From a virus: DNA of 61,326 nt. The DNA lies in IMG/VR virus record IMGVR_UViG_3300026038_000006, positions 1-61,326 of that record, one strand, 5' to 3'. Positions 1 through 61,326 of this stretch are shown piece after piece (the stretch's first letter is position 1; the number at the start of each line of letters is the position of its first letter). The position numbers and the translations under genes are program-made. The notes beneath the pieces were generated by a model. That model worked only from the letters and a program-made list of their open reading frames with translations. It had not been told where the DNA came from and made no database searches.

Positions 1-1131
1 GTCTTCACCCTCTAAATCAGTTTCAGCTTCGAGGATCAGAAACTTAGAGTAATTGTCGCTGCCTTGGATTTGCGATTCAACGAACGATTCAATTCGCGCA
101 ATCGTTCCTTCTGTGAGCTGTCCATTCGAACAACACACAACCATCGATGGAATGTTGTTGTTTCGAAATGTGATGAAGTTGATTTCTTCAGCGGCCCTAT
201 CGCCAAAGATGCTTAGGAGATTTCCAATGTATCTGGGCAGGCCATATGGACTTCGAGCGCAATAGTTGGCAATGTGAACAATTTCGTTGGCACGTCTTTC
301 ATGCGGCAGAGTCTCGTCTGCCACGGCTCCCGTCTCGTAATCGTACATCCTTGGGTCGCCGAGTTGTTTGAACCAACGCGTCTTCCCGGTGTATGTGGAT
401 AGGTTTTTGGTTGTGACGGTTCGAGCCTGTGCATACAGTCTGAACTTTCGCCACTCCTTTACATTTTTGATCTCCACACTGAGATCTTCTTGGAGTTCAA
501 GGATAGGACGATCAACCAACTGATCCTTCTCTTCCAGACCGCCGATCAATATGTGGTGCGACGGGATGTGGCGAAAACCCTGTATTTTACCAGCCATGTC
601 ACGAATGACTTCAAAATAAGCATTGCCAGTTGTTTCGTAGTCTCTGCGCAACTTCTTTCTGAATTTCACAAACGAATCATCACCACAAGCATACTGAAAG
701 AAGTTGATTAGCTTGACTCGTTCTTTGGTGATTTCCTTCTTGATGGCTTCGGGGATCTCAAGCCCCTCGTCTTCAAGTCGCATCCGAGACACGAGGCGAT
801 GCCCAAAGCCATCAATGTTACCTTCCATGGCCTCGATGCATTGCCCCAGCTCTGTGCTGTGCTCCGGGAGCATCGAGAGTGTGAGAAGATCAAACGGCGG
901 CTGGAGAGCTTGACCGCTCTTCACCAACTTCGTGACAGGGTCTGTGTTTTCCTTCTTTGACTTTCCAGGTGACGATGGGTCTGCCGTGAAATCTTTCTGT
1001 GTTTGCACCTCGATGATTCGCGCCCGTACGCTTCCGTGCTTCCCTCGGATGCCGTCGAGAGCCTGTTGATTCGTGTGCATCCCTGACTTGGTGGCGACCG
1101 CGCTGACCACGCTAGACACAGTTTTTTCCAT
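1..1131 (-). CDS. Phage portal protein (N-terminal part; gene runs off the left edge)
   Basis: The frame opens with an ATG at 1131 behind AGGTGG and stays open to base 1. The visible 377 residues contain YETTGNAYFEVIRDMAGKI (about residues 137-155) and ARSPYGLPRYIGNLLSIFGD (about 275-294), the pattern of PBSX/SPP1-type portal proteins, where an aromatic-rich core is followed by a YG.PR segment. Portal proteins form the dodecameric ring at the capsid vertex through which DNA is packaged. It lies directly downstream of the large terminase, the usual order. The C-terminal part is outside the window, so intactness cannot be judged. Confidence 0.88.
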   Translation of the reverse strand, partial: MEKTVSSVVSAVATKSGMHTNQQALDGIRGKHGSVRARIIEVQTQKDFTADPSSPGKSKKENTDPVTKLVKSGQALQPPFDLLTLSMLPEHSTELGQCIEAMEGNIDGFGHRLVSRMRLEDEGLEIPEAIKKEITKERVKLINFFQYACGDDSFVKFRKKLRRDYETTGNAYFEVIRDMAGKIQGFRHIPSHHILIGGLEEKDQLVDRPILELQEDLSVEIKNVKEWRKFRLYAQARTVTTKNLSTYTGKTRWFKQLGDPRMYDYETGAVADETLPHERRANEIVHIANYCARSPYGLPRYIGNLLSIFGDRAAEEINFITFRNNNIPSMVVCCSNGQLTEGTIARIESFVESQIQGSDNYSKFLILEAETDLEGED

Positions 1132-1143
1132 CAGCCACCTCTC

Positions 1144-2625
1144 TTAAATCACGCCGGGTTCTTTGTTGCGTGATTTCCTTTTGCGTTTCTTGCTTGCCCC
1201 GATGGCTAGATCCAAGGCATCGAACAAATCCTTGTATCGATAGTTGGGGAACAAGACAAGTTGTTCGATCATCAGGTCCATATTCTTCTTGAAAAAAACG
1301 CGTTTGTCTTCAAACATTGGCGACAATTTCCACGCCCTGGTGATCTTGTCCTTGTCCTGCTTCGTAGGCAACAAACGAATATCCTTGTCGCCGTCTTTCA
1401 ACTGTTGGTATTGTGCTTCTTGATATGCGTTGGTTTCGATAGATGCCCGTATTGGGTCCCACTTGTTGTAGTATTCGATGATTTTCGCTGTCTGTTTTGA
1501 AAACCGCAGTTGTCCATCGTACCAATCCAGCACGTAGTATCTGTCTGTGCTGTCTTTCCCTACGACTACAATCGCAAAGTGGTCGGCCGCTTGTTTTTCG
1601 CTGATGGCCAAATCGATTCCCATGTAAATACGAAGGCCGCCTGGGATCTGATCGTCATCAACCTTCTGGCAATCGTCGTATTGGAACACCTCGCCCTTCA
1701 TCGCTTCGGTGTCGCATTGGTACTGTGCGTTGAAGATGATTACGCCTGACTTGCGTTTTTTCTCCTTGAACCATTTTGACGGATACTTCGACGGCCAAGG
1801 GCTTCTCCCGCGCTCGTCGAGGGCGCGAATGATGTTGTGGTGATGCTTCAGCTCATTCGCGATCAAGTGGCCGTACAAATCATCATAATGATATCGGGTG
1901 CCGAGGCGATGGTGTTCACCTCGATGTGGAACGGTTGATGACGGCGGCTCAAGCGTTGGATCTAGTGTTTGGTAATACCATTGTTGTGTCTTATCGCGCA
2001 TGTACTTCGTGCGCGTGTTCTCCTCGTCAACGAGGTCATCGCTGATGATGATGTCGTAGTGCTTTCCAACAACCGTTCCCTCGACGCCAACACAAGTAAC
2101 ACTCGCTTCCTTCGTGCGCTGCGTTCGTGGAAGAACCTCAATCTCACGGTTGTCCCACTTTGTGACGCGGTTGGAATCGTAATAGGCACCGAAGAGATTG
2201 GTCAACATCTCGTTGGACTCAAAATGCGCTTTGATCTCTTTCAGAAACGCTTCGGCGTTGGTCGATGTCTTCGACGCCAGGAGCACTCGCAGGTTCGGAT
2301 TTTTCAGAAGATAGTGAATTGTCTTTGTGATGGTAAGAACGGTCGATTTTCCAGCGCCACGAAAAGCGAGCTGTAGCGAGTCAGGGTGCTGAAACTGATA
2401 CTTCATCATCGACATGTGGAACGGCTGCACCTCATAACCTAACACAGCCATTGCAAGGATATCGATTCGATTGTTGTCAATGATTTGGCGCTTGATCCAT
2501 TCGGATCCCATCGCTTTGCAATGCTGATAGTATTGTATGAGCTGGGAGCGCTCTGCGTGTTCGATTGACTTTGACCCCTCGCCAATCAGTGGCACGAGCT
2601 TCGCAGCGGCCGAAGGCGTAAACAT
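1144..2625 (-). CDS. terL: Terminase large subunit
   Basis: DNA-packaging motor with ATPase and nuclease domains, 493 aa. Walker A is FRGAGKST (88-95) and Walker B is DIIISDD (191-197). The RNase H-like nuclease half begins at MGIDLAIS (about 335-342); acidic positions also occur in SIETNAYQ and FDALDLAIG near the C-terminus. The ATG at 2625 shares its A with the TGA of the upstream gene (TGATG), so translation is probably coupled; GAGG lies just upstream. A TTG one codon earlier is less likely. Length and domain order are typical of TerL. Confidence 0.95.
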   Translation of the reverse strand: MFTPSAAAKLVPLIGEGSKSIEHAERSQLIQYYQHCKAMGSEWIKRQIIDNNRIDILAMAVLGYEVQPFHMSMMKYQFQHPDSLQLAFRGAGKSTVLTITKTIHYLLKNPNLRVLLASKTSTNAEAFLKEIKAHFESNEMLTNLFGAYYDSNRVTKWDNREIEVLPRTQRTKEASVTCVGVEGTVVGKHYDIIISDDLVDEENTRTKYMRDKTQQWYYQTLDPTLEPPSSTVPHRGEHHRLGTRYHYDDLYGHLIANELKHHHNIIRALDERGRSPWPSKYPSKWFKEKKRKSGVIIFNAQYQCDTEAMKGEVFQYDDCQKVDDDQIPGGLRIYMGIDLAISEKQAADHFAIVVVGKDSTDRYYVLDWYDGQLRFSKQTAKIIEYYNKWDPIRASIETNAYQEAQYQQLKDGDKDIRLLPTKQDKDKITRAWKLSPMFEDKRVFFKKNMDLMIEQLVLFPNYRYKDLFDALDLAIGASKKRKRKSRNKEPGVI

Positions 2626-2915
2626 CAACGTCCTCGTGCGCTGTTTTTAGCGGCAGCCTTCGCTATCGGCAATTCATTCTCAGGCACGAGAAGTGTCTGC
2701 GGCCTTGTCCACACTTTTTCAATCTCTCTGCCAATGCAGCAGGGACAAACTTGTGCCATATCACTGGACATGTAGAATGTGGTGTCGCAGGATTTACATC
2801 GACACTTCAGCATTCCTTCCGAAACCAGCGTGACATTTGAGCCATTCTTGTTCAAAATGGTCACAACATCGGGCATTCTTTTCAGCCGTGTGCGCACCAG
2901 CGAATGGCCTTCCAT
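2625..2915 (-). CDS. Small zinc-ribbon protein upstream of terL
   Basis: 96 aa. Two Cys pairs (CRCKSC at about 38-43 and CPCC at about 57-60) form a likely zinc ribbon; the tail is basic and Ala-rich. It overlaps terL by one base and follows a structural-type gene by nine bases, so it belongs to the packaging/structural operon. No family recognised; a role in packaging or head assembly is only suggested by position. Confidence 0.7.
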   Translation of the reverse strand: MEGHSLVRTRLKRMPDVVTILNKNGSNVTLVSEGMLKCRCKSCDTTFYMSSDMAQVCPCCIGREIEKVWTRPQTLLVPENELPIAKAAAKNSARGR

Positions 2916-2924
2916 CGCAAACTC

Positions 2925-3299
2925 CTACTCGTCCAACCCGTAGCCAGACACGAAAATTTTTGCTGTCTGTCCCGCTGCCACGCCGCTCGTCACTGCAACA
3001 AAAAATATCCTGCCAAGGCTTTCGATTGTGAATTCATACGGTGTGTCAGCGCCAATGCCCGCCTTTTGGATATTGGTGTGCTCTTGGATGAAGGCATCCG
3101 CCTCATCGCTCCACCAAAGCACGTCAACCGTTGGATTGGCCCCGTCTGATGGAACTACCTGGATGTTCGCTCGCTCGAATATGGCCGCGTTCATTCCGTG
3201 TGCTTTGGTCGTCTCGGGAAGCGTATCCACGGCGCCGGTGACCGTCCTGTAGTGTGTGTATTGCGGCGCCGTCTTCGGTGCTGTGGACGTATCTGCCAT
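2925..3299 (-). CDS. Probable virion structural protein
   Basis: 124 aa; ATG at 3299 behind AGAGGG. It is rich in beta-prone residues, Thr, Ala and Gly, without long charged helices, ends in FVSGYGLDE, and is encoded beside terL and portal. That composition and place fit a head-decoration, fibre or minor virion protein, but no motif decides the function. Confidence 0.7.
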   Translation of the reverse strand: MADTSTAPKTAPQYTHYRTVTGAVDTLPETTKAHGMNAAIFERANIQVVPSDGANPTVDVLWWSDEADAFIQEHTNIQKAGIGADTPYEFTIESLGRIFFVAVTSGVAAGQTAKIFVSGYGLDE

Positions 3300-3358
3300 G
3301 ACTCAACCCTCTGTTGTACGGGAAAGGTTTGGGCGCGGTTGCCCACGCCCGAGTCGCC

Positions 3359-3661
3359 TTACTCTACAGCTAGCCAGTATACTGGCACTCCTGCAACGTT
3401 GATGTTTACGTCGAGACCGATCGTAAAGCCGTTGACGAGAGGAGTGATCCCTGTATCGCCTGTGATGTGGCTGAGCGTTCCGTCGGTGACCTGCTTTACA
3501 GCATCACCTTCGGTCATCCCTTCATACCACTCTTCTTGGACCAACCCTGCAACGCTGACCACCTTCACATACTTCGGTTGGAAGCCTACGGTTTTCACGT
3601 CAAGTGAAGCACCTGTACCAACCACACAACCCGTCTTTGTTCTTGTTACGCCGGATGACAT
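3359..3661 (-). CDS. Probable virion structural protein (GFQPKYVKV type)
   Basis: 100 aa from the ATG at 3661, which has a perfect GGAGGAAG ribosome site seven to eight bases upstream; an earlier in-frame start at 3676 lacks one. It contains GFQPKYVKVVSVAG, a phrase I associate with phage virion-associated small proteins, and otherwise consists of Gly/Thr/Val-rich beta-type sequence. Neighbouring structural genes support this reading. Confidence 0.7.
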   Translation of the reverse strand: MSSGVTRTKTGCVVGTGASLDVKTVGFQPKYVKVVSVAGLVQEEWYEGMTEGDAVKQVTDGTLSHITGDTGITPLVNGFTIGLDVNINVAGVPVYWLAVE

Positions 3662-3726
3662 TGTTTCTTCCTCCAATGGGTGTTTACGACTTCAACAGTA
3701 GGCCAAAGCATAAACCGTATGGAGGT

Positions 3727-3957
3727 TCAGCGGCAAGGTCGCGCTGGTTTTTCTTTTTCGATCCGTTGCTTTCTTAGGGTGTCTTCTAGATCATGCTTGG
3801 CGTCGATCAACTTGTCGTCGACTCGTCTCCATGCGCGAAATGCAACCTCATATTTCTTTTCAGCTTCCTTCATTTTGCGTTTCAGAATACGCACGTTGAA
3901 TTGAAGTGCTGATATCCTCGCCTTGGCCTTTGGTATGCTGTGTTGTTCCGCCATCAT
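3727..3957 (-). CDS. Small charged, probably coiled-coil protein
   Basis: 76 aa from the ATG at 3957 (GAGGCG upstream). Nearly the whole sequence is Lys/Arg/Glu/Ala-rich helix (for example KRKMKEAEKKYEVAFRAW), suggesting a coiled coil. It overlaps the 3' end of the upstream gene by 98 bases, long for this genome, so a later start (ATG at 3873) remains possible. Function unknown. Confidence 0.5.
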   Translation of the reverse strand: MMAEQHSIPKAKARISALQFNVRILKRKMKEAEKKYEVAFRAWRRVDDKLIDAKHDLEDTLRKQRIEKEKPARPCR

Positions 3958-4225
3958 CGCCTCGAACGACGAACTCAACCACGGTTCCATCGCATTGTTT
4001 CTTTGTACCTATCGAGTCGTTGAACTCTTCATTTATGGCACGCAGAAGCCCAATTTGAACAACGGTGTTTCCGTGTGCGATGCTATTCTGGATGGGTTTG
4101 TTTAGTGCTGCGATGAGGCGGCGGACAGCGTCCGCTTCGTGTTCGGCGCGTTGTGTTTTGACTCGCACTTCAAGATCTCTGATCACTTCTCGCAGACGGT
4201 CTATGATCAGTTGATCTGCATCCAT
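3860..4225 (-). CDS. Hypothetical protein with helical N-terminus
   Basis: 121 aa. The start at 4225 overlaps the stop of the upstream gene by one base (TAATG); the 25 extra upstream codons are a readthrough artefact. Residues 1-45 (DADQLIIDRLREVIRDLEVR and on) form a likely amphipathic helix. The C-terminal 50 residues are polar and low in structure. Unknown function; part of the small-gene string ahead of the structural genes. Confidence 0.6.
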   Translation of the reverse strand: MDADQLIIDRLREVIRDLEVRVKTQRAEHEADAVRRLIAALNKPIQNSIAHGNTVVQIGLLRAINEEFNDSIGTKKQCDGTVVEFVVRGDDGGTTQHTKGQGEDISTSIQRAYSETQNEGS

Positions 4226-4578
4226 TAGTTCAAGTCTTCCGGCCTGTGGAAAAATGGATTGTGTACCGGGTGGTTTAGTTCGACGCGCACCGGTGGGCAA
4301 GGGGCCTTCTCTGTGAAGTCTCTCTTGAGCTTCGATTCAAGGTGCGCGCCGCAACGCTGAATGACCATCATCGAGTCAAAAAACGTCTGTTCAATTTCTT
4401 TGAATGTCGAAAGTAACGCCGATATTTTATCCATCGCACCAACGAAGTCAAGCAGATTCTGTCTATTCTCATCATCAACCACACCAGGTATGAACTCCAT
4501 CAACAGCGGACGAACAGACGCCGCCCATTTTGCCATCATTTGCAATGACTCTTGGATGTTGGCATATCTTTCCGACAT
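4225..4578 (-). CDS. Hypothetical helical protein
   Basis: 117 aa, ATG at 4578. Mostly amphipathic helix (IQESLQMMAKWAASVRPLL; LLDFVGAMDKISALLSTFKE), with a Pro/His-rich C-terminal 30 residues. Its stop is coupled to the next gene by TAATG. No recognised family. Confidence 0.65.
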   Translation of the reverse strand: MSERYANIQESLQMMAKWAASVRPLLMEFIPGVVDDENRQNLLDFVGAMDKISALLSTFKEIEQTFFDSMMVIQRCGAHLESKLKRDFTEKAPCPPVRVELNHPVHNPFFHRPEDLN

Positions 4579-4628
4579 TGCGGCGTTCCTCTCGCTGTTA
4601 CCTATGTGTTTGGATTGCTACAGGATGA

Positions 4629-5519
4629 TTACAGATCTGTTTTGTCGCGGAAGCCGATGAAGACTGGGATGCGTGCTTTGTCTTTCACACCAATTTCTTG
4701 GTATCTGTATTTGACAACAGCGCCCAAATATGCGTCTCGATTGTCCCAAATCGCCTGCCTGAGCTTTTGCGTCAGACCAACCCCTGTACCAATCCTTCCT
4801 TCGACGCCACTTTTCAGATCACGCACAAGAAATTTCCCGAGCGTTCCGCCCGGCACCTTCCCGGCCTTTGCCGTGGAACGCTGTGTCAGACCAAGCTCGT
4901 TGGTTTTCTTTTCGTTGTTGTTGTGCATCAATTCTTCGAAACCGATGATTTCAGCTTCAGAGTCCACGAAGCGCTTTAGCTTCAACAACCAGCCTTCCCG
5001 TTCGGTGCTGCGACCACATTTGTAAGGGCCACACGGATCTCGCACCATTACGCCCTCGAACCCCTCGGCCAAGCACTTCTTCTCGCACTCGTCCAATTCC
5101 TCTTTTGAGTTGATGGATTTGATTGGAACGAATTCAACGCGTGGGTCATTGATTTTGACTATGGCTTTCTTCAACGCTCGAAGTCTGTCGATGTACGGTT
5201 GTTTCAAATCTCCGCCAACCATGTCAAAACACCACAGCTTGAATTCTGGTTCACCATCTTCAGACATCACAGCCGACGTGCATGCCTGGAATGTGTCTCC
5301 AGCCATCAACTCCCCGTCCACACCGTCGGGTAGCAACTCCTCCAACACAGTTCTGATGTAGTTGTTTTTGATCGGTTTGAGAGAGCGCGCGAGCACTCGC
5401 CCTTCGATCTTCAAGCACCGTATTCCGTCAAGCTTCGGCGAAGCAATCAACGGATACTTGAGTTTTTCTTCATCCTTGATTTGTCCAGCCAACATAGGGC
5501 GAATGATAGATTCTGTCAT
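4629..5519 (-). CDS. lig: ATP-dependent DNA ligase (small phage type)
   Basis: 296 aa. Motif I is SPKLDGIR with the adenylated Lys at residue 29; further nucleotidyltransferase motifs are WCFDMV (III), EGVMVRDP (IV) and WLLKLK (V), followed by an OB-fold region ending near residue 296. It seals nicks during replication and recombination. The size matches minimal T7-like ligases without a separate DNA-binding domain. The start at 5519 has AAGGAGAAG upstream and sits in an ATGA overlap with the preceding gene, so it is co-translated from the promoter at 5852-5880. Confidence 0.95.
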   Translation of the reverse strand: MTESIIRPMLAGQIKDEEKLKYPLIASPKLDGIRCLKIEGRVLARSLKPIKNNYIRTVLEELLPDGVDGELMAGDTFQACTSAVMSEDGEPEFKLWCFDMVGGDLKQPYIDRLRALKKAIVKINDPRVEFVPIKSINSKEELDECEKKCLAEGFEGVMVRDPCGPYKCGRSTEREGWLLKLKRFVDSEAEIIGFEELMHNNNEKKTNELGLTQRSTAKAGKVPGGTLGKFLVRDLKSGVEGRIGTGVGLTQKLRQAIWDNRDAYLGAVVKYRYQEIGVKDKARIPVFIGFRDKTDL

Positions 5520-5821
5520 TTCAACTTCTCCTTGATCGAGGCGGCTTTCTTCGACGGCAATAGGCCCTTGCCCGCGCAACAAGGACAAGCGACTAAGTCA
5601 TTTTTCTTCGCGAACGAAGCGGCGAAGCGCTTGGCTGTCGTCGCATTTCCACACGAATAGCAGACACAATCATCGTCATCATGTAGCAATGGACAATCTT
5701 CATCCTTGTCTTCCATCCCTTCAGGCGGTTCAAGGACAAAGTTATCCACCTCGCCACATTTCGAACACTTCCAATATTCGTCTGGTATTTGTGGAACTGT
5801 GTGTTTGCGTGAACATGTCAT
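5516..5821 (-). CDS. Small Cys-rich zinc-binding protein
   Basis: 101 aa. Three CxxC pairs (CSKC; CYSC; CPCC) with acidic stretches (EDKDEDCP, HDDDDC) suggest two zinc ribbons. The start is fixed by the shared translation box AAGGAGAACCGGCC immediately before the ATG at 5821. It is the first gene behind a conserved promoter and overlaps the ligase start by ATGA. Partner or substrate unknown. Confidence 0.75.
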   Translation of the reverse strand: MTCSRKHTVPQIPDEYWKCSKCGEVDNFVLEPPEGMEDKDEDCPLLHDDDDCVCYSCGNATTAKRFAASFAKKNDLVACPCCAGKGLLPSKKAASIKEKLK

Positions 5822-5851
5822 GGCCGGTTCTCCTTTTTCAGTTATACGGGG

Positions 5852-5880
5852 ATCATAGTCTATTTGTAATTGGAAGTCAA
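5852..5880 (-). promoter_or_regulatory. Conserved sigma-70-type promoter, site 1
   Basis: On the minus strand: TTGACT, 17 bases (TCCAATTACAAATAGAC), TATGAT, preceded by CGATTTTGG and followed 30 bases later by the GGAGAACCGGCC start box. The TTGACTTCCAATT left half is shared with the other sites; the right half of the spacer palindrome is lost here. It drives the Cys-rich gene and the ligase. Confidence 0.75.
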
Positions 5881-5899
5881 CCAAAATCGACTCCAATCG

Positions 5900-6493
5900 T
5901 TAAAATCTGGTTGAAGCATACTCGCCCCACATATTTTTCCAATGTTCAACGTAATCACGGGAACAGCGAAAACAGAGGTCAAGCGGCCTATTGGGATCTT
6001 CACCCGTTCCATCCCAAGGATAACGCGTCAGCGCTGGGATGGTCCTTGCCGGTTTTGTCCTGCAATTCTCGCAAGAAAGAAGGTCCCAATCAGAACAACT
6101 TTCCAGCCAATTCTCTTTGTATTCTTTTTCACAACGTTCGCACAGATACCAATTTTCTGCCTCGCCTGATGGCGTGTGCATCGGTAATGCTTTGACAACA
6201 TTCGTGGGAATCTCGCCACAAGGCGAAAGAACGCCGTCGCAATGCGTCGAGAGCAGCCACAACCTGGACGGGCTTGTTGTGAAGTGAGAGCCGATAACAC
6301 TCTCATCCAACCGCTTCCTCGCCTCCATATTGATTATTTCAGCCCTAGTATCCGGGATGTTCGCGAAATCGACAGAAGCTCTTGCGATGTCGTCGAATGT
6401 GATTTTGATCCTCTTCGCAGGGATCACTTTGGGATGTTGCGCTACTTCGGGTGATTTGCCCGAGAACATCTCGCGCAACTCTTCGAGTTTCAT
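5900..6493 (-). CDS. Hypothetical protein with repeated CxxC motifs
   Basis: 197 aa from the ATG at 6493 (ATGA overlap with the upstream stop). The C-terminal half has three Cys pairs; the first (LCERCEKEYKENW) and third (LCFRCSRDYVEHW) are clearly repeats of one another, suggesting a duplicated zinc-binding unit. The N-terminal half is charged. It ends 20 bases before promoter site 1, so it closes an operon. No family recognised. Confidence 0.65.
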   Translation of the reverse strand: MKLEELREMFSGKSPEVAQHPKVIPAKRIKITFDDIARASVDFANIPDTRAEIINMEARKRLDESVIGSHFTTSPSRLWLLSTHCDGVLSPCGEIPTNVVKALPMHTPSGEAENWYLCERCEKEYKENWLESCSDWDLLSCENCRTKPARTIPALTRYPWDGTGEDPNRPLDLCFRCSRDYVEHWKNMWGEYASTRF

Positions 6494-6750
6494 TTGCCGT
6501 CGCGCCCGTGCTGAAGCCCTTTGTTGTACCAACCGGCACCCTCAGCCGAAGCCCATCCGCCGCACTTTGTACACTTGTATCTGTTTGCGCGAATGGAAGT
6601 GTCTTTCAAGAATTCGTGCGGACCTTCGCAGCTGTCCAATGTTAGTTGATTGGCTTTCACCTCTTCCCAAATCTTCATCACTTCTGATTTCGGAATGCCG
6701 CTGATCTTCGACAAGGCTTCAGCCCCGTCGAACGACTTTTCGCCGCTCAT
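6490..6750 (-). CDS. Small protein with CxxC motif
   Basis: 86 aa. ATG at 6750 in an ATGA overlap with the upstream gene. The C-terminal half contains YKCTKCGGWAS, half of a zinc knuckle; an earlier C..H (SCEGPHEF) may supply the other ligands. The N-terminal half is helical. Function unknown. Confidence 0.65.
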   Translation of the reverse strand: MSGEKSFDGAEALSKISGIPKSEVMKIWEEVKANQLTLDSCEGPHEFLKDTSIRANRYKCTKCGGWASAEGAGWYNKGLQHGRDGK

Positions 6751-7433
6751 TCTTTCATCACCTTCCTGCCCGCGCGGCGGGCACCCCTGCGATCCCGTTC
6801 ACTCTTGAACTTTGGTTTGTGTGACGGAAGAGCTGAGCTTAAAATCGCGGGCACATCCAAATCTCTCTCGTCGTCTTCATCATCCAGAACTACTGAGCTT
6901 TCGGCCTTCCCGTGATAGATTTCGCCAGCGTCAATTTCCATGATGCTGCGCTCTCCATACCTCGACATCAGCGCATTCAGATCGCCCAACTCTTTCGTGA
7001 TCATTTTCTTGAGCTGTAGGTTGGTGAGGTCCGCAACAACCACTCCTGCCATAATCTCTTTGCGTTTCGGCTGGCGATGGATCAAGCCGCAATCCTGGCC
7101 GACTGAGATCAACTTGTCATAGATGTCACTGCGCGCTCGAACCGCTCCTACGAGGGCCGTGTATTGCTTCGTAGTCTTGAATTCCTTGATCATGTCGGTG
7201 AGATCTTTGACGTTCTCCGACTGTTTCAAAAGATAGTCGATGTACACGTGTTCGATAGGCCGCGTGCGTATCTCGTCGGCCTTCGTGTCAAACATCGATG
7301 TCTTCAGCGCCACGTAATCATCGGCGCTGATTCCCATCTCCTCGATGATCTCTGCGTCTTTCGCCCCTTCAGCCAGCCGCCCATAGATTCGGGTGATGGC
7401 TTCCATCATTTCTGATTTGGTCAATTTCAACAT
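6747..7433 (-). CDS. Candidate terminase small subunit or other HTH DNA-binding protein
   Basis: 228 aa. Residues 5-50 resemble a helix-turn-helix (MMEAITRIYGRLAEG followed by DAEIIEEMGISADDYVALK), then a long helical region (60-170) and a basic tail (SERDRRGARRAGRKVMKE). This architecture (HTH, oligomerising helices, basic tail) and the location upstream of terL on the same strand fit a small terminase subunit, but five kilobases of small genes intervene and there is no diagnostic motif. The ribosome site for 7433 is weak. Confidence 0.5.
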   Translation of the reverse strand: MLKLTKSEMMEAITRIYGRLAEGAKDAEIIEEMGISADDYVALKTSMFDTKADEIRTRPIEHVYIDYLLKQSENVKDLTDMIKEFKTTKQYTALVGAVRARSDIYDKLISVGQDCGLIHRQPKRKEIMAGVVVADLTNLQLKKMITKELGDLNALMSRYGERSIMEIDAGEIYHGKAESSVVLDDEDDERDLDVPAILSSALPSHKPKFKSERDRRGARRAGRKVMKE

Positions 7434-7465
7434 GATTGTATCGTACCCGAACGACGCACGAGGGG

Positions 7466-7825
7466 TTAGCCGTTGGCCGCCTTCTCCAACTCATTTTTCA
7501 CCATAGCATCACGTATTTTCAACGCGTTGGTGAGATTTTCGAGAGCAAGGCGAACATTGGCGGCGGCCAAACCTACGTATTCGTTCAGTTTCTCCTCGCT
7601 ATTCATCGAAGCTTGAAGCCGAGGAAGTGGAATGAATGGTAAGGGTTCTGTTGTTGTGCGATCTACCACGTGAAATTCAATTTTCCTATCGCCTTGCTCG
7701 TCTCTTTCCCATTTCTCGTCGATGAGTTCGTTGACGATCGTTGCCAGCGCTTCCAAATCACCATCCACAACATCATTGGTCTTGTCTTTCAAGAAATTTG
7801 TGATATCAGTATTGATCCGCCGCAT
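7466..7825 (-). CDS. Hypothetical protein
   Basis: 119 aa from the ATG at 7825 (GGAGGTGGCA upstream; a GTG two codons earlier is part of that site). Acidic helical N-terminus, central KIEFHVVDRTTTEPLPFIPLP beta segment, helical C-terminus. No family recognised. Confidence 0.65.
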   Translation of the reverse strand: MRRINTDITNFLKDKTNDVVDGDLEALATIVNELIDEKWERDEQGDRKIEFHVVDRTTTEPLPFIPLPRLQASMNSEEKLNEYVGLAAANVRLALENLTNALKIRDAMVKNELEKAANG

Positions 7826-7880
7826 TGCCACCTCCGGTCTGCTCTGCGCTTTATTTTGAAAAGCGGTGGTGGACGATGAC

Positions 7881-8174
7881 TCAAGGCAATTTCGATATTC
7901 TCTTTACACCTCTGGTGCGCAACTCTTCAACAACGGTGCCAATGATGCAATTGCATTTTCCTGACTTCGTCTTTCGAGGGCATCCAGCGCGATGACGTCC
8001 ATGGCGCATCAATGCATCCAACGTCTCACTCCAACATTCAACGAGCACACCATTTCGCTTTACAGCCTTGGCTAGGCGTCCCTTCAACAAATCCATATCA
8101 CGCTGGTGGCCGTCCCAATCCTTCGACGCCTGTGTGGTGACGGTTGATGACATTCTTTTGATATCCAAGGCCAT
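7881..8174 (-). CDS. Hypothetical basic protein with Cys/His cluster
   Basis: About 97 aa. The start is uncertain: the ATG at 8174 abuts GGAGG, whereas a TTG two codons later (8168) has that GGAGG at ideal distance. The body is Arg/Lys-rich; HGRHRAGCPRKTKSGKCNC looks like a metal-binding cluster. A possible promoter, TTGACA with GATATT 17 bases downstream, lies at about 8204-8232 on the minus strand. Function unknown. Confidence 0.55.
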   Translation of the reverse strand: MALDIKRMSSTVTTQASKDWDGHQRDMDLLKGRLAKAVKRNGVLVECWSETLDALMRHGRHRAGCPRKTKSGKCNCIIGTVVEELRTRGVKRISKLP

Positions 8175-8264
8175 CCTCCAATAATACTTCCAATCGTTGC
8201 CAATATCTATCCAAAAGCAACGAGTGTCAATATTGTGTAGGTGTACTTGCACAGGGGTTCCGCA

Positions 8265-8459
8265 CTACGTGCCAGTAACGTCATCCTCGTGACTCATGGA
8301 TTGTGAGTCGCGTAGCCCTTTTTCAACAGCGTCCAATTTGTCTTTGATTCGCTTCGCGCGGCGCCCCTTCAACCTCGGGAGCCAAACGCCACGAAGCTCT
8401 GTGATGAAGGCGAGCATACGGCGTTCAATCGCCGAGATATTTCTACAGGCCCTTTCCAT
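8265..8459 (-). CDS. Small basic helical protein
   Basis: 64 aa starting at the ATG that overlaps the upstream TAA (TAATG at 8459). An upstream in-frame ATG at 8477 is possible. Sequence is basic (LPRLKGRRAKRIKDKLDAV). No family recognised. Confidence 0.5.
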   Translation of the reverse strand: MERACRNISAIERRMLAFITELRGVWLPRLKGRRAKRIKDKLDAVEKGLRDSQSMSHEDDVTGT

Positions 8460-8695
8460 TAGCGCCACAACAACCATCTGGTTTTCCGTATCCTCTCGTT
8501 GTGAATCTTGCGGCAGCGAGACAGCGCCCACCTCGTAACCTCTGTTTCCAATTCAACACCCCTCTTCCCTCTTAGCCTATTCATTTTCTTCATCAACGCA
8601 CCTTTGCAATCGGAACAAAGACCCAGAACAGGCCCGCCGATATCGTGCATGTCAACCATCGAACGAGCGCGGCGGCCACAAATATTGCACTTCAT
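8459..8695 (-). CDS. Small zinc-ribbon protein
   Basis: 78 aa. CNICGRRA at the N-terminus and CSDCKGAL about 20 residues later form a typical four-Cys zinc ribbon; the remainder is basic helix. Coupled to both neighbours (ATGA upstream, TAATG downstream). Possible nucleic-acid-binding accessory protein; role unknown. Confidence 0.65.
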   Translation of the reverse strand: MKCNICGRRARSMVDMHDIGGPVLGLCSDCKGALMKKMNRLRGKRGVELETEVTRWALSRCRKIHNERIRKTRWLLWR

Positions 8696-8886
8696 GTTTT
8701 TCGCCTCGTTTCCCTGAATGCCTCGAATGTCTTTTCTGCATCTCGTTCGCGCTCGATGGCCTCTTGGACAACGCGGTGCATCAATGCCCCAAGGCGCTTC
8801 GCGTCTTCGAGCTTCACGCCCAATTTGCGCAACATGTACTTCGCAGTGGGCAATGAAATCTCGATGTTGTCGTATTTGACTTCCAT
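8692..8886 (-). CDS. Small helical protein
   Basis: 64 aa from the ATG at 8886 (TGATG overlap with the upstream stop). Helical, Glu/Arg-rich C-terminus (AIERERDAEKTFEAFRETRR). No family recognised. Confidence 0.6.
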   Translation of the reverse strand: MEVKYDNIEISLPTAKYMLRKLGVKLEDAKRLGALMHRVVQEAIERERDAEKTFEAFRETRRKT

Positions 8887-9671
8887 CAAATCAACCTTGG
8901 CCAAAATTTCTGCACATACTCTTCAATCTCTTCCAAAGTCGGATGACGTTTAACGGCGCCTGAAGGGCCGATGTCGTTGGGCGAAGGATCGATGAAATCA
9001 CGAAGCACCCGACGGTTACGAGGATGGCGCAATTTACGCAACGCCTTTTCGTAAATCGCATGCGCATAGGCCGGGTGCATATCCAGAGCTTCGCCGATCT
9101 TCCTAAAAGTCATCAAACCCGAACTTTCATTGTGCTTTGGTTCTGTTTGATACTCGGCGCCCCCGATCATATGCCACCAATCTGTGTCCGCGTATCCATC
9201 TCTAGGGCGAGCGACGAAGGCGACGAGTGTCACCCACTTTTCTACAGGCCATTCCAACTCAACACCAGCGTTTCGCATCGTTGTGAATACATCGACACCA
9301 AGAGCTTCTGGGCAAACCGAGGCCATTCGCCGTTTGTTTCGTTCTCTGAACCATTCCAGCGTATATGCGACCAATTCCCGAAGATGCTTACGCGCCCGGG
9401 GTTGCCAATACAAGAGACAACGCGATTGCTTCCGTGTCATCTTCGGGTTTCGCGCCAACATTCGTTCGCCGAACGCTTCGAGGTTGAAACGATAGAATAC
9501 AGCGTGAACTGGCCCTCTGAATACCTCGTTGAACAGAGGCACCCCCGATGGGCAACCGCGTTTGTGATCGAAGTTGGGACAGCCTCCAGGGCGCCCGGGG
9601 TACGGCATCCGACAAGCGCCCTGGAATTTGCGCGACACAATTGGTTCAACCCGTACGATGTGGCGACTCAT
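8886..9671 (-). CDS. Cys-rich metal-binding domain fused to a sigma-70 region-4-like HTH
   Basis: 261 aa. Residues 18-46 hold four cysteines in ACRMPYPGRPGGCPNFDHKR-type spacing ending GCPSG, like predicted metal- or Fe-S-binding domains (DUF2284-like); two further Cys lie at about 85 and 118. Residues 185-230 (MTFRKIGEALDMHPAYAHAI followed by YEKALRKLRHP) closely match sigma region 4, whose standard ending is EKALRKLRHP. I saw no region 2 in it. It may be a transcription regulator that reads a metal or redox signal. ATGA overlap upstream, TGATG downstream. Confidence 0.65.
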   Translation of the reverse strand: MSRHIVRVEPIVSRKFQGACRMPYPGRPGGCPNFDHKRGCPSGVPLFNEVFRGPVHAVFYRFNLEAFGERMLARNPKMTRKQSRCLLYWQPRARKHLRELVAYTLEWFRERNKRRMASVCPEALGVDVFTTMRNAGVELEWPVEKWVTLVAFVARPRDGYADTDWWHMIGGAEYQTEPKHNESSGLMTFRKIGEALDMHPAYAHAIYEKALRKLRHPRNRRVLRDFIDPSPNDIGPSGAVKRHPTLEEIEEYVQKFWPRLI

Positions 9672-10270
9672 TGGACCAACTGTTTCTCGACGGTCATCTT
9701 GTCATTCAACAAAATCGCCACCTCGCGATATGCTGGAACATTCGGTCGCACAACGTCTGGGTCTTTGATGTCGATGTGCCCGTGCTGATAGCTATACACA
9801 TCAACGTTGGCATGCGTGAAAGGGTGGTGGATTCCTCGAAACTTCCCGTGGCTGCGCGCCATATCCACGATGTCACCAGGGATACAATGGGTGGCACCCC
9901 AAAGAACATCTATCTCCATCACCGTCGAATGAAAAAGCATGATGCATCCGAGGTCATAGTGCACGGTGACCACTGAATTCTTCACAGTCACCCTAATGAT
10001 CTTTCCAAGGGTGTACTGGGACGCCAGACCCATCACTGCCAACTCATTAGAGCTGTCCGAAATCCGCTCTGCAAGCGTTCCGTCTGGGATGCGAATGATG
10101 TGGTGACCGGGGCGCGTGTAGTCGCCTTTCAACTGCATTGGGTTGAGCGTTCTGATCGTATGTATAGCAGCCGCGAGTTGATCTTCACTCGGCTCTTCGA
10201 CGCCTTGTGCTTTCAAATAGGTCTTCGCGACATCCACCAAGTGCGTTATGTTTGTAATCGGTATGTTCAC
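9668..10270 (-). CDS. Hypothetical protein, GTG start behind the shared box
   Basis: 200 aa. The GTG at 10270 directly follows AAAGGAGAACCGGCC, so the ten codons upstream are untranslated leader read in frame. Residues 1-40 are helical; the rest is beta-rich with many His (HHIIRIPDG, CIMLFHSTVMEIDVLWG, HHPFTHANVDVYSYQHGH). No family recognised. Confidence 0.65.
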   Translation of the reverse strand: MNIPITNITHLVDVAKTYLKAQGVEEPSEDQLAAAIHTIRTLNPMQLKGDYTRPGHHIIRIPDGTLAERISDSSNELAVMGLASQYTLGKIIRVTVKNSVVTVHYDLGCIMLFHSTVMEIDVLWGATHCIPGDIVDMARSHGKFRGIHHPFTHANVDVYSYQHGHIDIKDPDVVRPNVPAYREVAILLNDKMTVEKQLVQ

Positions 10271-10296
10271 GGCCGGTTCTCCTTTCTGCGTTGGTT

Positions 10297-10482
10297 TCAA
10301 GCTTCCTCAGAAACAAGTCGATTCAACTCAAGTCGAGCACGAGAACGGGCGATCCCGTGCGCAAGTTTGGTGTCACGGGTTTGCGCCCTTTTGCTTCGAT
10401 TGTTTCTGTAGGTTTCCCGAGGGAATTTGTCGTGCCCAGGGCAACACCAGCTGTCTTTTCTTTTGACGCCGTATGGTTTCAT
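10297..10482 (-). CDS. Small basic protein
   Basis: 61 aa. ATG at 10482 behind AAGGAGAACTAGTC, a variant of the shared start box. It begins MKPYGVKRKDSWCCPGHDKF; the CCPGHD piece may bind metal, and the tail is rich in Arg and Ala. Looks like a small nucleic-acid-binding phage protein; function not known. Confidence 0.65.
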   Translation of the reverse strand: MKPYGVKRKDSWCCPGHDKFPRETYRNNRSKRAQTRDTKLAHGIARSRARLELNRLVSEEA

Positions 10483-10513
10483 GACTAGTTCTCCTTCGAC
10501 GTTTGACAGCGGC

Positions 10514-10735
10514 CTAGAAATTCCAAGCCGCTTTGTTCCCGTACCCTATTTGCTCGCCTTCGACGAGATACAGCACGTCAACCTCATCGAATTCCGGTTT
10601 CTCACCTTCCACTTCTGATTTCAAAGTGGCGCCCGCGATTTCAGACTTCAACGGATAATTGGGTTGGTACTGCATCACAACTTCAACGTCGTCTTCGAGG
10701 TCTTCTAGGATTGCTTTCAATTCGCCTACTGTCAT
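10514..10735 (-). CDS. Small acidic protein (MTVGELKAIL type)
   Basis: 73 aa, start fixed by the shared box before the ATG at 10735. The opening MTVGELKAILEDLEDDVEV followed by QPNYPLKSEI matches a widespread small phage/plasmid protein of unknown function in which a similar opening precedes Q.SYP.... Acidic overall. Confidence 0.75.
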   Translation of the reverse strand: MTVGELKAILEDLEDDVEVVMQYQPNYPLKSEIAGATLKSEVEGEKPEFDEVDVLYLVEGEQIGYGNKAAWNF

Positions 10736-10762
10736 GGCCGGTTCTCCTTCTGTGTTTAGGTG

Positions 10763-11125
10763 TTAATGAACAACGGTGACTCCATTTGATTCAAGAACAA
10801 ACCACCTAACTTTCTCACGAATTTGCTCTATCGCTTTTTGAACACCCTCTTCTTTTCTTCTTTGTTCTGTGATAGATGCCACTCGTTCATCATCCACGCC
10901 GTACCATTCTGTCACGCCCCAGTCCCACACCTGCGCCGATGGCTCTGCGTTGCAAACCTGGTTGTGCGTTGACCAATATCGTGTCGCGGCGTCTTCATGG
11001 CTGTAGTACGGCCCAGACATCAGATACAAATCACCACACGGGTCAATGGCGCCTACATAATAGCCCTCGTACGGGCATCCATACGGATCAGCCTTGACGT
11101 TTTCTGTATGGTGTCTGACTTTCAT
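10763..11125 (-). CDS. Hypothetical protein, aromatic-rich
   Basis: 120 aa, ATGA overlap with the upstream gene. Tyr/Trp-rich N-terminal half (YGCPYEGYYVGAIDPCGDLY) and a helical C-terminal part. No family recognised. Confidence 0.6.
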   Translation of the reverse strand: MKVRHHTENVKADPYGCPYEGYYVGAIDPCGDLYLMSGPYYSHEDAATRYWSTHNQVCNAEPSAQVWDWGVTEWYGVDDERVASITEQRRKEEGVQKAIEQIREKVRWFVLESNGVTVVH

Positions 11126-11340
11126 CCCAAATCCACCAGTCTGAATTCGCCACCAAATTGGAACGTCGGGAGATCACCTTCAACATCAGCGTCGGCAGGC
11201 GCCACCACCAAAGCAGCAACTTCGCTTGTGGTGTGAGAATAACTCGTGCCTTCTGCGGTTATTCTTGAAACATATCTCGTTCCAGCAGGAAGAATGACTT
11301 TTTTGCCGATGTCTTCTTCTTTGACGTCGATGTTTTTCAT
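11122..11340 (-). CDS. Small acidic protein behind promoter site 2
   Basis: 72 aa from the ATG at 11340 with the shared start box; the 32 upstream in-frame codons read through the promoter. The protein starts MKNIDVKEEDIGKKVILPAG and is beta-rich (FQFGGEFRLVDLG). First gene of the operon starting at promoter site 2. Function unknown. Confidence 0.7.
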   Translation of the reverse strand: MKNIDVKEEDIGKKVILPAGTRYVSRITAEGTSYSHTTSEVAALVVAPADADVEGDLPTFQFGGEFRLVDLG

Positions 11341-11368
11341 GGCCGGTTCTCCTTCAACGTATAAATAG

Positions 11369-11397
11369 ATTGTAACTCCAATTGAATTGGAAGTCAA
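11369..11397 (-). promoter_or_regulatory. Conserved promoter with palindromic spacer, site 2
   Basis: Minus strand: TTGACT, 17-base spacer TCCAATTCAATTGGAGT, TACAAT, then the start box at about 11341-11353. The first 15 spacer bases form a perfect palindrome centred on C. The strength of both hexamers and the exact 17-base spacing argue for host sigma-70 recognition; the palindrome would suit a repressor that blocks polymerase. Confidence 0.85.
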
Positions 11398-11437
11398 GCA
11401 AAATCGACCCAACAACCAAAATATTTTACCGAACAAT

Positions 11438-11674
11438 TCACACTCGCCTCTTGTTAAACATGATTTTTGCTAATTTTATGAATTCTTCCAACAAATCCAG
11501 CATATCTTCCGTACAATTTTCGAAAGAAACTGCGCTTCCACTATCTTCATCGCAAAAGTGTACGAAAAACGCGCCTTCTTCACAGTACAATGTGCATTCG
11601 ATTTGGTCGATTTTGAAATCCACCTTTCCCGTTGTAAGGCCGCTTGGTTTGTGTTGTTTCTTTTTGTTTCCCAC
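11438..11674 (-). CDS. Small acidic protein, GTG start
   Basis: 78 aa from the GTG at 11674, which has GGAG seven bases upstream; longer in-frame versions overlap the previous gene. Acidic with Cys (CTLYCEEGAFFVHFCDEDSG). It ends just upstream of promoter site 2 and so is the last gene of its operon. No family recognised. Confidence 0.5.
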   Translation of the reverse strand: MGNKKKQHKPSGLTTGKVDFKIDQIECTLYCEEGAFFVHFCDEDSGSAVSFENCTEDMLDLLEEFIKLAKIMFNKRRV

Positions 11675-11705
11675 GTCAAATCTCCAATTGGATGTTTCAG
11701 TTGAA

Positions 11706-11996
11706 TCACTCGGATTCTGGTGGAAGCGCTTGCTTAATTCCCAGGATATCCAACACAAGCTGGATGAATTTCTTGCCGTCTGACTTCCCGTTCTTCAAGT
11801 CGTCCAACACTACGGCCATTATTGGCTCTATCTTCTCTTTGTCGTTCGATAGCTCCAACAGCAACTCAGCAATGACCATATCCTTCGGCGCTACGCCCGG
11901 GGCATTCGAGACAATGGCTGCCGCGAAGAACAACCCGAATTTCACCCCATATTTCAACGCAATCCTCTCTGACTCTTTGTCTCCGAGATCAACCAT
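11706..11996 (-). CDS. Hypothetical helical protein
   Basis: 96 aa; ATG at 11996 with AAAGGAGAAAAAG upstream. Residues 15-32 (YGVKFGLFFAAAIVSNAPG) are hydrophobic but interrupted, perhaps a buried helix rather than a membrane segment. No family recognised. Confidence 0.6.
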   Translation of the reverse strand: MVDLGDKESERIALKYGVKFGLFFAAAIVSNAPGVAPKDMVIAELLLELSNDKEKIEPIMAVVLDDLKNGKSDGKKFIQLVLDILGIKQALPPESE

Positions 11997-12043
11997 GGTC
12001 TTTTTCTCCTTTGTGTATTGAATTTATGAGCTCTTCGAATTGA

Positions 12044-12220
12044 TCAATCGCTCTGTTGTTCGTTCTGTTGCTGTTCGAGGTCTACGCATTCGCCGCAGAT
12101 GCCGTTGGTCTCACAGCACGAAGCGCAGAATCCATAGTGACACTGCTCACACACGACTTCCGTTTCATTGTCAATGGTGTCAGCGCACTCCGCACATATG
12201 TGATAGACTGTATTTGCCAT
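12044..12220 (-). CDS. Very small Cys-rich (RING/zinc-ribbon-like) protein
   Basis: 58 aa. ATG at 12220 with AAGGAGAAAG upstream; TGA at 12044-12046. Ten Cys lie in pairs (HICAEC; CEQCHYGFCASCC; GICGEC), spaced to chelate two zinc ions, followed by a Gln/Glu tail. The dense cysteine pattern together with a perfect ribosome site supports it as real. Function unknown. Confidence 0.7.
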   Translation of the reverse strand: MANTVYHICAECADTIDNETEVVCEQCHYGFCASCCETNGICGECVDLEQQQNEQQSD

Positions 12221-12238
12221 TGCTTTCTCCTTGGTGAC

Positions 12239-12439
12239 TCAATTGGTCAAGTAGTTTTGACAAAAACCATAGTACGCGAACGGGGTGCAGATCAAGGAGG
12301 TGATGACGACGATCGCTAAAACAACCAACACGGCACCGATGAGCATCAAAACAACCATCTTTCGCCTGTCCCTTCGAAATTGGCGAGCGGTCAACCATGG
12401 CACGAACTGGCGACCAGCGGGATTGGCTTTGATTCGCAC
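12239..12439 (-). CDS. Small single-pass membrane protein (possible lysis-associated)
   Basis: 66 aa from a GTG at 12439; an ATG at 12358 behind AGGCGAAAG would give 39 aa. A basic segment (RQFRRDRRK) precedes one strong transmembrane helix (VVLMLIGAVLVVLAIVVITS), then a short aromatic tail. Position just downstream of the endolysin suggests a holin- or spanin-like role, but the topology alone does not prove it. Confidence 0.55.
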   Translation of the reverse strand: MRIKANPAGRQFVPWLTARQFRRDRRKMVVLMLIGAVLVVLAIVVITSLICTPFAYYGFCQNYLTN

Positions 12440-12488
12440 CAGCCCGCTCGCCGCCTCGTTCTTTCGCGCGGCGCGAAGCGACGCTGAC

Positions 12489-12758
12489 TCACTTACGCGA
12501 AGAATCGACCAACACCCATGCGCGGGCGATGGCAGCGAGCAATTCCCGATGGTTCAGGCGCGCCTCTTCGCTGTCGGCCGAAGAACGCAACATCTCAGAG
12601 TATGACCGAAGCACCTGGCGTGTGTTGTTGATGCGATGGATTGTGGCGCCGGTGGCCGAGCGCTGGAGCCTCACGTCCATCAAGCCCGCCTCGATCAGCG
12701 CAGCCCTCTGTTCCGGCTCCAGCACAACCACCTCGTCGTCACAACCCTCCAACGCCAT
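12489..12758 (-). CDS. Hypothetical protein next to the endolysin
   Basis: 89 aa; start at 12758 overlaps the endolysin 3' end by 20 bases. Helical with many Arg/Glu/Ala; no membrane segment. A role in lysis is possible only by location. Confidence 0.55.
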   Translation of the reverse strand: MALEGCDDEVVVLEPEQRAALIEAGLMDVRLQRSATGATIHRINNTRQVLRSYSEMLRSSADSEEARLNHRELLAAIARAWVLVDSSRK

Positions 12759-13524
12759 CAGCTAGTTGGTGCTCCGCGCGCACCAACTCCTCCACCGCCA
12801 CCCTCGTGAACAACTCGCCCTCGCGCGGCAACTTCTCGCGCTCACGGAACTGCGCCATTGCGGCGTTGGAGCGTGGGCCAATGTCCCCGTCGACAGCCCC
12901 GGGATAATACCCGAGACGGCCTAACAGGCATTGGACACGACGGCTCATCCAATCCCCACCCCACAGCCAATCGAGGTGTGCCCGTACACTCCAATCCATG
13001 TCCGCACACCGAGGATAGTAGCCCGATTGGAGCTCAGCAATGGTCGTTCGGACCTGACAATGGGGAACGTCACGGAATCTCCAACGCCCACCCCACTCAA
13101 ACTCCAATCCATCACCATCCACCCCATCACCCCGGGCCTTCTCGTCCAGGTATCTCGAAGCCTTCTCCAATGCCGCCTCCAATCGATACCAAGGACACCC
13201 CGCCGGGTTCTTCTTATCAGGCTCAGGCCAATAAACCTCAGAATCACTCCCGGGCTTATACGGCGCCAGGTCCAACGCCAATCCATAATTGTGCATCGAC
13301 TGCCCGCCCTTCGCCTTCGTCACAACATTTCCCGAAGTCGTACGCCCCTGGGCATATAGGGCGTCTTGCTCCGAAAATGTTCGCAGTCCGCTGTACACCT
13401 TAAAGTACACATCTTCGGCTGCGAGTTCATCGAGAGCAAGTGTGACCACCTCGACGAGGGCTGGATGGACCTTCGTCTTGTCCACTTTACTGGACCACTG
13501 TTTCGGTATTGGTTTCTTGTTCAT
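12739..13524 (-). CDS. Endolysin: M15-type peptidase with C-terminal peptidoglycan-binding domain
   Basis: 261 aa from the ATG at 13524 (AAAGGAG upstream). The peptidase domain (about 15-165) has SGLRTFSEQDALY, HNYGLALDL (zinc His/Asp), EWGGRW and VPHCQV (second zinc His), as in CwlK/VanY-like L,D- or D,D-peptidases that cut stem peptides. Residues about 195-240 (VQCLLGRLGYYPGAVDGDIG) match the PG_binding_1 repeat. No signal peptide in this form. The frame continues open upstream to 14097; see the separate entry for that extension. Confidence 0.9.
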   Translation of the reverse strand: MNKKPIPKQWSSKVDKTKVHPALVEVVTLALDELAAEDVYFKVYSGLRTFSEQDALYAQGRTTSGNVVTKAKGGQSMHNYGLALDLAPYKPGSDSEVYWPEPDKKNPAGCPWYRLEAALEKASRYLDEKARGDGVDGDGLEFEWGGRWRFRDVPHCQVRTTIAELQSGYYPRCADMDWSVRAHLDWLWGGDWMSRRVQCLLGRLGYYPGAVDGDIGPRSNAAMAQFREREKLPREGELFTRVAVEELVRAEHQLADGVGGL

Positions 13525-14082
13525 TGGTTTTTCTCCTTTCACGCAAATCTTTTTCTCGATTTCTGGTGTGGGTGTGAATGGTGTAAATGGCGGGGATGTC
13601 GGTCCATTGGTAAACGGTCTCGGGTCATGGGCGTTGAACCATTTCGTGAGTGCTTCGATGGATGTGATTGCGGCTCTGATGGTAGCGGTGGCGGCCTCGG
13701 GGTCTGAGAATGTGAGGGTGATGGGGTTCGGGGGTGTGGAGGTGGCGGGGTTGGTTGGTTCTTCGGTGGCAGGGTTGGTTGGTGCTCCAACGCTTGGATT
13801 GGTTGACGTTCCAACGCTTGGATTGGTTGACGTTCCAACGCTTGCACTATTGGCTGATTGGTTATTGGTGTTTTTGGCGAAATTGTTGTGCGGTGTGGGC
13901 GTGCCAGCCATGGCAGTGCGACCACCACACCCCTCGGTTTCGCTGCCAGTGGGGGTGGGGCCACACACGTTCCAACGCTCATCCACAGGCCTAGCGGCCA
14001 ATCGACGCCCCAATGCTATCAACCAACGCAGAAACGCGGATGCTACATGCGCCATTCTCTTCACCACAACAACCTTTCCCAT
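13525..14082 (-). other. In-frame upstream extension of the endolysin with Pro/Thr repeats
   Basis: 186 codons without a stop precede the endolysin start in the same frame. An ATG at 14082 has GGAGG eight bases upstream, a better site than most real genes here. The predicted peptide has a hydrophobic/basic N-terminal segment (VASAFLRWLIALGRRLAA), then tandem eight-residue repeats NPSVGTST, then EAATATIRAAITSIEALTKW. It may be a longer secreted or anchored endolysin form, or fortuitous. DNA repeats underlie the peptide repeats: a 24-base unit at 13787-13810 and 13811-13834, with a partial third copy. Confidence 0.4.
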
Positions 14083-14123
14083 CACCAAGCCCTCCAACCA
14101 TCAGCCACTTGTACGGGGATGTA

Positions 14124-14265
14124 CTCTACTACGTAGTAGAGCCGGTGGCCTAGCGGTCACGATGGCTCTCCAATTGGAGTTGGCTCAGCAATAAGAATCT
14201 AGATCTAGATTCGATCCGGCCGTATGCGCTGGCGCATCACTTCGACGTTACAACGTTCGTTGTAA
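14124..14265. repeat. Cluster of five palindromes in an intergenic region
   Basis: Within 142 bases: perfect 18-base palindrome CTCTACTACGTAGTAGAG (14124-14141); perfect 12-base CTCCAATTGGAG (14168-14179); perfect 18-base GAATCTAGATCTAGATTC (14195-14212); ATGCGC-TG-GCGCAT (14224-14237); TTACAACG-TT-CGTTGTAA (14248-14265). AGAGCC (14138) also pairs with GGCTCT (14164). No gene is evident here. Candidate roles: replication origin, recombination or resolution site, or an RNA structure. Confidence 0.75.
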
Positions 14266-14965
14266 ACCAATACACGCCCCAATACGCCGTACGAACGATT
14301 GGAGCATTGGAGCACTATGGATTGGTGATTGGAGCATACGCCGATTGGCTGGATGTGTGGTTGGCGCGTTACTTGTATTGGTTTTTCGATTGGTGATGTG
14401 GTGTGGCACATGTGTGCGGGACGCCACAACGCTCACACGCTCCCTACAACACACGTTCTCTTCCTCAACTTCCAATTCCCTTTTCTCCTGTCCCTACTTC
14501 TCCTCTACTCCTACGTATACGTTCTACTCCTATCGTCGTTCTACTTCGTATTGTATTATATGGGTTATTCGTTCTTCTCCTTACGGGGCTTTCTCCCTCC
14601 TTCTCTCGTTCCTTTCTTCCCTCTGCCCCTATAGGTCTGGAGGGGTCGGAAGCCCATTCAATTCCTCTTCTATTCACACGTCATCCTTTAGGCCTCGGGA
14701 TGGTCTTAACGGGGATGGGTGGGTGTTTTGGTATTGGTGATTGGTTTCGATTGGTATGGCGTCCTTCCAATCATCTATGCTTCTTTTCACACGTTAGGTG
14801 GTTTCGTCTCTTCGCGGTGTGGGGTGGTTGGGATTGGTGTCGATTGGATGGATATTGGATATGGCCGATATACCATAAGGTTGTGTCTAGGTGGATTGTA
14901 ATAATGGTAGGTTGTACTAATTGGTGTATTATGTGGGTGGTTACGTGGGTGGTAATGCGGCTATG
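14266..14965. other. 700-base region without a supported gene; ATTGG-rich and strand-biased
   Basis: I find no gene with a convincing start on either strand. 14298-14395 and 14732-14925 are G/T-rich on the plus strand and hold about 14 copies of ATTGG. 14455-14640 is a long pyrimidine-rich stretch on the plus strand (purine-rich in the transcribed direction). A weak 30-codon minus-strand frame starts near 14656 behind AGAGGA. Long plus-strand open frames here are low-complexity shadows. Origin or regulatory function is inference. Confidence 0.6.
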
Positions 14966-15178
14966 TTATTTGGCGTTCTCGGGATTGGTTGGAGTGTATT
15001 CTTGCCACGTTCTGGGGTCTTTCGTTCCGCCGTTCAATACACACTCGTCGCAATCCCCTTCAACGCTAGCGTCGCAATACTCGCAGTTCAACCCTCCTCC
15101 ATATCCTTCGCCCTCTTCGTATTCGAGGCATGGGATGCCCGTCTCACGCTCCAATTCTGACCTTGTCTTAGTGGTCAT
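14966..15178 (-). CDS. Small Cys-rich acidic protein
   Basis: 70 aa. ATG at 15178 in an ATGA overlap with the upstream gene. CEYCDASVEGDCDECVLNGG suggests a single zinc site; Glu/Gly-rich region before it. Last gene before the gene-free region. Function unknown. Confidence 0.6.
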   Translation of the reverse strand: MTTKTRSELERETGIPCLEYEEGEGYGGGLNCEYCDASVEGDCDECVLNGGTKDPRTWQEYTPTNPENAK

Positions 15179-15552
15179 GGTTTGGAGTGCTTCCCCTTCT
15201 TGGATTTCTTTGGCTTGAGCTTAGACGGGCCACCGCTCGATTCCGAGAGTTGAACCCCTTCGATGAATCCCATTTCCATCAGCGCCAGCGCAACGTCTTC
15301 CACCTCTTCCAATGATACGAATTTCGCCCAATTCTTCCTATTGGAGTTTTCTGTGATCTCTTGCAATTGGCTGTAGTCGATTTGCCAACCTTCTTCATTC
15401 GGAGCATTGAGGAGCAATTTCTGTGTCTTCGGTTTCACTTCTTCGACGATTCCCTTTCCAATTTGTTTCCCCAGCCCATAGGCCGCCCCGGTGTCGATTG
15501 CGTGTTGGATTTCTCTCGCGATCGCCCCGAATTCAATCTTCACCTCTTCCAT
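15175..15552 (-). CDS. Hypothetical protein with Lys-rich tail
   Basis: 125 aa from the ATG at 15552 (AGAGAG upstream); the longer upstream frame overlaps the preceding gene. Helical N-terminus, then SLEEVEDVALALMEMGFIEG, and a very basic tail (KLKPKKSKKGKHSKP) that could bind nucleic acid. No family recognised. Confidence 0.55.
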   Translation of the reverse strand: MEEVKIEFGAIAREIQHAIDTGAAYGLGKQIGKGIVEEVKPKTQKLLLNAPNEEGWQIDYSQLQEITENSNRKNWAKFVSLEEVEDVALALMEMGFIEGVQLSESSGGPSKLKPKKSKKGKHSKP

Positions 15553-15637
15553 CGTTCGTTCTCTCTTTCTTTCACACGTTTCTTTCGCAATATTTCCACC
15601 TAAGAATCGATGGCGCTCTACTCCCTTATCTTCTCCC

Positions 15638-16051
15638 CTACCTAACCATGCTCTCGTCAGGCGGAACAGCAATAATCGAATCAACAACCATGAACCTGTC
15701 CCCTCGGTCGTCTACCCATTCTCCGAGGATGTGGCGGTTGATGGTGGGGTTTAACCTCATCTGCGTTTCCCAACGGATTGTCCCATAGTTCTTCGCGTTC
15801 TTCAATCTTCGAGCGATGAAAACTTGGAGTTTTTCCAATTTGACTGTTTCTGGAACTTCGAGGGTTGCTGGAGTGATTCGCGTAGCGTGTCCCTCTTCCA
15901 CCAATTCATCAAAGCGCTTCTCCGACAATTCCATCCACGTGACGCAATTGGTCACGCGGTCGCTGTCTTCGATTTTTGCGGCCGCTGCTCCAAACACCAC
16001 AGGGACATCATCGGGGCATCCGCCCTCCAATCCAATAAACGTCATCTTCAT
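15638..16051 (-). CDS. Hypothetical protein
   Basis: 137 aa; ATG at 16051 (ATGA overlap). Mixed alpha/beta with RFMVVDSIIAVPPDE near the end. The upstream AAGGGACAG may serve as ribosome site. No family recognised. Confidence 0.6.
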   Translation of the reverse strand: MKMTFIGLEGGCPDDVPVVFGAAAAKIEDSDRVTNCVTWMELSEKRFDELVEEGHATRITPATLEVPETVKLEKLQVFIARRLKNAKNYGTIRWETQMRLNPTINRHILGEWVDDRGDRFMVVDSIIAVPPDESMVR

Positions 16052-16224
16052 CGCGCTGTCCCTTCTCTGTCTGTACAATTTGGACAATAATCGTGGCCGT
16101 GCGAATCCTTACTCCAACCGCTATTTTTCAGCACCTTTCTGGCTTTTCGCACATTTTTGGTGTTTACTCTTTCCCAATGACAGCAATTATCGCACCAAAT
16201 CACGACCTCTTTTGTGAAAGTCAT
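16048..16224 (-). CDS. Small zinc-ribbon protein
   Basis: 58 aa; ATG at 16224 in an ATGA overlap, with the next gene also overlapping. WCDNCCHW and YCPNCTD give a four-Cys zinc ribbon around a basic helix. The basic helix between Cys pairs suggests nucleic-acid binding. Confidence 0.65.
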   Translation of the reverse strand: MTFTKEVVIWCDNCCHWERVNTKNVRKARKVLKNSGWSKDSHGHDYCPNCTDREGTAR

Positions 16225-16535
16225 CGCTTCTTTTGGTCTACTTTCCCCCAAATATGGGTGCCACATTCGCTGTATTTGTTCTTCAAAGCCACGTTTTCAT
16301 CAAAATACCGTTTACAAGCCTCGAACCCTTCTGGGATGAGCTTTGCGTATGCTTTTCTGTGGTCCCCGTTCAAGATGTAAAAGTGTTCCATCTGTCCGAC
16401 CACCAGCGCCGTCGTATCGCTGCCATATTCAGCAACGTCACGGGAGTTGTAACTGACATAAAAGCCATCTCCCTCCTCGACATCATTTGGAATGAATATC
16501 GGAAAGCCTTCAATTGTCTCCATGTGACCGGACAT
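16221..16535 (-). CDS. Hypothetical protein
   Basis: 104 aa; ATG at 16535 behind AAAGGG. Mixed alpha/beta (GFYVSYNSRDVAEYGSD; GFEACKRYFDENVALKNK). No family recognised. Confidence 0.6.
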   Translation of the reverse strand: MSGHMETIEGFPIFIPNDVEEGDGFYVSYNSRDVAEYGSDTTALVVGQMEHFYILNGDHRKAYAKLIPEGFEACKRYFDENVALKNKYSECGTHIWGKVDQKKR

Positions 16536-16547
16536 CAAAACACCCTT

Positions 16548-17396
16548 TCATTTCGGGAAATCAACTACAGGATAGGGCCAAATCAGGATGGCCGTTGCCC
16601 AAGCGATGATTTCCCGACCATTCTCCAATACATGAGCATCGCCCGGGTACTCTTTTTGGCCCATCGTAGGATCTAGAAACCGCTCCCCGTCCCAAACAAC
16701 GTAATGGAGCAAGCCAATATGGTTCAACGATGGTACTGTGAGGATGGCTGGAATGGCCGCCGAAGGCCATATGGTAGAGGAAATGGCTGGAATGTTATGC
16801 TTCATCAAGAAATCCACCATTTGTGCGTCGTTGAGACCGTAGGAAACATCCCCAACCTCTTCCATCACCTCTTCCAACGTCATCCCCGTAACCATAGCGA
16901 GGCACGCCGGACCACATTGCCCAACCTTTTTCTGTTTCACCAATCTCATCTTCATGTCCTTTGGCGTTCGGTCATAGGGTTGGATGTCGACAGAACCTTT
17001 TTTCACACCACGCAACAGTATTGTTTTCCAACCGAACGTATCCAACCAACTGTGAATTGCTGTCACTTCCAGTTCCATCTCTTTCAGCGCACTACGTAAC
17101 AGGAAATCTTCGCCGTACGCCTCCAATGACTCTCTGGTAATCTGCGCTAGATACAACTCTCGTCTCGGGATGTTTTGGATCTTGTTTTCGTCCAATTCGA
17201 GCAAGTCCGAGAATGCTTTGAATTTTCCCGAAGACACCATTTCATCGGCATCTTTTTCTGACACCGCTCTTTCGGTTTTGCACCTAAACAACACGCCTGG
17301 CTTGGAACCGTCGCCTACCCACATCAGAGCGTGCCCTATTTGGAATCCAGACTTGGTGTCTGTGGACGAATCGATCCCTATGAATTTGATCACCAC
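16548..17396 (-). CDS. Two-domain protein with C39-like cysteine peptidase fold
   Basis: 282 aa with a GTG start behind GAGAGGGA. Residues 1-145 are of unknown type. Residues 150-282 resemble C39-like peptidases: KVGQCGPACLAMVTG supplies the catalytic Cys with preceding Gln, GLLHYVVWDG the His, and FLDPTMG the Asp. Such domains cleave Gly-Gly leaders or other host peptides. No signal sequence; likely cytoplasmic. Target unknown. Confidence 0.65.
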   Translation of the reverse strand: MVIKFIGIDSSTDTKSGFQIGHALMWVGDGSKPGVLFRCKTERAVSEKDADEMVSSGKFKAFSDLLELDENKIQNIPRRELYLAQITRESLEAYGEDFLLRSALKEMELEVTAIHSWLDTFGWKTILLRGVKKGSVDIQPYDRTPKDMKMRLVKQKKVGQCGPACLAMVTGMTLEEVMEEVGDVSYGLNDAQMVDFLMKHNIPAISSTIWPSAAIPAILTVPSLNHIGLLHYVVWDGERFLDPTMGQKEYPGDAHVLENGREIIAWATAILIWPYPVVDFPK

Positions 17397-17418
17397 TCCC
17401 TCTCTTTCAACTCGTTTA

Positions 17419-17622
17419 TCAGTCCTCGATCCACACGTTCCCTATTTCCTCGAAATAATCATCCCCGTTGATATTTCCTGTGTGCCTAGGTTTCAATTCA
17501 TCAATTTGTTCTGGAGTGAGTTCTATGGTGATTTGCCTTCGACGAAATGGAACGCATTCGTTCTGGTGGAACAGAGCAATATCGGTGCCAATCTTGTCAA
17601 CCATCATCACTTGAAGTTTCAA
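17419..17622 (-). CDS. Small hypothetical protein
   Basis: 67 aa from a TTG at 17622 that has GAGGGAAG upstream; ATGs at 17607 and 17604 are alternatives. ITIELTPEQIDELKPRHTG is the only clear segment. No family recognised. Confidence 0.5.
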   Translation of the reverse strand: MKLQVMMVDKIGTDIALFHQNECVPFRRRQITIELTPEQIDELKPRHTGNINGDDYFEEIGNVWIED

Positions 17623-17661
17623 TGCTTCTTCCCTCGTTTCACCAATCTCATCTTGATCACC

Positions 17662-18222
17662 TCACCCTTGATCAACTACAGGTGTCACCCTTGATAGATC
17701 ATACCCGGCTGAGAACCCTTCGAGCAGAACCAACCACTGCCCTGCGTAGGCTTCCCATGGCTCGGATTTGGTCGTTGTTTTGATTGTGGTGTCGTCGTCC
17801 ATTCTGACTTCAACCGTTGTCCCCGGTGCCATCTTTTTCAACGCTGAGACTCGTTCTGATTCACAGCCCAAATACCCTTTGGACCACTTGTCGTCAGGTG
17901 ACTTTCGAAAATAGAGTGTTGACTTGGATTCCTTTCCAGCGGCCACCAATGTTGTCATCATCTGCGCCTTACACACCACGCAATGCATCCAAGGTTCGCC
18001 TTCTCGATGTTTCCATTTGTGAAAATCCATGAAAGCCATGCAGCGCCCTGCTGTGCGACTTTCTCTGCCATTCACGATGTATGTGGTTTTCCAACTAACA
18101 TTCGGCCACCGTCCACCATACGATATTGTCTGGCGCCGAATTCCGCATCTTTTGCATATGGAAACAGTACGTCTGAATTCGTGTTCTATTGGTTCCCATA
18201 TGTGTTTTTTGGTTGTAGTCAT
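17662..18222 (-). CDS. Hypothetical protein with two CxxC motifs
   Basis: 186 aa; ATG at 18222 in an ATGA overlap. CKRCGIRRQ (about 23-31) and CVVCKAQM (about 81-88) may form one zinc site with HKWKHREGEPW nearby. Basic N-terminal half; C-terminal part is beta-rich. No family recognised. Confidence 0.6.
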   Translation of the reverse strand: MTTTKKHIWEPIEHEFRRTVSICKRCGIRRQTISYGGRWPNVSWKTTYIVNGRESRTAGRCMAFMDFHKWKHREGEPWMHCVVCKAQMMTTLVAAGKESKSTLYFRKSPDDKWSKGYLGCESERVSALKKMAPGTTVEVRMDDDTTIKTTTKSEPWEAYAGQWLVLLEGFSAGYDLSRVTPVVDQG

Positions 18223-18470
18223 TTCTTCCCTTTCTTCGTCTTCACCTTCGGGGCGCTGTACAATTTCTCCACAAACGCGCCGTCTTCGAGCTTCATCGTT
18301 GATACCAATCGGCCATTGATAGTTAGCCCAATCTCTTCGCCTCGTTCGAGAGCCTTTTCTGCCTCTTCATTCTTCGTGTCATCCCCAATGACCACGTTCC
18401 CTTCGCGGTCTCGGTCCATCAATATGCCTTGCGTCCAAAGCATAAATCCTTGTCGCTTAACGATGATCAT
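18219..18470 (-). CDS. Hypothetical protein
   Basis: 83 aa; ATG at 18470 overlapping the methyltransferase end by 14 bases. Beta-rich N-terminus, acidic middle, Lys-rich tail (KVKTKKGKK). No family recognised. Confidence 0.55.
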   Translation of the reverse strand: MIIVKRQGFMLWTQGILMDRDREGNVVIGDDTKNEEAEKALERGEEIGLTINGRLVSTMKLEDGAFVEKLYSAPKVKTKKGKK

Positions 18471-19431
18471 CGTTGTTTCTCCGAAATTGCAATTTGTTGG
18501 ATATTGACTCAGCGATTGCTTTGGCTAATGGTGGCGGAACGGCATTTCCTACCTGGCGGCCGGCGGCGGTCTTCGAGCCTCCGAAAACCCAATCATCTGG
18601 AAATCCTTGTATCCTGGCTGCCTCTCGAACCGTCAATTGCCGAGGTAGCGAATAGTGGATTGGTGGATGGAACCCAGCTAGGTGCTTTCCGCTCGGGCCG
18701 AGACTCCCGCCCGCTCGGATTGTCGGGCTGACATCATCCTTGTCCAAGCGTTGGCGCCGGTATTCATAATCCAATTCACCTGGTTTCAGTTTCCTCCACC
18801 TCTCGACCACTCTGTCAGCGTGCTTAGGTGGACAATGATTGGGCAAATCATACAAGCCAGCGATATCCCCTATGGCCTCTTCCACGGTAACCAATTGAGA
18901 CGACATAGGCAGCGGCAACGAAAGTCGCGCCCCTCGGCAACCCAACATGATTATGCGTTTTCTTCGTTGTGGAACGCCAAAATCAGCGGCATCCAATATT
19001 CCGTATTCAAGACAATACCCGATGGACTGGAATGCTTCAACCATTTCTTCGAGTTGGTGCACGTTTCTTTTGCTTGCCATCCCTGGAACATTCTCGACCA
19101 CGATGAACGTTGGCAGAAGTAAATTCACAACACGAAAATACTGTTTCCACAACTTGTTGCGCGCGTCGTTCGGGTCGCTCTTCCCCGCCACGCTGAATCC
19201 CTGGCACGGCGGCCCGCCGATTACGCCGTCAACGCCAATGTATTTGCGAATGTCATCGGAATCCAACCAAGCTTCAACGCTTCCCTCGAAAACATCCCAA
19301 TTCGGCCTATTCAATCGAAGCGTTTTACAAGCCTCGGGGTCGTTATCCACGCATTTCAACGTCTTGAATCCGGCCTGTTCAAAACCTAGATCCAACCCGC
19401 CACCCCCGCTGAACAACGACACTATTTCCAT
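18457..19431 (-). CDS. C5-cytosine DNA methyltransferase
   Basis: 324 aa, orphan Dcm-type enzyme using S-adenosylmethionine. Motif I SLFSGGGGLDLGF (residues 5-17), motif IV GGPPCQGFS with the catalytic Cys, motif VI VVENVPG, motif VIII QRRKRI and motif X QVGNAVPPPLAKAI are all present and in order. The start at 19431 overlaps the upstream stop (TGATG). No restriction endonuclease is adjacent, so protection from host restriction is the likely role. Confidence 0.96.
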   Translation of the reverse strand: MEIVSLFSGGGGLDLGFEQAGFKTLKCVDNDPEACKTLRLNRPNWDVFEGSVEAWLDSDDIRKYIGVDGVIGGPPCQGFSVAGKSDPNDARNKLWKQYFRVVNLLLPTFIVVENVPGMASKRNVHQLEEMVEAFQSIGYCLEYGILDAADFGVPQRRKRIIMLGCRGARLSLPLPMSSQLVTVEEAIGDIAGLYDLPNHCPPKHADRVVERWRKLKPGELDYEYRRQRLDKDDVSPTIRAGGSLGPSGKHLAGFHPPIHYSLPRQLTVREAARIQGFPDDWVFGGSKTAAGRQVGNAVPPPLAKAIAESISNKLQFRRNNDDHR

Positions 19432-20048
19432 CACCCCTCTCCTTTCGCCTTGTGTCTTTTTGTGATGACGCTGATGAAAGGTCGCAGCGATACACAACTC
19501 AGTATCCCGCACCCATCCCACTCTTCCCCTGTCGTGAGATCTTCGTAGCTTGCCGAAATGGTAAGTGTCGAAGAGATTGTGATCTCAAAGTCCACTTGAC
19601 AGCAGTGCCACTCGAATTGTATTCCATCATTCGACGGAACAATTGACGGCAAAGGCGTCCCCAAATCCAATATCTCTTCAATCACATCCGCTGCTTTTAT
19701 GATCACATCAGCGCCTATTTTGCAATCAAATGACTTGTTCCAATCTTCGTGAATCTGCTGAAGAACAAAAATAGCATTGGACAGCAACGCCTTCTGATCA
19801 TTCGGTTGCAAAACACCAGAAGCAACAAAATTCTCCATTGCTGGGAGAAGTGATTTGACTTGTTCCTGGTTGAGATGCATACGGGCCATGCACTCGCCTC
19901 TGAGGTGCGTGCCTTCGTTACACCCAAGCCAAATGTGCGGGGCGCCTGCGGATGAAGACATCTGTATTGAACACAATTCCCCGTTGGCATCTCTGAATTC
20001 AGCCCTTTTTAGCCCTCGGCCGGCATCTTTGAATTCCAATTTTGTCAT
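19431..20048 (-). CDS. Hypothetical two-domain protein
   Basis: 205 aa; ATGA overlap upstream. The N-terminal half (GRGLKRAEFRDANGELCSI, HIWLGCNEG, ARMHLNQEQVKSLLPAMENF) resembles a small conserved phage/bacterial protein of unknown function. The C-terminal half (ADVIEEILDLGTPLPSIVPS, then FEWHCCQVDFEIT) resembles a second domain often written P.P.P..DGG.QLEWH. These may be two genes fused. Function unknown. Confidence 0.6.
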   Translation of the reverse strand: MTKLEFKDAGRGLKRAEFRDANGELCSIQMSSSAGAPHIWLGCNEGTHLRGECMARMHLNQEQVKSLLPAMENFVASGVLQPNDQKALLSNAIFVLQQIHEDWNKSFDCKIGADVIIKAADVIEEILDLGTPLPSIVPSNDGIQFEWHCCQVDFEITISSTLTISASYEDLTTGEEWDGCGILSCVSLRPFISVITKRHKAKGEG

Positions 20049-20869
20049 GCCGAATCTCTCACAATCAGAACGGGTTCCAAAGTGCGCCGTACAGGAGCGC
20101 TTATCAACTTTTCGCTCGGGTCAGAGGCCAGATGATATGCCACCTCTGCCAATTCAACGAGAGGTTGGCGAACGGTAGTCAAGGCCGGTGTGGCAAATGG
20201 CGACGTAGCCAAATCGTCGAACCCTACGAGCGCAATTTCATCCGGTATTTTAATGCCGTTGTCTTGTGCCGTTCTCAACATCCCCGTTGCGCAATCATCT
20301 CCAGCGGCCGAGAATATGGCATCCACGCCCATTCTTTCTGACAAAATTTGTGACAATGCCCGCTGTCCATCGCCATACGAGTAGTCAATGACCTCGATGA
20401 TGTGGCTGGGTTCGAGACTCAGCCCGTTGCGCTTCAACGCATCCTCGAAGCCTTGTACGCGTTGAATTGCGTTGAATCCCCCATTCCTCTTTCGGTCACC
20501 ACAAACGACAGCAAAACGTTTTCTGCCTGTCTTTGCGAAGTGTTCACCGACCATGAACCCGCCCCGATAGTTGTCGACGGCAACTGAAGACGCCCCTTCC
20601 ATCAGTTCATCCACGAGTATAACAGATATCCCCTCGGCGCGAAGCTCAGCAAGGACTTCTTCATCAGGCTTCATCGAGATGCAAATCACCCCGATCTTCC
20701 GTCGAGAATTCAGCAATGCGCGAAATCGATTGCATTCAATCTCGTGTTTCCCCCGGGTGTAATGCGTAGTCAACGATTGGCCATTAACGACCTTTTCATT
20801 CAACGTTGACAAAATCGCCCTCGGAAAAGCAAACACAAATCCCCCAGACAACACAGCAAGATCTCTCAT
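20045..20869 (-). CDS. LacI-type ligand-binding domain protein without a DNA-binding domain
   Basis: 274 aa; ATG at 20869 with GGAGAAATCAC upstream. The sequence aligns with LacI/GalR/PurR sensor domains: VDNYRGGFMVGEHFAKTGRKR, GFEDALKRNG, DAIFSAAGDDCATGMLRTAQ, DEIALVGFDDLATSPFATPA, LTTVRQPLVELAEVA. The usual N-terminal HTH of about 55 residues is missing, and the preceding 22 intergenic bases leave no room for one. It therefore cannot bind DNA like LacI; it may sense a metabolite, mix with a host regulator, or act with another phage protein. Confidence 0.85.
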   Translation of the reverse strand: MRDLAVLSGGFVFAFPRAILSTLNEKVVNGQSLTTHYTRGKHEIECNRFRALLNSRRKIGVICISMKPDEEVLAELRAEGISVILVDELMEGASSVAVDNYRGGFMVGEHFAKTGRKRFAVVCGDRKRNGGFNAIQRVQGFEDALKRNGLSLEPSHIIEVIDYSYGDGQRALSQILSERMGVDAIFSAAGDDCATGMLRTAQDNGIKIPDEIALVGFDDLATSPFATPALTTVRQPLVELAEVAYHLASDPSEKLISAPVRRTLEPVLIVRDSA

Positions 20870-20891
20870 GTGATTTCTCCGAATCGTGTTT

Positions 20892-21080
20892 CTATTTGGT
20901 TAATCGTTCCTTTACGCGCACCAAAAATGATATCAACGCATCCAAGTCGCCAGGCGTGTAGCGGCTGGTGATGGTGTAGTCGGGTTTGTTGTTTGGACGA
21001 ATCACAATGCGCAATTGGTCGTTGTCCGTCGTCACCGCCCATCGATCTAACGCCACGTTTGTATGAGCCATTTCAGACAT
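20892..21080 (-). CDS. Small hypothetical protein
   Basis: 62 aa; ATG at 21080 with AGAGGTGAC upstream. LRIVIRPNNKPDYTITSRY is probably a beta hairpin followed by a helix. No family recognised. Confidence 0.6.
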   Translation of the reverse strand: MSEMAHTNVALDRWAVTTDNDQLRIVIRPNNKPDYTITSRYTPGDLDALISFLVRVKERLTK

Positions 21081-21083
21081 ACG

Positions 21084-21443
21084 TCACCTCTTGTTTGAAG
21101 CACTTTCCAATGCTCGAAATAGTGAATTCAAGACATCCATCTTCAACTCGCTGCTTCGCTCTTTCAACTCGTTGAATTTCTTCTCAATGCCACTCCATCT
21201 CATTCTCTTTTTGTAAACTGCGATGTGATCGGGCGTTGCAGGGATAATATAGGTGGAAAATACAGTGCCGCGTTCGGCAGGGTATTCTTCCCCGATGTGC
21301 GAGTATTTCGAACCGTCGGATAGAACAACGTACCTCTTCAGCGACTTGGCTACTTTTCTGATTACGAAATCACGGCGGTGGAACTTCACAACAACATCGC
21401 CTACCTCGAATTTTTTGGAAGCTCGTTGATCGTCTGTTTTCAC
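21084..21443 (-). CDS. Hypothetical protein, GTG start
   Basis: 119 aa; GTG at 21443 with GAGGTGAAG upstream. An SH3-like beta start (KFEVGDVVVKFHRRDFVIRK) is followed by a helical C-terminus. No family recognised. Confidence 0.6.
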   Translation of the reverse strand: MKTDDQRASKKFEVGDVVVKFHRRDFVIRKVAKSLKRYVVLSDGSKYSHIGEEYPAERGTVFSTYIIPATPDHIAVYKKRMRWSGIEKKFNELKERSSELKMDVLNSLFRALESASNKR

Positions 21444-21493
21444 GCTTCACCTCGTGCGAGTTTGGTTCCTAAGTGGCAGCGATTGTATATCTG

Positions 21494-22108
21494 CTATTCG
21501 TGATCGACCACGATGCACTCGCCCAACAGCGCCTCAATTTCGCGCAGCCGAGACAAACAACGCTTCCCCTCGGCCAACAGCTTCTCGCGCTGTTCGTCGC
21601 CAGGGTACGACCCAACACGCCGAACAGTTTCTGGATAAGCAGCCATCAGTTCCTCGGCCTTGCGAGCTGGGATGTCCCGAAGCTCAACTACAGTGCCGTC
21701 ATCTGGCTGGACGGCTGGCCACTTAACAGAGCCGCCGCTGTCCGGGAAACCGCCCTTTACCAACACGACGTTGTCAGAGAAGATCACAGGCCGATCGCGG
21801 TGCGACCTGGTGACGAGCGTGATGCCGTCGATGCACAACGACTCCCATCCAGCGTTTCCGGTTGCCTCGACGCCTTCACCGCGAAGCTCGATGCGTACGC
21901 TTACACCAGGTTCATTCGCGTCCGAGCCGTCGGTGCCATAGACGTTTTTGCACATATCGCGCACCCAATCTTCGTCACGCTCGTCGAACACCCAAGCCTT
22001 CTTCGATGAGTTCCATTTCCCGCGAGTGCGCGCGTGTTTCACGAAATTTGGGTTGTACGGGGAATTGACAATCAACTTACCGTTGGATTTTTCGATTCGT
22101 ACTGTCAT
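21494..22108 (-). CDS. Hypothetical protein with HARP-like N-terminal segment
   Basis: 204 aa; the ATG at 22108 follows GGAACCGGCC directly and promoter site 3. The N-terminus (YNPNFVKHARTRGKWNSSKK followed by AWVFD) resembles the HARP-type annealing/ssDNA motif seen in phage and SMARCAL1-like proteins. The middle is a beta-rich region, the C-terminus a basic helix. Nucleic-acid binding is plausible, not shown. Confidence 0.65.
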   Translation of the reverse strand: MTVRIEKSNGKLIVNSPYNPNFVKHARTRGKWNSSKKAWVFDERDEDWVRDMCKNVYGTDGSDANEPGVSVRIELRGEGVEATGNAGWESLCIDGITLVTRSHRDRPVIFSDNVVLVKGGFPDSGGSVKWPAVQPDDGTVVELRDIPARKAEELMAAYPETVRRVGSYPGDEQREKLLAEGKRCLSRLREIEALLGECIVVDHE

Positions 22109-22141
22109 GGCCGGTTCCTTCGTTCGTTTCGTTATATTATG

Positions 22142-22170
22142 ATTCTAGCTCCAATTGAATTGGAAGTCGA
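22142..22170 (-). promoter_or_regulatory. Conserved promoter with palindromic spacer, site 3
   Basis: Minus strand: TCGACT, spacer TCCAATTCAATTGGAGC (17 bases; first 15 a perfect palindrome), TAGAAT, then an AT-rich leader and the GGAACCGGCC start box. Nearly identical to site 6 over about 105 bases. Confidence 0.82.
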
Positions 22171-22187
22171 CCAAAATCGACGTACAG

Positions 22188-22216
22188 AGGTGCTTTTTTT
22201 TGGATTGAAAGTACCT
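22188..22216 (-). terminator. Stem-loop between operons, site 3 island
   Basis: AGGTACTTT pairs with AAAGCACCT (one G-T pair) across an A-rich loop, three bases beyond the stop at 22219 and directly upstream of promoter 3. In the transcribed direction it is not followed by a U tract, so it may be a weak terminator or part of the promoter island. The same element occurs at 31028 and 59712. Confidence 0.45.
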
Positions 22217-22218
22217 TT

Positions 22219-22419
22219 TCAAAGCGCCCTCTTTACGCCTGCGTAACGATACAACAAATTGATTATTCTCCTCAGCGTTGCTCTGAACTCTTTCTCCTCT
22301 TCTTCAGTGTGCTCAACGTCTTGGTCAATCACTTCAAACCCCTCGGCGTTGTCATAATGCGCCTCTAAATCAGCGGCACATAGATGCCAAGCGAATCTGC
22401 GAATTTCTGCTTTGTTCAT
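22219..22419 (-). CDS. Small helical protein
   Basis: 66 aa from the ATG at 22419 (AAGGGGAAG upstream). Acidic middle (EHTEEEEKEF) and helical ends. It closes the operon before promoter site 3. No family recognised. Confidence 0.6.
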   Translation of the reverse strand: MNKAEIRRFAWHLCAADLEAHYDNAEGFEVIDQDVEHTEEEEKEFRATLRRIINLLYRYAGVKRAL

Positions 22420-22430
22420 CGACTTCCCCT

Positions 22431-23180
22431 TCATGGACGTGTCCATTTGGATTTGGCTTGGCGATGACGTTTGGATTGTTCGGTAGTCAACGAGTTAGGC
22501 TTCATTTTTGCCAACGTACGTTCAATCAAATTCAACAATTGGACCATATCGCCTGCTTTGTAGAGGGATGACTTGGCGGAACGGTTTTCACCACCCGCTC
22601 TGAATTCCAACCTGGCAATCCTCGAATCCGTCAACACCTTCCACGTGTCCCCGGCTATCATCATCTCAGCATCCCAAATTTCGCCAATCAACGCATCAAC
22701 CTTCATCTTAAATTTGATTTTGCAAGATTTCTTCGGCGATTTGATTCCAATCCCCTGCCTTTTTATCGATGCCAACCAAGCTCTATTGAACTCCTCGAAG
22801 CCTTCTTTCTCTTTTGGTGTTAGGTTGAAAACATCCTTTATCGACCTATATCGTTCTATTGCCAAGAAGAAATCAATTGGCGCTATTCTATCCAGAACAA
22901 AAGTGACGCCAGCGCAGCCCTCTTCCCCATTCCACGAATGCATCACTTTCCCTATTCTAGATTCAATCTTTTCTCTCCAATCATCAAACACCATTTTTGC
23001 TCGTGGTTTTTTACCATACATAGTGATGGTCAGACTAGCACCGCAAATCACAATTCCAACCCACGCTTCCAGCCTCATGCCCTCTATCGTTACACCAGTG
23101 TGCTGGCAGATGGAATTAGGCGGGAAATCAGCCTGCTCCAGCGCTTTGATGTGTTTTTCCAGAATATCGATCCAGGCCAT
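22431..23180 (-). CDS. Hypothetical protein
   Basis: 249 aa from the ATG at 23180 (AAAGGAACG upstream). Mixed alpha/beta; a hydrophobic stretch AWVGIVICGASLTITMY near residue 40 may be a buried strand; C-terminus basic (KRHRQAKSKWTRP). No family recognised. Confidence 0.6.
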   Translation of the reverse strand: MAWIDILEKHIKALEQADFPPNSICQHTGVTIEGMRLEAWVGIVICGASLTITMYGKKPRAKMVFDDWREKIESRIGKVMHSWNGEEGCAGVTFVLDRIAPIDFFLAIERYRSIKDVFNLTPKEKEGFEEFNRAWLASIKRQGIGIKSPKKSCKIKFKMKVDALIGEIWDAEMMIAGDTWKVLTDSRIARLEFRAGGENRSAKSSLYKAGDMVQLLNLIERTLAKMKPNSLTTEQSKRHRQAKSKWTRP

Positions 23181-23191
23181 TTTCGTTCCTT

Positions 23192-23584
23192 TCATCCAAC
23201 GCATCGAGCTTCGCGGCGTTTCCTGTTCGTGTGTCGACATCCAGGATATTGGCACTTTCGACCATATGGGTAATCACGACACATCTTTGGTCTAATCTTG
23301 TAAATGCCGCAATCTTTCCCATCAAAGTGTACACACGTGTACCAATGGCACGGGGAATCTAGTTTCTTCCCGGCCGGTGTTGTGTTTCTTTCCCCGATGT
23401 ATCGAAGCATCGGAGCAATCAGCCAAATCTCTTCAACGATACGGTGTCCAAGGCGGTCTTCTCCTTGATCCCCATTCAATTCACACGCCTGCCAAGCGCG
23501 ATAGTTCTCAGCAATTTCATCAGGAGAATACGGAATTGTAAAACGTCGACAACAATCACCATTACAACAATTGCGCCGCGCCAT
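23192..23584 (-). CDS. YkgJ-like zinc/iron-chelating Cys-rich protein
   Basis: 130 aa from the ATG at 23584 (TGATG overlap). CCNGDCCRRF at the N-terminus, then CVHFDGKDCGIYKIRPKMCR with DYPYG, reproduces the CxxxCC and RP..C..YP signatures of the YkgJ/UPF0153 metal-chelating family. Further Cys are in the tail. The family may bind Zn or Fe-S; some members link to protein lysine methylation or flagella, but the role in a phage is unknown. Confidence 0.8.
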   Translation of the reverse strand: MARRNCCNGDCCRRFTIPYSPDEIAENYRAWQACELNGDQGEDRLGHRIVEEIWLIAPMLRYIGERNTTPAGKKLDSPCHWYTCVHFDGKDCGIYKIRPKMCRDYPYGRKCQYPGCRHTNRKRREARCVG

Positions 23585-23787
23585 CACTTCTCGCCTAGCA
23601 CCGATTCTTTGAACGGCTTCAGCGTGATGCGTTTGGTCTCAATCGCGGTTTGAAGTATTTTTTGCACGACCAATTGTGCATTCGGTTCAAGCTTTGATTG
23701 GCTCAGCGTGAAAAGATCTTCCTCGCTCAAAACCACCTTATAATGGAGATTTTCCACCCTGTCTTTCTTCTGCTTTGGTTCTATCAT
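23584..23787 (-). CDS. Small hypothetical protein behind the shared start box
   Basis: 67 aa; ATG at 23787 with AGGAGAACCGGCC. Mixed alpha/beta (NLHYKVVLSEEDLFTLSQSK). Coupled to the YkgJ-like gene downstream by TGATG. No family recognised. Confidence 0.65.
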   Translation of the reverse strand: MIEPKQKKDRVENLHYKVVLSEEDLFTLSQSKLEPNAQLVVQKILQTAIETKRITLKPFKESVLGEK

Positions 23788-23902
23788 GGCCGGTTCTCCT
23801 CGTTTGTGTCGGCGATCCGCTTATCCAACGTGCTGGCGTGAGACCTTATAAACATCAAAGTTTCCACGGATCACCGACTTACCCGCCGAATTGCGGGCAA
23901 CA

Positions 23903-24052
23903 TCAAACTGCTAATCCAATCCATACAACGACGGCAACCATCACCACCAAAATCAACATCACAATCTTAGCCTCGGCCACCGTCATAGCTTCGAGCTTGC
24001 GCTGCTCCAACTCCTCGTCTTGCTGCGCATAGTACAACACGTGCTTTTTCAT
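23903..24052 (-). CDS. Small tail-anchored membrane protein
   Basis: 49 aa from the ATG at 24052 (GGAGGGTTGGG upstream). A short charged cytoplasmic segment (QQDEELEQRKLEAM) is followed by a C-terminal membrane helix (IVMLILVVMVAVVVWIGLAV). A candidate promoter lies just upstream at 24090-24118. About 115 bases without a gene follow (23788-23902), with CCCGC-AATTCG-GCGGG at the 5' part. Role unknown. Confidence 0.65.
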   Translation of the reverse strand: MKKHVLYYAQQDEELEQRKLEAMTVAEAKIVMLILVVMVAVVVWIGLAV

Positions 24053-24089
24053 CCCAACCCTCCATGTTCTTGTGCCTACTAGCACCATG

Positions 24090-24118
24090 ATAACTCTATT
24101 GGTAATTCACCAATTCAA
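24090..24118 (-). promoter_or_regulatory. Candidate promoter
   Basis: Minus strand TTGAAT, 17 bases, AGTTAT. The spacer holds ATTGGT-GAATT-ACCAAT, again an inverted repeat between the hexamers, but the -10 is poor. It overlaps the stop of the upstream gene. Confidence 0.3.
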
Positions 24119-24408
24119 GCTGAGCGCTTTGCGCACCAGGCCTTTAATGCAGCATCGCGATGCGCTTCCCAAAGTTCCTTTCGCTCCAATTGCTGTTTCA
24201 CACGCAACTCTTCGGCAGCCATAGACGCTATCCGTTCAAACAAATCAAAAATTGTTACGCCAGGCAAAGGTTCTGGCCCAAATTGGGCTTCAAACCAGAC
24301 CAAAAACTTTGAATCAACGTTGTCTTTCGATGTCGTATTCATTCCAAATTGGCCATCGAATCTCTTCAACGCTTCTTCTCTGTTCCGAGGTCGTCTGTGA
24401 TTATTCAT
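24115..24408 (-). CDS. Hypothetical protein
   Basis: 97 aa; ATG at 24408 in an ATGA overlap with the upstream paralogue gene. Helical, with FLVWFEAQFGPEPLPGVTIF in the middle and a charged C-terminal helix. No family recognised. Confidence 0.6.
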   Translation of the reverse strand: MNNHRRPRNREEALKRFDGQFGMNTTSKDNVDSKFLVWFEAQFGPEPLPGVTIFDLFERIASMAAEELRVKQQLERKELWEAHRDAALKAWCAKRSA

Positions 24409-25037
24409 TTTGGCATCCTTTTCTTCTTGGCTGCCCAGCCAGCAGTTGCCAACACAGAATCAGCAAGCATCCTGGACGCCCCACCCGTAGTTAGGGCGCC
24501 TTTGGAAACCCAATTCCTCAACTCATCAATTGTCATCGTTAACGGCGCTTCAATTGTCATCGTTAACGGCGCTTCACCATTCACTTCCGGCGGTTGCGTC
24601 TCGTGCATGAAATCACCATTGGAATCGAAAAAACCAATCGTACAAGGGATATCTCGTTCATAGCATTCTGCTTTGTATACACCAAATGGGTGCATCTTAG
24701 TCACCTTCCCTATTATCATGGACAATACGCGTAGGCTTCGACCAGAAAGATGTTTCGGGATGTGGTTCACGATATCACACTGTTGCAACTCGCGCTGTCT
24801 CCCAATGCTTTTCCCGTCCTCCAATACATCAAACTCAACGACGCCATCCTTGAGCGTTGTGTATTCTCCTGAAGGTATTTCTGTGAATGGATCTCTGAAC
24901 AAAACGAATTCTAGGTTGTCCTTTGTTGCGTAGTAATCAGGTGCGGTCGTTGCTATCTTTCTACACGCATCGACTACAAGCCTTTCGTTCTTGGATAACG
25001 TCGCCATATTCAATCCATCGTCATGTTGTTCTATCAT
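24405..25037 (-). CDS. Hypothetical protein, tandem paralogue copy B
   Basis: 210 aa from the ATG at 25037. About half its residues match the gene just upstream (for example DGLNMATLSKN against DGLNLATLSKN, RDPFTEIPS in both, IPCTIGFFD against ISCTIGYFD, TMTIDELRNWV against TMTIDEFRDWV). It also has an internal tandem repeat, EAPLTMTI twice, encoded by two 24-base copies near 24526-24580. The C-terminal 35 residues, ending AAKKKRMPK, are unique to this copy. Function unknown. Confidence 0.65.
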   Translation of the reverse strand: MIEQHDDGLNMATLSKNERLVVDACRKIATTAPDYYATKDNLEFVLFRDPFTEIPSGEYTTLKDGVVEFDVLEDGKSIGRQRELQQCDIVNHIPKHLSGRSLRVLSMIIGKVTKMHPFGVYKAECYERDIPCTIGFFDSNGDFMHETQPPEVNGEAPLTMTIEAPLTMTIDELRNWVSKGALTTGGASRMLADSVLATAGWAAKKKRMPK

Positions 25038-25626
25038 TTTTCGCCAATGAACCGTTGAAAACCCAATCCCTGAATTCATCGATCGTCATTGTTATTGGCG
25101 CTTCTTCGATTGGGTGGGATGGTAACACCTCGTCTATAAAATCACCATCGCGATCAAAATAACCAATTGTACAACTAATAATGCCTTCGAAGCATTCAGC
25201 CTTGTACGCATCTAAAGAATGAATCTTCGTCACCTTCCCTATCAACCCTAGGCCACGCAACGGCTGACCAGATAGGTGTAGGTGCGCGTGATTTACGATG
25301 TCAGCCGATGTCGGTCCAGCCGAATCCCTTCCAACGCTCTTTCCACCTTCTAAAATATCAAAATCAATAGTGTCGTCTTTGAGTTTGTCGTATTCTTCTG
25401 AAGGAATTTCCGTGAATGGGTCTCTATAAACAATGAATTTCTTCTCCCTTGACGCCCAGGCCGCATAGTAATCCGGCGCCGATACGGCTATTTTTCGACA
25501 CGCCTTAACTACAAGTCTTCCATTCTTCGACAACGTAGCCAAATTCAAACCATCACCGCGTTGTTCTATTGGATCATCGATGATGACAGATGTAGCGCTA
25601 CGGCCTTTGATCTTCCCCTTGATCAT
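25021..25626 (-). CDS. Hypothetical protein, tandem paralogue copy A
   Basis: 201 aa; ATG at 25626 in an ATGA overlap. Paralogue of the next gene, with ATLSKN, RDPFTEIPS, HLSGQPLRGLGLIGKVTK and CTIGYFDRDGDF conserved. The N-terminal 20 residues (KGKIKGRSATSVIIDDP) are specific to this copy. The CTI segment also recurs in the upstream gene at 25623-26306. Unknown function. Confidence 0.65.
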   Translation of the reverse strand: MIKGKIKGRSATSVIIDDPIEQRGDGLNLATLSKNGRLVVKACRKIAVSAPDYYAAWASREKKFIVYRDPFTEIPSEEYDKLKDDTIDFDILEGGKSVGRDSAGPTSADIVNHAHLHLSGQPLRGLGLIGKVTKIHSLDAYKAECFEGIISCTIGYFDRDGDFIDEVLPSHPIEEAPITMTIDEFRDWVFNGSLAKNDRTT

Positions 25627-26306
25627 TCGTCTTTTCCGTCATCCAATGCCTTCCAAATCCGAGCAGACTTCGCGTCTATCGCCTCGCTACTATCGCGAAT
25701 TGCCTTCACCCCAGCCTTCTGTATGGCTGTTGTGAATGTGGCATCAATCTCAGCCTTGGCTTGCTGCGTCGTTTTCTCAACCGCTTCCTGGAAGGCTTCG
25801 ATGTGGTATGGTATGTTGAGCTTCATTTCCCTTTGGATGGTTCTAAGCAACTCTGAGATCTTAGCCCTATCGGTTTTTGTAATCGTTGGTTTCGTGTCCA
25901 ACATCTCTTGAAGCTCTTTCACATTCGCTTCAACATCAGCGTGTATTTCGTGCACCTTCTCTTCGAACCCATCATAACAACGTTCGTGCTCTGTCTCGTT
26001 GTCTGGCGCCTCGGGAATCTCGCCGTTCATGTACTTGATTGTACAAGGGGTTCCGTCACCCACGTTCATCGTGGTGATTAGTTGCGCAAATTGGGCGGCG
26101 CTGAAATACACACGCGCCAACTCTTTTCTAGGGTGTATCCAATCCCGGCCTTCGTCGTGGTATTGCTCAGCCTCTTTGATCGTGAGTATCACAAAGCTGT
26201 TGTGTGTTTTCAAATTACTGCCAAATAGCTTCCCAGGGTGCCCTTGTGCTCGGCTGAATACTGCTGCCCCGTAGGCTGGATGTGTGTCTTTGTTTCTAGA
26301 TTTCAT
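25623..26306 (-). CDS. Conserved phage hypothetical protein with coiled-coil C-terminus
   Basis: 227 aa; ATG at 26306 behind a diverged box (AGGAATCGGCC). The N-terminal half (AQFAQLITTMNVGDGTPCTI followed by KYMNGE) matches a phage family of unknown function that I recall with QFAELITS-NVG-GVPCTI. The C-terminal half is a long helix (residues 110-225). The PCTI segment resembles CTIG in the two downstream paralogues, so all three may be related. Confidence 0.7.
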   Translation of the reverse strand: MKSRNKDTHPAYGAAVFSRAQGHPGKLFGSNLKTHNSFVILTIKEAEQYHDEGRDWIHPRKELARVYFSAAQFAQLITTMNVGDGTPCTIKYMNGEIPEAPDNETEHERCYDGFEEKVHEIHADVEANVKELQEMLDTKPTITKTDRAKISELLRTIQREMKLNIPYHIEAFQEAVEKTTQQAKAEIDATFTTAIQKAGVKAIRDSSEAIDAKSARIWKALDDGKDE

Positions 26307-26318
26307 GGCCGATTCCTC

Positions 26319-26963
26319 TCAAAAGACGCCCATCAGCGTCTTCTCCAATTTCCACCAATCTGTTTCGCTGTGGCGGCAATCCTGCTCTCGAAAGCAGGCA
26401 CGTTCGAATGCTTGCTGTATTTTTGGTAGCCTGATCGTTTCGTTCACCTCGTGAAGAAGCTCATGATACAACGGGGATTCCAACACCGTCCCTGACCAAC
26501 GAATTTCCAAACGATACCCGTGCTGAATCCCATATTGATCCCAAACATCGTGACAGCCAGTGTCCACATGGACTGCTTTTTTCGTCCACTCGATTCCAGT
26601 GTGGCGCAACATCATCCAAAGCTCGCCCTCGGTCACGAATTGCGATGCCTCGCGAGTAAGTACTGAGATGAAACGTTCTTCGGCCATCTCCATCGCACCT
26701 TTCGTCACCGGCAGCCCGTTTGTCCAAACAGCAACCCCTCGACGTGTGAAAAAAGTTGGGCGCAAAAACCACAGCCTCCATTGCTTCGATGCTGCCACGA
26801 CATACATCGAAATCTGTGCCACTATTCCCAATGAAACTAAGATTGGGTGCAACCAAATTTGAAGCATCAACGAAAACGAAATCCCAAGGAGCAAAAGCAA
26901 TCCGCCCTTCAACAACCTCTTCACTTCGTGAATTTTCACACCCCGGAACTCGTTCGACCGCAT
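26319..26963 (-). CDS. Membrane protein with HExxH metallopeptidase-like motif
   Basis: 214 aa from the ATG at 26963 (a TTG six codons earlier is possible). Two hydrophobic helices near residues 17-55 (LLLLLGISFSLMLQIWL; ILVSLGIVAQISMYVVA) anchor it. The C-terminal soluble part has YHELLHEVNE, an HExxH zinc motif with a following Glu, and later DCRHSETDWW. Arrangement resembles membrane-tethered zinc peptidases; activity is unproven. Confidence 0.6.
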   Translation of the reverse strand: MRSNEFRGVKIHEVKRLLKGGLLLLLGISFSLMLQIWLHPILVSLGIVAQISMYVVAASKQWRLWFLRPTFFTRRGVAVWTNGLPVTKGAMEMAEERFISVLTREASQFVTEGELWMMLRHTGIEWTKKAVHVDTGCHDVWDQYGIQHGYRLEIRWSGTVLESPLYHELLHEVNETIRLPKIQQAFERACFREQDCRHSETDWWKLEKTLMGVF

Positions 26964-27011
26964 TGTTACTACTTGTTCCAATCTTGATGCTTGGATCCAT
27001 CTTCCAACCGC

Positions 27012-27215
27012 CTACCGCTTCAAGGTTCGAGGCAATTGGCCAAATTTCTCCTCCACAACATGTTCAGTCAAATCTTCCATCTTTGGTACATCGGCCCCTA
27101 AAGCCTTCGCCATCCTGTCGTAAGCACTTTTCAAAGCAGCCTTTTCGCTCTTCCCGTGCCCTTCGTATGTCGTCCCATTGTGTTCAATGTGCGCTGTGTG
27201 GTATTTACCCTTCAT
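27012..27215 (-). CDS. Small dsRNA-binding-domain-like protein
   Basis: 67 aa; ATG at 27215 with AAAGGGG upstream. HIEHNGTTYEGHGKSEKAAL followed by KSAYDRMAKAL resembles the C-terminal half of the dsRBD fold (V...G....G.GKSKK.AK..AA..AL). The first helix of a full dsRBD is missing. RNA binding is a reasonable but untested guess. Confidence 0.55.
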   Translation of the reverse strand: MKGKYHTAHIEHNGTTYEGHGKSEKAALKSAYDRMAKALGADVPKMEDLTEHVVEEKFGQLPRTLKR

Positions 27216-27265
27216 GATTGATGCCCCTTTCTATTTTGATCATATCCTATTGCTGTTGGCGTTGG

Positions 27266-27613
27266 CTATTTGCCTGCGATGATTTCGCAAGGCGTCTTGT
27301 ATCCATGTTCGTGGGCGTAATCACAATTCCAAGAATACACAGCTTGTGCGCGTTCCAACGCCGCCTCGTAGGTGTCCTTCCAATTTGTTCTTGGCGCCCA
27401 TTTTGGTGCTGCACAATCCAATGAGCACGTAGCGGTGATCACGCGATACTTAGCAGTTCCCTTGCTTTCATCTACAACCATCTCTTCGACTGCCACACGG
27501 CGTTCAACATCTTTTCCGCCTTGAATCTTCTCTTCCCACACAATCTTGTATGATTGTTTGGTTTCTGGGTCTTGGTGGACGGTGTCAAGAATGAATTGGT
27601 GCTCTGTTAACAT
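27266..27613 (-). CDS. Hypothetical protein behind the shared start box
   Basis: 115 aa; ATG at 27613 after AAAAGGAGAACCGGCC. Beta-rich with ATCSLDCAAPKW; C-terminal helix. Its 31-base leader (27614-27644) is almost identical to the leader of the receiver gene at 29530. No family recognised. Confidence 0.65.
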   Translation of the reverse strand: MLTEHQFILDTVHQDPETKQSYKIVWEEKIQGGKDVERRVAVEEMVVDESKGTAKYRVITATCSLDCAAPKWAPRTNWKDTYEAALERAQAVYSWNCDYAHEHGYKTPCEIIAGK

Positions 27614-27673
27614 GGCCGGTTCTCCTTTTCTTCCAATACGGCTCTTTCTCTCGAATCGTTTAGCCCTTCACAT

Positions 27674-28240
27674 TCACCATTTGAGATTCAGGCTGAACAA
27701 TCCATCGATCTCTTTCAACGCAATCAGAACCTCATTGAGATGATTTTTCAAATCAACGATGTTCTGGATGGATTCAGATGCTTGGGAGTGTGCACTAGAA
27801 AGTTCACACAGCAAGGCAATAGCGTTTTCTGTGTCCGCATCTAAATCGCATCGATCTTTGCTCTTCAATGGCTCGATGGCCATTTTTATTCCAGCCACTT
27901 CAGTCGGAGTGGTGGACGATACAATCCGCCGTCGCTGCTCCTCTTCTTTGCGCTTTTGAGAGGCAGCAATTGATTCCAAAAGCTTTTGCATCCTGGTTTG
28001 TTGGGCCATTGCTTTGGAATGAGTTTCGCGGTTATCCTCGCAAACAGATGATGCGTCTGTGGAGTGCTTGAACTCTTGTCTGGTGGACGGTCGAACATTT
28101 TCAACGCCCGCTTGTGCACGCGCGGCGTCAAACAACCCTGTCACGTTTTTTGAATCAAACGTAAACTTCCCTGCACTCGGGCTGGGAGCGTTTCTCACAG
28201 TTGTTGCTGCGCTTCGGAAGTGATCGTTTGCTTTAAACAT
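27674..28240 (-). CDS. Hypothetical protein
   Basis: 188 aa; ATG at 28240 behind AGGAGAACCGGCC plus one extra C. N-terminal half polar and probably disordered (ATTVRNAPSPSAGKFTFDS); C-terminal half helical with a coiled-coil-like KRKEEEQRRRIV. No family recognised. Confidence 0.6.
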   Translation of the reverse strand: MFKANDHFRSAATTVRNAPSPSAGKFTFDSKNVTGLFDAARAQAGVENVRPSTRQEFKHSTDASSVCEDNRETHSKAMAQQTRMQKLLESIAASQKRKEEEQRRRIVSSTTPTEVAGIKMAIEPLKSKDRCDLDADTENAIALLCELSSAHSQASESIQNIVDLKNHLNEVLIALKEIDGLFSLNLKW

Positions 28241-28281
28241 GGGCCGGTTCTCCTGCTTTCGTGTACTTTGTGAATTCACCC

Positions 28282-28788
28282 TTATTCGCTGAAGTCGCAG
28301 ATTTGTTCCGTAACATCAGCGGCATTCAACTCATCGATCGAAGCCGGTGCTGTCGATGGAATTGAATCGGAATAATAATATGCAAAATATGGGTATTTGT
28401 GTTCGCTGCTCTCGCTGTTTTTCCCGAGCGTGCGGAGTATTTGGTGTTCCAATTCGTGCGCAAAATTGGTGAAGGCGCCACACGGATCTTGTTGCACGCC
28501 TATAACCAACATCGGAGTGGGTTGTGTTGGAATACGACAACCTACGGTGTTCGCGGCTTGGCGACAAAGCATGAATGTTTCGTCCATCGGCAAAACGCGA
28601 ATGTCGAGAGATTCGGCTTCAACCTTTTCACGCACGCCGGGGAATTCCTCCTCAGCACGCGACAGGACGATGTCCGCTGTTGCCAGAAACTGGTCGACCG
28701 TGTACGGGCCGGGGTCGATGGTCCAACCCTCTGGAGCAGAACAACCGGATGCCACTAGCATCAAAATTGTGATCAAGCGTGTCAACAT
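28282..28788 (-). CDS. Lipoprotein with HExxH motif
   Basis: 168 aa; ATG at 28788 with AAAAGGAGC upstream, overlapping the receiver gene by seven bases. Residues 1-16 are a lipoprotein signal (RLITILMLVASGC, lipobox ASGC). The mature part holds FAHELEHQIL, an HExxH zinc motif (residues 110-114), and the Cys residues of an oxidised envelope protein. It may be a zinc peptidase or an exclusion-type lipoprotein made early in infection. Confidence 0.75.
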   Translation of the reverse strand: MLTRLITILMLVASGCSAPEGWTIDPGPYTVDQFLATADIVLSRAEEEFPGVREKVEAESLDIRVLPMDETFMLCRQAANTVGCRIPTQPTPMLVIGVQQDPCGAFTNFAHELEHQILRTLGKNSESSEHKYPYFAYYYSDSIPSTAPASIDELNAADVTEQICDFSE

Positions 28789-29174
28789 TCTGTGCTCCTT
28801 TTGCGAAGCTCGTAGGCTTCACGCAGCGCTTTAATCATAGCGCGCCTTGATGTCGGTTTCTCCACCACTCCAGCCGCTCGCCTAATCTGATCCATCTCGG
28901 ACGGCTGGAGGGCCTCGAATCCGCCTGTGTGGATGACGACGGGGCGTTCAGTAGCACCAGCAACTTCGGCCCCAACGCCATCCGGTAAATTCCAATCACA
29001 TAACACGATATCGATGTGCGCTCGGGCGAGTAATCCCAAAGCATCTTTCACAGTCGCCGCTGTCAGCACAAGGCCGAATTCTTGGGACAACAACGCCTTT
29101 TGCGTTCGCAAGATCTCCTCGTGATCATCAACCACAAGGAGAACAAGCGACTGGCCCCAAGTCTTCCTTGTCAT
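28782..29174 (-). CDS. Orphan CheY-like response-regulator receiver (2)
   Basis: 130 aa from the ATG at 29174 (ATGA overlap). LLVVDDHEEIL gives the acidic pair, IVLCDWNLPDG the phospho-acceptor Asp, VVIHTGG the Thr and VVEKPT the Lys of a receiver fold. No output domain or kinase is present. Coupled to the first receiver upstream and to the lipoprotein downstream. Confidence 0.9.
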   Translation of the reverse strand: MTRKTWGQSLVLLVVDDHEEILRTQKALLSQEFGLVLTAATVKDALGLLARAHIDIVLCDWNLPDGVGAEVAGATERPVVIHTGGFEALQPSEMDQIRRAAGVVEKPTSRRAMIKALREAYELRKRSTEC

Positions 29175-29530
29175 CCCACATCCCGAGGAAGCAACAAGGA
29201 CGCAAACACCGCACCCATCAATTCGTCTGCGTTGCACGGTTTATCGACAATTGCCGACACCTTCAATTTATCTTCCAATGTGAGGTCTTCGGAGCTTCCC
29301 GTGACCAAAACAACGGGCACTGATGCCACATCAATGATTGCTCGGCCACCGCCGTTTGGCATCCGCCAATCCGAAGTGCAGATGTCGATGTCACCGCCTC
29401 GTAACAACGCCACTGCCTCGTTCACATCGCTGGATGTGATTACTGTGAACTGTTTCCTGAACATCCGAGCGTAAGTGCGCGCGAGTGTTGGATCATCGTC
29501 AACAATCAATATGGTTGGTTTTTCTTTCAT
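29171..29530 (-). CDS. Orphan CheY-like response-regulator receiver (1)
   Basis: 119 aa; ATG at 29530 behind AAAGGAGAACCGGCT. ILIVDDDPTLA, ICTSDWRMPNG (acceptor Asp), VVLVTGSS (Thr) and AIVDKPC (Lys) are all intact, so phosphorylation is possible. No output domain. It heads the receiver-receiver-lipoprotein unit and probably interferes with, or listens to, host two-component signalling. Confidence 0.92.
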   Translation of the reverse strand: MKEKPTILIVDDDPTLARTYARMFRKQFTVITSSDVNEAVALLRGGDIDICTSDWRMPNGGGRAIIDVASVPVVLVTGSSEDLTLEDKLKVSAIVDKPCNADELMGAVFASLLLPRDVG

Positions 29531-29605
29531 AGCCGGTTCTCCTTTTCTTCCAATACGGCTCGTTTACACGCGCCGTTTAGTTTCCAATTTTGGCCTGTGG
29601 TGTAA

Positions 29606-29637
29606 GTGGCGAGGCGCCAATCAAGACGCCTCGCCAC
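29606..29637 (-). terminator. Strong GC-rich stem-loop between operons
   Basis: GTGGCGAGGCG pairs with CGCCTCGCCAC, 11 perfect base pairs with a 10-base loop. It follows the stop at 29644 and precedes the receiver operon. A U tract after the stem is lacking in the transcribed direction (TTACACC), so it may be a factor-dependent terminator or an RNA-stability element. Confidence 0.5.
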
Positions 29638-29643
29638 CTCCTT

Positions 29644-30600
29644 TCAACCGGCCAAGGCATCCAGGATCATTTCAGCTTCACGTTCCGCCCTCGGGTCTAG
29701 ATTCCATTTCTTCAACCCACGAAAGCGCTTTACATCAATACCAATTGGTTCGATGAATCGAATTAGACCGCCGTTGATTTCAACTCCATCAGCGTTGATC
29801 TTCCCCTCTTTCACCAACTCAACAACGATTTCTTTTGCATCTCGTTCGTTCGTTTTCGTCGAGGCCACGACGTACACGCCCCCGGATTTTCTGATGCCGC
29901 AGCGTCGCCGCTCTTCGTGACGCACCTCTTCCATCGTCACTGTCTTGATCTTTCGTTCCTCGATGGCTTGTTGAAGTTCTGGATCAGCCCCTTCGGGCAG
30001 GATGTACTCGATTGTGTCGGGAAGAAACAACCCAAAAACCTTCCCCTCTGGGAGTCGACCAGTGCCACCGCAATGGGAACACATATCTTTCGACACAACA
30101 TCCTTCGGCGTCCATTGCTTCGGCTGATGGAGCCAGTAGTTGTACCTGCGGTAATCCCACCGTTCTGTGACAATCCCGTCATACATCAAAGTCACGCTGC
30201 CGCCCGTCCCATCTTCAATCTTTCCTGTTCCGCCACAAGTCGAACAATTTTCGCAATCTTTGTACAATTGCGTCTTGCGTTGAAACAAGCGAGAAGCCAT
30301 CTGTGGATTTTCAACGACAACGTTCTCGCCTTGCTCTTCGAGGCGATCCCCCTCTACCCAACGCTTTCGGCAATCTGGACATTGTATTGTTCCAGCGCAG
30401 CTCGGACACGGCTTGCTCTCGCCTTCGTCGTGCGCGACAAAAATCACCACACCAGGTTCCATCAGCGCAGCACCCATCTCCATGTTTGGGAGTCGCTTGG
30501 ATATGCCTTGTTTGATCGCTTCGTCTGTCCACTCTGCGATATCGGCGTAATGTTCTTTTCCAATCCACATCAGATAGGTGTTTTTGATTTCTGTTGTCAT
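29644..30600 (-). CDS. DnaJ-type zinc-finger protein of unknown function
   Basis: 318 aa; ATG at 30600 behind GGAACCGGCC. Cys motifs CPSCAGTIQCPDC (about 65-77), CENCSTCGGTGK (about 117-128) and CSHCGGTGR (about 174-182) resemble the CxxCxGxG modules of DnaJ zinc fingers. No J-domain. The C-terminal half (INADGVEINGGLIRFIEPIG) is of unknown type. Perhaps a chaperone-like or protein-binding phage factor. Confidence 0.7.
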   Translation of the reverse strand: MTTEIKNTYLMWIGKEHYADIAEWTDEAIKQGISKRLPNMEMGAALMEPGVVIFVAHDEGESKPCPSCAGTIQCPDCRKRWVEGDRLEEQGENVVVENPQMASRLFQRKTQLYKDCENCSTCGGTGKIEDGTGGSVTLMYDGIVTERWDYRRYNYWLHQPKQWTPKDVVSKDMCSHCGGTGRLPEGKVFGLFLPDTIEYILPEGADPELQQAIEERKIKTVTMEEVRHEERRRCGIRKSGGVYVVASTKTNERDAKEIVVELVKEGKINADGVEINGGLIRFIEPIGIDVKRFRGLKKWNLDPRAEREAEMILDALAG

Positions 30601-30609
30601 GGCCGGTTC

Positions 30610-30771
30610 CTAGTTGTTTTCGTTCTTGGTGATGTCGGTCACCCAAACTGTGACAATCTCTTCGTTGATGTCATACACCTTCAGATACCAACCGCTGTCG
30701 TTCAACGTCGCGAGACGCAAACCCTGTTCTTGAAGTTGGTGTTCGATGTATTCTTTCGTTAGCTGTGACAT
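30610..30771 (-). CDS. Small hypothetical protein
   Basis: 53 aa; ATG at 30771 after AGGAGAACCGGCC. EHQLQEQGLRLATLNDSGWY and IVTVWVTDITKNENN; helix then strands. No family recognised. Confidence 0.6.
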   Translation of the reverse strand: MSQLTKEYIEHQLQEQGLRLATLNDSGWYLKVYDINEEIVTVWVTDITKNENN

Positions 30772-30782
30772 GGCCGGTTCTC

Positions 30783-30953
30783 CTACTTCCAGATTGTGGC
30801 TAGGAAGGTTGTTCTTTTCCCTGTGGCAGCTACTTTCAAACACCGAAACCAAGCACCCCAACCAAACCCAGAAACGATGTCGCGCATGTTGGTTACTACG
30901 TGCCTGGATGTGATCACGCCGTTCAACCCGAAATTTGCTTGCGTTGATGTCAT
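30783..30953 (-). CDS. Small hypothetical protein behind promoter site 4
   Basis: 56 aa; ATG at 30953 with the shared box. STQANFGLNGVITSRHVVTN and a basic C-terminus. First gene of the operon. No family recognised. Confidence 0.6.
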   Translation of the reverse strand: MTSTQANFGLNGVITSRHVVTNMRDIVSGFGWGAWFRCLKVAATGKRTTFLATIWK

Positions 30954-30981
30954 GGCCGGTTCTCCTTCAACGTATAAATAG

Positions 30982-31010
30982 ATTGTAACTCCAATTGAAT
31001 TGGAAGTCAA
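30982..31010 (-). promoter_or_regulatory. Conserved promoter with palindromic spacer, site 4
   Basis: Minus strand: TTGACT, spacer TCCAATTCAATTGGAGT (17 bases, 15-base perfect palindrome), TACAAT, and the start box at 30954. The region from -35 to the start codon is nearly identical to site 2. Confidence 0.85.
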
Positions 31011-31027
31011 ACAAAATCGACGTGCAG

Positions 31028-31094
31028 AGGTACTTTTTTTTGGATTGGAAGTACCTTTTTAGAAAAGGTACTTTTTAGAAAAGGTACTTTTTTA
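31028..31094 (-). repeat. Stem-loop and direct repeats upstream of promoter site 4
   Basis: AGGTACTT (31028) pairs with AAGTACCT (31049-31056) across an A-rich loop, as at sites 3 and 6. Two more copies of AAAAGGTACTTTTT follow within 31060-31094, so GTAC-centred units are repeated. The last overlaps the stop of the 30-codon membrane peptide. Possible terminator or operator array. Confidence 0.5.
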
Positions 31095-31184
31095 GATTGG
31101 GTGGCGATTCACCAAGACAGCAATTCCGAATGAAATTGCCAGCATTGCCAGATACAACAAGGCGCCAAGGGCGCGCGTTTTCAT
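31092..31184 (-). CDS. 30-residue single-pass membrane peptide
   Basis: 30 aa. The ATG at 31184 overlaps the stop of the acidic-protein gene (ATGA). The peptide is almost all one membrane helix (LGALLYLAMLAISFGIAVLV) between MKTRA and NRHPI. Translational coupling and the clean helix argue that it is real. Role unknown. Confidence 0.55.
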   Translation of the reverse strand: MKTRALGALLYLAMLAISFGIAVLVNRHPI

Positions 31185-31888
31185 TTTTTCTTCAAGCCGT
31201 ATTCATCTTCGAGGTCGAATTCATCGATCATTTCGTTGACTTGTTTGATGGACGTTTCACCATGAAGGACAGATAGCGCGAGTTGGATGGCGTCCTTGGC
31301 TTTATTCCCGCCTTTTCGAATGGCTTTGACGATGCGTTTTCGACAATTGGCCAACGCTATTTGCGCGGCATCATCGTCAACCTCATCTTCTTCATCGCCA
31401 TCTTCGTCTTGCACGACTTCTTCGCCCTCGTCGTCTTCGTCGTTGTCGTCGATGGCGTCTATTTCATCATCGTCTTCGTCGCCCTCGTCGTCTTCGTCGT
31501 CTTCGTCGATGGCGTCTATTTCATCATCCGCGCCAAAGCCCTCCAGCTCTTCATCCAGGCCCTTCTCTTTGGGTTTGCTTTTCTTTGTAACTTCCTCGCC
31601 TTTGTCTTCTTTTTTGGCCTTTTTTGGGGTCGATTCTGACTGATCTTCACCAAATAGCGAGCACGCCTTGTTTCGACAATATGCCCAAGGGTCTTCTTTT
31701 TTGGGTGTTTTGTTGGCGTATTCTGAATTCACACCCATCCATTTGAACATGGCACGCCCACACTCTGGGCATTTCGGATGGGCAGGGTGATCAACGTGGC
31801 CTTCGACGCGCGCGTTATGCTCAACGGCCTTGGCCTTGGTGGCTTTCTTCGGTTCTTCTTTCGTCTTCAATTTGGTCTTCTTTGCCAT
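31181..31888 (-). CDS. Zinc-ribbon protein with long acidic repeats
   Basis: 235 aa from the ATG at 31888 (AAGGAGAACCGAC). Lys-rich start, a zinc ribbon (HPKCPECGRAMF with CRNKACSLFG), then about 70 residues of Asp/Glu with repeated DDEIDAIDD units, then a helical domain (IALANCRKRIVKAIRKGGNK and on). The layout resembles acidic-tailed nucleic-acid or histone-mimic proteins; no family recognised. The upstream frame to 31987 is leader. Confidence 0.65.
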   Translation of the reverse strand: MAKKTKLKTKEEPKKATKAKAVEHNARVEGHVDHPAHPKCPECGRAMFKWMGVNSEYANKTPKKEDPWAYCRNKACSLFGEDQSESTPKKAKKEDKGEEVTKKSKPKEKGLDEELEGFGADDEIDAIDEDDEDDEGDEDDDEIDAIDDNDEDDEGEEVVQDEDGDEEDEVDDDAAQIALANCRKRIVKAIRKGGNKAKDAIQLALSVLHGETSIKQVNEMIDEFDLEDEYGLKKK

Positions 31889-31976
31889 TGTCGGTTCTCC
31901 TTGGATCTTTAATTGGCTCTTCTGTATTTTGGTGGATTGGTTTTTCGGCTGATTGGATTTTGGCCGGTTCTCCTTT
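31889..31976 (-). promoter_or_regulatory. Leader with two copies of the translation-start box
   Basis: AAAGGAGAACCGGCC at 31962-31976 is followed by AAAATC instead of a start codon, while a second copy AAGGAGAACCGAC at about 31890-31902 precedes the true ATG. The first looks like a box that lost its start codon after a duplication, or a decoy ribosome site. Confidence 0.5.
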
Positions 31977-31982
31977 GCGTTG

Positions 31983-32011
31983 ATCATAAACTATTTGCCG
32001 TTGGAAGTCGA
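31983..32011 (-). promoter_or_regulatory. Conserved promoter, site 5
   Basis: Minus strand: TCGACT, 17 bases (TCCAACGGCAAATAGTT), TATGAT, preceded by CGATTTTGG. The right half of the spacer palindrome is absent, as in site 1. It drives the acidic zinc-ribbon protein and the membrane peptide. Confidence 0.7.
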
Positions 32012-32051
32012 CCAAAATCGTATGGCACTAGCCATTCAATTGTAACAGATG

Positions 32052-32288
32052 TTATTCTATGGTGATTTTTGCTAATCTATTGATTGGAACCTCATCTGAA
32101 AGATCTCCATTCAATTGAATTCCAACGAGAACTTCGATGACGGAACCATCGAGAATGATTCGCTGCGTACCAAAACCAGTCATACGGCCCTGGCGCACTA
32201 CGCCGTCTGTTGTTTCCAATGTGATGAATTTGTCGACTTGTGTGGTCAACGCATCAATCCAATTACCGCTGATTTTCTTCTTCGCCAT
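32052..32288 (-). CDS. Small Sm/LSm-like protein candidate
   Basis: 78 aa; ATG at 32288 with GAAGAAAC upstream, overlapping the previous gene. VDKFITLETTDGVVRQGRMT and GFGTQRIILDGSVIEVLVG follow the strand-turn-strand pattern of Sm/Hfq-type folds (short helix, then five strands). RNA binding is a guess from the pattern. Confidence 0.5.
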   Translation of the reverse strand: MAKKKISGNWIDALTTQVDKFITLETTDGVVRQGRMTGFGTQRIILDGSVIEVLVGIQLNGDLSDEVPINRLAKITIE

Positions 32289-32427
32289 GTTTCTTCTCCA
32301 TGCAGTTCAATGAACAGAACTGCTTGCCCTTTATGATTTCGACTCCGCACACAACACATATGGCCGTACGATAAAACGACATGTTGTCACGGATGTCCTT
32401 GAACACGCTCATCTCGGCGGCAGTCAT
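32263..32427 (-). CDS. Small zinc-finger protein
   Basis: 54 aa from the ATG at 32427 (GAGAAG upstream); a GTG at 32478 would give 71 aa with another Cys. CVVCGVEIIKGKQFCSLNC is a four-Cys knuckle like those of MYM-type or ribbon fingers. Overlaps the Sm-like gene start. Function unknown. Confidence 0.55.
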   Translation of the reverse strand: MTAAEMSVFKDIRDNMSFYRTAICVVCGVEIIKGKQFCSLNCMEKKHGEEENQR

Positions 32428-32502
32428 GTATGGCTTCTCGCAGTCAAATCTACATCCATATGTCTGCTTCAGTCCCACAGATCACACCCAATTTCTCAGA
32501 CT

Positions 32503-32949
32503 TTAATCCACACAGACCAATTTCATTTCGATTCCCAGGCGTTCTGCTGTATCCAACGCCCAACGGCTTTCATCTCCATCATGCGTTGGATCTTGGTACG
32601 GTTCAGCATACACCACCCGAGCTATCCGAGCATTGATGATCAATGACATACACGCTCGACAAGGTGATGCGGTAGTGTATAGCGTCGCACCACTCGTACG
32701 AGCACCAACTTGACCGGCCTGGATCAACGCGTTGGCTTCTGCGTGAACCGTTCTTACGCAGTGTCCATTCACTACGTCGCACCCAACGTCAACGCAATGT
32801 TCCAATCCCTCTGGGGATCCATTGTACCCTGAAGACACAATTAGCCCATCGCGAACAAGAACCGCACCGACCTTCCGCCGAGTGCAAGTTGATCTCGCCG
32901 CTACAGCTTTGGCTATTCCCATGAAATATTCATCCTTGGATGGCCGCAT
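32503..32949 (-). CDS. dCMP/cytidine deaminase family protein
   Basis: 148 aa, zinc-dependent deamination of dCMP to dUMP. VHAEANAL (zinc His and catalytic Glu) and SPCRACMSLI (two zinc Cys) match the family; VGAVLVRDGLIVSSGYNGSP is the usual N-terminal core. It provides dUMP for the ThyX-like enzyme encoded at 49.7 kb. ATG at 32949 with GAAAGGC upstream. Confidence 0.94.
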   Translation of the reverse strand: MRPSKDEYFMGIAKAVAARSTCTRRKVGAVLVRDGLIVSSGYNGSPEGLEHCVDVGCDVVNGHCVRTVHAEANALIQAGQVGARTSGATLYTTASPCRACMSLIINARIARVVYAEPYQDPTHDGDESRWALDTAERLGIEMKLVCVD

Positions 32950-32990
32950 CTTTTCTGCCTTTCACCCGTTTCTAGTGTCGAATCGATGAA

Positions 32991-33425
32991 TCAGGGGCAA
33001 TCTTCTTGCCCGACGCAATGCGCCTCTTTGTCTTGCGCTGCGTCACGACGCACTTCAAAACTTCGAGCGTCATTCAACCCAATTCGCCCAATTCCAGGGC
33101 GCCAAAAATTCAACGCCGTCTCTTCTCCAACTACTTTGGCCAATTTGGATTTGTGGATGATTACCATTCCATCAACACCAATTGATTTGCCGTCTTCCGC
33201 CGTCATGTCGTATGACCCACGCCAATCCATCAACCTTTTCCCGGCAATGACAACAAAATCCTTCCAGTGCCCCTTCACCTTCGATTCCACCATCAACTCT
33301 CTGATGATCTTTGCGTTTGTAGTCGGAAGGTGCTGGGACAATAGCCGCTGTCTTTCCGCTGCTGCGGCTTGTTTCACAGACACATCGGGCTTCTTGCGTC
33401 GTTTTTTGGCTTGTTTCCTATTCAT
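32991..33425 (-). CDS. Hypothetical basic protein
   Basis: 144 aa; ATG at 33425 in an ATGA overlap with the NUDIX gene. Lys/Arg-rich N-terminus (RKQAKKRRKKPDV), then a globular region (WKDFVVIAGKRLMDWRGSYD). No family recognised. Confidence 0.6.
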   Translation of the reverse strand: MNRKQAKKRRKKPDVSVKQAAAAERQRLLSQHLPTTNAKIIRELMVESKVKGHWKDFVVIAGKRLMDWRGSYDMTAEDGKSIGVDGMVIIHKSKLAKVVGEETALNFWRPGIGRIGLNDARSFEVRRDAAQDKEAHCVGQEDCP

Positions 33426-33904
33426 CCGTCGCCTCGCGCCTTCTCTTCAACATAGAATGGGTGGTCATTCGAACATCTGATGTCAGACATCTCCAACAGC
33501 CACCTGATGTTGGACAAGACGTTCGGCGGTAAATACTCCAAATCATAGAACCCAATGCTTTCCCCAACGTCATTCACCAATCCTTCAGGTGCGGGCCCGT
33601 AATCGATGTCTATTCTGAATGCATACACCAATCCATCCTCATCTTCAGTATCACCCTTCGATCGAAGAATTGCAAACAGCCTCCACTCCTTGATAGCGGT
33701 GAAGTCCAATCCGGTTTCTTCTCTGAACTCGCGTTCCATCGCGCCTTCAGGGGTTTCCCCTGGCTCGATGTGTCCGCCAATTCCATTCACCCTACCGTTT
33801 TGCCAAGGCGGCCTATTCTTCAACACCAACAGCACTTCTGTTTTTGCAGAGCCTTGGTGACGGAAGTAGAACCCCAACACATACTTCTTCAAAGCACCAG
33901 CCAT
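33422..33904 (-). CDS. NUDIX hydrolase
   Basis: 160 aa. The NUDIX box GGHIEPGETPEGAMEREFRE followed by ETGL carries the conserved G...E...REUxEE pattern. It probably hydrolyses a damaged or signalling nucleotide; substrate cannot be read from sequence. It sits four bases downstream of the uracil-DNA glycosylase gene, consistent with nucleotide-pool or repair duties. Confidence 0.93.
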   Translation of the reverse strand: MAGALKKYVLGFYFRHQGSAKTEVLLVLKNRPPWQNGRVNGIGGHIEPGETPEGAMEREFREETGLDFTAIKEWRLFAILRSKGDTEDEDGLVYAFRIDIDYGPAPEGLVNDVGESIGFYDLEYLPPNVLSNIRWLLEMSDIRCSNDHPFYVEEKARGDG

Positions 33905-33907
33905 CAT

Positions 33908-34504
33908 TCACTCCATCGCCAAATTGAACGCGAGCTTGATGTCGTGTATCATCTGCTCGCGTATTTGCGCATCCCCACCCTTGCGATTCAGATACGACGG
34001 ATGCCAAGTCACCACCGTCTTGTACCTCACAAGTTTCTTCCCCAAAAGAATCATCTCGGTGGTCGTTTCGCTTCCACGCCATTGTCCAACCTTCTGAACA
34101 CCAGTCAACCTGGCAGCCGTTCCGCCCATGAGCAATAAACAACGTGGCGATACCACCCAAAGCATAGATTCCAAACGTTCTTGGCATGATTTCATTTCAT
34201 CGAACGTCGGCTGTCTGTTGTTCGGCGGGCGACACCCTACAACGTTTGTGATGAAGATATCGTCCACCACCGATAGGCCAGCCTCAGACAGCAACCCATC
34301 CAATGTCTTTCCAGCATCGCCAACAAACGGAATCCCGCGTTCATCTTCATCTCGCCCCGGGCCTTCGCCGATTGCCACCAACCTTGCCTCAGGCGAACCC
34401 CTCCAATACACTATTCTGTTGCGACCCATAGACAGCGGGCACTCTTCGCAATCAGCCCAAACACCTTCAATCCTATCCAATGCCTTGAGCTTTCGATTCA
34501 ACAT
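33908..34504 (-). CDS. Uracil-DNA glycosylase, family 4/5 (Fe-S type)
   Basis: 198 aa. Motif GEGPGRDEDERGIPFVG (about 46-62), ITNVVGCRPPNNRQP (about 84-98) and WHPSYL (about 167-172) are the family 4 signatures; Cys at CEECPL and GCRPP plus one further Cys fit a 4Fe-4S cluster. It removes uracil from DNA, implying that this phage does not use dU in its genome. ATG at 34504. Confidence 0.93.
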   Translation of the reverse strand: MLNRKLKALDRIEGVWADCEECPLSMGRNRIVYWRGSPEARLVAIGEGPGRDEDERGIPFVGDAGKTLDGLLSEAGLSVVDDIFITNVVGCRPPNNRQPTFDEMKSCQERLESMLWVVSPRCLLLMGGTAARLTGVQKVGQWRGSETTTEMILLGKKLVRYKTVVTWHPSYLNRKGGDAQIREQMIHDIKLAFNLAME

Positions 34505-34507
34505 TGA

Positions 34508-35428
34508 TCAATCTTCGTCGTCTTCATCCCCGAGCGCCATCACAGCTTCCATTTCAGGAGCTTCCATCAACGACCGAAAGCCGTATGCCATGAAATACTG
34601 CGCCACCCTTTTTCTGCTGCGTTTTGGTTTAATCGCATCCATTCCAACGCCAAGATTGATCGTTGTGAGCCTCTTGTACAGCCTAAGAGATTCCTCGTTG
34701 TCTATCAACACAGCCCTGAATCGTTCGGGGATGCCAATGGGTTTGCCGCTCTTTGCCGCCGTGATGATCTCGTCAATGTCACCACACTCTTGTATGGCCT
34801 GGACCGCTCGTTTGTCTCCTATGCCAGGCATCCCCGGAATGTTGTCAGAATTGTCACCAGCCAACGCCTTCAGGTCGGGTATGAGCATCGGATCAACGCC
34901 GTGCTTCTCTTTGACTGCTGCTGAATCCCCATACATCGTTTCTTTACCCTTGAACCCCGGGGAAACAACTGAGATTTTGCTAGTGACGAGTTGGCGCAAG
35001 TCAGAATCACCGCTGTATATGACAACGCGACGGTGTGCCATTTCGTGTCTGGCTGCTAATGTCCCGATGACGTCATCCGCTTCACCGCCGTTGGCGAGAA
35101 ATTGAGGCATTCCAATGGCACGAAGAACAGCCTTCAAACGCTTCTCCTGTTTCTTCATATCTTCGAGAAACAGCCGTTTTTCTTCGTCAGGCTCATCCTT
35201 TGCTTTGTACTCGGGATACAATTTGTATCTGAAGTTGTTCGAACCTTCCCACGCCACGATTGCACGGCCCCCGTATCGCATCCGTACGCGCATCGCGCAC
35301 GACAGCCAACCGTATATCGCACCTGTCCCAATTTCTTCGCCTTCAACCTCGTACGACAGCGTATTGAATGCATCGGCACAACGCCAAAGCAGGTGTTTCC
35401 CATCGAATATAAGTGTGTCTGCCTTCAA
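34508..35428 (-). CDS. 5'-3' exonuclease / flap nuclease (Pol I N-terminal type)
   Basis: 306 aa. LIFDGKHLLWRC, EADDVIGTLAARH, YSGDSDLRQLV and GDNSDNIPGMPGIG carry the metal-binding acids and helix-hairpin-helix of T5/T4 flap nucleases. It removes RNA primers and processes Okazaki ends, complementing the ligase and polymerase. An acidic tail (GDEDDED) is unusual. Start coupled by ATGA to the upstream gene. Confidence 0.95.
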   Translation of the reverse strand: MKADTLIFDGKHLLWRCADAFNTLSYEVEGEEIGTGAIYGWLSCAMRVRMRYGGRAIVAWEGSNNFRYKLYPEYKAKDEPDEEKRLFLEDMKKQEKRLKAVLRAIGMPQFLANGGEADDVIGTLAARHEMAHRRVVIYSGDSDLRQLVTSKISVVSPGFKGKETMYGDSAAVKEKHGVDPMLIPDLKALAGDNSDNIPGMPGIGDKRAVQAIQECGDIDEIITAAKSGKPIGIPERFRAVLIDNEESLRLYKRLTTINLGVGMDAIKPKRSRKRVAQYFMAYGFRSLMEAPEMEAVMALGDEDDED

Positions 35429-35700
35429 AATGGCACCTCGTCGTTCTGTTGCGTGCTTTCACATTCTGCCTGCAACGAACACATTTCTGTGTGATAATTC
35501 CACATCTCCATCTTCAATTGGTGCCAAAGTCCCAGCACCGTACTGCGCCTTTTGTACTTCCAAGTCGCAGGATCTTCACTGCCGCTCCACAGCAACAACC
35601 AAACATCTGCATACTTGTAACCAGTCTTGAAATCATTGTAATCCAATCCACAAGACGGACAAGTCAAAAGCTTTCCAAACCTTCTTTTTCTGCCCACCAT
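35425..35700 (-). CDS. Small zinc-ribbon protein
   Basis: 91 aa from the ATG at 35700. CPSCGLDYND is a clear Cys pair; a second Cys pair lies in the tail (CSLQAECES). Trp-rich middle (WLLLWSGSEDPATW). ATGA overlap with the exonuclease. Function unknown. Confidence 0.6.
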   Translation of the reverse strand: MVGRKRRFGKLLTCPSCGLDYNDFKTGYKYADVWLLLWSGSEDPATWKYKRRSTVLGLWHQLKMEMWNYHTEMCSLQAECESTQQNDEVPF

Positions 35701-35891
35701 GATTTCACGATCACAGTTTCGTCGTCCGCGTCCACAATGACTGACTTCGGCACCCAAAACTTTTCTCCATCGATGATTATTTTAGCGGCAAGATTAGTTA
35801 CATACTCGATTCCTTCGTAGCTGACACCGACCGTCTCACCATCGTAATCAGACGCCCCGATGATGTCGTCTGTTGACCATTCTTCGCTCAT
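35664..35891 (-). CDS. Small acidic protein
   Basis: 75 aa; ATG at 35891 in an ATGA overlap. Asp/Glu-rich, beta-type (VDADDETVIVKSWWAEKEG). No family recognised. Confidence 0.6.
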   Translation of the reverse strand: MSEEWSTDDIIGASDYDGETVGVSYEGIEYVTNLAAKIIIDGEKFWVPKSVIVDADDETVIVKSWWAEKEGLESF

Positions 35892-36142
35892 GAAATTCTC
35901 CTCGGTGCCAATCGATATTTCATAACCACGCCCATCGCCAAAATGGTTGATGTGTTACAAACCACGAGGGGTGAAGAGTCTAAATGCAAACTGTAGGCAA
36001 CATGCAAGAAACCTCCAACGATCACCATCGATAAAAATCCAATGCGAACGCCGTCCGAATTCCCACGACGAATTGAATTGATAGCTTGCGGCCACCCAGC
36101 CACAGCATACAAAAACGTCCCAATCCACCCGATCGCTTCCAT
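35888..36142 (-). CDS. PQ-loop (SemiSWEET-like) small membrane protein
   Basis: 84 aa from the ATG at 36142 (TGATG overlap with the resolvase). Three transmembrane helices: IGWIGTFLYAVAG with the PQ motif in GWPQAIN; GFLSMVIVGGFLHVAYSL; VVCNTSTILAMGVVMKY. A three-helix unit with PQ near the first helix end is the SemiSWEET/MtN3 arrangement, which dimerises to move sugars or other small solutes. Such a gene among replication genes of a phage is unusual. Confidence 0.75.
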   Translation of the reverse strand: MEAIGWIGTFLYAVAGWPQAINSIRRGNSDGVRIGFLSMVIVGGFLHVAYSLHLDSSPLVVCNTSTILAMGVVMKYRLAPRRIS

Positions 36143-36843
36143 CAGTCGCATCTTTTGATCCATTCCCTATCCAACAAGTTAACTGGGTAAGTCTTGGTGA
36201 CTCTATTGAAGACTCTGATTTCCTTTTCATGAAGCGATGACATGGCGATTTCTCCCCGACGCAGCTGTACTTCAGTCCAAACCATGTGTGCTATTCCAAA
36301 TGCATCACACAGATCCTCGCTGGTGCGGCGGGATTGTTTCGGTTGTTTCACTTTTTTGTTTGGTTTCGCTATTGGTTGGTTGAACCTTGAAAAGTCGACA
36401 CCCCACCTATCCAACACAGCACGTTCGACTGAATCCTTTTGGCACGTTCCGTCATGCGCAACGAACATCTTCACACTGGTCGGGTCGTGAAGGCGAAGCG
36501 GAATGTTCAATTTCCAACATAACATCCTCGAAATGCCACCCACTTCTCCGAGGTAGTGCGCTCCTTGTTCTTCTCTGATGGCATAGTCTTCGATGCCAAT
36601 GTAGTCCGGCTCGGCCCCCTCCAATATGCCGTACAGATACCTCTCGATATTGGCCAATCGGTGTATTGATTTCAACCCACGATCTTTCGTGTTCAGAACA
36701 ACCATCCTATATCCACGCTTGCTCCTGGATGCTGATGATGCAACGTCAGTCCAATACCAAAAATTGGACAACTCTCCATCCGTAATCTCGACAAGGGCGC
36801 CGTGATTCAGCGAAATGTCGGCGCCTATGACTTTCAAACCCAT
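36142..36843 (-). CDS. RuvC-like Holliday-junction resolvase
   Basis: 233 aa. VIGADISLNHG (first acidic residue), YIGIEDYAI (second), GEVGGISRMLCWKL and SEDLCDAFGIAHMVWTE (third/fourth) give the RNase H-fold pattern of RuvC/poxvirus-type resolvases. It would cut recombination or replication junctions before packaging. The C-terminal 40 residues are extra and partly basic. ATG at 36843. Confidence 0.85.
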   Translation of the reverse strand: MGLKVIGADISLNHGALVEITDGELSNFWYWTDVASSASRSKRGYRMVVLNTKDRGLKSIHRLANIERYLYGILEGAEPDYIGIEDYAIREEQGAHYLGEVGGISRMLCWKLNIPLRLHDPTSVKMFVAHDGTCQKDSVERAVLDRWGVDFSRFNQPIAKPNKKVKQPKQSRRTSEDLCDAFGIAHMVWTEVQLRRGEIAMSSLHEKEIRVFNRVTKTYPVNLLDREWIKRCD

Positions 36844-36844
36844 A

Positions 36845-37405
36845 TCATCTCCTTGGTATCGACTCTAGATCGTCATATTCGCCACGCATCAACGCAGAGT
36901 AATCGAATTTGTTCGAAAGACAACTTTGTAGATCTGTTGTTTCTTCTGATCTTTCAATCACAACGTTATTCAAAAGCCAAACGTATTTCTCGACTGCTAT
37001 TTTGCCCTTACAAAAATCGATCCCCTTTTGCGTTATCTTCCACTTTCCGCTGTTCTTCAGTCTTCCCTTTTCCCCGCCCAGCGGCTTCGCTTTTATCAAC
37101 CCCCACTTAGCAAGACGCGCACGCTCAGGTGCTGCCACTGCCCATTTTGGAGCAACCCTAGACATTCGAATGTATTTGCCGCCGTTTTTCTTTGACCTTC
37201 TATGCATCCAATACAACGTTGCTGCCATCGTTGACGATATCCGCTGCTTGTACACCTTGCACTTGCGTCGACAACAAGGGCATATGACGCCGATATCCAT
37301 CAATGGACGCATTTTGCGTTGGATAGACACCATAGCAGCTCTTTCCTCATCGTCCAATTCGACGTGGAGCCACACGTTCTTTCCCTTCAGCTTCGTGGAA
37401 ACCAT
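36845..37405 (-). CDS. Zinc-ribbon and winged-helix-like protein
   Basis: 186 aa; ATG at 37405 overlapping the upstream TGA (TGATG). CPCCRRKC zinc motif near residue 45, followed by helices and GKWKITQKGIDFCKGKIAVE, which looks like the wing region of a winged helix. Possibly a DNA-binding regulator or replication accessory. Confidence 0.55.
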   Translation of the reverse strand: MVSTKLKGKNVWLHVELDDEERAAMVSIQRKMRPLMDIGVICPCCRRKCKVYKQRISSTMAATLYWMHRRSKKNGGKYIRMSRVAPKWAVAAPERARLAKWGLIKAKPLGGEKGRLKNSGKWKITQKGIDFCKGKIAVEKYVWLLNNVVIERSEETTDLQSCLSNKFDYSALMRGEYDDLESIPRR

Positions 37406-37578
37406 CACCATTCCTCCAGATAGCCACAGTTTTCACACGTCAGACCATTTACTTCTTCGCTCTTCGAAATTGGTAACAAAACGTCGGTGGTCTCTGTGGA
37501 AGTTGAATCGATGACGTCCGCTTCAACTTTTGTCGATCTGATGGCCACCATTGTAGCTCCACAATTGGGACAATTCAT
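37405..37578 (-). CDS. Very small zinc-ribbon protein
   Basis: 57 aa. ATG at 37578 in an ATGA overlap with the SbcC-like gene and TGA at 37405 overlapping the next start. MNCPNCGATM at one end and LTCENCGYLEEW at the other give a four-Cys ribbon around a Thr/Val-rich middle. Coupling on both sides supports it as real. Confidence 0.75.
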   Translation of the reverse strand: MNCPNCGATMVAIRSTKVEADVIDSTSTETTDVLLPISKSEEVNGLTCENCGYLEEW

Positions 37579-39467
37579 GCTGCCAACTCCAATATGGCCG
37601 CCCCACCATCTTTCTTCACCATCACAGACTTCTCGAATATCTCGGCCATGTCAACTTCATGGCTGATTACAAATATCGAACCTCTTTTGGCTCTCAATTC
37701 TTGAAGGAGCATGAGCACACGCTGTCGGCCTTCTTCATCCAAACCATCCAGAACTTCATCGAGCATCAGTAGATCAACATGGCCGCCTTCCCGAGTTGCC
37801 ACCAAATCCATCAGCGCCAAATCTGTGGCAATTTCGATTTTCTTCAGTTGACCACCGCTGGCCGGGTATGTGTCGCTTGCCCCCTCAATTTCCCAACTGA
37901 TCTCAATCTCGTCTTTGTATTCGCCCCGGCTGCTCTTCAATTCACGTTGCGTATCAAAATTCAGTTTGATGTCGCCGTCCGCCAATGTGCCCAGATAGTG
38001 ATTGGCGCGCTCGGTGATGTACGGCATCACGCTGTCGAGGATGAACGACGGCAACCCAGCGCCGCTAAACCCCTTCACCCAGAACTTCACGTGTGCGAGC
38101 TCATTGCTGATTTCTGACTCTTTTTCCTGAAGCTCATGTAGGCGTTGTTGGAATGCTTTTGCCTTGGATTCTGCTGTGGCTAGGCGCGCAGCGTACGGGT
38201 TTTTTTCTGCTGCTTTCGCCTTCGCTTGTTTGAGAGATTCGCGAGCGGCGGCGATGTACGCATCGACACGATCGTTGACTGCTGTCGCTGCCATTATCTT
38301 TGCGTTCAAGTCAGATATCTCCCCTGAGGCATCCGTGGCAGCTGAAACAATTTTGGACTTCGCTTTCCTCTCTTCGGCAACACGACTTATGTCTTCAGCC
38401 AACCCTACGATGTTGGCCTTTTTCTCCTCTGCTTCGCTCTCGATTATGGATTTGATTTTTTCCAGGTTCTTTTTTGTGCGAAGAGCTACGCCTTTGCCCA
38501 TTGGAGACCTACAGATGGGACACTCATCCTCATCCATCTGTTCCAACCTTTCAATCGTTCCTTCGATCTTTGTCTCCATCCTAGCCAACTCGTTGGAACA
38601 ATTTTCCCTAGTGAATCTAAGAACATCCAATTTTTTGTCCAGCGCAGCAATGTCCCTTTCAGCAACTACACCTTCTTCAACGACGGCATTAAGCTTTTTG
38701 ATTTCCAATTTCAACTTCGAGACATCAACCGTTTTTTTCAGCTCAGCTTCAGCCAATGACTTTTTGAGTCTCGCTGACTCTTTGTGCTCTTCAATTGCTT
38801 CTTGCCGTTCCTCTTCCCATTCGTCGTGCTCTTCCTGGAGCCCTGAAACGTCCTGCTCTTCAAGGCGCGCCTTCACGGACGATGATTGTGATTGTACATC
38901 CGATAGTTTGGCATTCAATTGTTTGGATTGTTCCTTAACCCAATTGTGACAATGCTTCAACAACTCGGTGCGCAAAATCTTATGGAGCATGTCCTTGCGA
39001 TCGCCGTCGCGTGTCGAAGGATTGGCAAAACGAAGAGAATCGTTTTGACCATACAGGACTGTATTTTTGAAAGCCTTGAAATCTAAACCAACCAATTCAT
39101 TGATCTTCTCTTGTACATCCTTGCCTATGGCCTTCCAAGATTCCCCTTCTGGTGTGATGAGTGAAAGGCGTGGCGAACCTTTTCGCCGCACACGACACAC
39201 CTTCCACCCGCCACCCAACTTGACATACACTGTCGCCTCTTTGGTCCCATTGCGAATGACCTTGTCGCCTACTTCTTTGTCAATCGCTTCTCCCCACAAA
39301 CACCACGTGATTGCTTTGAATATGTGTGATTTCCCCGAGCCGTTTGATTTAGCAGCCTTGGAGTCATTGTTCACCCCTCCAATCCAAACCAACCCCTGGT
39401 TGTGCAATTGAAGAGAGAATTCGCTGAATGGCCCAAAATCCTTTCCACCCACCTCAAGCAACTCCAT
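37575..39467 (-). CDS. sbcC: SbcC/Rad50-like ATPase subunit of recombination nuclease
   Basis: 630 aa from the ATG at 39467. Walker A SNGSGKSH near residue 41, long coiled-coil arms, zinc hook CPIC in DEDECPICRSPMG, ABC signature region YPASGGQLKKIEIA and Walker B LLMLDEVLDGLDEEG. With the SbcD-like protein immediately upstream it forms an end-resecting nuclease (T4 gp46/47 type). Length is short compared with bacterial SbcC, typical of phage. Confidence 0.95.
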   Translation of the reverse strand: MELLEVGGKDFGPFSEFSLQLHNQGLVWIGGVNNDSKAAKSNGSGKSHIFKAITWCLWGEAIDKEVGDKVIRNGTKEATVYVKLGGGWKVCRVRRKGSPRLSLITPEGESWKAIGKDVQEKINELVGLDFKAFKNTVLYGQNDSLRFANPSTRDGDRKDMLHKILRTELLKHCHNWVKEQSKQLNAKLSDVQSQSSSVKARLEEQDVSGLQEEHDEWEEERQEAIEEHKESARLKKSLAEAELKKTVDVSKLKLEIKKLNAVVEEGVVAERDIAALDKKLDVLRFTRENCSNELARMETKIEGTIERLEQMDEDECPICRSPMGKGVALRTKKNLEKIKSIIESEAEEKKANIVGLAEDISRVAEERKAKSKIVSAATDASGEISDLNAKIMAATAVNDRVDAYIAAARESLKQAKAKAAEKNPYAARLATAESKAKAFQQRLHELQEKESEISNELAHVKFWVKGFSGAGLPSFILDSVMPYITERANHYLGTLADGDIKLNFDTQRELKSSRGEYKDEIEISWEIEGASDTYPASGGQLKKIEIATDLALMDLVATREGGHVDLLMLDEVLDGLDEEGRQRVLMLLQELRAKRGSIFVISHEVDMAEIFEKSVMVKKDGGAAILELAA

Positions 39468-40581
39468 ATTCACCTCTCGCCGCTTGAAGCGCTTCAAGCC
39501 CAATTGATTTCAACTTTTTCTTGTCCAACGAACCAATTTCAACGCTAGCTGTTTCTGGGTATTTGGCCACCGCCTCGTCAAGCGTCATCGCCGCCGTTTT
39601 CGACGATGCCATACGCATTCCATGACGAGCAATCGGGATGTGTCGAAAAGATGAATTGATGCCTTTTTCATCAAGTGCAGCACAATACGCCTTGACTTCG
39701 GGCTTCATCTTCACCCAATCTTCGCTTGTTGCGTTGATTTCAATTCGCGCATAATCACCTTTGCTGATTTTCGATGCTGTTTTTTTGTCTATCCCATCCA
39801 ATATGTGAAATCGTGGCGCAGCGCCGTCGATGAACTTCCTTTTGAGATCGCCACCACAGAAATCCATAATCCACCAACCGGCCTTTCGTCCCACATCACC
39901 GTAATGGTGGTGCATTGGTGCGCCGAGATACAAGCCTGTCCCACCAAATTTCTGTGGTGTATGGAAATGGCCTGATAACGTCCAATTGAAACCGTTGCAC
40001 ACTTCCTCTACCAACAGACCGTCATCACACGTCCAGCCCTGGTGATTCGCTCCCAGAACGCTGTTGTGCATAAGAAGAACATTAGTGCATTTCTTGTTGA
40101 TTTTCCCGCGTATCGCTTCGATTCGCCGCTTTGTTGCCCCGACTGGCATGAACGCTATTGGCCAGAAATTCAACCAATCATCAATGATCACAGGCTCAAC
40201 ATCATTGCCAATCACAAACAGATGATCCCGACCCATCACACCAAAGGCCTCAACAGCAAAACGTCCACCTCGAAGACTATTTGCTTCGTGATTGCCTGGG
40301 AGGATGTATGTGTTGAATGGCCAAGACACGACCTCTTCAACTATGTGCGTTAGTGTTACCGGGTCCACCAGCGACTTGTCATAGAGGTCGCCTAGAACAT
40401 AGATGGCATCGACATCATACTCTTCGGCCGAAGCTCTGAAGCGACGTAGCAGCGCTATTTGGTCGTCTAGTCTGTCGGTGCGATCTTGTTTTGTGGGCTT
40501 GGAATATGGAAGCTTGTTGCTACCGTGTATGTCTGCGATGAACGCAGCTCTATACCTACGTTCCACAGGGATGCTCCGCAA
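39454..40581 (-). CDS. sbcD: SbcD/Mre11-like nuclease subunit
   Basis: 375 aa. Calcineurin-like metallophosphoesterase motifs in order: FIADIHG, LGDLYD, LPGNHE, LMHNS, SGHFHTPQ. Partner of the SbcC-like ATPase encoded immediately downstream with a 14-base overlap. Start at 40581 overlaps the 3' end of the preceding small gene. Confidence 0.95.
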   Translation of the reverse strand: MRSIPVERRYRAAFIADIHGSNKLPYSKPTKQDRTDRLDDQIALLRRFRASAEEYDVDAIYVLGDLYDKSLVDPVTLTHIVEEVVSWPFNTYILPGNHEANSLRGGRFAVEAFGVMGRDHLFVIGNDVEPVIIDDWLNFWPIAFMPVGATKRRIEAIRGKINKKCTNVLLMHNSVLGANHQGWTCDDGLLVEEVCNGFNWTLSGHFHTPQKFGGTGLYLGAPMHHHYGDVGRKAGWWIMDFCGGDLKRKFIDGAAPRFHILDGIDKKTASKISKGDYARIEINATSEDWVKMKPEVKAYCAALDEKGINSSFRHIPIARHGMRMASSKTAAMTLDEAVAKYPETASVEIGSLDKKKLKSIGLEALQAARGEYGVA

Positions 40582-40855
40582 CCATCAAGTTGCAACCGAT
40601 ACCAACACTAATCATGCGCATCGCCTTTAGCAAAGCAATAATGGCAACCAACGCATTGCCCTTGTTTTCGATGTACAACGAATGAAACCTGAGCAGTTCA
40701 TCACCGCCATTCTCTGACTCTTTGATCGCTGTGCTCTTCCATCTTGAAAGGAATTCAGCAGACAAAAAAGCAACCAGCTTTTCGTCTTCTGGTTTGATGC
40801 TCATCTCGTGTTCAAGCATCTCGCGCCATAGTTTTGCTACATCTTCAGCTTTCAT
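40556..40855 (-). CDS. Small helical protein between recA and sbcD
   Basis: 99 aa; ATG at 40855 overlapping the recA stop (TAATG). Fully helical. ENGGDELLRFHSLYIENKGN is the only distinctive segment. The place suggests a recombination accessory; unproven. Confidence 0.6.
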   Translation of the reverse strand: MKAEDVAKLWREMLEHEMSIKPEDEKLVAFLSAEFLSRWKSTAIKESENGGDELLRFHSLYIENKGNALVAIIALLKAMRMISVGIGCNLMVAEHPCGT

Positions 40856-41919
40856 TACCATTTCCATTTGCCCTCGTCGCGAATGGCGCACAAGATCTTC
40901 TCACGCAATTCATCATCATCATCCAATTTTGCTACAGCATATGCTATGGAACCGCCGATCTTTTTCCCTTCATAGCGGTATGTGTTCCCATCCCTTTCAA
41001 CAATCCCCCATTTTTCAGCCTGTGTGAGTATGGCCAGCGGCTGGTTGAATCCCTTCCCGTATTCAAGTTCACACTCGGCTTTTTTGAATGGTGGCGCAAC
41101 CTGATTTTTCACGAATTCAACTGTGATTTTGTTAGCCACCTTGACTTTTTCTTCGCCCTTTTTCACCGTTCCGATTCGTCGCACTTTCAGCACCTGGCTG
41201 GCGTAAAATCGTGGTGCGTTTCCGCCCGCTATCTCTTCGTCATCACCATACATCACCCCCATTTTCTTTCTGACTTGGCTTACCCACAGCAGACAGACAT
41301 TTTCACGTGAAACTTTAGGCATCAGCTTGGGAAGGAGCGCGGAGAATACGCGCGCTTGAGGAGCGTAATGTTGATCATCCCACTCGCCTTCGAATTGTGA
41401 TTTTGAAATGGTGCTGTTCATGCTATCGAGAACGATCAAGATTGGCGTCGATAGCCCTGTGCTTTCTCTGTGCTTGGCCGCGCGCTCGATCGCCCCTTCA
41501 CAGACAGCAAAAGCCTGCTCCAGATAGCTCGGCTGGACATTGATCATCCTCTTGGTATTCACACCAAGGGCTGCCGCATAATCTGGATCCAACTTATATT
41601 CTGTGTCCATGTATACAGCGACACCGCCTTGAAGTTGCGCTTGTGCAACTATCTGGAGTGCCAATGTTGTTTTTCCGCTCGCTTCAGCCCCATGCAATAT
41701 TATCAACCTACCGAGAGGCACGCCACCACGTCCTGATGCGGCGTCGATGGTGGCGCAGCCTGTCGATATCACACCCCTGATCTTGATGGCAAGGCCCTCG
41801 CTACCTAACATCTGTGCAACGTCCTTGCCACCAAGTTTATCGTTGATTGATTCCAACACTTCGCTGGCGATATCTGCGCCGCCAGGCCTATCGCCAGCTT
41901 TTTTCTTGGAATCTTTCAC
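40855..41919 (-). CDS. recA: RecA/UvsX-like recombinase
   Basis: 354 aa with a GTG start at 41919 (GGGGAAG upstream). Walker A GAEASGKTTLALQ, MDTEYKLD, Walker B ILIVLDSMNS, and a loop region ending QVRKKMGVMYGD; NVCLLWVSQVRKKMG matches the RecA core. It carries out strand exchange, with gp32-like SSB encoded upstream. Sequence order (SSB, recA) mirrors T4-like and other large phages. Confidence 0.96.
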   Translation of the reverse strand: MKDSKKKAGDRPGGADIASEVLESINDKLGGKDVAQMLGSEGLAIKIRGVISTGCATIDAASGRGGVPLGRLIILHGAEASGKTTLALQIVAQAQLQGGVAVYMDTEYKLDPDYAAALGVNTKRMINVQPSYLEQAFAVCEGAIERAAKHRESTGLSTPILIVLDSMNSTISKSQFEGEWDDQHYAPQARVFSALLPKLMPKVSRENVCLLWVSQVRKKMGVMYGDDEEIAGGNAPRFYASQVLKVRRIGTVKKGEEKVKVANKITVEFVKNQVAPPFKKAECELEYGKGFNQPLAILTQAEKWGIVERDGNTYRYEGKKIGGSIAYAVAKLDDDDELREKILCAIRDEGKWKW

Positions 41920-41920
41920 T

Positions 41921-43177
41921 TCACTTCCCCTTCTTTGATTTCGTGATTCTTTCCAGCTCGTCGTCCAAATCGTCTAGCTCGTCGCTTTCATCCTTTTTCT
42001 TTGACTTTTTGGACTTCTTAGGTGGTTCGTCATCGTCATCGTCGTCTTCGACAACGGCTTTTTTCTTTGACTTCTTCGGCGGTTCATCATCGTCTTCATC
42101 GTCTTCATCGTCTTCATCGTCTTCATCATCATTATCGTCATCATCGACAACGGCTTTTTTCTTTGACTTTTTCGGCGGTTCGTCTTCGTCTTCGTCGTCA
42201 TCTTCATCGTCGACAACGGCTTTTTTCTTTGACTTCTTAGGCGGCTCGTCTTCGTCTTCGTCATCGTCGTCATCTTCATCGACAACGACCTTTTTCTTTG
42301 ACTTCTTAGGCGGCTCGTCTTCATCATCGTCGTCATCGTCGATGATGCGCGATTTTTTCCCCTTCTTCAACGACTCTTCCAACTCAGCCTCGTCGTCATC
42401 GTCATCATCAGGGTCTTCCATTTTTACACCAGTCAGCATTGCTCTGATTTCGGCCGGTGATTTGATCATATTTGCCGCGATCTTGAACAAATCACAATCG
42501 CCGCCCTCGCTCATAGCGACTTTCAAAGCGCCACGACATTTCTTGTCCAATTTCAATGGACTCTTTATCGTTGGAACATCAACAGACACCTTGTACTTGG
42601 TGTCATTTTTCCCTTTCCCCTCTCGTCCAACAATGGCCAACGTGGCTTCTTGCACATCCGTAACATCGCCAGCCTGGTCGAAAATGTCGATGAATCCGGT
42701 GTGTATGGTCTTGTTAGCCATCGTCACGCCCGGCTTGAATGATTGCGCATTCCAATCATCATCACCTTTGCCACGCGACGCGATTTTGGTTGTTCCCCAC
42801 AACCACTTCGTCTGTGGGCGAGCTTCTGTGGCTTCCTCGGAATCCATCCCGCCGTTTTCAATCTCTTCACAAACAGGGCACGTCCCATCGAGCTTCGGCG
42901 CATTCTTTCGCGCCTTCAACATTCCCTTCAAATACGGGTGTTTCAAAATCTCGTTTCTGTTCTTGTCAAGGCAAACACACATCGCATTGTTCTTGCCAAC
43001 ATTGAAATGAACAGTGATAGGAACCCAAGGGAATCCAGCGGTGGGTGGCGTCTCATCATCAGGGCGACATTGCCCGTGGATGTATATTCGCGTCTCGCCC
43101 GATGGGTATGTGAGGAACTCGCCGCCAGTGGCCAGTTCTTCTTTGTGTTTCTTCATCTTCTTCATGTCGATAGCCAT
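41921..43177 (-). CDS. gp32-like single-stranded DNA-binding protein with charged repeat tail
   Basis: 418 aa. Residues 1-255 contain the Cys/His zinc site (MCVCLDKN, HPYLKG, CPVCEEI) characteristic of gp32-type SSBs. Residues 256-418 are five imperfect repeats of an acidic run followed by EPPKKSKKKAVV, alternating strong negative and positive charge. Usual SSBs have a short acidic tail; this one is unusually long. Located directly upstream of recA. Confidence 0.85.
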   Translation of the reverse strand: MAIDMKKMKKHKEELATGGEFLTYPSGETRIYIHGQCRPDDETPPTAGFPWVPITVHFNVGKNNAMCVCLDKNRNEILKHPYLKGMLKARKNAPKLDGTCPVCEEIENGGMDSEEATEARPQTKWLWGTTKIASRGKGDDDWNAQSFKPGVTMANKTIHTGFIDIFDQAGDVTDVQEATLAIVGREGKGKNDTKYKVSVDVPTIKSPLKLDKKCRGALKVAMSEGGDCDLFKIAANMIKSPAEIRAMLTGVKMEDPDDDDDDEAELEESLKKGKKSRIIDDDDDDEDEPPKKSKKKVVVDEDDDDDEDEDEPPKKSKKKAVVDDEDDDEDEDEPPKKSKKKAVVDDDDNDDEDDEDDEDDEDDDEPPKKSKKKAVVEDDDDDDEPPKKSKKSKKKDESDELDDLDDELERITKSKKGK

Positions 43178-43208
43178 TGATTTTCTCCTTTGGCGTTGGA
43201 TTTGTCTG

Positions 43209-43736
43209 TTATTTCTTCTTGTTTTTCAAGGCGCGCTTCACGATCTCTTCTTTCTCGCGCAGCTTCCTTTCTTCGTCTTCGCCGCTGCTGCGCTTCGGCG
43301 CCTCGACTTTCGTGGCCATTCCAGTTGAATCCAACTCTGCTCGTGCCATGGCACCCTTGGACTGAAGCATGTTGGCCTTGATCTTGAATGCTTCGAAGAT
43401 GGCTTTGGCTAGTGTGACATTGTGTGCTGCTTGCGCAAGACTAGATTTGAGCTTCAGGAACGTTTCATCAGACTCGATGTCTTGTTTCACTTTCCACTCA
43501 GCAGTCTTCTCGTTGGCTGATAGGATTCGTTGTCCAGTCTCTGCTCGCCACTTTCGATAGTGCGCGTCAGCCCTCTGGCTTTCTTCGTCGGCTGCCGCCC
43601 ATACCGCTCCCCAGTAGCTCATCTGAGAGGCTACTTGGTCCATGTCACGGCTGATGTCTTGTATGGACAGAATTTCTTCGAGGTCCACCTGAACCTTGTC
43701 GCCGTTGACCACCAACTCTACTTGGCTAAAACTCAT
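43209..43736 (-). CDS. Coiled-coil protein; possible recombination mediator
   Basis: 175 aa. Helical throughout; ATG at 43736 in an ATGA overlap with the HU-like gene. SYWGAVWAAADEESQRADAH resembles the helical protein commonly encoded beside phage SSB and RecA, which in T4 is UvsY. That similarity is in composition and place, not in a specific motif. Basic/acidic tail (KLREKEEIVKRALKNKKK). Confidence 0.6.
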   Translation of the reverse strand: MSFSQVELVVNGDKVQVDLEEILSIQDISRDMDQVASQMSYWGAVWAAADEESQRADAHYRKWRAETGQRILSANEKTAEWKVKQDIESDETFLKLKSSLAQAAHNVTLAKAIFEAFKIKANMLQSKGAMARAELDSTGMATKVEAPKRSSGEDEERKLREKEEIVKRALKNKKK

Positions 43737-44074
43737 TTTTTGCCCTTTCTTTCCTTCTTGTTGTTGTTGGCCTTGATGATCTTCGACAGCCTATTCTTCA
43801 CGCCAACACTCTGTCTAAAACTCAACACCATCCTGTCTTCAAATTCTGCCCTTCCACCAGGCAGGACTGAAGATTCAATGGTGCGTCCCTGGTGGAGGCG
43901 AAGTCTGAAAACGCCAAAATTGTCGATGCGTACCACCTCGCCATCGGCACACATCTGTATGATTGTGTTGAACAGTTCTTTGACTGCTGCTTTTGTGTTT
44001 ATTTTTCGGTGGCAGTTTTCGCATCGCGCCGGGTGAAGCCCTGCCCGTTTCGCCGCCGTCAATAGACTTGACAT
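43733..44074 (-). CDS. HU/IHF-family DNA-binding protein with N-terminal Cys pair
   Basis: 113 aa. KAAVKELFNTIIQMCADGEV and RIDNFGVFRLRLHQGR (HU signature FG.F) with VLSFRQSVGVKNRL match HU/IHF. An extra N-terminal 25 residues contain CENCHRK, which could bind zinc. It may help origin melting or DNA packaging. ATG at 44074. Confidence 0.85.
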   Translation of the reverse strand: MSSLLTAAKRAGLHPARCENCHRKINTKAAVKELFNTIIQMCADGEVVRIDNFGVFRLRLHQGRTIESSVLPGGRAEFEDRMVLSFRQSVGVKNRLSKIIKANNNKKERKGKK

Positions 44075-44095
44075 GATACCCTCGTTGCTTTTAGC

Positions 44096-47000
44096 CTATG
44101 GTGATGTGGTTGATGGCGCTGACCTCAGAACCCTGAGTTTTCCGCCGTTGTAGAAATATGACCAACTGCGTTTGTCTCTTTTGGAGTCCAATTCTATTTT
44201 CACCAACGCCCCGGGTTTCAAAACACGTCGCACTTCTTTTGTCCAACTGGATGCGAATGCTATCACGCTGATGAATCGCGAACCACCGTCCAGCAATCCC
44301 AAGAATGCCATCCGGTTTCCATTCTTGTCATATTTTGGCCGAACGTGCGTGACAACGCCAACAAACGAAGGTGATACGCGATCCCAAAATGCTTTGTTCC
44401 TGATTGCATTGGAACGCCTTTTCACCTCGCGCTCTTCGCCCTCTGGGGTCTTGTATTTGATCAACTTTGACGGATCTTTCCATTCATATTCTTTGGCTGG
44501 ATGGCGACCAGCGACTATGCTTTGCCACACTGTCAACTCTTGTCCTGCTTCGACTGCTAGCCTGTACTCTTCCAGATTGATCATGAAATGACAACGTAAA
44601 TTCTCAAACCTCGCGTTCACAAAAGCATGAAGAACAACAGGCGTTCCTATTCCAGAATCAACCACATCTCGATAATCATCAAAGATGTCAAAATCCACTT
44701 TGATCCTATTTTGTTTCCCGCCAAGATCTTCGACATTAACATTGGCGTAACGGCGGCCCCAGAACATCTGTTTCCTTTCCAACTCACTGGGAAGCTCACC
44801 TGTGTTGAAATCTCCAATTTGATTGTACTTCACCTCAACAACGACGCCAGCGATGAATACGCCTTGATTGTCATTGTCTTTGAAAAAGTCTTCATCAGAC
44901 ATTGCCGCGATGGGAACCTTCACACTACGTTCCATGAAATTCGCATACGCATCGAGCGGATGTTTCCCGAATGCGAGTGGACTAACCTTCGAGGCCACAA
45001 CCTGCCTCTCTTCGGTGGTGAACTGCGGAGCATCAGCCGAATCTCGCAACAATCTTTCTGTTTTCTCTGTCCACCCCTTCTTCCCCAACTCTGTCCAAAA
45101 ATCTTCGATGTTTTCTATCAGCCACTTAGGATTCGGCACCACGTCATCTAACGCCCCGGCCTTCGCCAATGCCACAATGACACCCTTGTGTACTTTTCGG
45201 CGGTCCACGCGTTGAATCAAGTCACCGAAGTCCTTGTATGGTTGGGCGACCATGATTGATTCAGACGCAGCATCACCTACGCCCTTGATGTCGACGAGCG
45301 AACCACGAATGGCATTATTTGCTCTGTCTATTGTGAAATGCTTACCGCTATTCACCACCGACGGCGGCAACAATTCTATGCCATGTTTTTTAGCATCTTT
45401 AGCGATCTGTTGGATTCGTATTCGGTCAGGTTCGTTCTTCAATAGCGCCCAATAGAATTCGATCGGGTGGCGTATTTTCAAGAACATTTCCCAATACGCG
45501 ACCCGATCGAATTCGGTGGCATGCGACTTGTTGAATCCATAACTATTATGGCTTATCAAGTAATTACACGAATCGCTGTTGAATAATCTGACGGCATAGT
45601 TGCTAGGTTCGAATTCGCACTCCAAGTCCCAAGTCTTCAATCGCCCATCTTTTCGATTACCAAGAACCTTGAAAATCGAATCACCAACACGCAATTCTGT
45701 ACCAGGCGTGCAATCCTTTGTCTCTATATATTCCCCTGTGCTATTCATCCACCAATGCGATCCGGTCGCCCAAATTTCGCCTTGTTCGAGTGTCATCCTG
45801 CGGACAGGCTTCACCCCTGTGCACTCTATTCTTTTCACTCTATTTAGCTCGGGGCGAATGTCGTCATCAAAAGACACTATCCAATCACCAACCTTTAGCG
45901 TTTCGATTTCTTTCCAAGTCGCCCAGCAATTTTTTCTTTCGTGTGTTCTTTGCTGTGGCAACTTTGACACAGCACTTCCAAGTTCTCTTCTCGGTTGTCC
46001 GCTTTGTTTCGATTCTTGTGGTGGATGTGAAATGACTTTTGATTCGGCCCTGATCCCTTGATCAACGAAGTGCCGCAACGACAACATCCCTTCTCTTCCT
46101 TCAACAACCTGTTCCTTGCTAGTTTGAAGTTTTTGATGTGTCCGCCCTTCCAAGACGGATTTAATGCCCCTGTTATCTTCTTGGATTGCAACTTGTTCGA
46201 CGCAATGACCCTCGCCCCAGGCGCTGACTTCCACCCGCGCCCAAGCACCCCTATCTTGTTGTGCTCTGAACTCACAGGATTCCCGATCACCGTTCTTTCC
46301 TTCCTGTATTCCCTCTGGTAGTGTATTGAGCACAATCCCCTTGCCAACACTTTCCTCTCGCAATGCGCACAAGTCTTCATCACTTCCCTCGACCACTAAA
46401 ACCAACGATTCACCAGGTATACATCCAAAGAACGTGATCGCATCCATTATCTTTCCTGCGATCTCTTTGGTCATCCCTCGGTCACCCCAATTTTCCATCG
46501 CACCCTTAATGAAATTCTCGCGTTCTTTTCCAATCGTCTCATCGCCAAATTTTTTGGCTATTTTCTTGCGCAAGCTGTCCGCCGTTGCTGGGGCAAACCC
46601 GGCTATGTCGGTGAAAATACGCATCACGTGCTCTTGATACACGATGATTCCCAATGTGTCTTTCGTGATTTCACTCACCGCTGGGTGAAACGATGCCTTT
46701 TCAACCAATTTCGGGTTGCGCTTTCGTGCCACATATTGCGTGGCTAGGCCGCTTCGCGCGGTGCCCGGTCGATTCAACGCTGTCATGGCAGCGATGTCCT
46801 CGAAGTGTTTGAACTCAACGCCTGTGCAAATCTTGTCGGCACCCGGGGAATCATACTGAAACACGCCACAATAATCGTGATCTGTGAATCCTTGAAGAAC
46901 GTCTTTCAAATTCAAATCAATGCGTTCGAGGTCGATCTTTTCACCAGTGTGTTGTTCAACTGCTTCTAGACATTCACGAATGACACTCAGCGTTCGCAGC

Positions 47001-48847
47001 CCAAGAACGTCCAATTTCAGCAACCCACACGCTGCCACCCCGTACATATCGATGGCGCTCACCACAACGTCACGGCCATCATGCTTTCTCGTCTCCAATG
47101 GGACAAGATTCATCAACGGTTCAGGAGAAGTCACGACGCCTGCTGCGTGTATTCCAAGCGTCTTGGCCATTCCTTCGAGCTTCTTCGCATATCTCAGAAC
47201 ATCCGGGTATTTGGCGTTGAATTCGCGACACACCTTGAATTCTTTGAAAGAGTCCTCAACCGTCTGGCTGGCCCGCTCGTCGCCGCTGCTTCTTTCGATG
47301 ATGGAATTGGTGACTTGGTTTACTGCTGCATACGGCACTTCAAGAACACGCGATATGTCTCTGATTACAGCCTTCCCCGAAAGCTTGCCTACGGTGGCAA
47401 TCTGACACACCTTATCATTGCCGTATTTGTTTCGCAGATACTCGATGATCTCTTGTCGGCGCCGATCCTCAAAGTCCATATCAATATCGGGCTGGTCGAC
47501 ACGCGTTGGGCTTATGAATCGTTCGAACAACAGATTGTGCTCTATCGGATCAACCGATGTGATGCCGGTCAGGTATGCAACGAGCGAACCCGCCGCTGAG
47601 CCTCGTCCAGGCCCACACATGATTTCCTGCTGGCGCACCCAATTGTATAAATCGTGAACAAGAAGGAAATATGAAACAAACTTTTGGCTTTTGATTGCTG
47701 TCAGTTCTCTTTTCAACCTTGCCACGTATCGTTTCAGCCATTCTGCTTCGTCGCCGCCCTCGCGCTTTGACAACAGAGTGGCGCGGGCCGGTATGTCACG
47801 CCATGCCCAACCGCGCAAACACAAATCCTTCAAGTATGCGAACTCATTGCCGTCATACTTCTCAGGAACCGGTATTGGTGGCATGAGACACTTGTCTTTA
47901 TCGATGGTAACCAGGCCATCAGATATTGTGTCCATGAACACCAACGTGTTGTCCAAAGATTCTTTGACTTGCTCTCTGGTCAAGTAAGCGTGTGTTGATC
48001 TGAACTTCGCAAACATTTCCTTTCGGGTTTTGAAATGAAAATCATTCCCGGTGAAACGAAAACGCTCGGGGTTGCTCATCACATCATTGGTTCCGATACA
48101 GAGCATCACTTCATGCGTTTCCCAATCTTCCGGCCTGACATAATGTGCGTCTTGCGTTGCAAGCAGGCGCGCCTTCTTCCCCCACCTATCCTTCAATTCC
48201 AGTGCCAACTGGTTGGAGATCACCTGCTCTTCGATTGCGTGCGGTTGTATCTCAATCCACAAATCTTCCCCAAATTGTTCACGCATCTCATCGGCAATTT
48301 CTAATGCAAGCTTCTTTTTCCCCAACACGGCCCTGTCATAGATGACGCTGGAACAACATCCCGTCGCCACCACCAACCCCTCTTTGTACTTGTACAGTTC
48401 GTTCAAGTCAATGCGCGGCTTGTAGTAGAACCCCTCGGTGTATGCAAGCGACGCCAAGCGCATCATATTCCGCATTCCCTCTGCGTTCTTCGCCCAGCAC
48501 GTCAAATGCCATCTGTCTCGGATGCCGTGTTGCTCTTCATACTTCTTGATGGCATCTTTGTGCTCGCTTCGAGGTTTGCCTTTCGTGATGTCCGCGCGCT
48601 CGTCTTCGGTTAGGCCCTTTCGACGCATGTCATTGGCCACATAGAATTCAATCCCATAAATTGGCTTGATGTTGTGTTCTTTGCATTGATCATATTGCGT
48701 CTGGTACCCGCGCATTGTCCCGTGTTCGGTGAAAGCGATTGAAGGCGCCTTGCGTTCGACTACGGCCTTGATGTATTCGGATATTTTCCCAGCACCGTCT
48801 AGTTGGCTAGCATCCGAATGGTTGTGCAACCCTACAAAGTCTTCCAT
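44096..48847 (-). CDS. dnaE: DNA polymerase III alpha subunit (bacterial DnaE type), intein-containing
   Basis: 1583 aa precursor from the ATG at 48847 (overlaps the upstream TGA); numbering here counts from the alternative ATG at 48856. PHP domain: LHNHSDASQLDG (10-21), FTEHGTMRG, DAHY (236). Palm: GPGRGSAAGSL (415-425) and PDIDMDF (456-462) with catalytic Asp. Residues 812-1104 are an intein, leaving a mature enzyme of about 1290 residues. The splice junction is at TFFG / SYGFNKSHA in the fingers. This is the replicative polymerase; no separate proofreading subunit is visible in the window. Confidence 0.95.
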   Translation of the reverse strand: MEDFVGLHNHSDASQLDGAGKISEYIKAVVERKAPSIAFTEHGTMRGYQTQYDQCKEHNIKPIYGIEFYVANDMRRKGLTEDERADITKGKPRSEHKDAIKKYEEQHGIRDRWHLTCWAKNAEGMRNMMRLASLAYTEGFYYKPRIDLNELYKYKEGLVVATGCCSSVIYDRAVLGKKKLALEIADEMREQFGEDLWIEIQPHAIEEQVISNQLALELKDRWGKKARLLATQDAHYVRPEDWETHEVMLCIGTNDVMSNPERFRFTGNDFHFKTRKEMFAKFRSTHAYLTREQVKESLDNTLVFMDTISDGLVTIDKDKCLMPPIPVPEKYDGNEFAYLKDLCLRGWAWRDIPARATLLSKREGGDEAEWLKRYVARLKRELTAIKSQKFVSYFLLVHDLYNWVRQQEIMCGPGRGSAAGSLVAYLTGITSVDPIEHNLLFERFISPTRVDQPDIDMDFEDRRRQEIIEYLRNKYGNDKVCQIATVGKLSGKAVIRDISRVLEVPYAAVNQVTNSIIERSSGDERASQTVEDSFKEFKVCREFNAKYPDVLRYAKKLEGMAKTLGIHAAGVVTSPEPLMNLVPLETRKHDGRDVVVSAIDMYGVAACGLLKLDVLGLRTLSVIRECLEAVEQHTGEKIDLERIDLNLKDVLQGFTDHDYCGVFQYDSPGADKICTGVEFKHFEDIAAMTALNRPGTARSGLATQYVARKRNPKLVEKASFHPAVSEITKDTLGIIVYQEHVMRIFTDIAGFAPATADSLRKKIAKKFGDETIGKERENFIKGAMENWGDRGMTKEIAGKIMDAITFFGCIPGESLVLVVEGSDEDLCALREESVGKGIVLNTLPEGIQEGKNGDRESCEFRAQQDRGAWARVEVSAWGEGHCVEQVAIQEDNRGIKSVLEGRTHQKLQTSKEQVVEGREGMLSLRHFVDQGIRAESKVISHPPQESKQSGQPRRELGSAVSKLPQQRTHERKNCWATWKEIETLKVGDWIVSFDDDIRPELNRVKRIECTGVKPVRRMTLEQGEIWATGSHWWMNSTGEYIETKDCTPGTELRVGDSIFKVLGNRKDGRLKTWDLECEFEPSNYAVRLFNSDSCNYLISHNSYGFNKSHATEFDRVAYWEMFLKIRHPIEFYWALLKNEPDRIRIQQIAKDAKKHGIELLPPSVVNSGKHFTIDRANNAIRGSLVDIKGVGDAASESIMVAQPYKDFGDLIQRVDRRKVHKGVIVALAKAGALDDVVPNPKWLIENIEDFWTELGKKGWTEKTERLLRDSADAPQFTTEERQVVASKVSPLAFGKHPLDAYANFMERSVKVPIAAMSDEDFFKDNDNQGVFIAGVVVEVKYNQIGDFNTGELPSELERKQMFWGRRYANVNVEDLGGKQNRIKVDFDIFDDYRDVVDSGIGTPVVLHAFVNARFENLRCHFMINLEEYRLAVEAGQELTVWQSIVAGRHPAKEYEWKDPSKLIKYKTPEGEEREVKRRSNAIRNKAFWDRVSPSFVGVVTHVRPKYDKNGNRMAFLGLLDGGSRFISVIAFASSWTKEVRRVLKPGALVKIELDSKRDKRSWSYFYNGGKLRVLRSAPSTTSP
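45545..46423 (-). other. Intein in DnaE, split internally by an out-of-frame HNH gene
   Basis: 293 codons. First residue Cys in GCIPGESLVLVVEG (block A), then after the inserted HNH region TWKEIETLKVGDWIVSFDDD, then block B ATGSHWWMNSTGEYIETKD, and block F/G TWDLECEF with NYLISHN before Ser +1. Removing the inserted part leaves about 135-140 residues, the size of a mini-intein. All splicing residues (Cys1, block B His, HN at the end, Ser+1) are present. The dnaE frame stays open through the HNH region. Confidence 0.88.
45895..46380 (-). CDS. HNH homing-endonuclease-like protein, nested in another frame of the DnaE intein
   Basis: 161 aa; ATG at 46380 with GAGGGAAG upstream (GTG at 46383 also possible). 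N-terminal ribbon KTCAHCERKVLARGLCSIHY (two Cys pairs) and C-terminal HNH core: CCRCGT, FHIHHKNRNKADNREENL, VLCQSCHSKEHT. The frame is offset from dnaE on the same strand. The last 8 codons overlap genuine intein sequence (WKEIETL). It probably serves as the mobility endonuclease of the intein. Confidence 0.88.
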   Translation of the reverse strand: MKTCAHCERKVLARGLCSIHYQREYRKERTVIGNPVSSEHNKIGVLGRGWKSAPGARVIASNKLQSKKITGALNPSWKGGHIKNFKLARNRLLKEEKGCCRCGTSLIKGSGPNQKSFHIHHKNRNKADNREENLEVLCQSCHSKEHTKEKIAGRLGKKSKR

Positions 48848-49182
48848 CACGCCCATCCCATACTGGTGATCAACTCCACCAATTCACCAGGGAAGTCCTG
48901 TTTCAACATCCATGACAGGTAGTCCTTCCCTTCTCTATTGGTTGAAAGTTTACTTAGGCAGAACCCATTGTACTTTCCAAAATACAAAGTGGCATCGATG
49001 ACGTGACCGGAGTCATCACGGTGCAGCCGATATCTCCCTTGGTTGCGCATATCGGCAGGCGTTTTCATTGCCTTCGGCGGATGTTTCGCTTCTGGCTCAC
49101 GCTCACGCTCACGCAAAGCGGGCAATCCTTCGATCTCTTGGCCACTCAACCAAACTCTGATTTCATCAATCGTCGGCATCAT
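48847..49182 (-). CDS. DUF3820-like small protein
   Basis: 111 aa; ATGs at 49182 and 49179 overlap the kinase end. YFGKYNGFCLSKLSTNREGK followed by DYLSWMLKQ matches the (F)GK(Y)KG...YL.W pattern of DUF3820-type proteins, which often accompany phage polymerases or exonucleases. Stop overlaps the dnaE start (TGATG). Biochemical function unknown. Confidence 0.75.
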   Translation of the reverse strand: MMPTIDEIRVWLSGQEIEGLPALREREREPEAKHPPKAMKTPADMRNQGRYRLHRDDSGHVIDATLYFGKYNGFCLSKLSTNREGKDYLSWMLKQDFPGELVELITSMGWA

Positions 49183-49792
49183 CCACCACCTGGCGAACGG
49201 TTTTGATCGTTTCGTTTTCACTAAGCTCTGTGGTCACCACTCTTCTTTTGCACAGCGACAACGTCACGAAAACTCTCTTGAAAGTCGATTCCAATTTGGC
49301 GTATTGTGCTTTGTTTGGATGCCACCGTCCAACACAACGCTCTTTCACCACTTCGTGCGATGCTTGCATCCAAACATAAACCACAGGTATCTTCGCAGCG
49401 CGCAGAATCTGCTCCCAAACAACAACCAATTTTTTTGCTGTCTTTGGTGTTATCTCTTCGCCGCGCATCATCGGATATGCCAATGCCGATGGCATCGATC
49501 TATCCAATATCGCTCCTCGCCGTGTTGCGCGCAAAAAATCAGCAACGTACAAGTCATCAACGTATGTGTTCACAGGAACGCCGAGTTTTTTGAGTTCTCC
49601 CTCCATAGGCGCGTTGTATCCTAGATGTGAATCAGAGTCATCACGAAACGCCCGTATGATGGGCCACCCTGTCAATTCGCGCAGAACTTTTGCGCTCGTT
49701 GATTTCCCTGTCCCATTCACCCCGTCCAACACGATTATCTTGTCACACAATTTTTTCACCTGTGAACGGATCTCGGCCCCAAAAATTCGCAT
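49166..49792 (-). CDS. P-loop deoxynucleoside monophosphate kinase (thymidylate-kinase-like)
   Basis: 208 aa from the ATG at 49792 (GGAAG upstream; a GTG at 49759 is an alternative). VLDGVNGTGKST (P-loop), ILDRSMPSALAY (the DR-type substrate motif) and VYVWMQASHEVV fit TMP kinases. It would make dTDP from dTMP, or could phosphorylate 5-hydroxymethyl pyrimidines as in hypermodified phages. Last enzyme gene of the nucleotide cluster. Confidence 0.82.
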   Translation of the reverse strand: MRIFGAEIRSQVKKLCDKIIVLDGVNGTGKSTSAKVLRELTGWPIIRAFRDDSDSHLGYNAPMEGELKKLGVPVNTYVDDLYVADFLRATRRGAILDRSMPSALAYPMMRGEEITPKTAKKLVVVWEQILRAAKIPVVYVWMQASHEVVKERCVGRWHPNKAQYAKLESTFKRVFVTLSLCKRRVVTTELSENETIKTVRQVVDDADD

Positions 49793-50690
49793 AATCTTCC
49801 GACCGTCGCATCATCTCCGACTTCATCGGGATTTCCAATTTCTTGACCAACAGCGGAATCATTCCACGTTGCGATTCAGGCAGAACGTGGTAGTTGTAGT
49901 GGAGTGGGCACGGTGGCAATTCATCATCACCTGTCAAACGGCGGCGACACTCTTCCATGAACACACACGAGTTGAATTTATCCCCTCGGATGCAAGGCGG
50001 CGTCACCAATTCGCGAAACACAGGGTGAACCTTGTTGGCCAACTCATCCACCATCCCGGTAATGATCGGCCCCCACGTTCCAAGTTGCAGTATCCAGCAA
50101 CCTCTCTTTTCCATGATGTGCTGGAGAGCGCCTATGTTAAGCTTCCAGCTGATCCGATGTTGCGCGCCGAGTGGGATAACCTCTCTGGCGTCTTCCATCG
50201 GCACACCCATGTCAATCAGATTATTGTACGCAGCCTCGATGTCACACATGATGTCGCAAAAAACAGCTTTAGCTTCCGGGTGAGCATCCAATGATTTTGG
50301 CATCCTGTATGCGCCGTTGCTGAAGAAACTTCCCATATTCTGGATGCGCATGGATTGTGACCACCAGCTTGAATCAGCCAGGTTCGGTATTACGTCCACC
50401 CCTAAACGTTCGCCGCCTACTTTCACCCCGATGCGGTGGCGAACGGCCTGCTCACGCCAAGACACAGAAACGTTCTCCATAACAAACACGAAATCCAGGT
50501 GTTCTCCAACAGGGATTCGTTGTGCTATTACCGCTTTGAATAGCTCTTCGACCTCAGACGGCGGGACATTTTCTTTCACCTCATCCGGTGTCATCAACGG
50601 TTTTTCGTTCTTCGACTGCCACCATACAGAGTACACAGTTTCCAACGGGTCTTTCGTCCAAGTCAGCAATGTGACTTTCGGCTCAGCCAT
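49743..50690 (-). CDS. thyX: ThyX-family (flavin-dependent thymidylate synthase-like) enzyme, divergent
   Basis: 315 aa; start overlaps the aminotransferase stop. RHR at residues 84-86 starts the ThyX motif, but the canonical RHRxxSxNxxSxR is altered: RHRIGVKVGG, then about 15 inserted residues, then SSWWSQSMRI. The second half (SWKLNIGALQHIMEKR, LGTWGPIITGMVDELANKVHP) matches the ThyX C-terminal helices. It should methylate or otherwise modify dUMP using flavin and folate, but the motif change leaves the product open. Confidence 0.85.
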   Translation of the reverse strand: MAEPKVTLLTWTKDPLETVYSVWWQSKNEKPLMTPDEVKENVPPSEVEELFKAVIAQRIPVGEHLDFVFVMENVSVSWREQAVRHRIGVKVGGERLGVDVIPNLADSSWWSQSMRIQNMGSFFSNGAYRMPKSLDAHPEAKAVFCDIMCDIEAAYNNLIDMGVPMEDAREVIPLGAQHRISWKLNIGALQHIMEKRGCWILQLGTWGPIITGMVDELANKVHPVFRELVTPPCIRGDKFNSCVFMEECRRRLTGDDELPPCPLHYNYHVLPESQRGMIPLLVKKLEIPMKSEMMRRSEDYANFWGRDPFTGEKIV

Positions 50691-51849
50691 TGATCAGCTC
50701 CTTGTAGGATTCATCCAATATGGTCAATCCCTTGATGATGTCTTCTTTTTCGATGTTCAGCGGCGGGCTGATTTTTACAGCCCCAGGCCCCTTTCTAAAG
50801 GCCCCGATGAGCAACTGATTTTCTAAGCAGCGGGCCGCGAATTCAGATGTGTCAATGTCGATATCAAATCCAATCAGCATTCCTGGGCCGCGAATGTTCT
50901 TTGCCCATCCGAATCGTTGCAATGTTTCTTTTATGAACTCGCCCTTTCGATTCACAGACTCCAGATTTCCAGGACGTTCCAACCAGTCCAACATCCCATT
51001 CACGAAGGCACAAGACAACGGATTCCCGCCGAATGTGCTGAAATGCGTTCCTGGCGTGAACACTTCGGCGATGTCAGCCGACGCCAACATGGCACCTACA
51101 GGGGCACCCATCCCAATGCCCTTCGCCAACGTCATAATGTCTGGCTTCACGCCGCATCGTTGCGCGTACGTCATCATGCCGGTGCGCCCCGAGCCTGTTT
51201 GCACCTCATCAAAGATCAGTAGAATCCCGTTGTTGTCACAGAATTCTCTGAGATCTTTCAACCAACCATCCGGGTACTCTCGAATGTCGTTGTTGCCGAA
51301 GCAGGGGGCGAGAATGATGGCGCAAGTTTCGGGGTCTGTGATTTCCCATGCTTCTTTGAAGTGAAACACCCCGTCCAACATCTTGCCGAAACCTTCGTAG
51401 TGATATGGCGCGCCGTCACCGGCGGACAACGCCCCGTATGTCCGCCCATGGAATCCGCCGACATAACTGTAGATGTGATCAGCGCCACAGCCTTTCTTGT
51501 ACGACCAAAGCCGCGCCAGTTTGATTGCCGCCTCAACTGATTCTGCTCCGCTATTGCAAAAGAACACGCGATCCATTTGCGTCATTTCACAAAGGCGCCG
51601 TGCCGCTCGGTCTCGCTCATCGAAGCCAAATATGTTCGGCGCGTGAGCAGGCAAATGATACATCCTGGAAATGACATCCTGTTGTTCTTTCCCGCCGTAA
51701 CCAAGGCTGGACGTTCCGACATCACAGAAAAAGTCCAGATAATCTGTCTTTGTTTCTCCATCATGATAAACATACAGCCAAGGGCCATTCCCGCTGCTAA
51801 ACGTTACCGGCCTGTACTCAACTGTTCCCATCAAATGTGGGTGTCCCAT
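50683..51849 (-). CDS. Class III PLP-dependent aminotransferase
   Basis: 388 aa from the ATG at 51849 (GGGAGAAG upstream). FFCNSGAESVEAAIKLAR, GGFHGRTYGALS, IFDEVQTGSGRTG and the PLP Lys in TLAKGIGMGAPVGAML match acetylornithine/ornithine-type class III transaminases. Phages rarely carry these. It is translationally linked to a MazG/HAD fusion upstream and ThyX downstream, pointing to base modification or amine handling rather than arginine synthesis. Substrate unknown. Confidence 0.92.
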   Translation of the reverse strand: MGHPHLMGTVEYRPVTFSSGNGPWLYVYHDGETKTDYLDFFCDVGTSSLGYGGKEQQDVISRMYHLPAHAPNIFGFDERDRAARRLCEMTQMDRVFFCNSGAESVEAAIKLARLWSYKKGCGADHIYSYVGGFHGRTYGALSAGDGAPYHYEGFGKMLDGVFHFKEAWEITDPETCAIILAPCFGNNDIREYPDGWLKDLREFCDNNGILLIFDEVQTGSGRTGMMTYAQRCGVKPDIMTLAKGIGMGAPVGAMLASADIAEVFTPGTHFSTFGGNPLSCAFVNGMLDWLERPGNLESVNRKGEFIKETLQRFGWAKNIRGPGMLIGFDIDIDTSEFAARCLENQLLIGAFRKGPGAVKISPPLNIEKEDIIKGLTILDESYKELING

Positions 51850-52765
51850 ATTCACTTCTCCCATCTTGTGTTGCATTGATGTACTCGACGATTTCACCCC
51901 AGCCTTGAACTCGCTGAATCAAAGGGTGAGGCGCCAATTCGCTTTTGCCAGAAGTCAGAAACAACACTTGCACACCAATGCTAGCGACCTCGATGGCGTG
52001 TTTACTCCTATCTTCAACGAAACACAGAGGGCGCGCCGGAAAGATGTGATCCACCACGGCTTCTGCCTTGTCCTTCTGAAACAAAATCAAATCATATTGT
52101 ATGTCGTGTTTCTGAAGCCACTGGATTGTATCAGCGTACACTCTTTTGTATTGCCAGTCTGGCCTGGCTGTGATGATGGCCAGTTTGTATCCTGCTTCAC
52201 GTATCTTCTTGGTTGCTTCGATTGCTCCAGGTATCGGCGGCAAATTCAAAAACCCGCCGCATCTGTAAAACTCCTCTTTCAATTTTTCGAGCATCGCCAA
52301 TGTGGCATCATTCATCGGAGCGTTCCCGCGCTGTCGATCCATTTCGTCCTGCCACGAAGATAGGTCTGCAATGCAACCATCCAGATCACTCACAATCAGC
52401 TTGGTGTGGCGCTCCAGTTCCACCCGTTCGCAACGCGCCTTGTCATCAACAACGTCGCTTTTTCGCATGAAAGTGTTGAACATCTCTTCAGACGAGACGC
52501 CATATAATTGCGCAATCGCTATCAGATATTTCAGCACATCAACCGAAGCTTCGCAGACATTGATCTTGTCCACAGGCCTGTCTTTCAAAAGGTGTGCCTT
52601 GAATCGAGCCACAGCCCTCGAAAGCTCCCCCGCCTCTTCAAGCAATCCCAGCGTCAAATCCTTCGCAACACCAGCCTTCACGATTGGTGACATCGCTTTG
52701 GGGTCGAGGTTGAAGTGCTCCTGTTGCTTCTTCTGCCTTTCCCACATCTCTGACCAAAGATTCAT
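51818..52765 (-). CDS. MazG-like NTP pyrophosphatase fused to HAD phosphatase
   Basis: 315 aa; ATG at 52765 (ATGA overlap). Residues 1-110 are an all-alpha NTP-PPase domain with LLEEAGELSRAV (E43, E44, E47) and EASVD (E72, D76). Residues 121-300 are a HAD phosphatase with LIVSDLDGCIAD (D127, D129), IITARPD, a Lys in FQKDKAE and CFVEDRSKHA. Both activities in one chain could turn a dNTP into a dNMP and then a nucleoside, removing a normal nucleotide from the pool. Confidence 0.85.
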   Translation of the reverse strand: MNLWSEMWERQKKQQEHFNLDPKAMSPIVKAGVAKDLTLGLLEEAGELSRAVARFKAHLLKDRPVDKINVCEASVDVLKYLIAIAQLYGVSSEEMFNTFMRKSDVVDDKARCERVELERHTKLIVSDLDGCIADLSSWQDEMDRQRGNAPMNDATLAMLEKLKEEFYRCGGFLNLPPIPGAIEATKKIREAGYKLAIITARPDWQYKRVYADTIQWLQKHDIQYDLILFQKDKAEAVVDHIFPARPLCFVEDRSKHAIEVASIGVQVLFLTSGKSELAPHPLIQRVQGWGEIVEYINATQDGRSEYGTPTFDGNS

Positions 52766-53724
52766 CCAAGCCACCTCTTGGCTAACGCTATCGAGTCTTC
52801 CAACGCTACATCGATGGTTGCCCGGCTGTCCCATTTTGCAAACCTTCCGATTGGTGCTATGTTACGCGGCCAATCAGGCTTAGTGTCCAATGAAAGCAGG
52901 TGGCCCTTTAGCCCCTCTTTCAGTTCCATCATTGCCCAACCTTCAGGCCAAAGGAAATTCAAGTCAGACTCGATTTCACCAAGATTCAATTCACCATTCG
53001 TCTCAACCGAATATCCGCCTGCCACCGGTGAAAATCGATGGACACAATTGGACGGCGTGTAGGGCGTGTAGACGTAATCCCAGCGCGCAAAGCGATCCCC
53101 GCGAACATTCACCTTTGCCACGTTGAGGGCCATAGCCATACCGTGCGGCACATACCACTTCACCAATTCCCTAATCACCCACAGCGGCAAAGTCACCACC
53201 GCGAAATCAAACAGCACCCGTTCTTTCTGGCTGGTCAGCAAATCATTTTGGTTGATCTCAACTACGGCTGCGTTGGTGATCGCTGCGCAATCTGATAGCT
53301 CATTGATCATATCCACAAAGTCACAGCGAAGGGCTTGCCTTGGCTTCGTGCTCGCCGGATCATTCATTGCTTTCTTGGAATCAGAACCCGGCTCTGATCG
53401 GCGCGTCTTCCTCCAGTGGTCATCCTGGATGCGGGCGGCTCGTTCGGGTGCCATGTCTTGGAAGCACTTTGGGTACGGCTGAACAACGTCGCTCAACAAT
53501 ATGCCACCATTCACCATGAAATTTGAGTGACACAGGCCTAGCTCATCAAACATATCCACCATTGCTTCTGTGTGGTGGATGTACTTCAAGCCGCCAGCTA
53601 GAAATTCGCCGCCGGTTGTTTTCTCTTCAAATACTCTTGTTTCTACACCGGGGATTCCGCTGAACACATACGATGCTATGAGCCCTGAGACTCCACCCCC
53701 AACTATCACAACACGTTTTCTCAT
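52762..53724 (-). CDS. FAD-dependent NAD(P)-binding oxidoreductase (amine-oxidase/UGM-like)
   Basis: 320 aa; VVIVGGGVSGLIASYVF is the dinucleotide fold, followed by RVFEEKTTGGEF and GGLKYIHHTEAMVDMFDELG, typical of amine oxidase/protoporphyrinogen oxidase/UDP-galactopyranose mutase-like flavoproteins. Later RWDYVYTPYTPSNCVHRFSP resembles the mutase-like C-terminal region. First gene of the cluster that continues into MazG-HAD, aminotransferase and ThyX. Substrate unknown. Confidence 0.85.
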   Translation of the reverse strand: MRKRVVIVGGGVSGLIASYVFSGIPGVETRVFEEKTTGGEFLAGGLKYIHHTEAMVDMFDELGLCHSNFMVNGGILLSDVVQPYPKCFQDMAPERAARIQDDHWRKTRRSEPGSDSKKAMNDPASTKPRQALRCDFVDMINELSDCAAITNAAVVEINQNDLLTSQKERVLFDFAVVTLPLWVIRELVKWYVPHGMAMALNVAKVNVRGDRFARWDYVYTPYTPSNCVHRFSPVAGGYSVETNGELNLGEIESDLNFLWPEGWAMMELKEGLKGHLLSLDTKPDWPRNIAPIGRFAKWDSRATIDVALEDSIALAKRWLG

Positions 53725-53742
53725 GGATTTGCTCGATGGATC

Positions 53743-53796
53743 GGGGCGAGCGTTGGAGAGAACCGGCCAAGGCCCAAGAATCCAATCGCTCGCCCC
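53743..53796 (-). promoter_or_regulatory. Large stem-loop in the leader of the FAD/PLP/ThyX cluster
   Basis: On either strand GGGGCGAGCG pairs with CGCTCGCCCC (10 bp), extended beyond one bulged base by TTGGA/TCCAA (5 bp); the loop holds GGCC-AA-GGCC. No U tract follows in the transcribed direction. In the minus transcript the loop reads GGCCGGTTCTCTCC, the complement of the shared translation-start box. Candidate attenuator or RNA switch, 20 bases ahead of the FAD gene. Confidence 0.55.
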
Positions 53797-53812
53797 TGCC
53801 CGCTCTGCAGCG

Positions 53813-54682
53813 TCATTGCGCGGCGGCAGGCAAATTTATAATACCTGATTTCACCAGTCGGCCGATAGTCTCTGCGATCAAAGCAGCACGCTCTTTGTCG
53901 ACGTTGTTCACGGCTGTGATGAAATATCCGTCCAATATTCTGTATGGGGATAGCTTTTTGCACGTGGCCTTTCCTATCTGTGATTCCAGCTGTTCTAAAG
54001 TCACCGGCAACCCTATCATCAAGGTCAACGTCGCCGTTTTCAGCCTTGCTGTCACCACTGGCGTATCCCGCCCTATCCTCGTTTTGCAATACACCGTAGC
54101 GTAGCCGGAATTGTCAAACCTGTCTTTAATGTACAGCCTATCAGCAGCAATAGCTGAATTTCTAGCACTCCACTTCTGTCCATGCAAGGCCACCTCCAGA
54201 TGTTTCTTGAAATGGCCGAACAACAACTTGCACTCTTCTCGTCGAGCTTTCGCACGTGCTATTACTGCCCGGCGCGATTTCACTCTTGCCTCAACACAAG
54301 GCCGCTTCCCCTTCTTCGGGCCAGGTTTCCCTCTGGTTGGCGCGGGTGCTTGTATTTTCTTCTTTGGTGCACCGCCCTTGTTTGGTCTGGTGATGCGTCC
54401 GTTGATTACGCCATAATTGGCAATGGTTTTATCGAGCGTGTTTGCGAATATCTCGTTGCTCATCTTTGGCACGGCTGCTGTCATCTCTACACCATTTTCT
54501 TTCACAATTTGCAAGGCAACAAAGTGATCCGGTTCTTTCCCCCGCTCACCACACCACAACCGAAGTGCTATGCATCTATCGCGACACCAACACGGCACAC
54601 CATCTTCGGTATCCTTCGATTTCGACGGATCTCCATTGCACACATCATTCTTCGGCTCATACTGCCCGACGCAATGTGGCAT
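53813..54682 (-). CDS. Unknown protein with Cys-rich N-terminus and basic linker
   Basis: 289 aa from the ATG at 54682 (AGGAAAATACGG upstream, overlapping the sigma-like gene by 26 bases). N-terminal region has PCWCRDRCIALRLWC and more Cys/His, perhaps a metal site; the middle is Lys/Arg/Pro-rich (KGGAPKKKIQAPAPTRGKPG, AT-hook-like); the C-terminal 110 residues (LTLMIGLPVTLEQLESQIGK and on) look globular. No family recognised. Confidence 0.6.
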   Translation of the reverse strand: MPHCVGQYEPKNDVCNGDPSKSKDTEDGVPCWCRDRCIALRLWCGERGKEPDHFVALQIVKENGVEMTAAVPKMSNEIFANTLDKTIANYGVINGRITRPNKGGAPKKKIQAPAPTRGKPGPKKGKRPCVEARVKSRRAVIARAKARREECKLLFGHFKKHLEVALHGQKWSARNSAIAADRLYIKDRFDNSGYATVYCKTRIGRDTPVVTARLKTATLTLMIGLPVTLEQLESQIGKATCKKLSPYRILDGYFITAVNNVDKERAALIAETIGRLVKSGIINLPAAAQ

Positions 54683-55841
54683 CCGTATTTTCCTGGCCAC
54701 CGTACACCTCCGACAATCTTCTGGACAACTGTTGATACCATTCAACCGGCAGTTTATCTCTCGCCCCGCCCAATTCAAGGCTGAATACGTCGCCAGTCAA
54801 CAAATTCAAACGACCTTCAATCACAGCGGTAACAAATTCACCGCCGCGTTTCAGGACCAACACCGCCCCCCACGTGTGGCGCTCAATCCTCCGCATCCAA
54901 TAATTTGTGCAACCCCGATGCGATGCGCTCTGTATTTCTATGTGCGGCTCTTCGTCACGCAAATTCCGCACAGTCATCACGGAACGAACGAAACTTGCGC
55001 TGAAGTGCGTTCCTCGATTCACTTGTATTGCTGGAAGGCCACGCTTTTCCATCGCCTCCAAGACATTGGGCGCTTCAACTTCTTCTTGTTTCACCAATTT
55101 GGAGAACAGCATGCGAATTTTGTTGATGGACCAATCAATCATATTCTTGTTGATGTTGAGATAATTGGCAACCAAAATATTGGACAATGAATTTACGTCG
55201 CCGCCGGCCGCGTCCACTGCTGCTAAGCACCCATCGTGCTTTAGCGGTTCGCCCGTCTGTTTCCTTTGCTCCTCTCTGATTATGATGCGTCGGATCTCTT
55301 CTGGTTCCAGAAATTCGCACGACGTTTCAAGCATCGACTTGAACACATCAAGATCTCGCCCGGTCAACATCTCCATCATTTTCATTTTGATTCGAATGCA
55401 TGAGCTCAATCGCTCCATCTCGATGATGCGCGCCTCGGGGCTGAGATCGCCTTCAACAGGTTCGTACGTCAACATTTCATCAAGACTAATCGGGACACGC
55501 GGCGCAACACCCCAATTCCCTTCGCCGTCTTGTATGTGTGCCCGAGGAGTGCGACGTTGAGCCAACGCCTCGTACAACATCATAGCATATGTGTTGCGTA
55601 ATGTCTTGGACACGTAGCGTTTCAAATCAAACGAACACTTGTTAGCATCATACCGAGTCAAACAAGACAACAAAGCAAGACGCCCCTCTTGTATTGCATC
55701 TTCCACGTCGATCCCGGGTATGGCATGGCGCATTTGTTGTGCTCGACGTTTAATCAATGGCAGCAAATTTTTCTCCAAATCAGGATACATCTCACGAACG
55801 TGCGATGGCACTGTGTAGCCGTCTTTGAAGTTCACTGCCAT
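54657..55841 (-). CDS. Sigma-70-like phage sigma factor with extra C-terminal domain
   Basis: 394 aa. Residues 20-110 (IPGIDVEDAIQEGRLALLSC, LTRYDANKCSFDLKRYVSKT, LRNTYAMMLYEAL) match sigma region 2. A possible region 4 lies near residues 220-260 (LVANYLNINKNMIDWSINKI). The last 110 residues, with Trp/Arg-rich GCTNYWMRRIERHTWGAVLV, are not part of sigma-70. It probably redirects host RNA polymerase to phage genes. ATG at 55841 overlaps the upstream stop. Confidence 0.75.
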   Translation of the reverse strand: MAVNFKDGYTVPSHVREMYPDLEKNLLPLIKRRAQQMRHAIPGIDVEDAIQEGRLALLSCLTRYDANKCSFDLKRYVSKTLRNTYAMMLYEALAQRRTPRAHIQDGEGNWGVAPRVPISLDEMLTYEPVEGDLSPEARIIEMERLSSCIRIKMKMMEMLTGRDLDVFKSMLETSCEFLEPEEIRRIIIREEQRKQTGEPLKHDGCLAAVDAAGGDVNSLSNILVANYLNINKNMIDWSINKIRMLFSKLVKQEEVEAPNVLEAMEKRGLPAIQVNRGTHFSASFVRSVMTVRNLRDEEPHIEIQSASHRGCTNYWMRRIERHTWGAVLVLKRGGEFVTAVIEGRLNLLTGDVFSLELGGARDKLPVEWYQQLSRRLSEVYGGQENTDATLRRAV

Positions 55842-57622
55842 CACACACTCCTATTCGTCGACAGGAGTCGATCGCGCATCAGTTTGTACACATCGACTGC
55901 CAATGTTTTGATGTCCTTGACTACGATACAACTGCTGTTGAACTTCTTGGTATAGAACTGTTCGACGTGATCAGAGCATGCACCTATTCCAAACATCTCA
56001 ATCCCCCATGATGCTGCCTGCTGGATGGCCTCGACTAAGTGTCCATTTAGCCTTTCGTGCGATGCATCTCTGGTGGCCGGGCAACCGTCTGAAAGAACGA
56101 ACATGATTTTGCGCGATTCTTCACGTTGGATCAATCGCTTCGCAGCGTACAGAAGCGCCTCGCCGTCGTCATTGTCTAAAGAGCCGGCAATGTCAGACAT
56201 CCGTTGCTTTACTGTTCTGTGCTTTTGATCGAACGATTTGAACTCATGGTATAACATCGGAGAATACCGAGAATACACATCACTTATTTCCTCTTTTCCA
56301 ACGCATCGTTCTGGTGTATCAGTTTCAAATCCAATCACTTCAAAAGGTATTTGGAGCGCTTCAAAGGTTTCTGCCAACGCAATGGCCATCAATTTGGCTT
56401 GGTGTGCTGGGTGTCCTGGGCAATGCCCGCTGCCCATTGAACCAGACATGTCAATCAGCACAGTGATTGCTGTGTCCAGCTTCTCACCTTCAATTTCAAC
56501 CTTGAACACATTGGTGTTTCCTGAAGCAATTGTTCCCAGACGTCTAGTGTCCAATTTACCGTGACGACGCCCCGACAATTCAACCGATGGTTGCCTGGAA
56601 CGAATGAGCGAAAGAAGTTTTCCGCGAAGGCCTGTTATCTGATCAGAAACGATATCGCGACAGCGGTTGTAATCAACTATGTCACCTAATGGTTTGATGA
56701 CTTTGTCTCTCGCTACGGCTGCAGGGTGCGGGATGTAACGGTTGTTGAGATCGATGTCCCTTCGCACCATCTCCTTGATTCGCTCTTTTGTTTCATCTTT
56801 GATGTCTGCTGTATCCGATTCGCCTAATGCCCCTTCTGCAACTTCGATTTTTATCAACTCGCCGTCGTCTTGTTTCTGTGTTTCCGATTCCAACCCGCCA
56901 GCCTTTGATTTCCCTTGTTCATCGCCACCTTCGCTCGGCTTCGAGGCTGAAAGATCTTCAGAGTCTTCTTTTTCTTCTGCTTCGAGTTTTTGTTTCTGCT
57001 CTTCAGCGAATTTTTCGATCTTCTTCACCACGCTGACCGCTAATTGGTGTGTTTCTTGCCCCCATGATGTTGAATTCGATGCGGCAATTTCATCCGACAC
57101 AACAGCTAGGTATTTGTTGTATTCGCTCGGGATCCACGAAACATCATCGCCTTGCGCTGTTGCTATAATGGCGCAGACGAACGTGTGCCAAAAATTCGCA
57201 TTTACCAATCCGCCTTCGGCGGCATATTTATCTTTGAATCGCTGTATTTCGTGCCGACTTGCAGCAGCGAGATTCTCAGCCACCCCAATGAACTGCTGTG
57301 ATTCAGAACGCTCAATCCTGATGTCCTCGAAAGCATTAAACACCAATCGTTCTTTGTCGCTTTTCGCTGATTTCAATATTTCTAACGGGGATTTGCGACC
57401 AGCATCTTTGTGTCGACGTTCTTCTTTCACATGGCCCACTTCATGGTCCAATAGGCCGTGTAACACATTCGCACTCGCCTCGTCAAAGTGATCTGAATTG
57501 AATGGGATCAGAATGTTTTCGCCATCAGTCAAACACTCGGCGCCAGAGGGGATCACCTTGATCTGGTGATTCCTCGCCATGGCGCGGGCGATGGCTTCAA
57601 AGTGTCCTGTTTTTCTGATCAT
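55841..57622 (-). CDS. CobT-like VWA-domain protein
   Basis: 593 aa; ATG at 57622 behind GAGGACCGGCC. N-terminus has LLDHEVGHVKEE (H60, E61, H64), an HExxH motif, as in some CobT/VWA proteins; an acidic low-complexity segment follows (215-260); the VWA domain has the MIDAS TVLIDMSGSMGSG (about 385-398) and VLSDGCPATRD. It is the metal-binding partner of the MoxR/CobS-like ATPase encoded immediately upstream. The pair occurs in several large phages with unclear function. Confidence 0.9.
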   Translation of the reverse strand: MIRKTGHFEAIARAMARNHQIKVIPSGAECLTDGENILIPFNSDHFDEASANVLHGLLDHEVGHVKEERRHKDAGRKSPLEILKSAKSDKERLVFNAFEDIRIERSESQQFIGVAENLAAASRHEIQRFKDKYAAEGGLVNANFWHTFVCAIIATAQGDDVSWIPSEYNKYLAVVSDEIAASNSTSWGQETHQLAVSVVKKIEKFAEEQKQKLEAEEKEDSEDLSASKPSEGGDEQGKSKAGGLESETQKQDDGELIKIEVAEGALGESDTADIKDETKERIKEMVRRDIDLNNRYIPHPAAVARDKVIKPLGDIVDYNRCRDIVSDQITGLRGKLLSLIRSRQPSVELSGRRHGKLDTRRLGTIASGNTNVFKVEIEGEKLDTAITVLIDMSGSMGSGHCPGHPAHQAKLMAIALAETFEALQIPFEVIGFETDTPERCVGKEEISDVYSRYSPMLYHEFKSFDQKHRTVKQRMSDIAGSLDNDDGEALLYAAKRLIQREESRKIMFVLSDGCPATRDASHERLNGHLVEAIQQAASWGIEMFGIGACSDHVEQFYTKKFNSSCIVVKDIKTLAVDVYKLMRDRLLSTNRSV

Positions 57623-57645
57623 GGCCGGTCCTCATCATGCGGCGA

Positions 57646-57675
57646 CTCTAACCGAGCGACACCGCATAAGTCAAT
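57646..57675 (-). promoter_or_regulatory. Candidate promoter before the CobT-like gene
   Basis: Minus strand TTGACT, 18 bases, TAGAGT. The -35 is the same hexamer as in sites 1, 2 and 4, but the spacer palindrome is absent; instead ATGCGG (57663-57668) and CCGCAT (57638-57643) form an inverted repeat around the -10. Confidence 0.5.
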
Positions 57676-57711
57676 AGAAAAGTTGCCACAAAGGCAAAAC
57701 CTATTGGTTTA

Positions 57712-58872
57712 TCAGATGTCTCCTCCGAAGTATCTTTGTATCAAACCGTCGACAAACTTGGCGTCTTCGGGGGATAATTTGTTTGTTATTGAGATCTTCG
57801 CAGCCATACGTACGTTTCCCAGTTGCTGCGCTTTCGCAGCCCAAGAAATCAATCGACGAGTGCTGAATGTGCAATAGCACGTCTCGTTGGACATCGCCTC
57901 GCGCACCCGCACCGCCACCTCAACCATCTTCCGCGCAGTGTCCTTTGGCACGCCGCCCTTCGATGTCAAAATGTTGTTCTCTGTCGCGGCGTCAGGATAT
58001 TCGGCCTTGATCACAACACCAAATCTGTCTAGCGTTGCTTCATTCATCAAGTTTGTCCCAACGTACAACCCGCTGTTATCCCCCCGGCCATTTGTGTTGT
58101 CACTAGCGATGATTCGGAAGTGCTGGTGTGGTTCTACAATCTCGCCGCCGTTCTCGGTGAGCACCAATGGCTTCCCTTCAAGCACAGCCTGAAGTCGCAG
58201 CAAAATCCCTGCCTCGGCCCCGGTGATTTCATCCAGCACGATCCACCACCCGTTTCTCATGGCTTGCGTCAGAACGCCGTCTTGCCATTCTGTGACGTGT
58301 TGGTTGTCCACGACCGAAAGTGATTGCTGGCCAACGAAATCCTCGATGGTCAACTTGCGATTTGCCTGTACACGAATACATGGTTGGTCAAGTAATGCAG
58401 CCATTTCTTCGATGATGGTGGTTTTTCCACATCCCGTCGGACCGAAGATAAAGATGTTTTCGCGATTGCTAATGCCGAGTGCAATGCACTCCATTTGTTC
58501 CTTCTCACGCTTCCCAGGTATCCAACGCTCATCGTGTTTTGGGATTCGAGCTTTGTCTTGCTCTGAAAGCGCTGTTCGACGATTCAACACCACCACACCA
58601 ATCCTGAATGATGTCAGGTCTTCCCCGGTTCCCATGTCAGCAGATGCAATGATTTTTCGCTCTTCACCAGCCTTGATCTGCGCTGCACGGGCTGTTTCCT
58701 TCGCTGCTTCAGAGATTGTCGGGGCGCCTCGATACTTGACTGTGTACTCTTTCGCATTCATGCCATGTTTCTTGCTAAGGTGCACATCCAAACGATGGTG
58801 CCATTCATTGCAGACCATGCATTGGACTTTCTCACGCCCCTTCGAATCAAGTCTACTTCGTACACTTCCCAT
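57712..58872 (-). CDS. MoxR/CobS-like AAA ATPase with N-terminal Ros/MucR-like zinc finger
   Basis: 386 aa. Residues 15-45 (QCMVCNEWHHRLDVHLSKKH and GMNAKEYTVKYRGAP) match the C2H2 finger of Ros/MucR regulators, where the two His close a loop. The AAA domain begins about 130 with Walker A FGPTGCGKTT, WWIVLDEITGAEAG (Walker B), and the arginine finger region TLDRFGVV. The zinc finger may target the ATPase to DNA. ATG at 58872 overlaps the upstream stop. Confidence 0.9.
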   Translation of the reverse strand: MGSVRSRLDSKGREKVQCMVCNEWHHRLDVHLSKKHGMNAKEYTVKYRGAPTISEAAKETARAAQIKAGEERKIIASADMGTGEDLTSFRIGVVVLNRRTALSEQDKARIPKHDERWIPGKREKEQMECIALGISNRENIFIFGPTGCGKTTIIEEMAALLDQPCIRVQANRKLTIEDFVGQQSLSVVDNQHVTEWQDGVLTQAMRNGWWIVLDEITGAEAGILLRLQAVLEGKPLVLTENGGEIVEPHQHFRIIASDNTNGRGDNSGLYVGTNLMNEATLDRFGVVIKAEYPDAATENNILTSKGGVPKDTARKMVEVAVRVREAMSNETCYCTFSTRRLISWAAKAQQLGNVRMAAKISITNKLSPEDAKFVDGLIQRYFGGDI

Positions 58873-59207
58873 CATTTCACCTCGCCGCCAATCTTTGTAC
58901 CAAAGATCTCTTCGATGTTTTCAACTTCTTTCCATTCGCTGATAGATTCAATTTTGGTGGCCACGAATGCTGCTATCGACAACAATGACATGAACTCCTG
59001 TGTATTTTTAACAGTCGTTCCGCCAATAGCTGGCCAATTGATCTTCACTTCTTCTGGAGCGCTGTCTTTCCAACGAGTGTGTTGTGAAACGTTGATTTCA
59101 ATCCAATAGCCGTCTTGTAGGCTCACAACTATGATGCTTCGGCTATGCTTCGTCCATTGGTTCATGACCAGACTGACTTTTTCGTTGATTTGGATTTTCT
59201 GCGACAT
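58872..59207 (-). CDS. Hypothetical protein
   Basis: 111 aa; ATG at 59207 behind AGGAGAATCGGCC. KHSRSIIVVSLQDGYWIEIN and TVKNTQEFMSLLSIAAFVA; alpha/beta. Co-transcribed with the CobS/CobT-like genes. No family recognised. Confidence 0.6.
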   Translation of the reverse strand: MSQKIQINEKVSLVMNQWTKHSRSIIVVSLQDGYWIEINVSQHTRWKDSAPEEVKINWPAIGGTTVKNTQEFMSLLSIAAFVATKIESISEWKEVENIEEIFGTKIGGEVK

Positions 59208-59230
59208 GGCCGATTCTCCTGGCTGATTTG

Positions 59231-59635
59231 TTAAGCCACAAATAATTTTTTGCCTGCTCGTTTCTCTTCATCATCGAGATTGATTGGACAAATGCGTTGT
59301 GGCGTTGCTCCCACGGCGATCTTGATTCCGTCCACCTTGATGCGACCGCTCCAAAGCCCTGCCAAAGTTTCTTCCATCTCCGAAGTGACCTCAACGTCTT
59401 CTGCCTTGGCTGTCGTATGGAGATAATTGCAAGCACGATCGCCAGTCCAACTCCAACCTCGATGCAAAATAGAGCCATCTGGACATATGGAAATCGAAAG
59501 GGTAAGCGGGCACCCCGAATTAGACCAAGGCGCTACGAAACAAATCATTGCGCCCTTTTTGTATACCACTTTGTCTCTTCTGTACGTGTCGACTTCGATG
59601 TTCCCTGCGAAATCGTCTTTGATCGTGATCTTCAT
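59231..59635 (-). CDS. Hypothetical protein behind promoter site 6
   Basis: 134 aa; ATG at 59635 after GGAACCGGCC. Beta-rich N-terminus (KITIKDDFAGNIEVDTYRRD) and a Trp-containing middle. First gene of the operon. No family recognised. Confidence 0.6.
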   Translation of the reverse strand: MKITIKDDFAGNIEVDTYRRDKVVYKKGAMICFVAPWSNSGCPLTLSISICPDGSILHRGWSWTGDRACNYLHTTAKAEDVEVTSEMEETLAGLWSGRIKVDGIKIAVGATPQRICPINLDDEEKRAGKKLFVA

Positions 59636-59665
59636 GGCCGGTTCCTTTCGTTTCGTTATATTATG

Positions 59666-59694
59666 ATTCTAGCTCCAATTGAATTGGAAGTCGA
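59666..59694 (-). promoter_or_regulatory. Conserved promoter with palindromic spacer, site 6
   Basis: Minus strand: TCGACT, spacer TCCAATTCAATTGGAGC, TAGAAT; the first 15 spacer bases are a perfect palindrome. Leader and start box nearly identical to site 3. Confidence 0.82.
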
Positions 59695-59711
59695 CCAAAA
59701 TCGACGTACAG

Positions 59712-59740
59712 AGGTACTTTTTTTTGGATTGAAAGTACCT
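59712..59740 (-). terminator. Stem-loop after the primase gene
   Basis: AGGTACTTT pairs with AAAGTACCT (9 bp) over an A-rich loop, one base beyond the primase stop. It resembles a terminator but lacks a U tract in the transcribed direction. Same element as at 22188 and 31028, always directly upstream of a promoter of the palindromic-spacer class. Confidence 0.5.
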
Positions 59741-59741
59741 T

Positions 59742-60761
59742 TCACCCATACATGTTTTCCAATTTTTTCTGCACCGATTCCAATCTAGCCATCAATGCTG
59801 GATTCCGCTCACCCTTGTATTTCTTTGCATTTGACACAGCTTTTTTCGCCTGCTCCAACGTCGATTCGCCAGGGTCAACCCCGTCAGGTAATCGAGCGAC
59901 ATACACGTGATCGAATCGACATGTCAATTGTTTCGCCACGTCATAGGGGGCAGCTGGCTGATCTGGGTCTAACAGGACAGTTATCGCAGAATCAAGAGGC
60001 TTTTTGAACAACATGGCGAGTTGCGCTGGGTGCAACACTTTCCCGAGCAATGCCATGCTAGAAATACCGTGCTGCCACATCGTGATCACATCCAACGGCC
60101 CCTCTACCAACACCACATCCCCATCCAATTCGCATTGATTCCAACCGAGGAGAAGGCGCCCGTGATCAACACCAGTTGGATTGAGGTATTTGGGTTGTTG
60201 TTCTCCTGTCGCGTCCCTTGCGGTAAAGCTGTGTCCATTGGGACAATCGATTGGTATGATGATTCGACCGCCGAAACGGCCCTTGTCACAGTATCCAATC
60301 CCCCACTCTTTCGCCGTTTTCTTTTTGATTCCACGCTGCTTCAAATAACTCGGGTATCGCCAACATCCTTTTTTTGCATCCCATACGCTCTTGAATCCGA
60401 CGGGCAAAGGCGCTTCCACCAACTCATCTTCTTCGTCGCCTTCGATGTCTCGCAATTCTCGTATCTTGTCTAGCAACGTCTCGGGCGTCTCTTCACGCCT
60501 TGACCATCGCACCGACTCCTTGAAAAGCCACCCGTATGCCTCAGCCCTGGAAATCCCTTCAACGTGTGCGATGAGGCCGACGATGGTGCGACCGCGTTGA
60601 TCACAGTGAAGCTTGTGACAGATGTACGCGCCAGTCTTCGGGTTGATGTAAAAACCACCTGACTTGCCACAGAACGGGCACGTAGCGTTGATTTCGCCAC
60701 CTGCGCCTATCCGAACGCCTTCAAGCTTCGACGAAGCATAATCTGCCACATTAAATGACAC
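59742..60761 (-). CDS. DnaG-like DNA primase (zinc-binding and TOPRIM domains)
   Basis: 339 aa. N-terminal zinc ribbon CPFCGKSG with CHKLHC (about 28-53) and TOPRIM VVLVEGPLDVITM and LLDPDQPA (about 220-268) match DnaG-type primases. No helicase domain follows, so a separate helicase is expected outside this window. It supplies primers to the DnaE-type polymerase. ATG at 60761 overlaps the methyltransferase gene by 11 bases. Confidence 0.92.
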   Translation of the reverse strand: MSFNVADYASSKLEGVRIGAGGEINATCPFCGKSGGFYINPKTGAYICHKLHCDQRGRTIVGLIAHVEGISRAEAYGWLFKESVRWSRREETPETLLDKIRELRDIEGDEEDELVEAPLPVGFKSVWDAKKGCWRYPSYLKQRGIKKKTAKEWGIGYCDKGRFGGRIIIPIDCPNGHSFTARDATGEQQPKYLNPTGVDHGRLLLGWNQCELDGDVVLVEGPLDVITMWQHGISSMALLGKVLHPAQLAMLFKKPLDSAITVLLDPDQPAAPYDVAKQLTCRFDHVYVARLPDGVDPGESTLEQAKKAVSNAKKYKGERNPALMARLESVQKKLENMYG

Positions 60762-61326
60762 GTGCGCCCTTGCCTTTTAGCCTCTTCACAGCGATCTTCA
60801 ATGCCTTCTCGCTGATATCCACGCCAATATAGTCTAGCCCAAAATTCAACGCCGCTTCGCCGCTGGACGCAGAACCACAAAACGGATCCAGCAACACATC
60901 GCCCTCGGAAGCGGACTGTGACACGAGGATGTTTTGAAGCTCAACCGGCTTTTCAGCCGGGTACCCTTTCGCGATGCGTTTGCACCGCAAAATCGACGGG
61001 ATCGATCGGTCATTCAGATTGCGGTGTCCCTTTTCTGCGAACAAAATGAACTCATGCTGGTTTCGGTAGTGATAGCCCGTGCTAATCACCCTCTTATCCC
61101 ACACCAGCCGTTTCCAAACACAAAAACCAGCAGACACCATCTCTGCCTTCGCAATATCGCTGGTTTCATCGTCACAGAACATGTATAAATGCGAACCCGT
61201 TTTCATCACACGAAAACATTCGGCGAACAGCCCATTGAATCTTTCGTTCGGAAAGATTTCAAACCAATCATTCGAGCTCATCTTGCTATGGCGCAATCGT
61301 GTTGTGGTTCCCGTCGCCCTCCACTT
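60751..61326 (-). CDS. DNA N6-adenine/N4-cytosine methyltransferase, beta class (partial)
   Basis: Open to the right edge, so the N-terminus is missing; 191 codons are visible. The SAM-binding motif LLDPFCGSASSGEAALNFG is present and C-terminal, as in the beta class, where the catalytic DPPY motif comes first and would lie just beyond the window. Sequence near the edge (KWRATGTTTRLRHSKMSSND) is the segment that usually follows DPPY. Probably a second orphan modification enzyme. Confidence 0.85.
   Translation of the reverse strand, partial: KWRATGTTTRLRHSKMSSNDWFEIFPNERFNGLFAECFRVMKTGSHLYMFCDDETSDIAKAEMVSAGFCVWKRLVWDKRVISTGYHYRNQHEFILFAEKGHRNLNDRSIPSILRCKRIAKGYPAEKPVELQNILVSQSASEGDVLLDPFCGSASSGEAALNFGLDYIGVDISEKALKIAVKRLKGKGARVI

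What the first reader, a model, noticed from the sequence alone, without database searches (positions are those of the whole stretch)
45545..46423. HNH endonuclease gene encoded out of frame inside the DnaE intein
The 293-codon intein has all normal splicing blocks, but between block A (GESLVLVVEG) and the KVGDW block lies about 160 codons that make no sense in the dnaE frame. In a shifted frame the same bases encode a clean 161-aa HNH protein with its own GAGGGAAG ribosome site. Homing endonucleases in inteins are normally in-frame domains between blocks B and F. Here the endonuclease appears as a separate gene at another place, and the host frame has kept no stop codon across it (random expectation about 5 in 10,000 for 160 codons). 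It looks like a newly acquired or overprinted mobility gene nested in a mini-intein, with two proteins from one stretch.
Basis: partly seen in the sequence, partly recalled or inferred. Interest (0 to 1): 0.88.

Follow-up and report, generated by a model that had tools for sequence, protein, structure and literature searches.

The report
Endonuclease gene overprinted inside an intein
Inside a phage DNA-polymerase gene sits a predicted self-splicing protein element, and the same stretch of DNA is also read in a second frame as a separate DNA-cutting enzyme; related phages show this is a recurring arrangement rather than an accident, and it may help explain how inteins become split in two.

Summary
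Confirmed, and wider than reported. The dnaE ORF (44096-48856, minus) carries a 293-codon intein (45545-46423). A 161-aa HNH endonuclease ORF (45898-46380) overlaps it in the +1 frame, and the dnaE frame has no stop across it: synonymous shuffles give 7.4 stops on average, zero in 2 of 30,000. HNH codons that could create a dnaE stop never end in T (0 of 15, against 23 of 41 elsewhere). AlphaFold gives a confident Hint fold around a disordered stretch that is the overlap.

It is not a one-off. Of 8 distinct relatives with an intein at this dnaE site, 6 carry an out-of-frame HNH. A frame-blind HNH scan gave 39 of 72 new loci nested out of frame, where 3.7 stop-free frames were expected. Related HNHs also lie between halves of terminase inteins arranged as split. 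The window and L002 are unusual in placing the HNH after block A, where engineered S1 inteins are split.

'Overprinted' is supported, 'newly acquired' is not. Published precedent: an out-of-frame HNH in a methylase without an intein. A preprint that may cover inteins could not be read. Splicing, expression and cutting are inferred.

The parts
44096..48856 (-). dnaE ORF (DNA polymerase III alpha), 1586 aa, continuous through the intein
   Evidence: Pfam DNA_pol3_alpha, DNA_pol3_finger, PHP, HHH_6
45545..46423 (-). intein, 293 codons, Cys1 to His-Asn, Ser at +1
   Evidence: profile against solved inteins; predicted Hint fold
46385..46423 (-). block A, 13 residues before the overlap begins (CIPGESLVLVVEG)
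   Evidence: high pLDDT in the model
45895..46380 (-). HNH endonuclease ORF, 161 aa plus stop, in the dnaE +1 frame
   Evidence: Pfam HNH 26.9 bits, cut-off 21.4; conserved in relatives
46387..46390 (-). GAGG, Shine-Dalgarno-like, 6 bases before the HNH ATG
   Evidence: sequence; strength ordinary
45881..45895 (-). KVGDW stretch, first intein block after the overlap; the HNH stop TAA shares bases with the preceding Leu-Lys codons
45755..45766 (-). block B TGSH (TxxH)
45545..45634 (-). blocks F and G, TWDLECEF...ISHN

Best explanation
A cis-splicing intein whose homing endonuclease is an overprinted, independently translated gene rather than an in-frame domain. Ribosomes reading dnaE pass through the HNH gene in the dnaE frame and make about 160 residues without a fold of their own, tolerated as a loop after the first intein strands; the Hint domain then splices itself and the loop out and leaves DnaE (inferred from conserved residues and a predicted fold, not shown). 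Other ribosomes start at the HNH's own ATG and make the HNH protein (inferred from the ORF, its conservation and a start signal). The HNH would cut intein-free dnaE at the conserved FFG/SYGFNKSHA stretch, and repair would copy intein and gene together (inferred from patchy distribution and empty relatives). Selection keeps the dnaE frame free of stops; each such stop needs a T at an HNH third position, and NNT and NNC are always synonymous, so this costs the endonuclease nothing (the avoidance is shown by codon usage).
For: Stops and codon ends. The HNH frame is the conserved one: mean pairwise identity 47% in the HNH frame and 25% in the host frame over 10 pairs of 5 dnaE loci; nucleotide identity 57/62/39% at HNH codon positions 1/2/3. 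Hint fold: 106 of 298 residues at pLDDT 90 or more, model residues 39-163 under 50; 89 of 687 aligned PDB chains at Z 5 or more, the 50 entries listed being inteins, intein-like or hedgehog Hint domains, best Z 19.4 over 133 residues, rmsd 1.4. Recurrence: 39 of 72 new loci of the second HNH scan nested, 3.7 stop-free frames expected; 50 of 58 nested hosts match Pfam Intein_splicing. Patchiness: on the dnaE extein tree with the window's row, 8 intein rows among 37 labelled need 7 changes, shuffled labels 7.5; L018 and L020 are 80% identical with and without the intein.
Against: No splicing, expression or cleavage was observed. The window's start signal is ordinary, and nested HNHs have on average weaker signals than the others (-5.67 against -7.03 kcal/mol). 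The window's intein alone matches no Pfam family and only weakly one NCBIfam model, so it is not among the 50 of 58; its link to inteins rests on blocks, on the profile made with relatives and on the model. Patchiness could also come from many losses. The C-extein of this very record departs from its near-copy at a conserved stretch, so this copy of dnaE may be odd.
Confidence: 0.82

Rival explanations
1. ShiLan-like insertion: the HNH gene is overprinted and mobile, but the surrounding intein no longer splices, so DnaE carries the insert or is dead.
For: The published ShiLan insertion in a methylase has an out-of-frame HNH and no splicing domain (PMC11855218). The window's C-extein is altered next to the intein.
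Against: All catalytic blocks are present in the window and in the five other dnaE loci, the Hint fold is predicted with confidence, and DnaE is a replicative polymerase interrupted at a conserved stretch.
Confidence: 0.08
2. The HNH is made by ribosomal frameshifting from dnaE, as a fusion to the short N-part of the intein, rather than from its own start.
For: The HNH starts just after block A, and the two frames are one base apart.
Against: The HNH has an ATG with GAGG before it and a complete domain without the N-part; nested HNHs in other genes start after block B with starts of similar rank to those of the other HNH loci. I did not scan for slippery sites.
Confidence: 0.04
3. The open dnaE frame is a by-product of codon composition and recent insertion, with no selection and no function for the HNH.
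For: Zero stops in the host frame is not rare for some single loci (median chance 0.07 for hosts in the HNH +1 frame).
Against: For the window zero came in 2 of 30,000 shuffles; codon ends avoid T only where a stop would arise (0 of 178 against 286 of 567 over twelve inteins, little or no effect in controls); 39 of 72 loci against 3.7 expected.
Confidence: 0.02
4. The HNH gene belongs to a self-splicing intron inside the intein.
For: HNH genes are common in phage group I introns (established knowledge).
Against: No Rfam family reaches its threshold in the window; the relaxed search gave three weak microRNA-family matches at the nearby inverted repeat only; there is little room outside the HNH ORF and the dnaE frame is open.
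Confidence: 0.01

Closest known systems
ShiLan domain in phage DNA methylases (Arsenault, Gosselin, Gogarten 2025, PMC11855218; parts 1-4 of 6 of the text read)
   Same: Out-of-frame HNH endonuclease inserted in a phage gene, host frame without stops, patchy distribution, host-frame product predicted to be poorly ordered.
   Different: The authors find no intein or intron there and infer that the insert stays in the methylase, and report no ribosome binding site. Here the HNH lies inside a complete intein.
Bifunctional inteins with an in-frame endonuclease domain
   Same: Hint domain, endonuclease, insertion at a conserved site of an important gene.
   Different: The endonuclease is in another frame and would be a separate protein. 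PMC6801210 (abstract and passages seen) states that all endonuclease domains in inteins sit at one conserved insertion site; here it lies after block A.
Fractured genes: split inteins with an endonuclease gene between the halves (Dassa et al. 2009; not held; recalled, title seen in reference lists)
   Same: A separate endonuclease gene between two parts of an intein.
   Different: Here the host frame is unbroken, so the intein is cis. About 20 of my relatives are arranged as split, with HNHs of the same broad family as the nested terminase ones.
Atypical split inteins: engineered S1 (PMC3620165, passages) and natural AceL-TerL with a 25-residue N-fragment (PMC11766414, passages)
   Same: Same place of interruption: S1 lies between strands beta2 and beta3, with an N-part of 10 to 12 residues; here the overlap begins after 13.
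   Different: Here that place holds a gene in a continuous ORF instead of a break.
Gosselin et al. 2025 preprint, actinobacteriophage inteins with 'non-canonical architecture' (doi 10.1101/2025.01.02.630785; not held; title seen only)
   Same: May describe out-of-frame endonucleases in inteins.
   Different: Content unknown to me; it could lower the novelty.

Membership tests
Intein (class 1) | Cys or Ser at position 1 within block A | tested here: met
   CIPGESLVLVVEG
Intein (class 1) | TxxH in block B; His-Asn at the C end; Cys, Ser or Thr at +1 | tested here: met
   TGSH; ISHN followed by Ser
Intein (class 1) | Hint fold | tested here: met
   [quoted passage not shown] no experimental structure
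Intein (class 1) | Homologues with an uninterrupted site | tested here: met
   62 of 71 distinct dnaE sites read are empty
Intein (class 1) | Protein splicing | not testable with these tools
   needs expression
HNH homing endonuclease | HNH domain above the curated cut-off | tested here: met
   PF01844, 26.9 bits against 21.4
HNH homing endonuclease | Cuts the empty allele and drives its own copying | not testable with these tools
   patchy distribution only
Bifunctional intein with in-frame endonuclease domain | Endonuclease in frame with the splicing domain | tested here: not met
   HNH is in the +1 frame
Bifunctional intein with in-frame endonuclease domain | Endonuclease between blocks B and F | tested here: not met
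   HNH lies between block A and KVGDW; the C junction is 118 residues after its stop
Split intein / fractured gene | Intein halves in separate ORFs | tested here: not met
   one ORF of 1586 aa
ShiLan-type out-of-frame insertion | Out-of-frame HNH with open host frame | tested here: met
ShiLan-type out-of-frame insertion | No splicing domain around it | tested here: not met
   complete set of blocks and predicted Hint domain
Group I or II intron | Intron RNA core | tested here: not met
   no Rfam match at gathering threshold in the window, no intron family at E up to 1 in 45300-46700

The most novel reading that the evidence does not exclude
Out-of-frame endonuclease genes are a widespread third way to build a mobile intein, and a stage on the road to natural split inteins. 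An HNH gene that is translated on its own can lie overprinted in a continuous intein; once its start and stop provide new translation ends, the host frame can break and the intein becomes split with the HNH between its halves. The usual block B-F place would give typical split inteins, and the place after block A, as in the window, atypical ones such as AceL-TerL.
Probability: 0.4. Interest if true: 0.87.

Novelty: new variant of a known kind. Interest (0 to 1): 0.73.

Why it matters
It would show that the endonuclease of an intein need not be a domain of it: one stretch of DNA can serve splicing and mobility in two frames. Annotation misses the second protein: in five phage records (Tetrasphaera phage TJE1, Acinetobacter phage Highwayman, Gordonia phage Clown, Synechococcus phage S-EIV1, Rhodobacteraceae phage LS06-2018-MD07) the terminase alone is annotated over the nested HNH match, so the reading can be tested on isolates with named laboratory hosts such as Gordonia terrae 3612. 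HNHs of one family in nested, split and free states make the old question of how natural split inteins arise testable. The codon rule (each host-frame stop can be removed silently when the HNH is at +1) gives a reason why such overprinting is cheap.

Tried and rejected
Intron: no Rfam match at threshold. Frameshift error: unlikely, a second record is identical in the intein and the arrangement recurs. Structure prediction of the HNH from one sequence failed (mean pLDDT 31) and was not used. Against PDB the HNH profile gave only two weak matches (E about 0.06). Family scans of the window's intein alone were negative or weak. The scan of bacterial and archaeal genomes with the HNH profile gave 12 weak, mostly partial hits, which I did not look into. 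The window's intein had no match in the phage collection. Start-signal strength does not separate nested from other HNHs by rank (15 of 62 against about 16 of 63 in the best 5%), and its mean is weaker in nested ones, so it neither proves nor disproves separate translation. Folding the RNA round the HNH start showed nothing (z 1.58). A further dnaE scan added empty sites but no new intein locus. Ten paper searches listed no paper that I recognised as describing an out-of-frame HNH inside an intein; the preprint 10.1101/2025.01.02.630785 and Dassa 2009 were not held.

Limits of the counts. The 137 rows became 127 after 9 identical rows and a second copy of one contig (L137) were dropped. Thirteen of the 127 were put in by hand (L002; twelve phage records L125-L136 chosen from hit lists, partly for what was annotated there), and both HNH profiles were built from nested HNHs, so frequencies are not population estimates. 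Without the thirteen and without the profiles' seeds, 45 of 103 are nested, and 49 have a stop-free alternative frame against 8.8 expected. 'Nested' means a host ORF of 250 aa or more without stops across the HNH, so zero stops there is by definition. Of 62 nested loci three are methylase-like (L086, L087, L105) and one (L117, 69% GC) is doubtful, leaving 58, whose intein blocks I judged by eye. L112 was added by hand as it reaches its contig end. Split calls rest on regular expressions (19 loci, some near-copies); L132 and L170 were labelled split by hand, L170 on its C-half alone. For L126 the junction was taken by eye, the pattern having missed it. The first dnaE tree lacked the window's row; one search repeats it with that row.

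Full report
Observation. The dnaE gene on the minus strand is one ORF of 1586 codons, 44096-48856. It holds an intein of 293 codons, 45545-46423, from Cys1 to His-Asn, followed by Ser. After CIPGESLVLVVEG the dnaE codons up to ETLKVGDW overlap an HNH ORF in the +1 frame, 45898-46380 plus stop. It opens with ATG six bases after GAGG and ends in a TAA that shares bases with the Leu-Lys of ETLK. The protein matches Pfam HNH at 26.9 bits, cut-off 21.4.

More than chance. Shuffling the HNH's synonymous codons gives a mean of 7.38 stops in the dnaE frame and zero in 2 of 30,000; codons drawn with dnaE extein usage give 10.0 and zero in 0 of 20,000; the third frame has 9. A dnaE-frame stop can only arise when an HNH codon ending in T precedes AA, AG or GA. 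Among window HNH codons that end in T or C, 0 of 15 before those dinucleotides end in T, against 23 of 41 elsewhere (Fisher p 1e-4). For six dnaE loci it is 0 of 96 against 167 of 292 (3e-29); for the twelve inteins of this frame type 0 of 178 against 286 of 567 (2e-45). Controls: loci nested in the other frame 790 of 1590 against 1543 of 2993 (p 0.24); loci with no nested type 904 of 1649 against 1703 of 2944 (p 0.05, a slight deficit).

Not an artefact, as far as can be seen. L001, another virus record of unknown independence, is identical to the window through the intein; 14,758 bases were compared, with 9 mismatches in one 12-base cluster outside it.

The splicing domain. A profile of the intein with relatives finds solved inteins (DnaX 9.5e-11, DnaE 2.5e-10, gp41-1, VidaL). 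AlphaFold with 14 rows gives 106 of 298 residues at pLDDT 90 or more, and under 50 for 39-163, most of the overlap. [quoted passage not shown] So in the model block A packs with the rest across the insertion. The window's intein alone matches no Pfam family.

Relatives at the same dnaE site. Of 71 distinct dnaE sites read, 62 are empty, 8 hold an intein and 1 was unclear. Of the 8, the window, L002, L005, L008, L018 and L023 have the HNH out of frame, each at +1; L027 and L029 have one in frame. L006, counted as empty, has an intein with an in-frame HNH a few residues further on. On the extein tree that includes the window's row, the intein needs 7 changes for 8 rows among 37 labelled, about as many as shuffled labels (7.5); L018 and L020 are 80% identical with and without it. 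That fits mobility, but many losses would look alike.

A recurring kind. Two HNH profiles, built from nested HNHs but blind to host frames, were run over viral contigs, and 13 loci were added by hand. Of 127 distinct HNH loci 62 lie out of frame inside a host ORF of 250 aa or more: 46 hosts in the HNH +1 frame, 16 in +2. Host-frame stops are 0, by definition, where shuffles give 175.9; the other frame has 898 against 917; the 65 other loci have 1247 against 1322. The fairest figure is the second scan alone: of its 72 new distinct loci 39 have a stop-free alternative frame, 3.7 expected, and those 39 are the nested ones; 17 are split by pattern, 15 free and 1 has a C-half only; no HNH ORF there is longer than 272 aa, so none is in frame with a terminase-sized ORF. 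Fifty-eight nested hosts show intein blocks by eye; 50 of 58 match Pfam Intein_splicing, 6 are DnaE, 2 portal, and terminase families account for many of the rest. Named phage records with the arrangement are 5 of the 12 that I took up: TJE1, Highwayman, Clown, S-EIV1 and LS06-2018-MD07. Ten nested HNHs scanned fall under Pfam HNH or HNH_3, several with zinc-finger-like parts.

Place in the intein. In 56 of 58 the HNH ends close to the C-terminal junction, the usual endonuclease place, often overlapping block F codons; in the window and L002 the junction is 118-119 residues further on and the second block follows the HNH (L126 by eye). L002's HNH is of another kind (two HNH_3 stretches), so the place was used at least twice or the gene was exchanged. 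Engineered S1 split inteins are cut between beta2 and beta3 with an N-part of 10-12 residues (PMC3620165, passages), and AceL-TerL has a natural 25-residue N-fragment (PMC11766414, passages). PMC6801210 (abstract and passages) states that all endonuclease domains in inteins sit at one conserved site, so the window's place would be an exception.

Link to split inteins. Among loci first scored as not nested, 19 have an intein N-half ending near the HNH start and a C-half after its end; L132 (Vibrio phage 1.238.A) and L170 were added by hand. Trans-splicing is not shown for any. On a tree of 87 HNHs of the second profile's family (48 nested, 19 split, 20 free) the three states need 15 changes, shuffled labels 34.1; nested as one clade is rejected (AU p 0.0004); nested against split alone needs 3, of which well-supported branches force only 1. 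So states have changed, but the direction, nested to split, is not shown. I looked at the flanks of 16 of the 20 free loci and saw no intein halves; several lie just behind a terminase end. The window's own HNH family (first profile) is not on this tree.

Mechanism. Shown here: two overlapping frames, with the HNH frame under amino-acid conservation and the host frame kept open. In dnaE loci identity is 47% in the HNH frame and 25% in the host frame; in 37 nested terminase-type loci 39.5% and 21.1%; in non-nested controls 43.3% and 23.3 or 22.6% for the same mock frames. So the host-frame residues are no better kept than a by-product would be. Inferred: splicing, separate translation, homing. 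Start signals of nested HNHs rank like those of other HNHs (15 of 62 and about 16 of 63 in the best 5%) but are weaker on average; the window's own is middling.

Known and new. An out-of-frame HNH in an open host frame is published for methylases without an intein (PMC11855218; PMC12613952, passages), and methylase-like loci L086, L087, L105, L110 and L094 here look of that kind by eye. Endonuclease genes between split intein halves are known (Dassa 2009, recalled). Ten searches listed no paper that I recognised as describing an out-of-frame endonuclease gene in a continuous intein, but one preprint with a suggestive title could not be read. Hence 'new variant of a known kind'.

Noticed in passing
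window 45455-45476 and 45493-45514: A 22-nt inverted repeat, 95% complementary with 16 nt between the arms, in the C-extein just after the intein. L001 differs there: 9 mismatches in 12 bases change the conserved TAYGIIAYW to TEFDRVAYW, as if copied from the neighbouring strand (template switch, amplification or assembly artefact).
   Followed up: partly
L086 3824-4291, L087 3686-4294, L105 3776-4114, L110 3947-4243, L094 2879-4393: HNH-like ORFs out of frame inside ORFs that look by eye like DNA cytosine methyltransferases, without an intein; they resemble the published ShiLan kind.
   Followed up: partly
L132 (Vibrio phage 1.238.A): A terminase ORF ending in an intein-like N-half, an HNH ORF that is not annotated, and a separate 'hedgehog/hint domain' ORF that carries the C-half: looks like a fractured terminase gene.
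   Followed up: partly
L006 4974-9644: dnaE intein at a different site, between FNK and SHA of the same motif, with an in-frame HNH.
   Followed up: no
L125 1787-2929 (Gordonia phage Clown): The HNH frame stays open past the intein's C junction, so its end may overlap C-extein codons.
   Followed up: no
window 41921-43177, minus: A 418-aa protein, perhaps a single-strand-binding protein, whose C-terminal part repeats acidic stretches with PPKKSKK several times.
   Followed up: no
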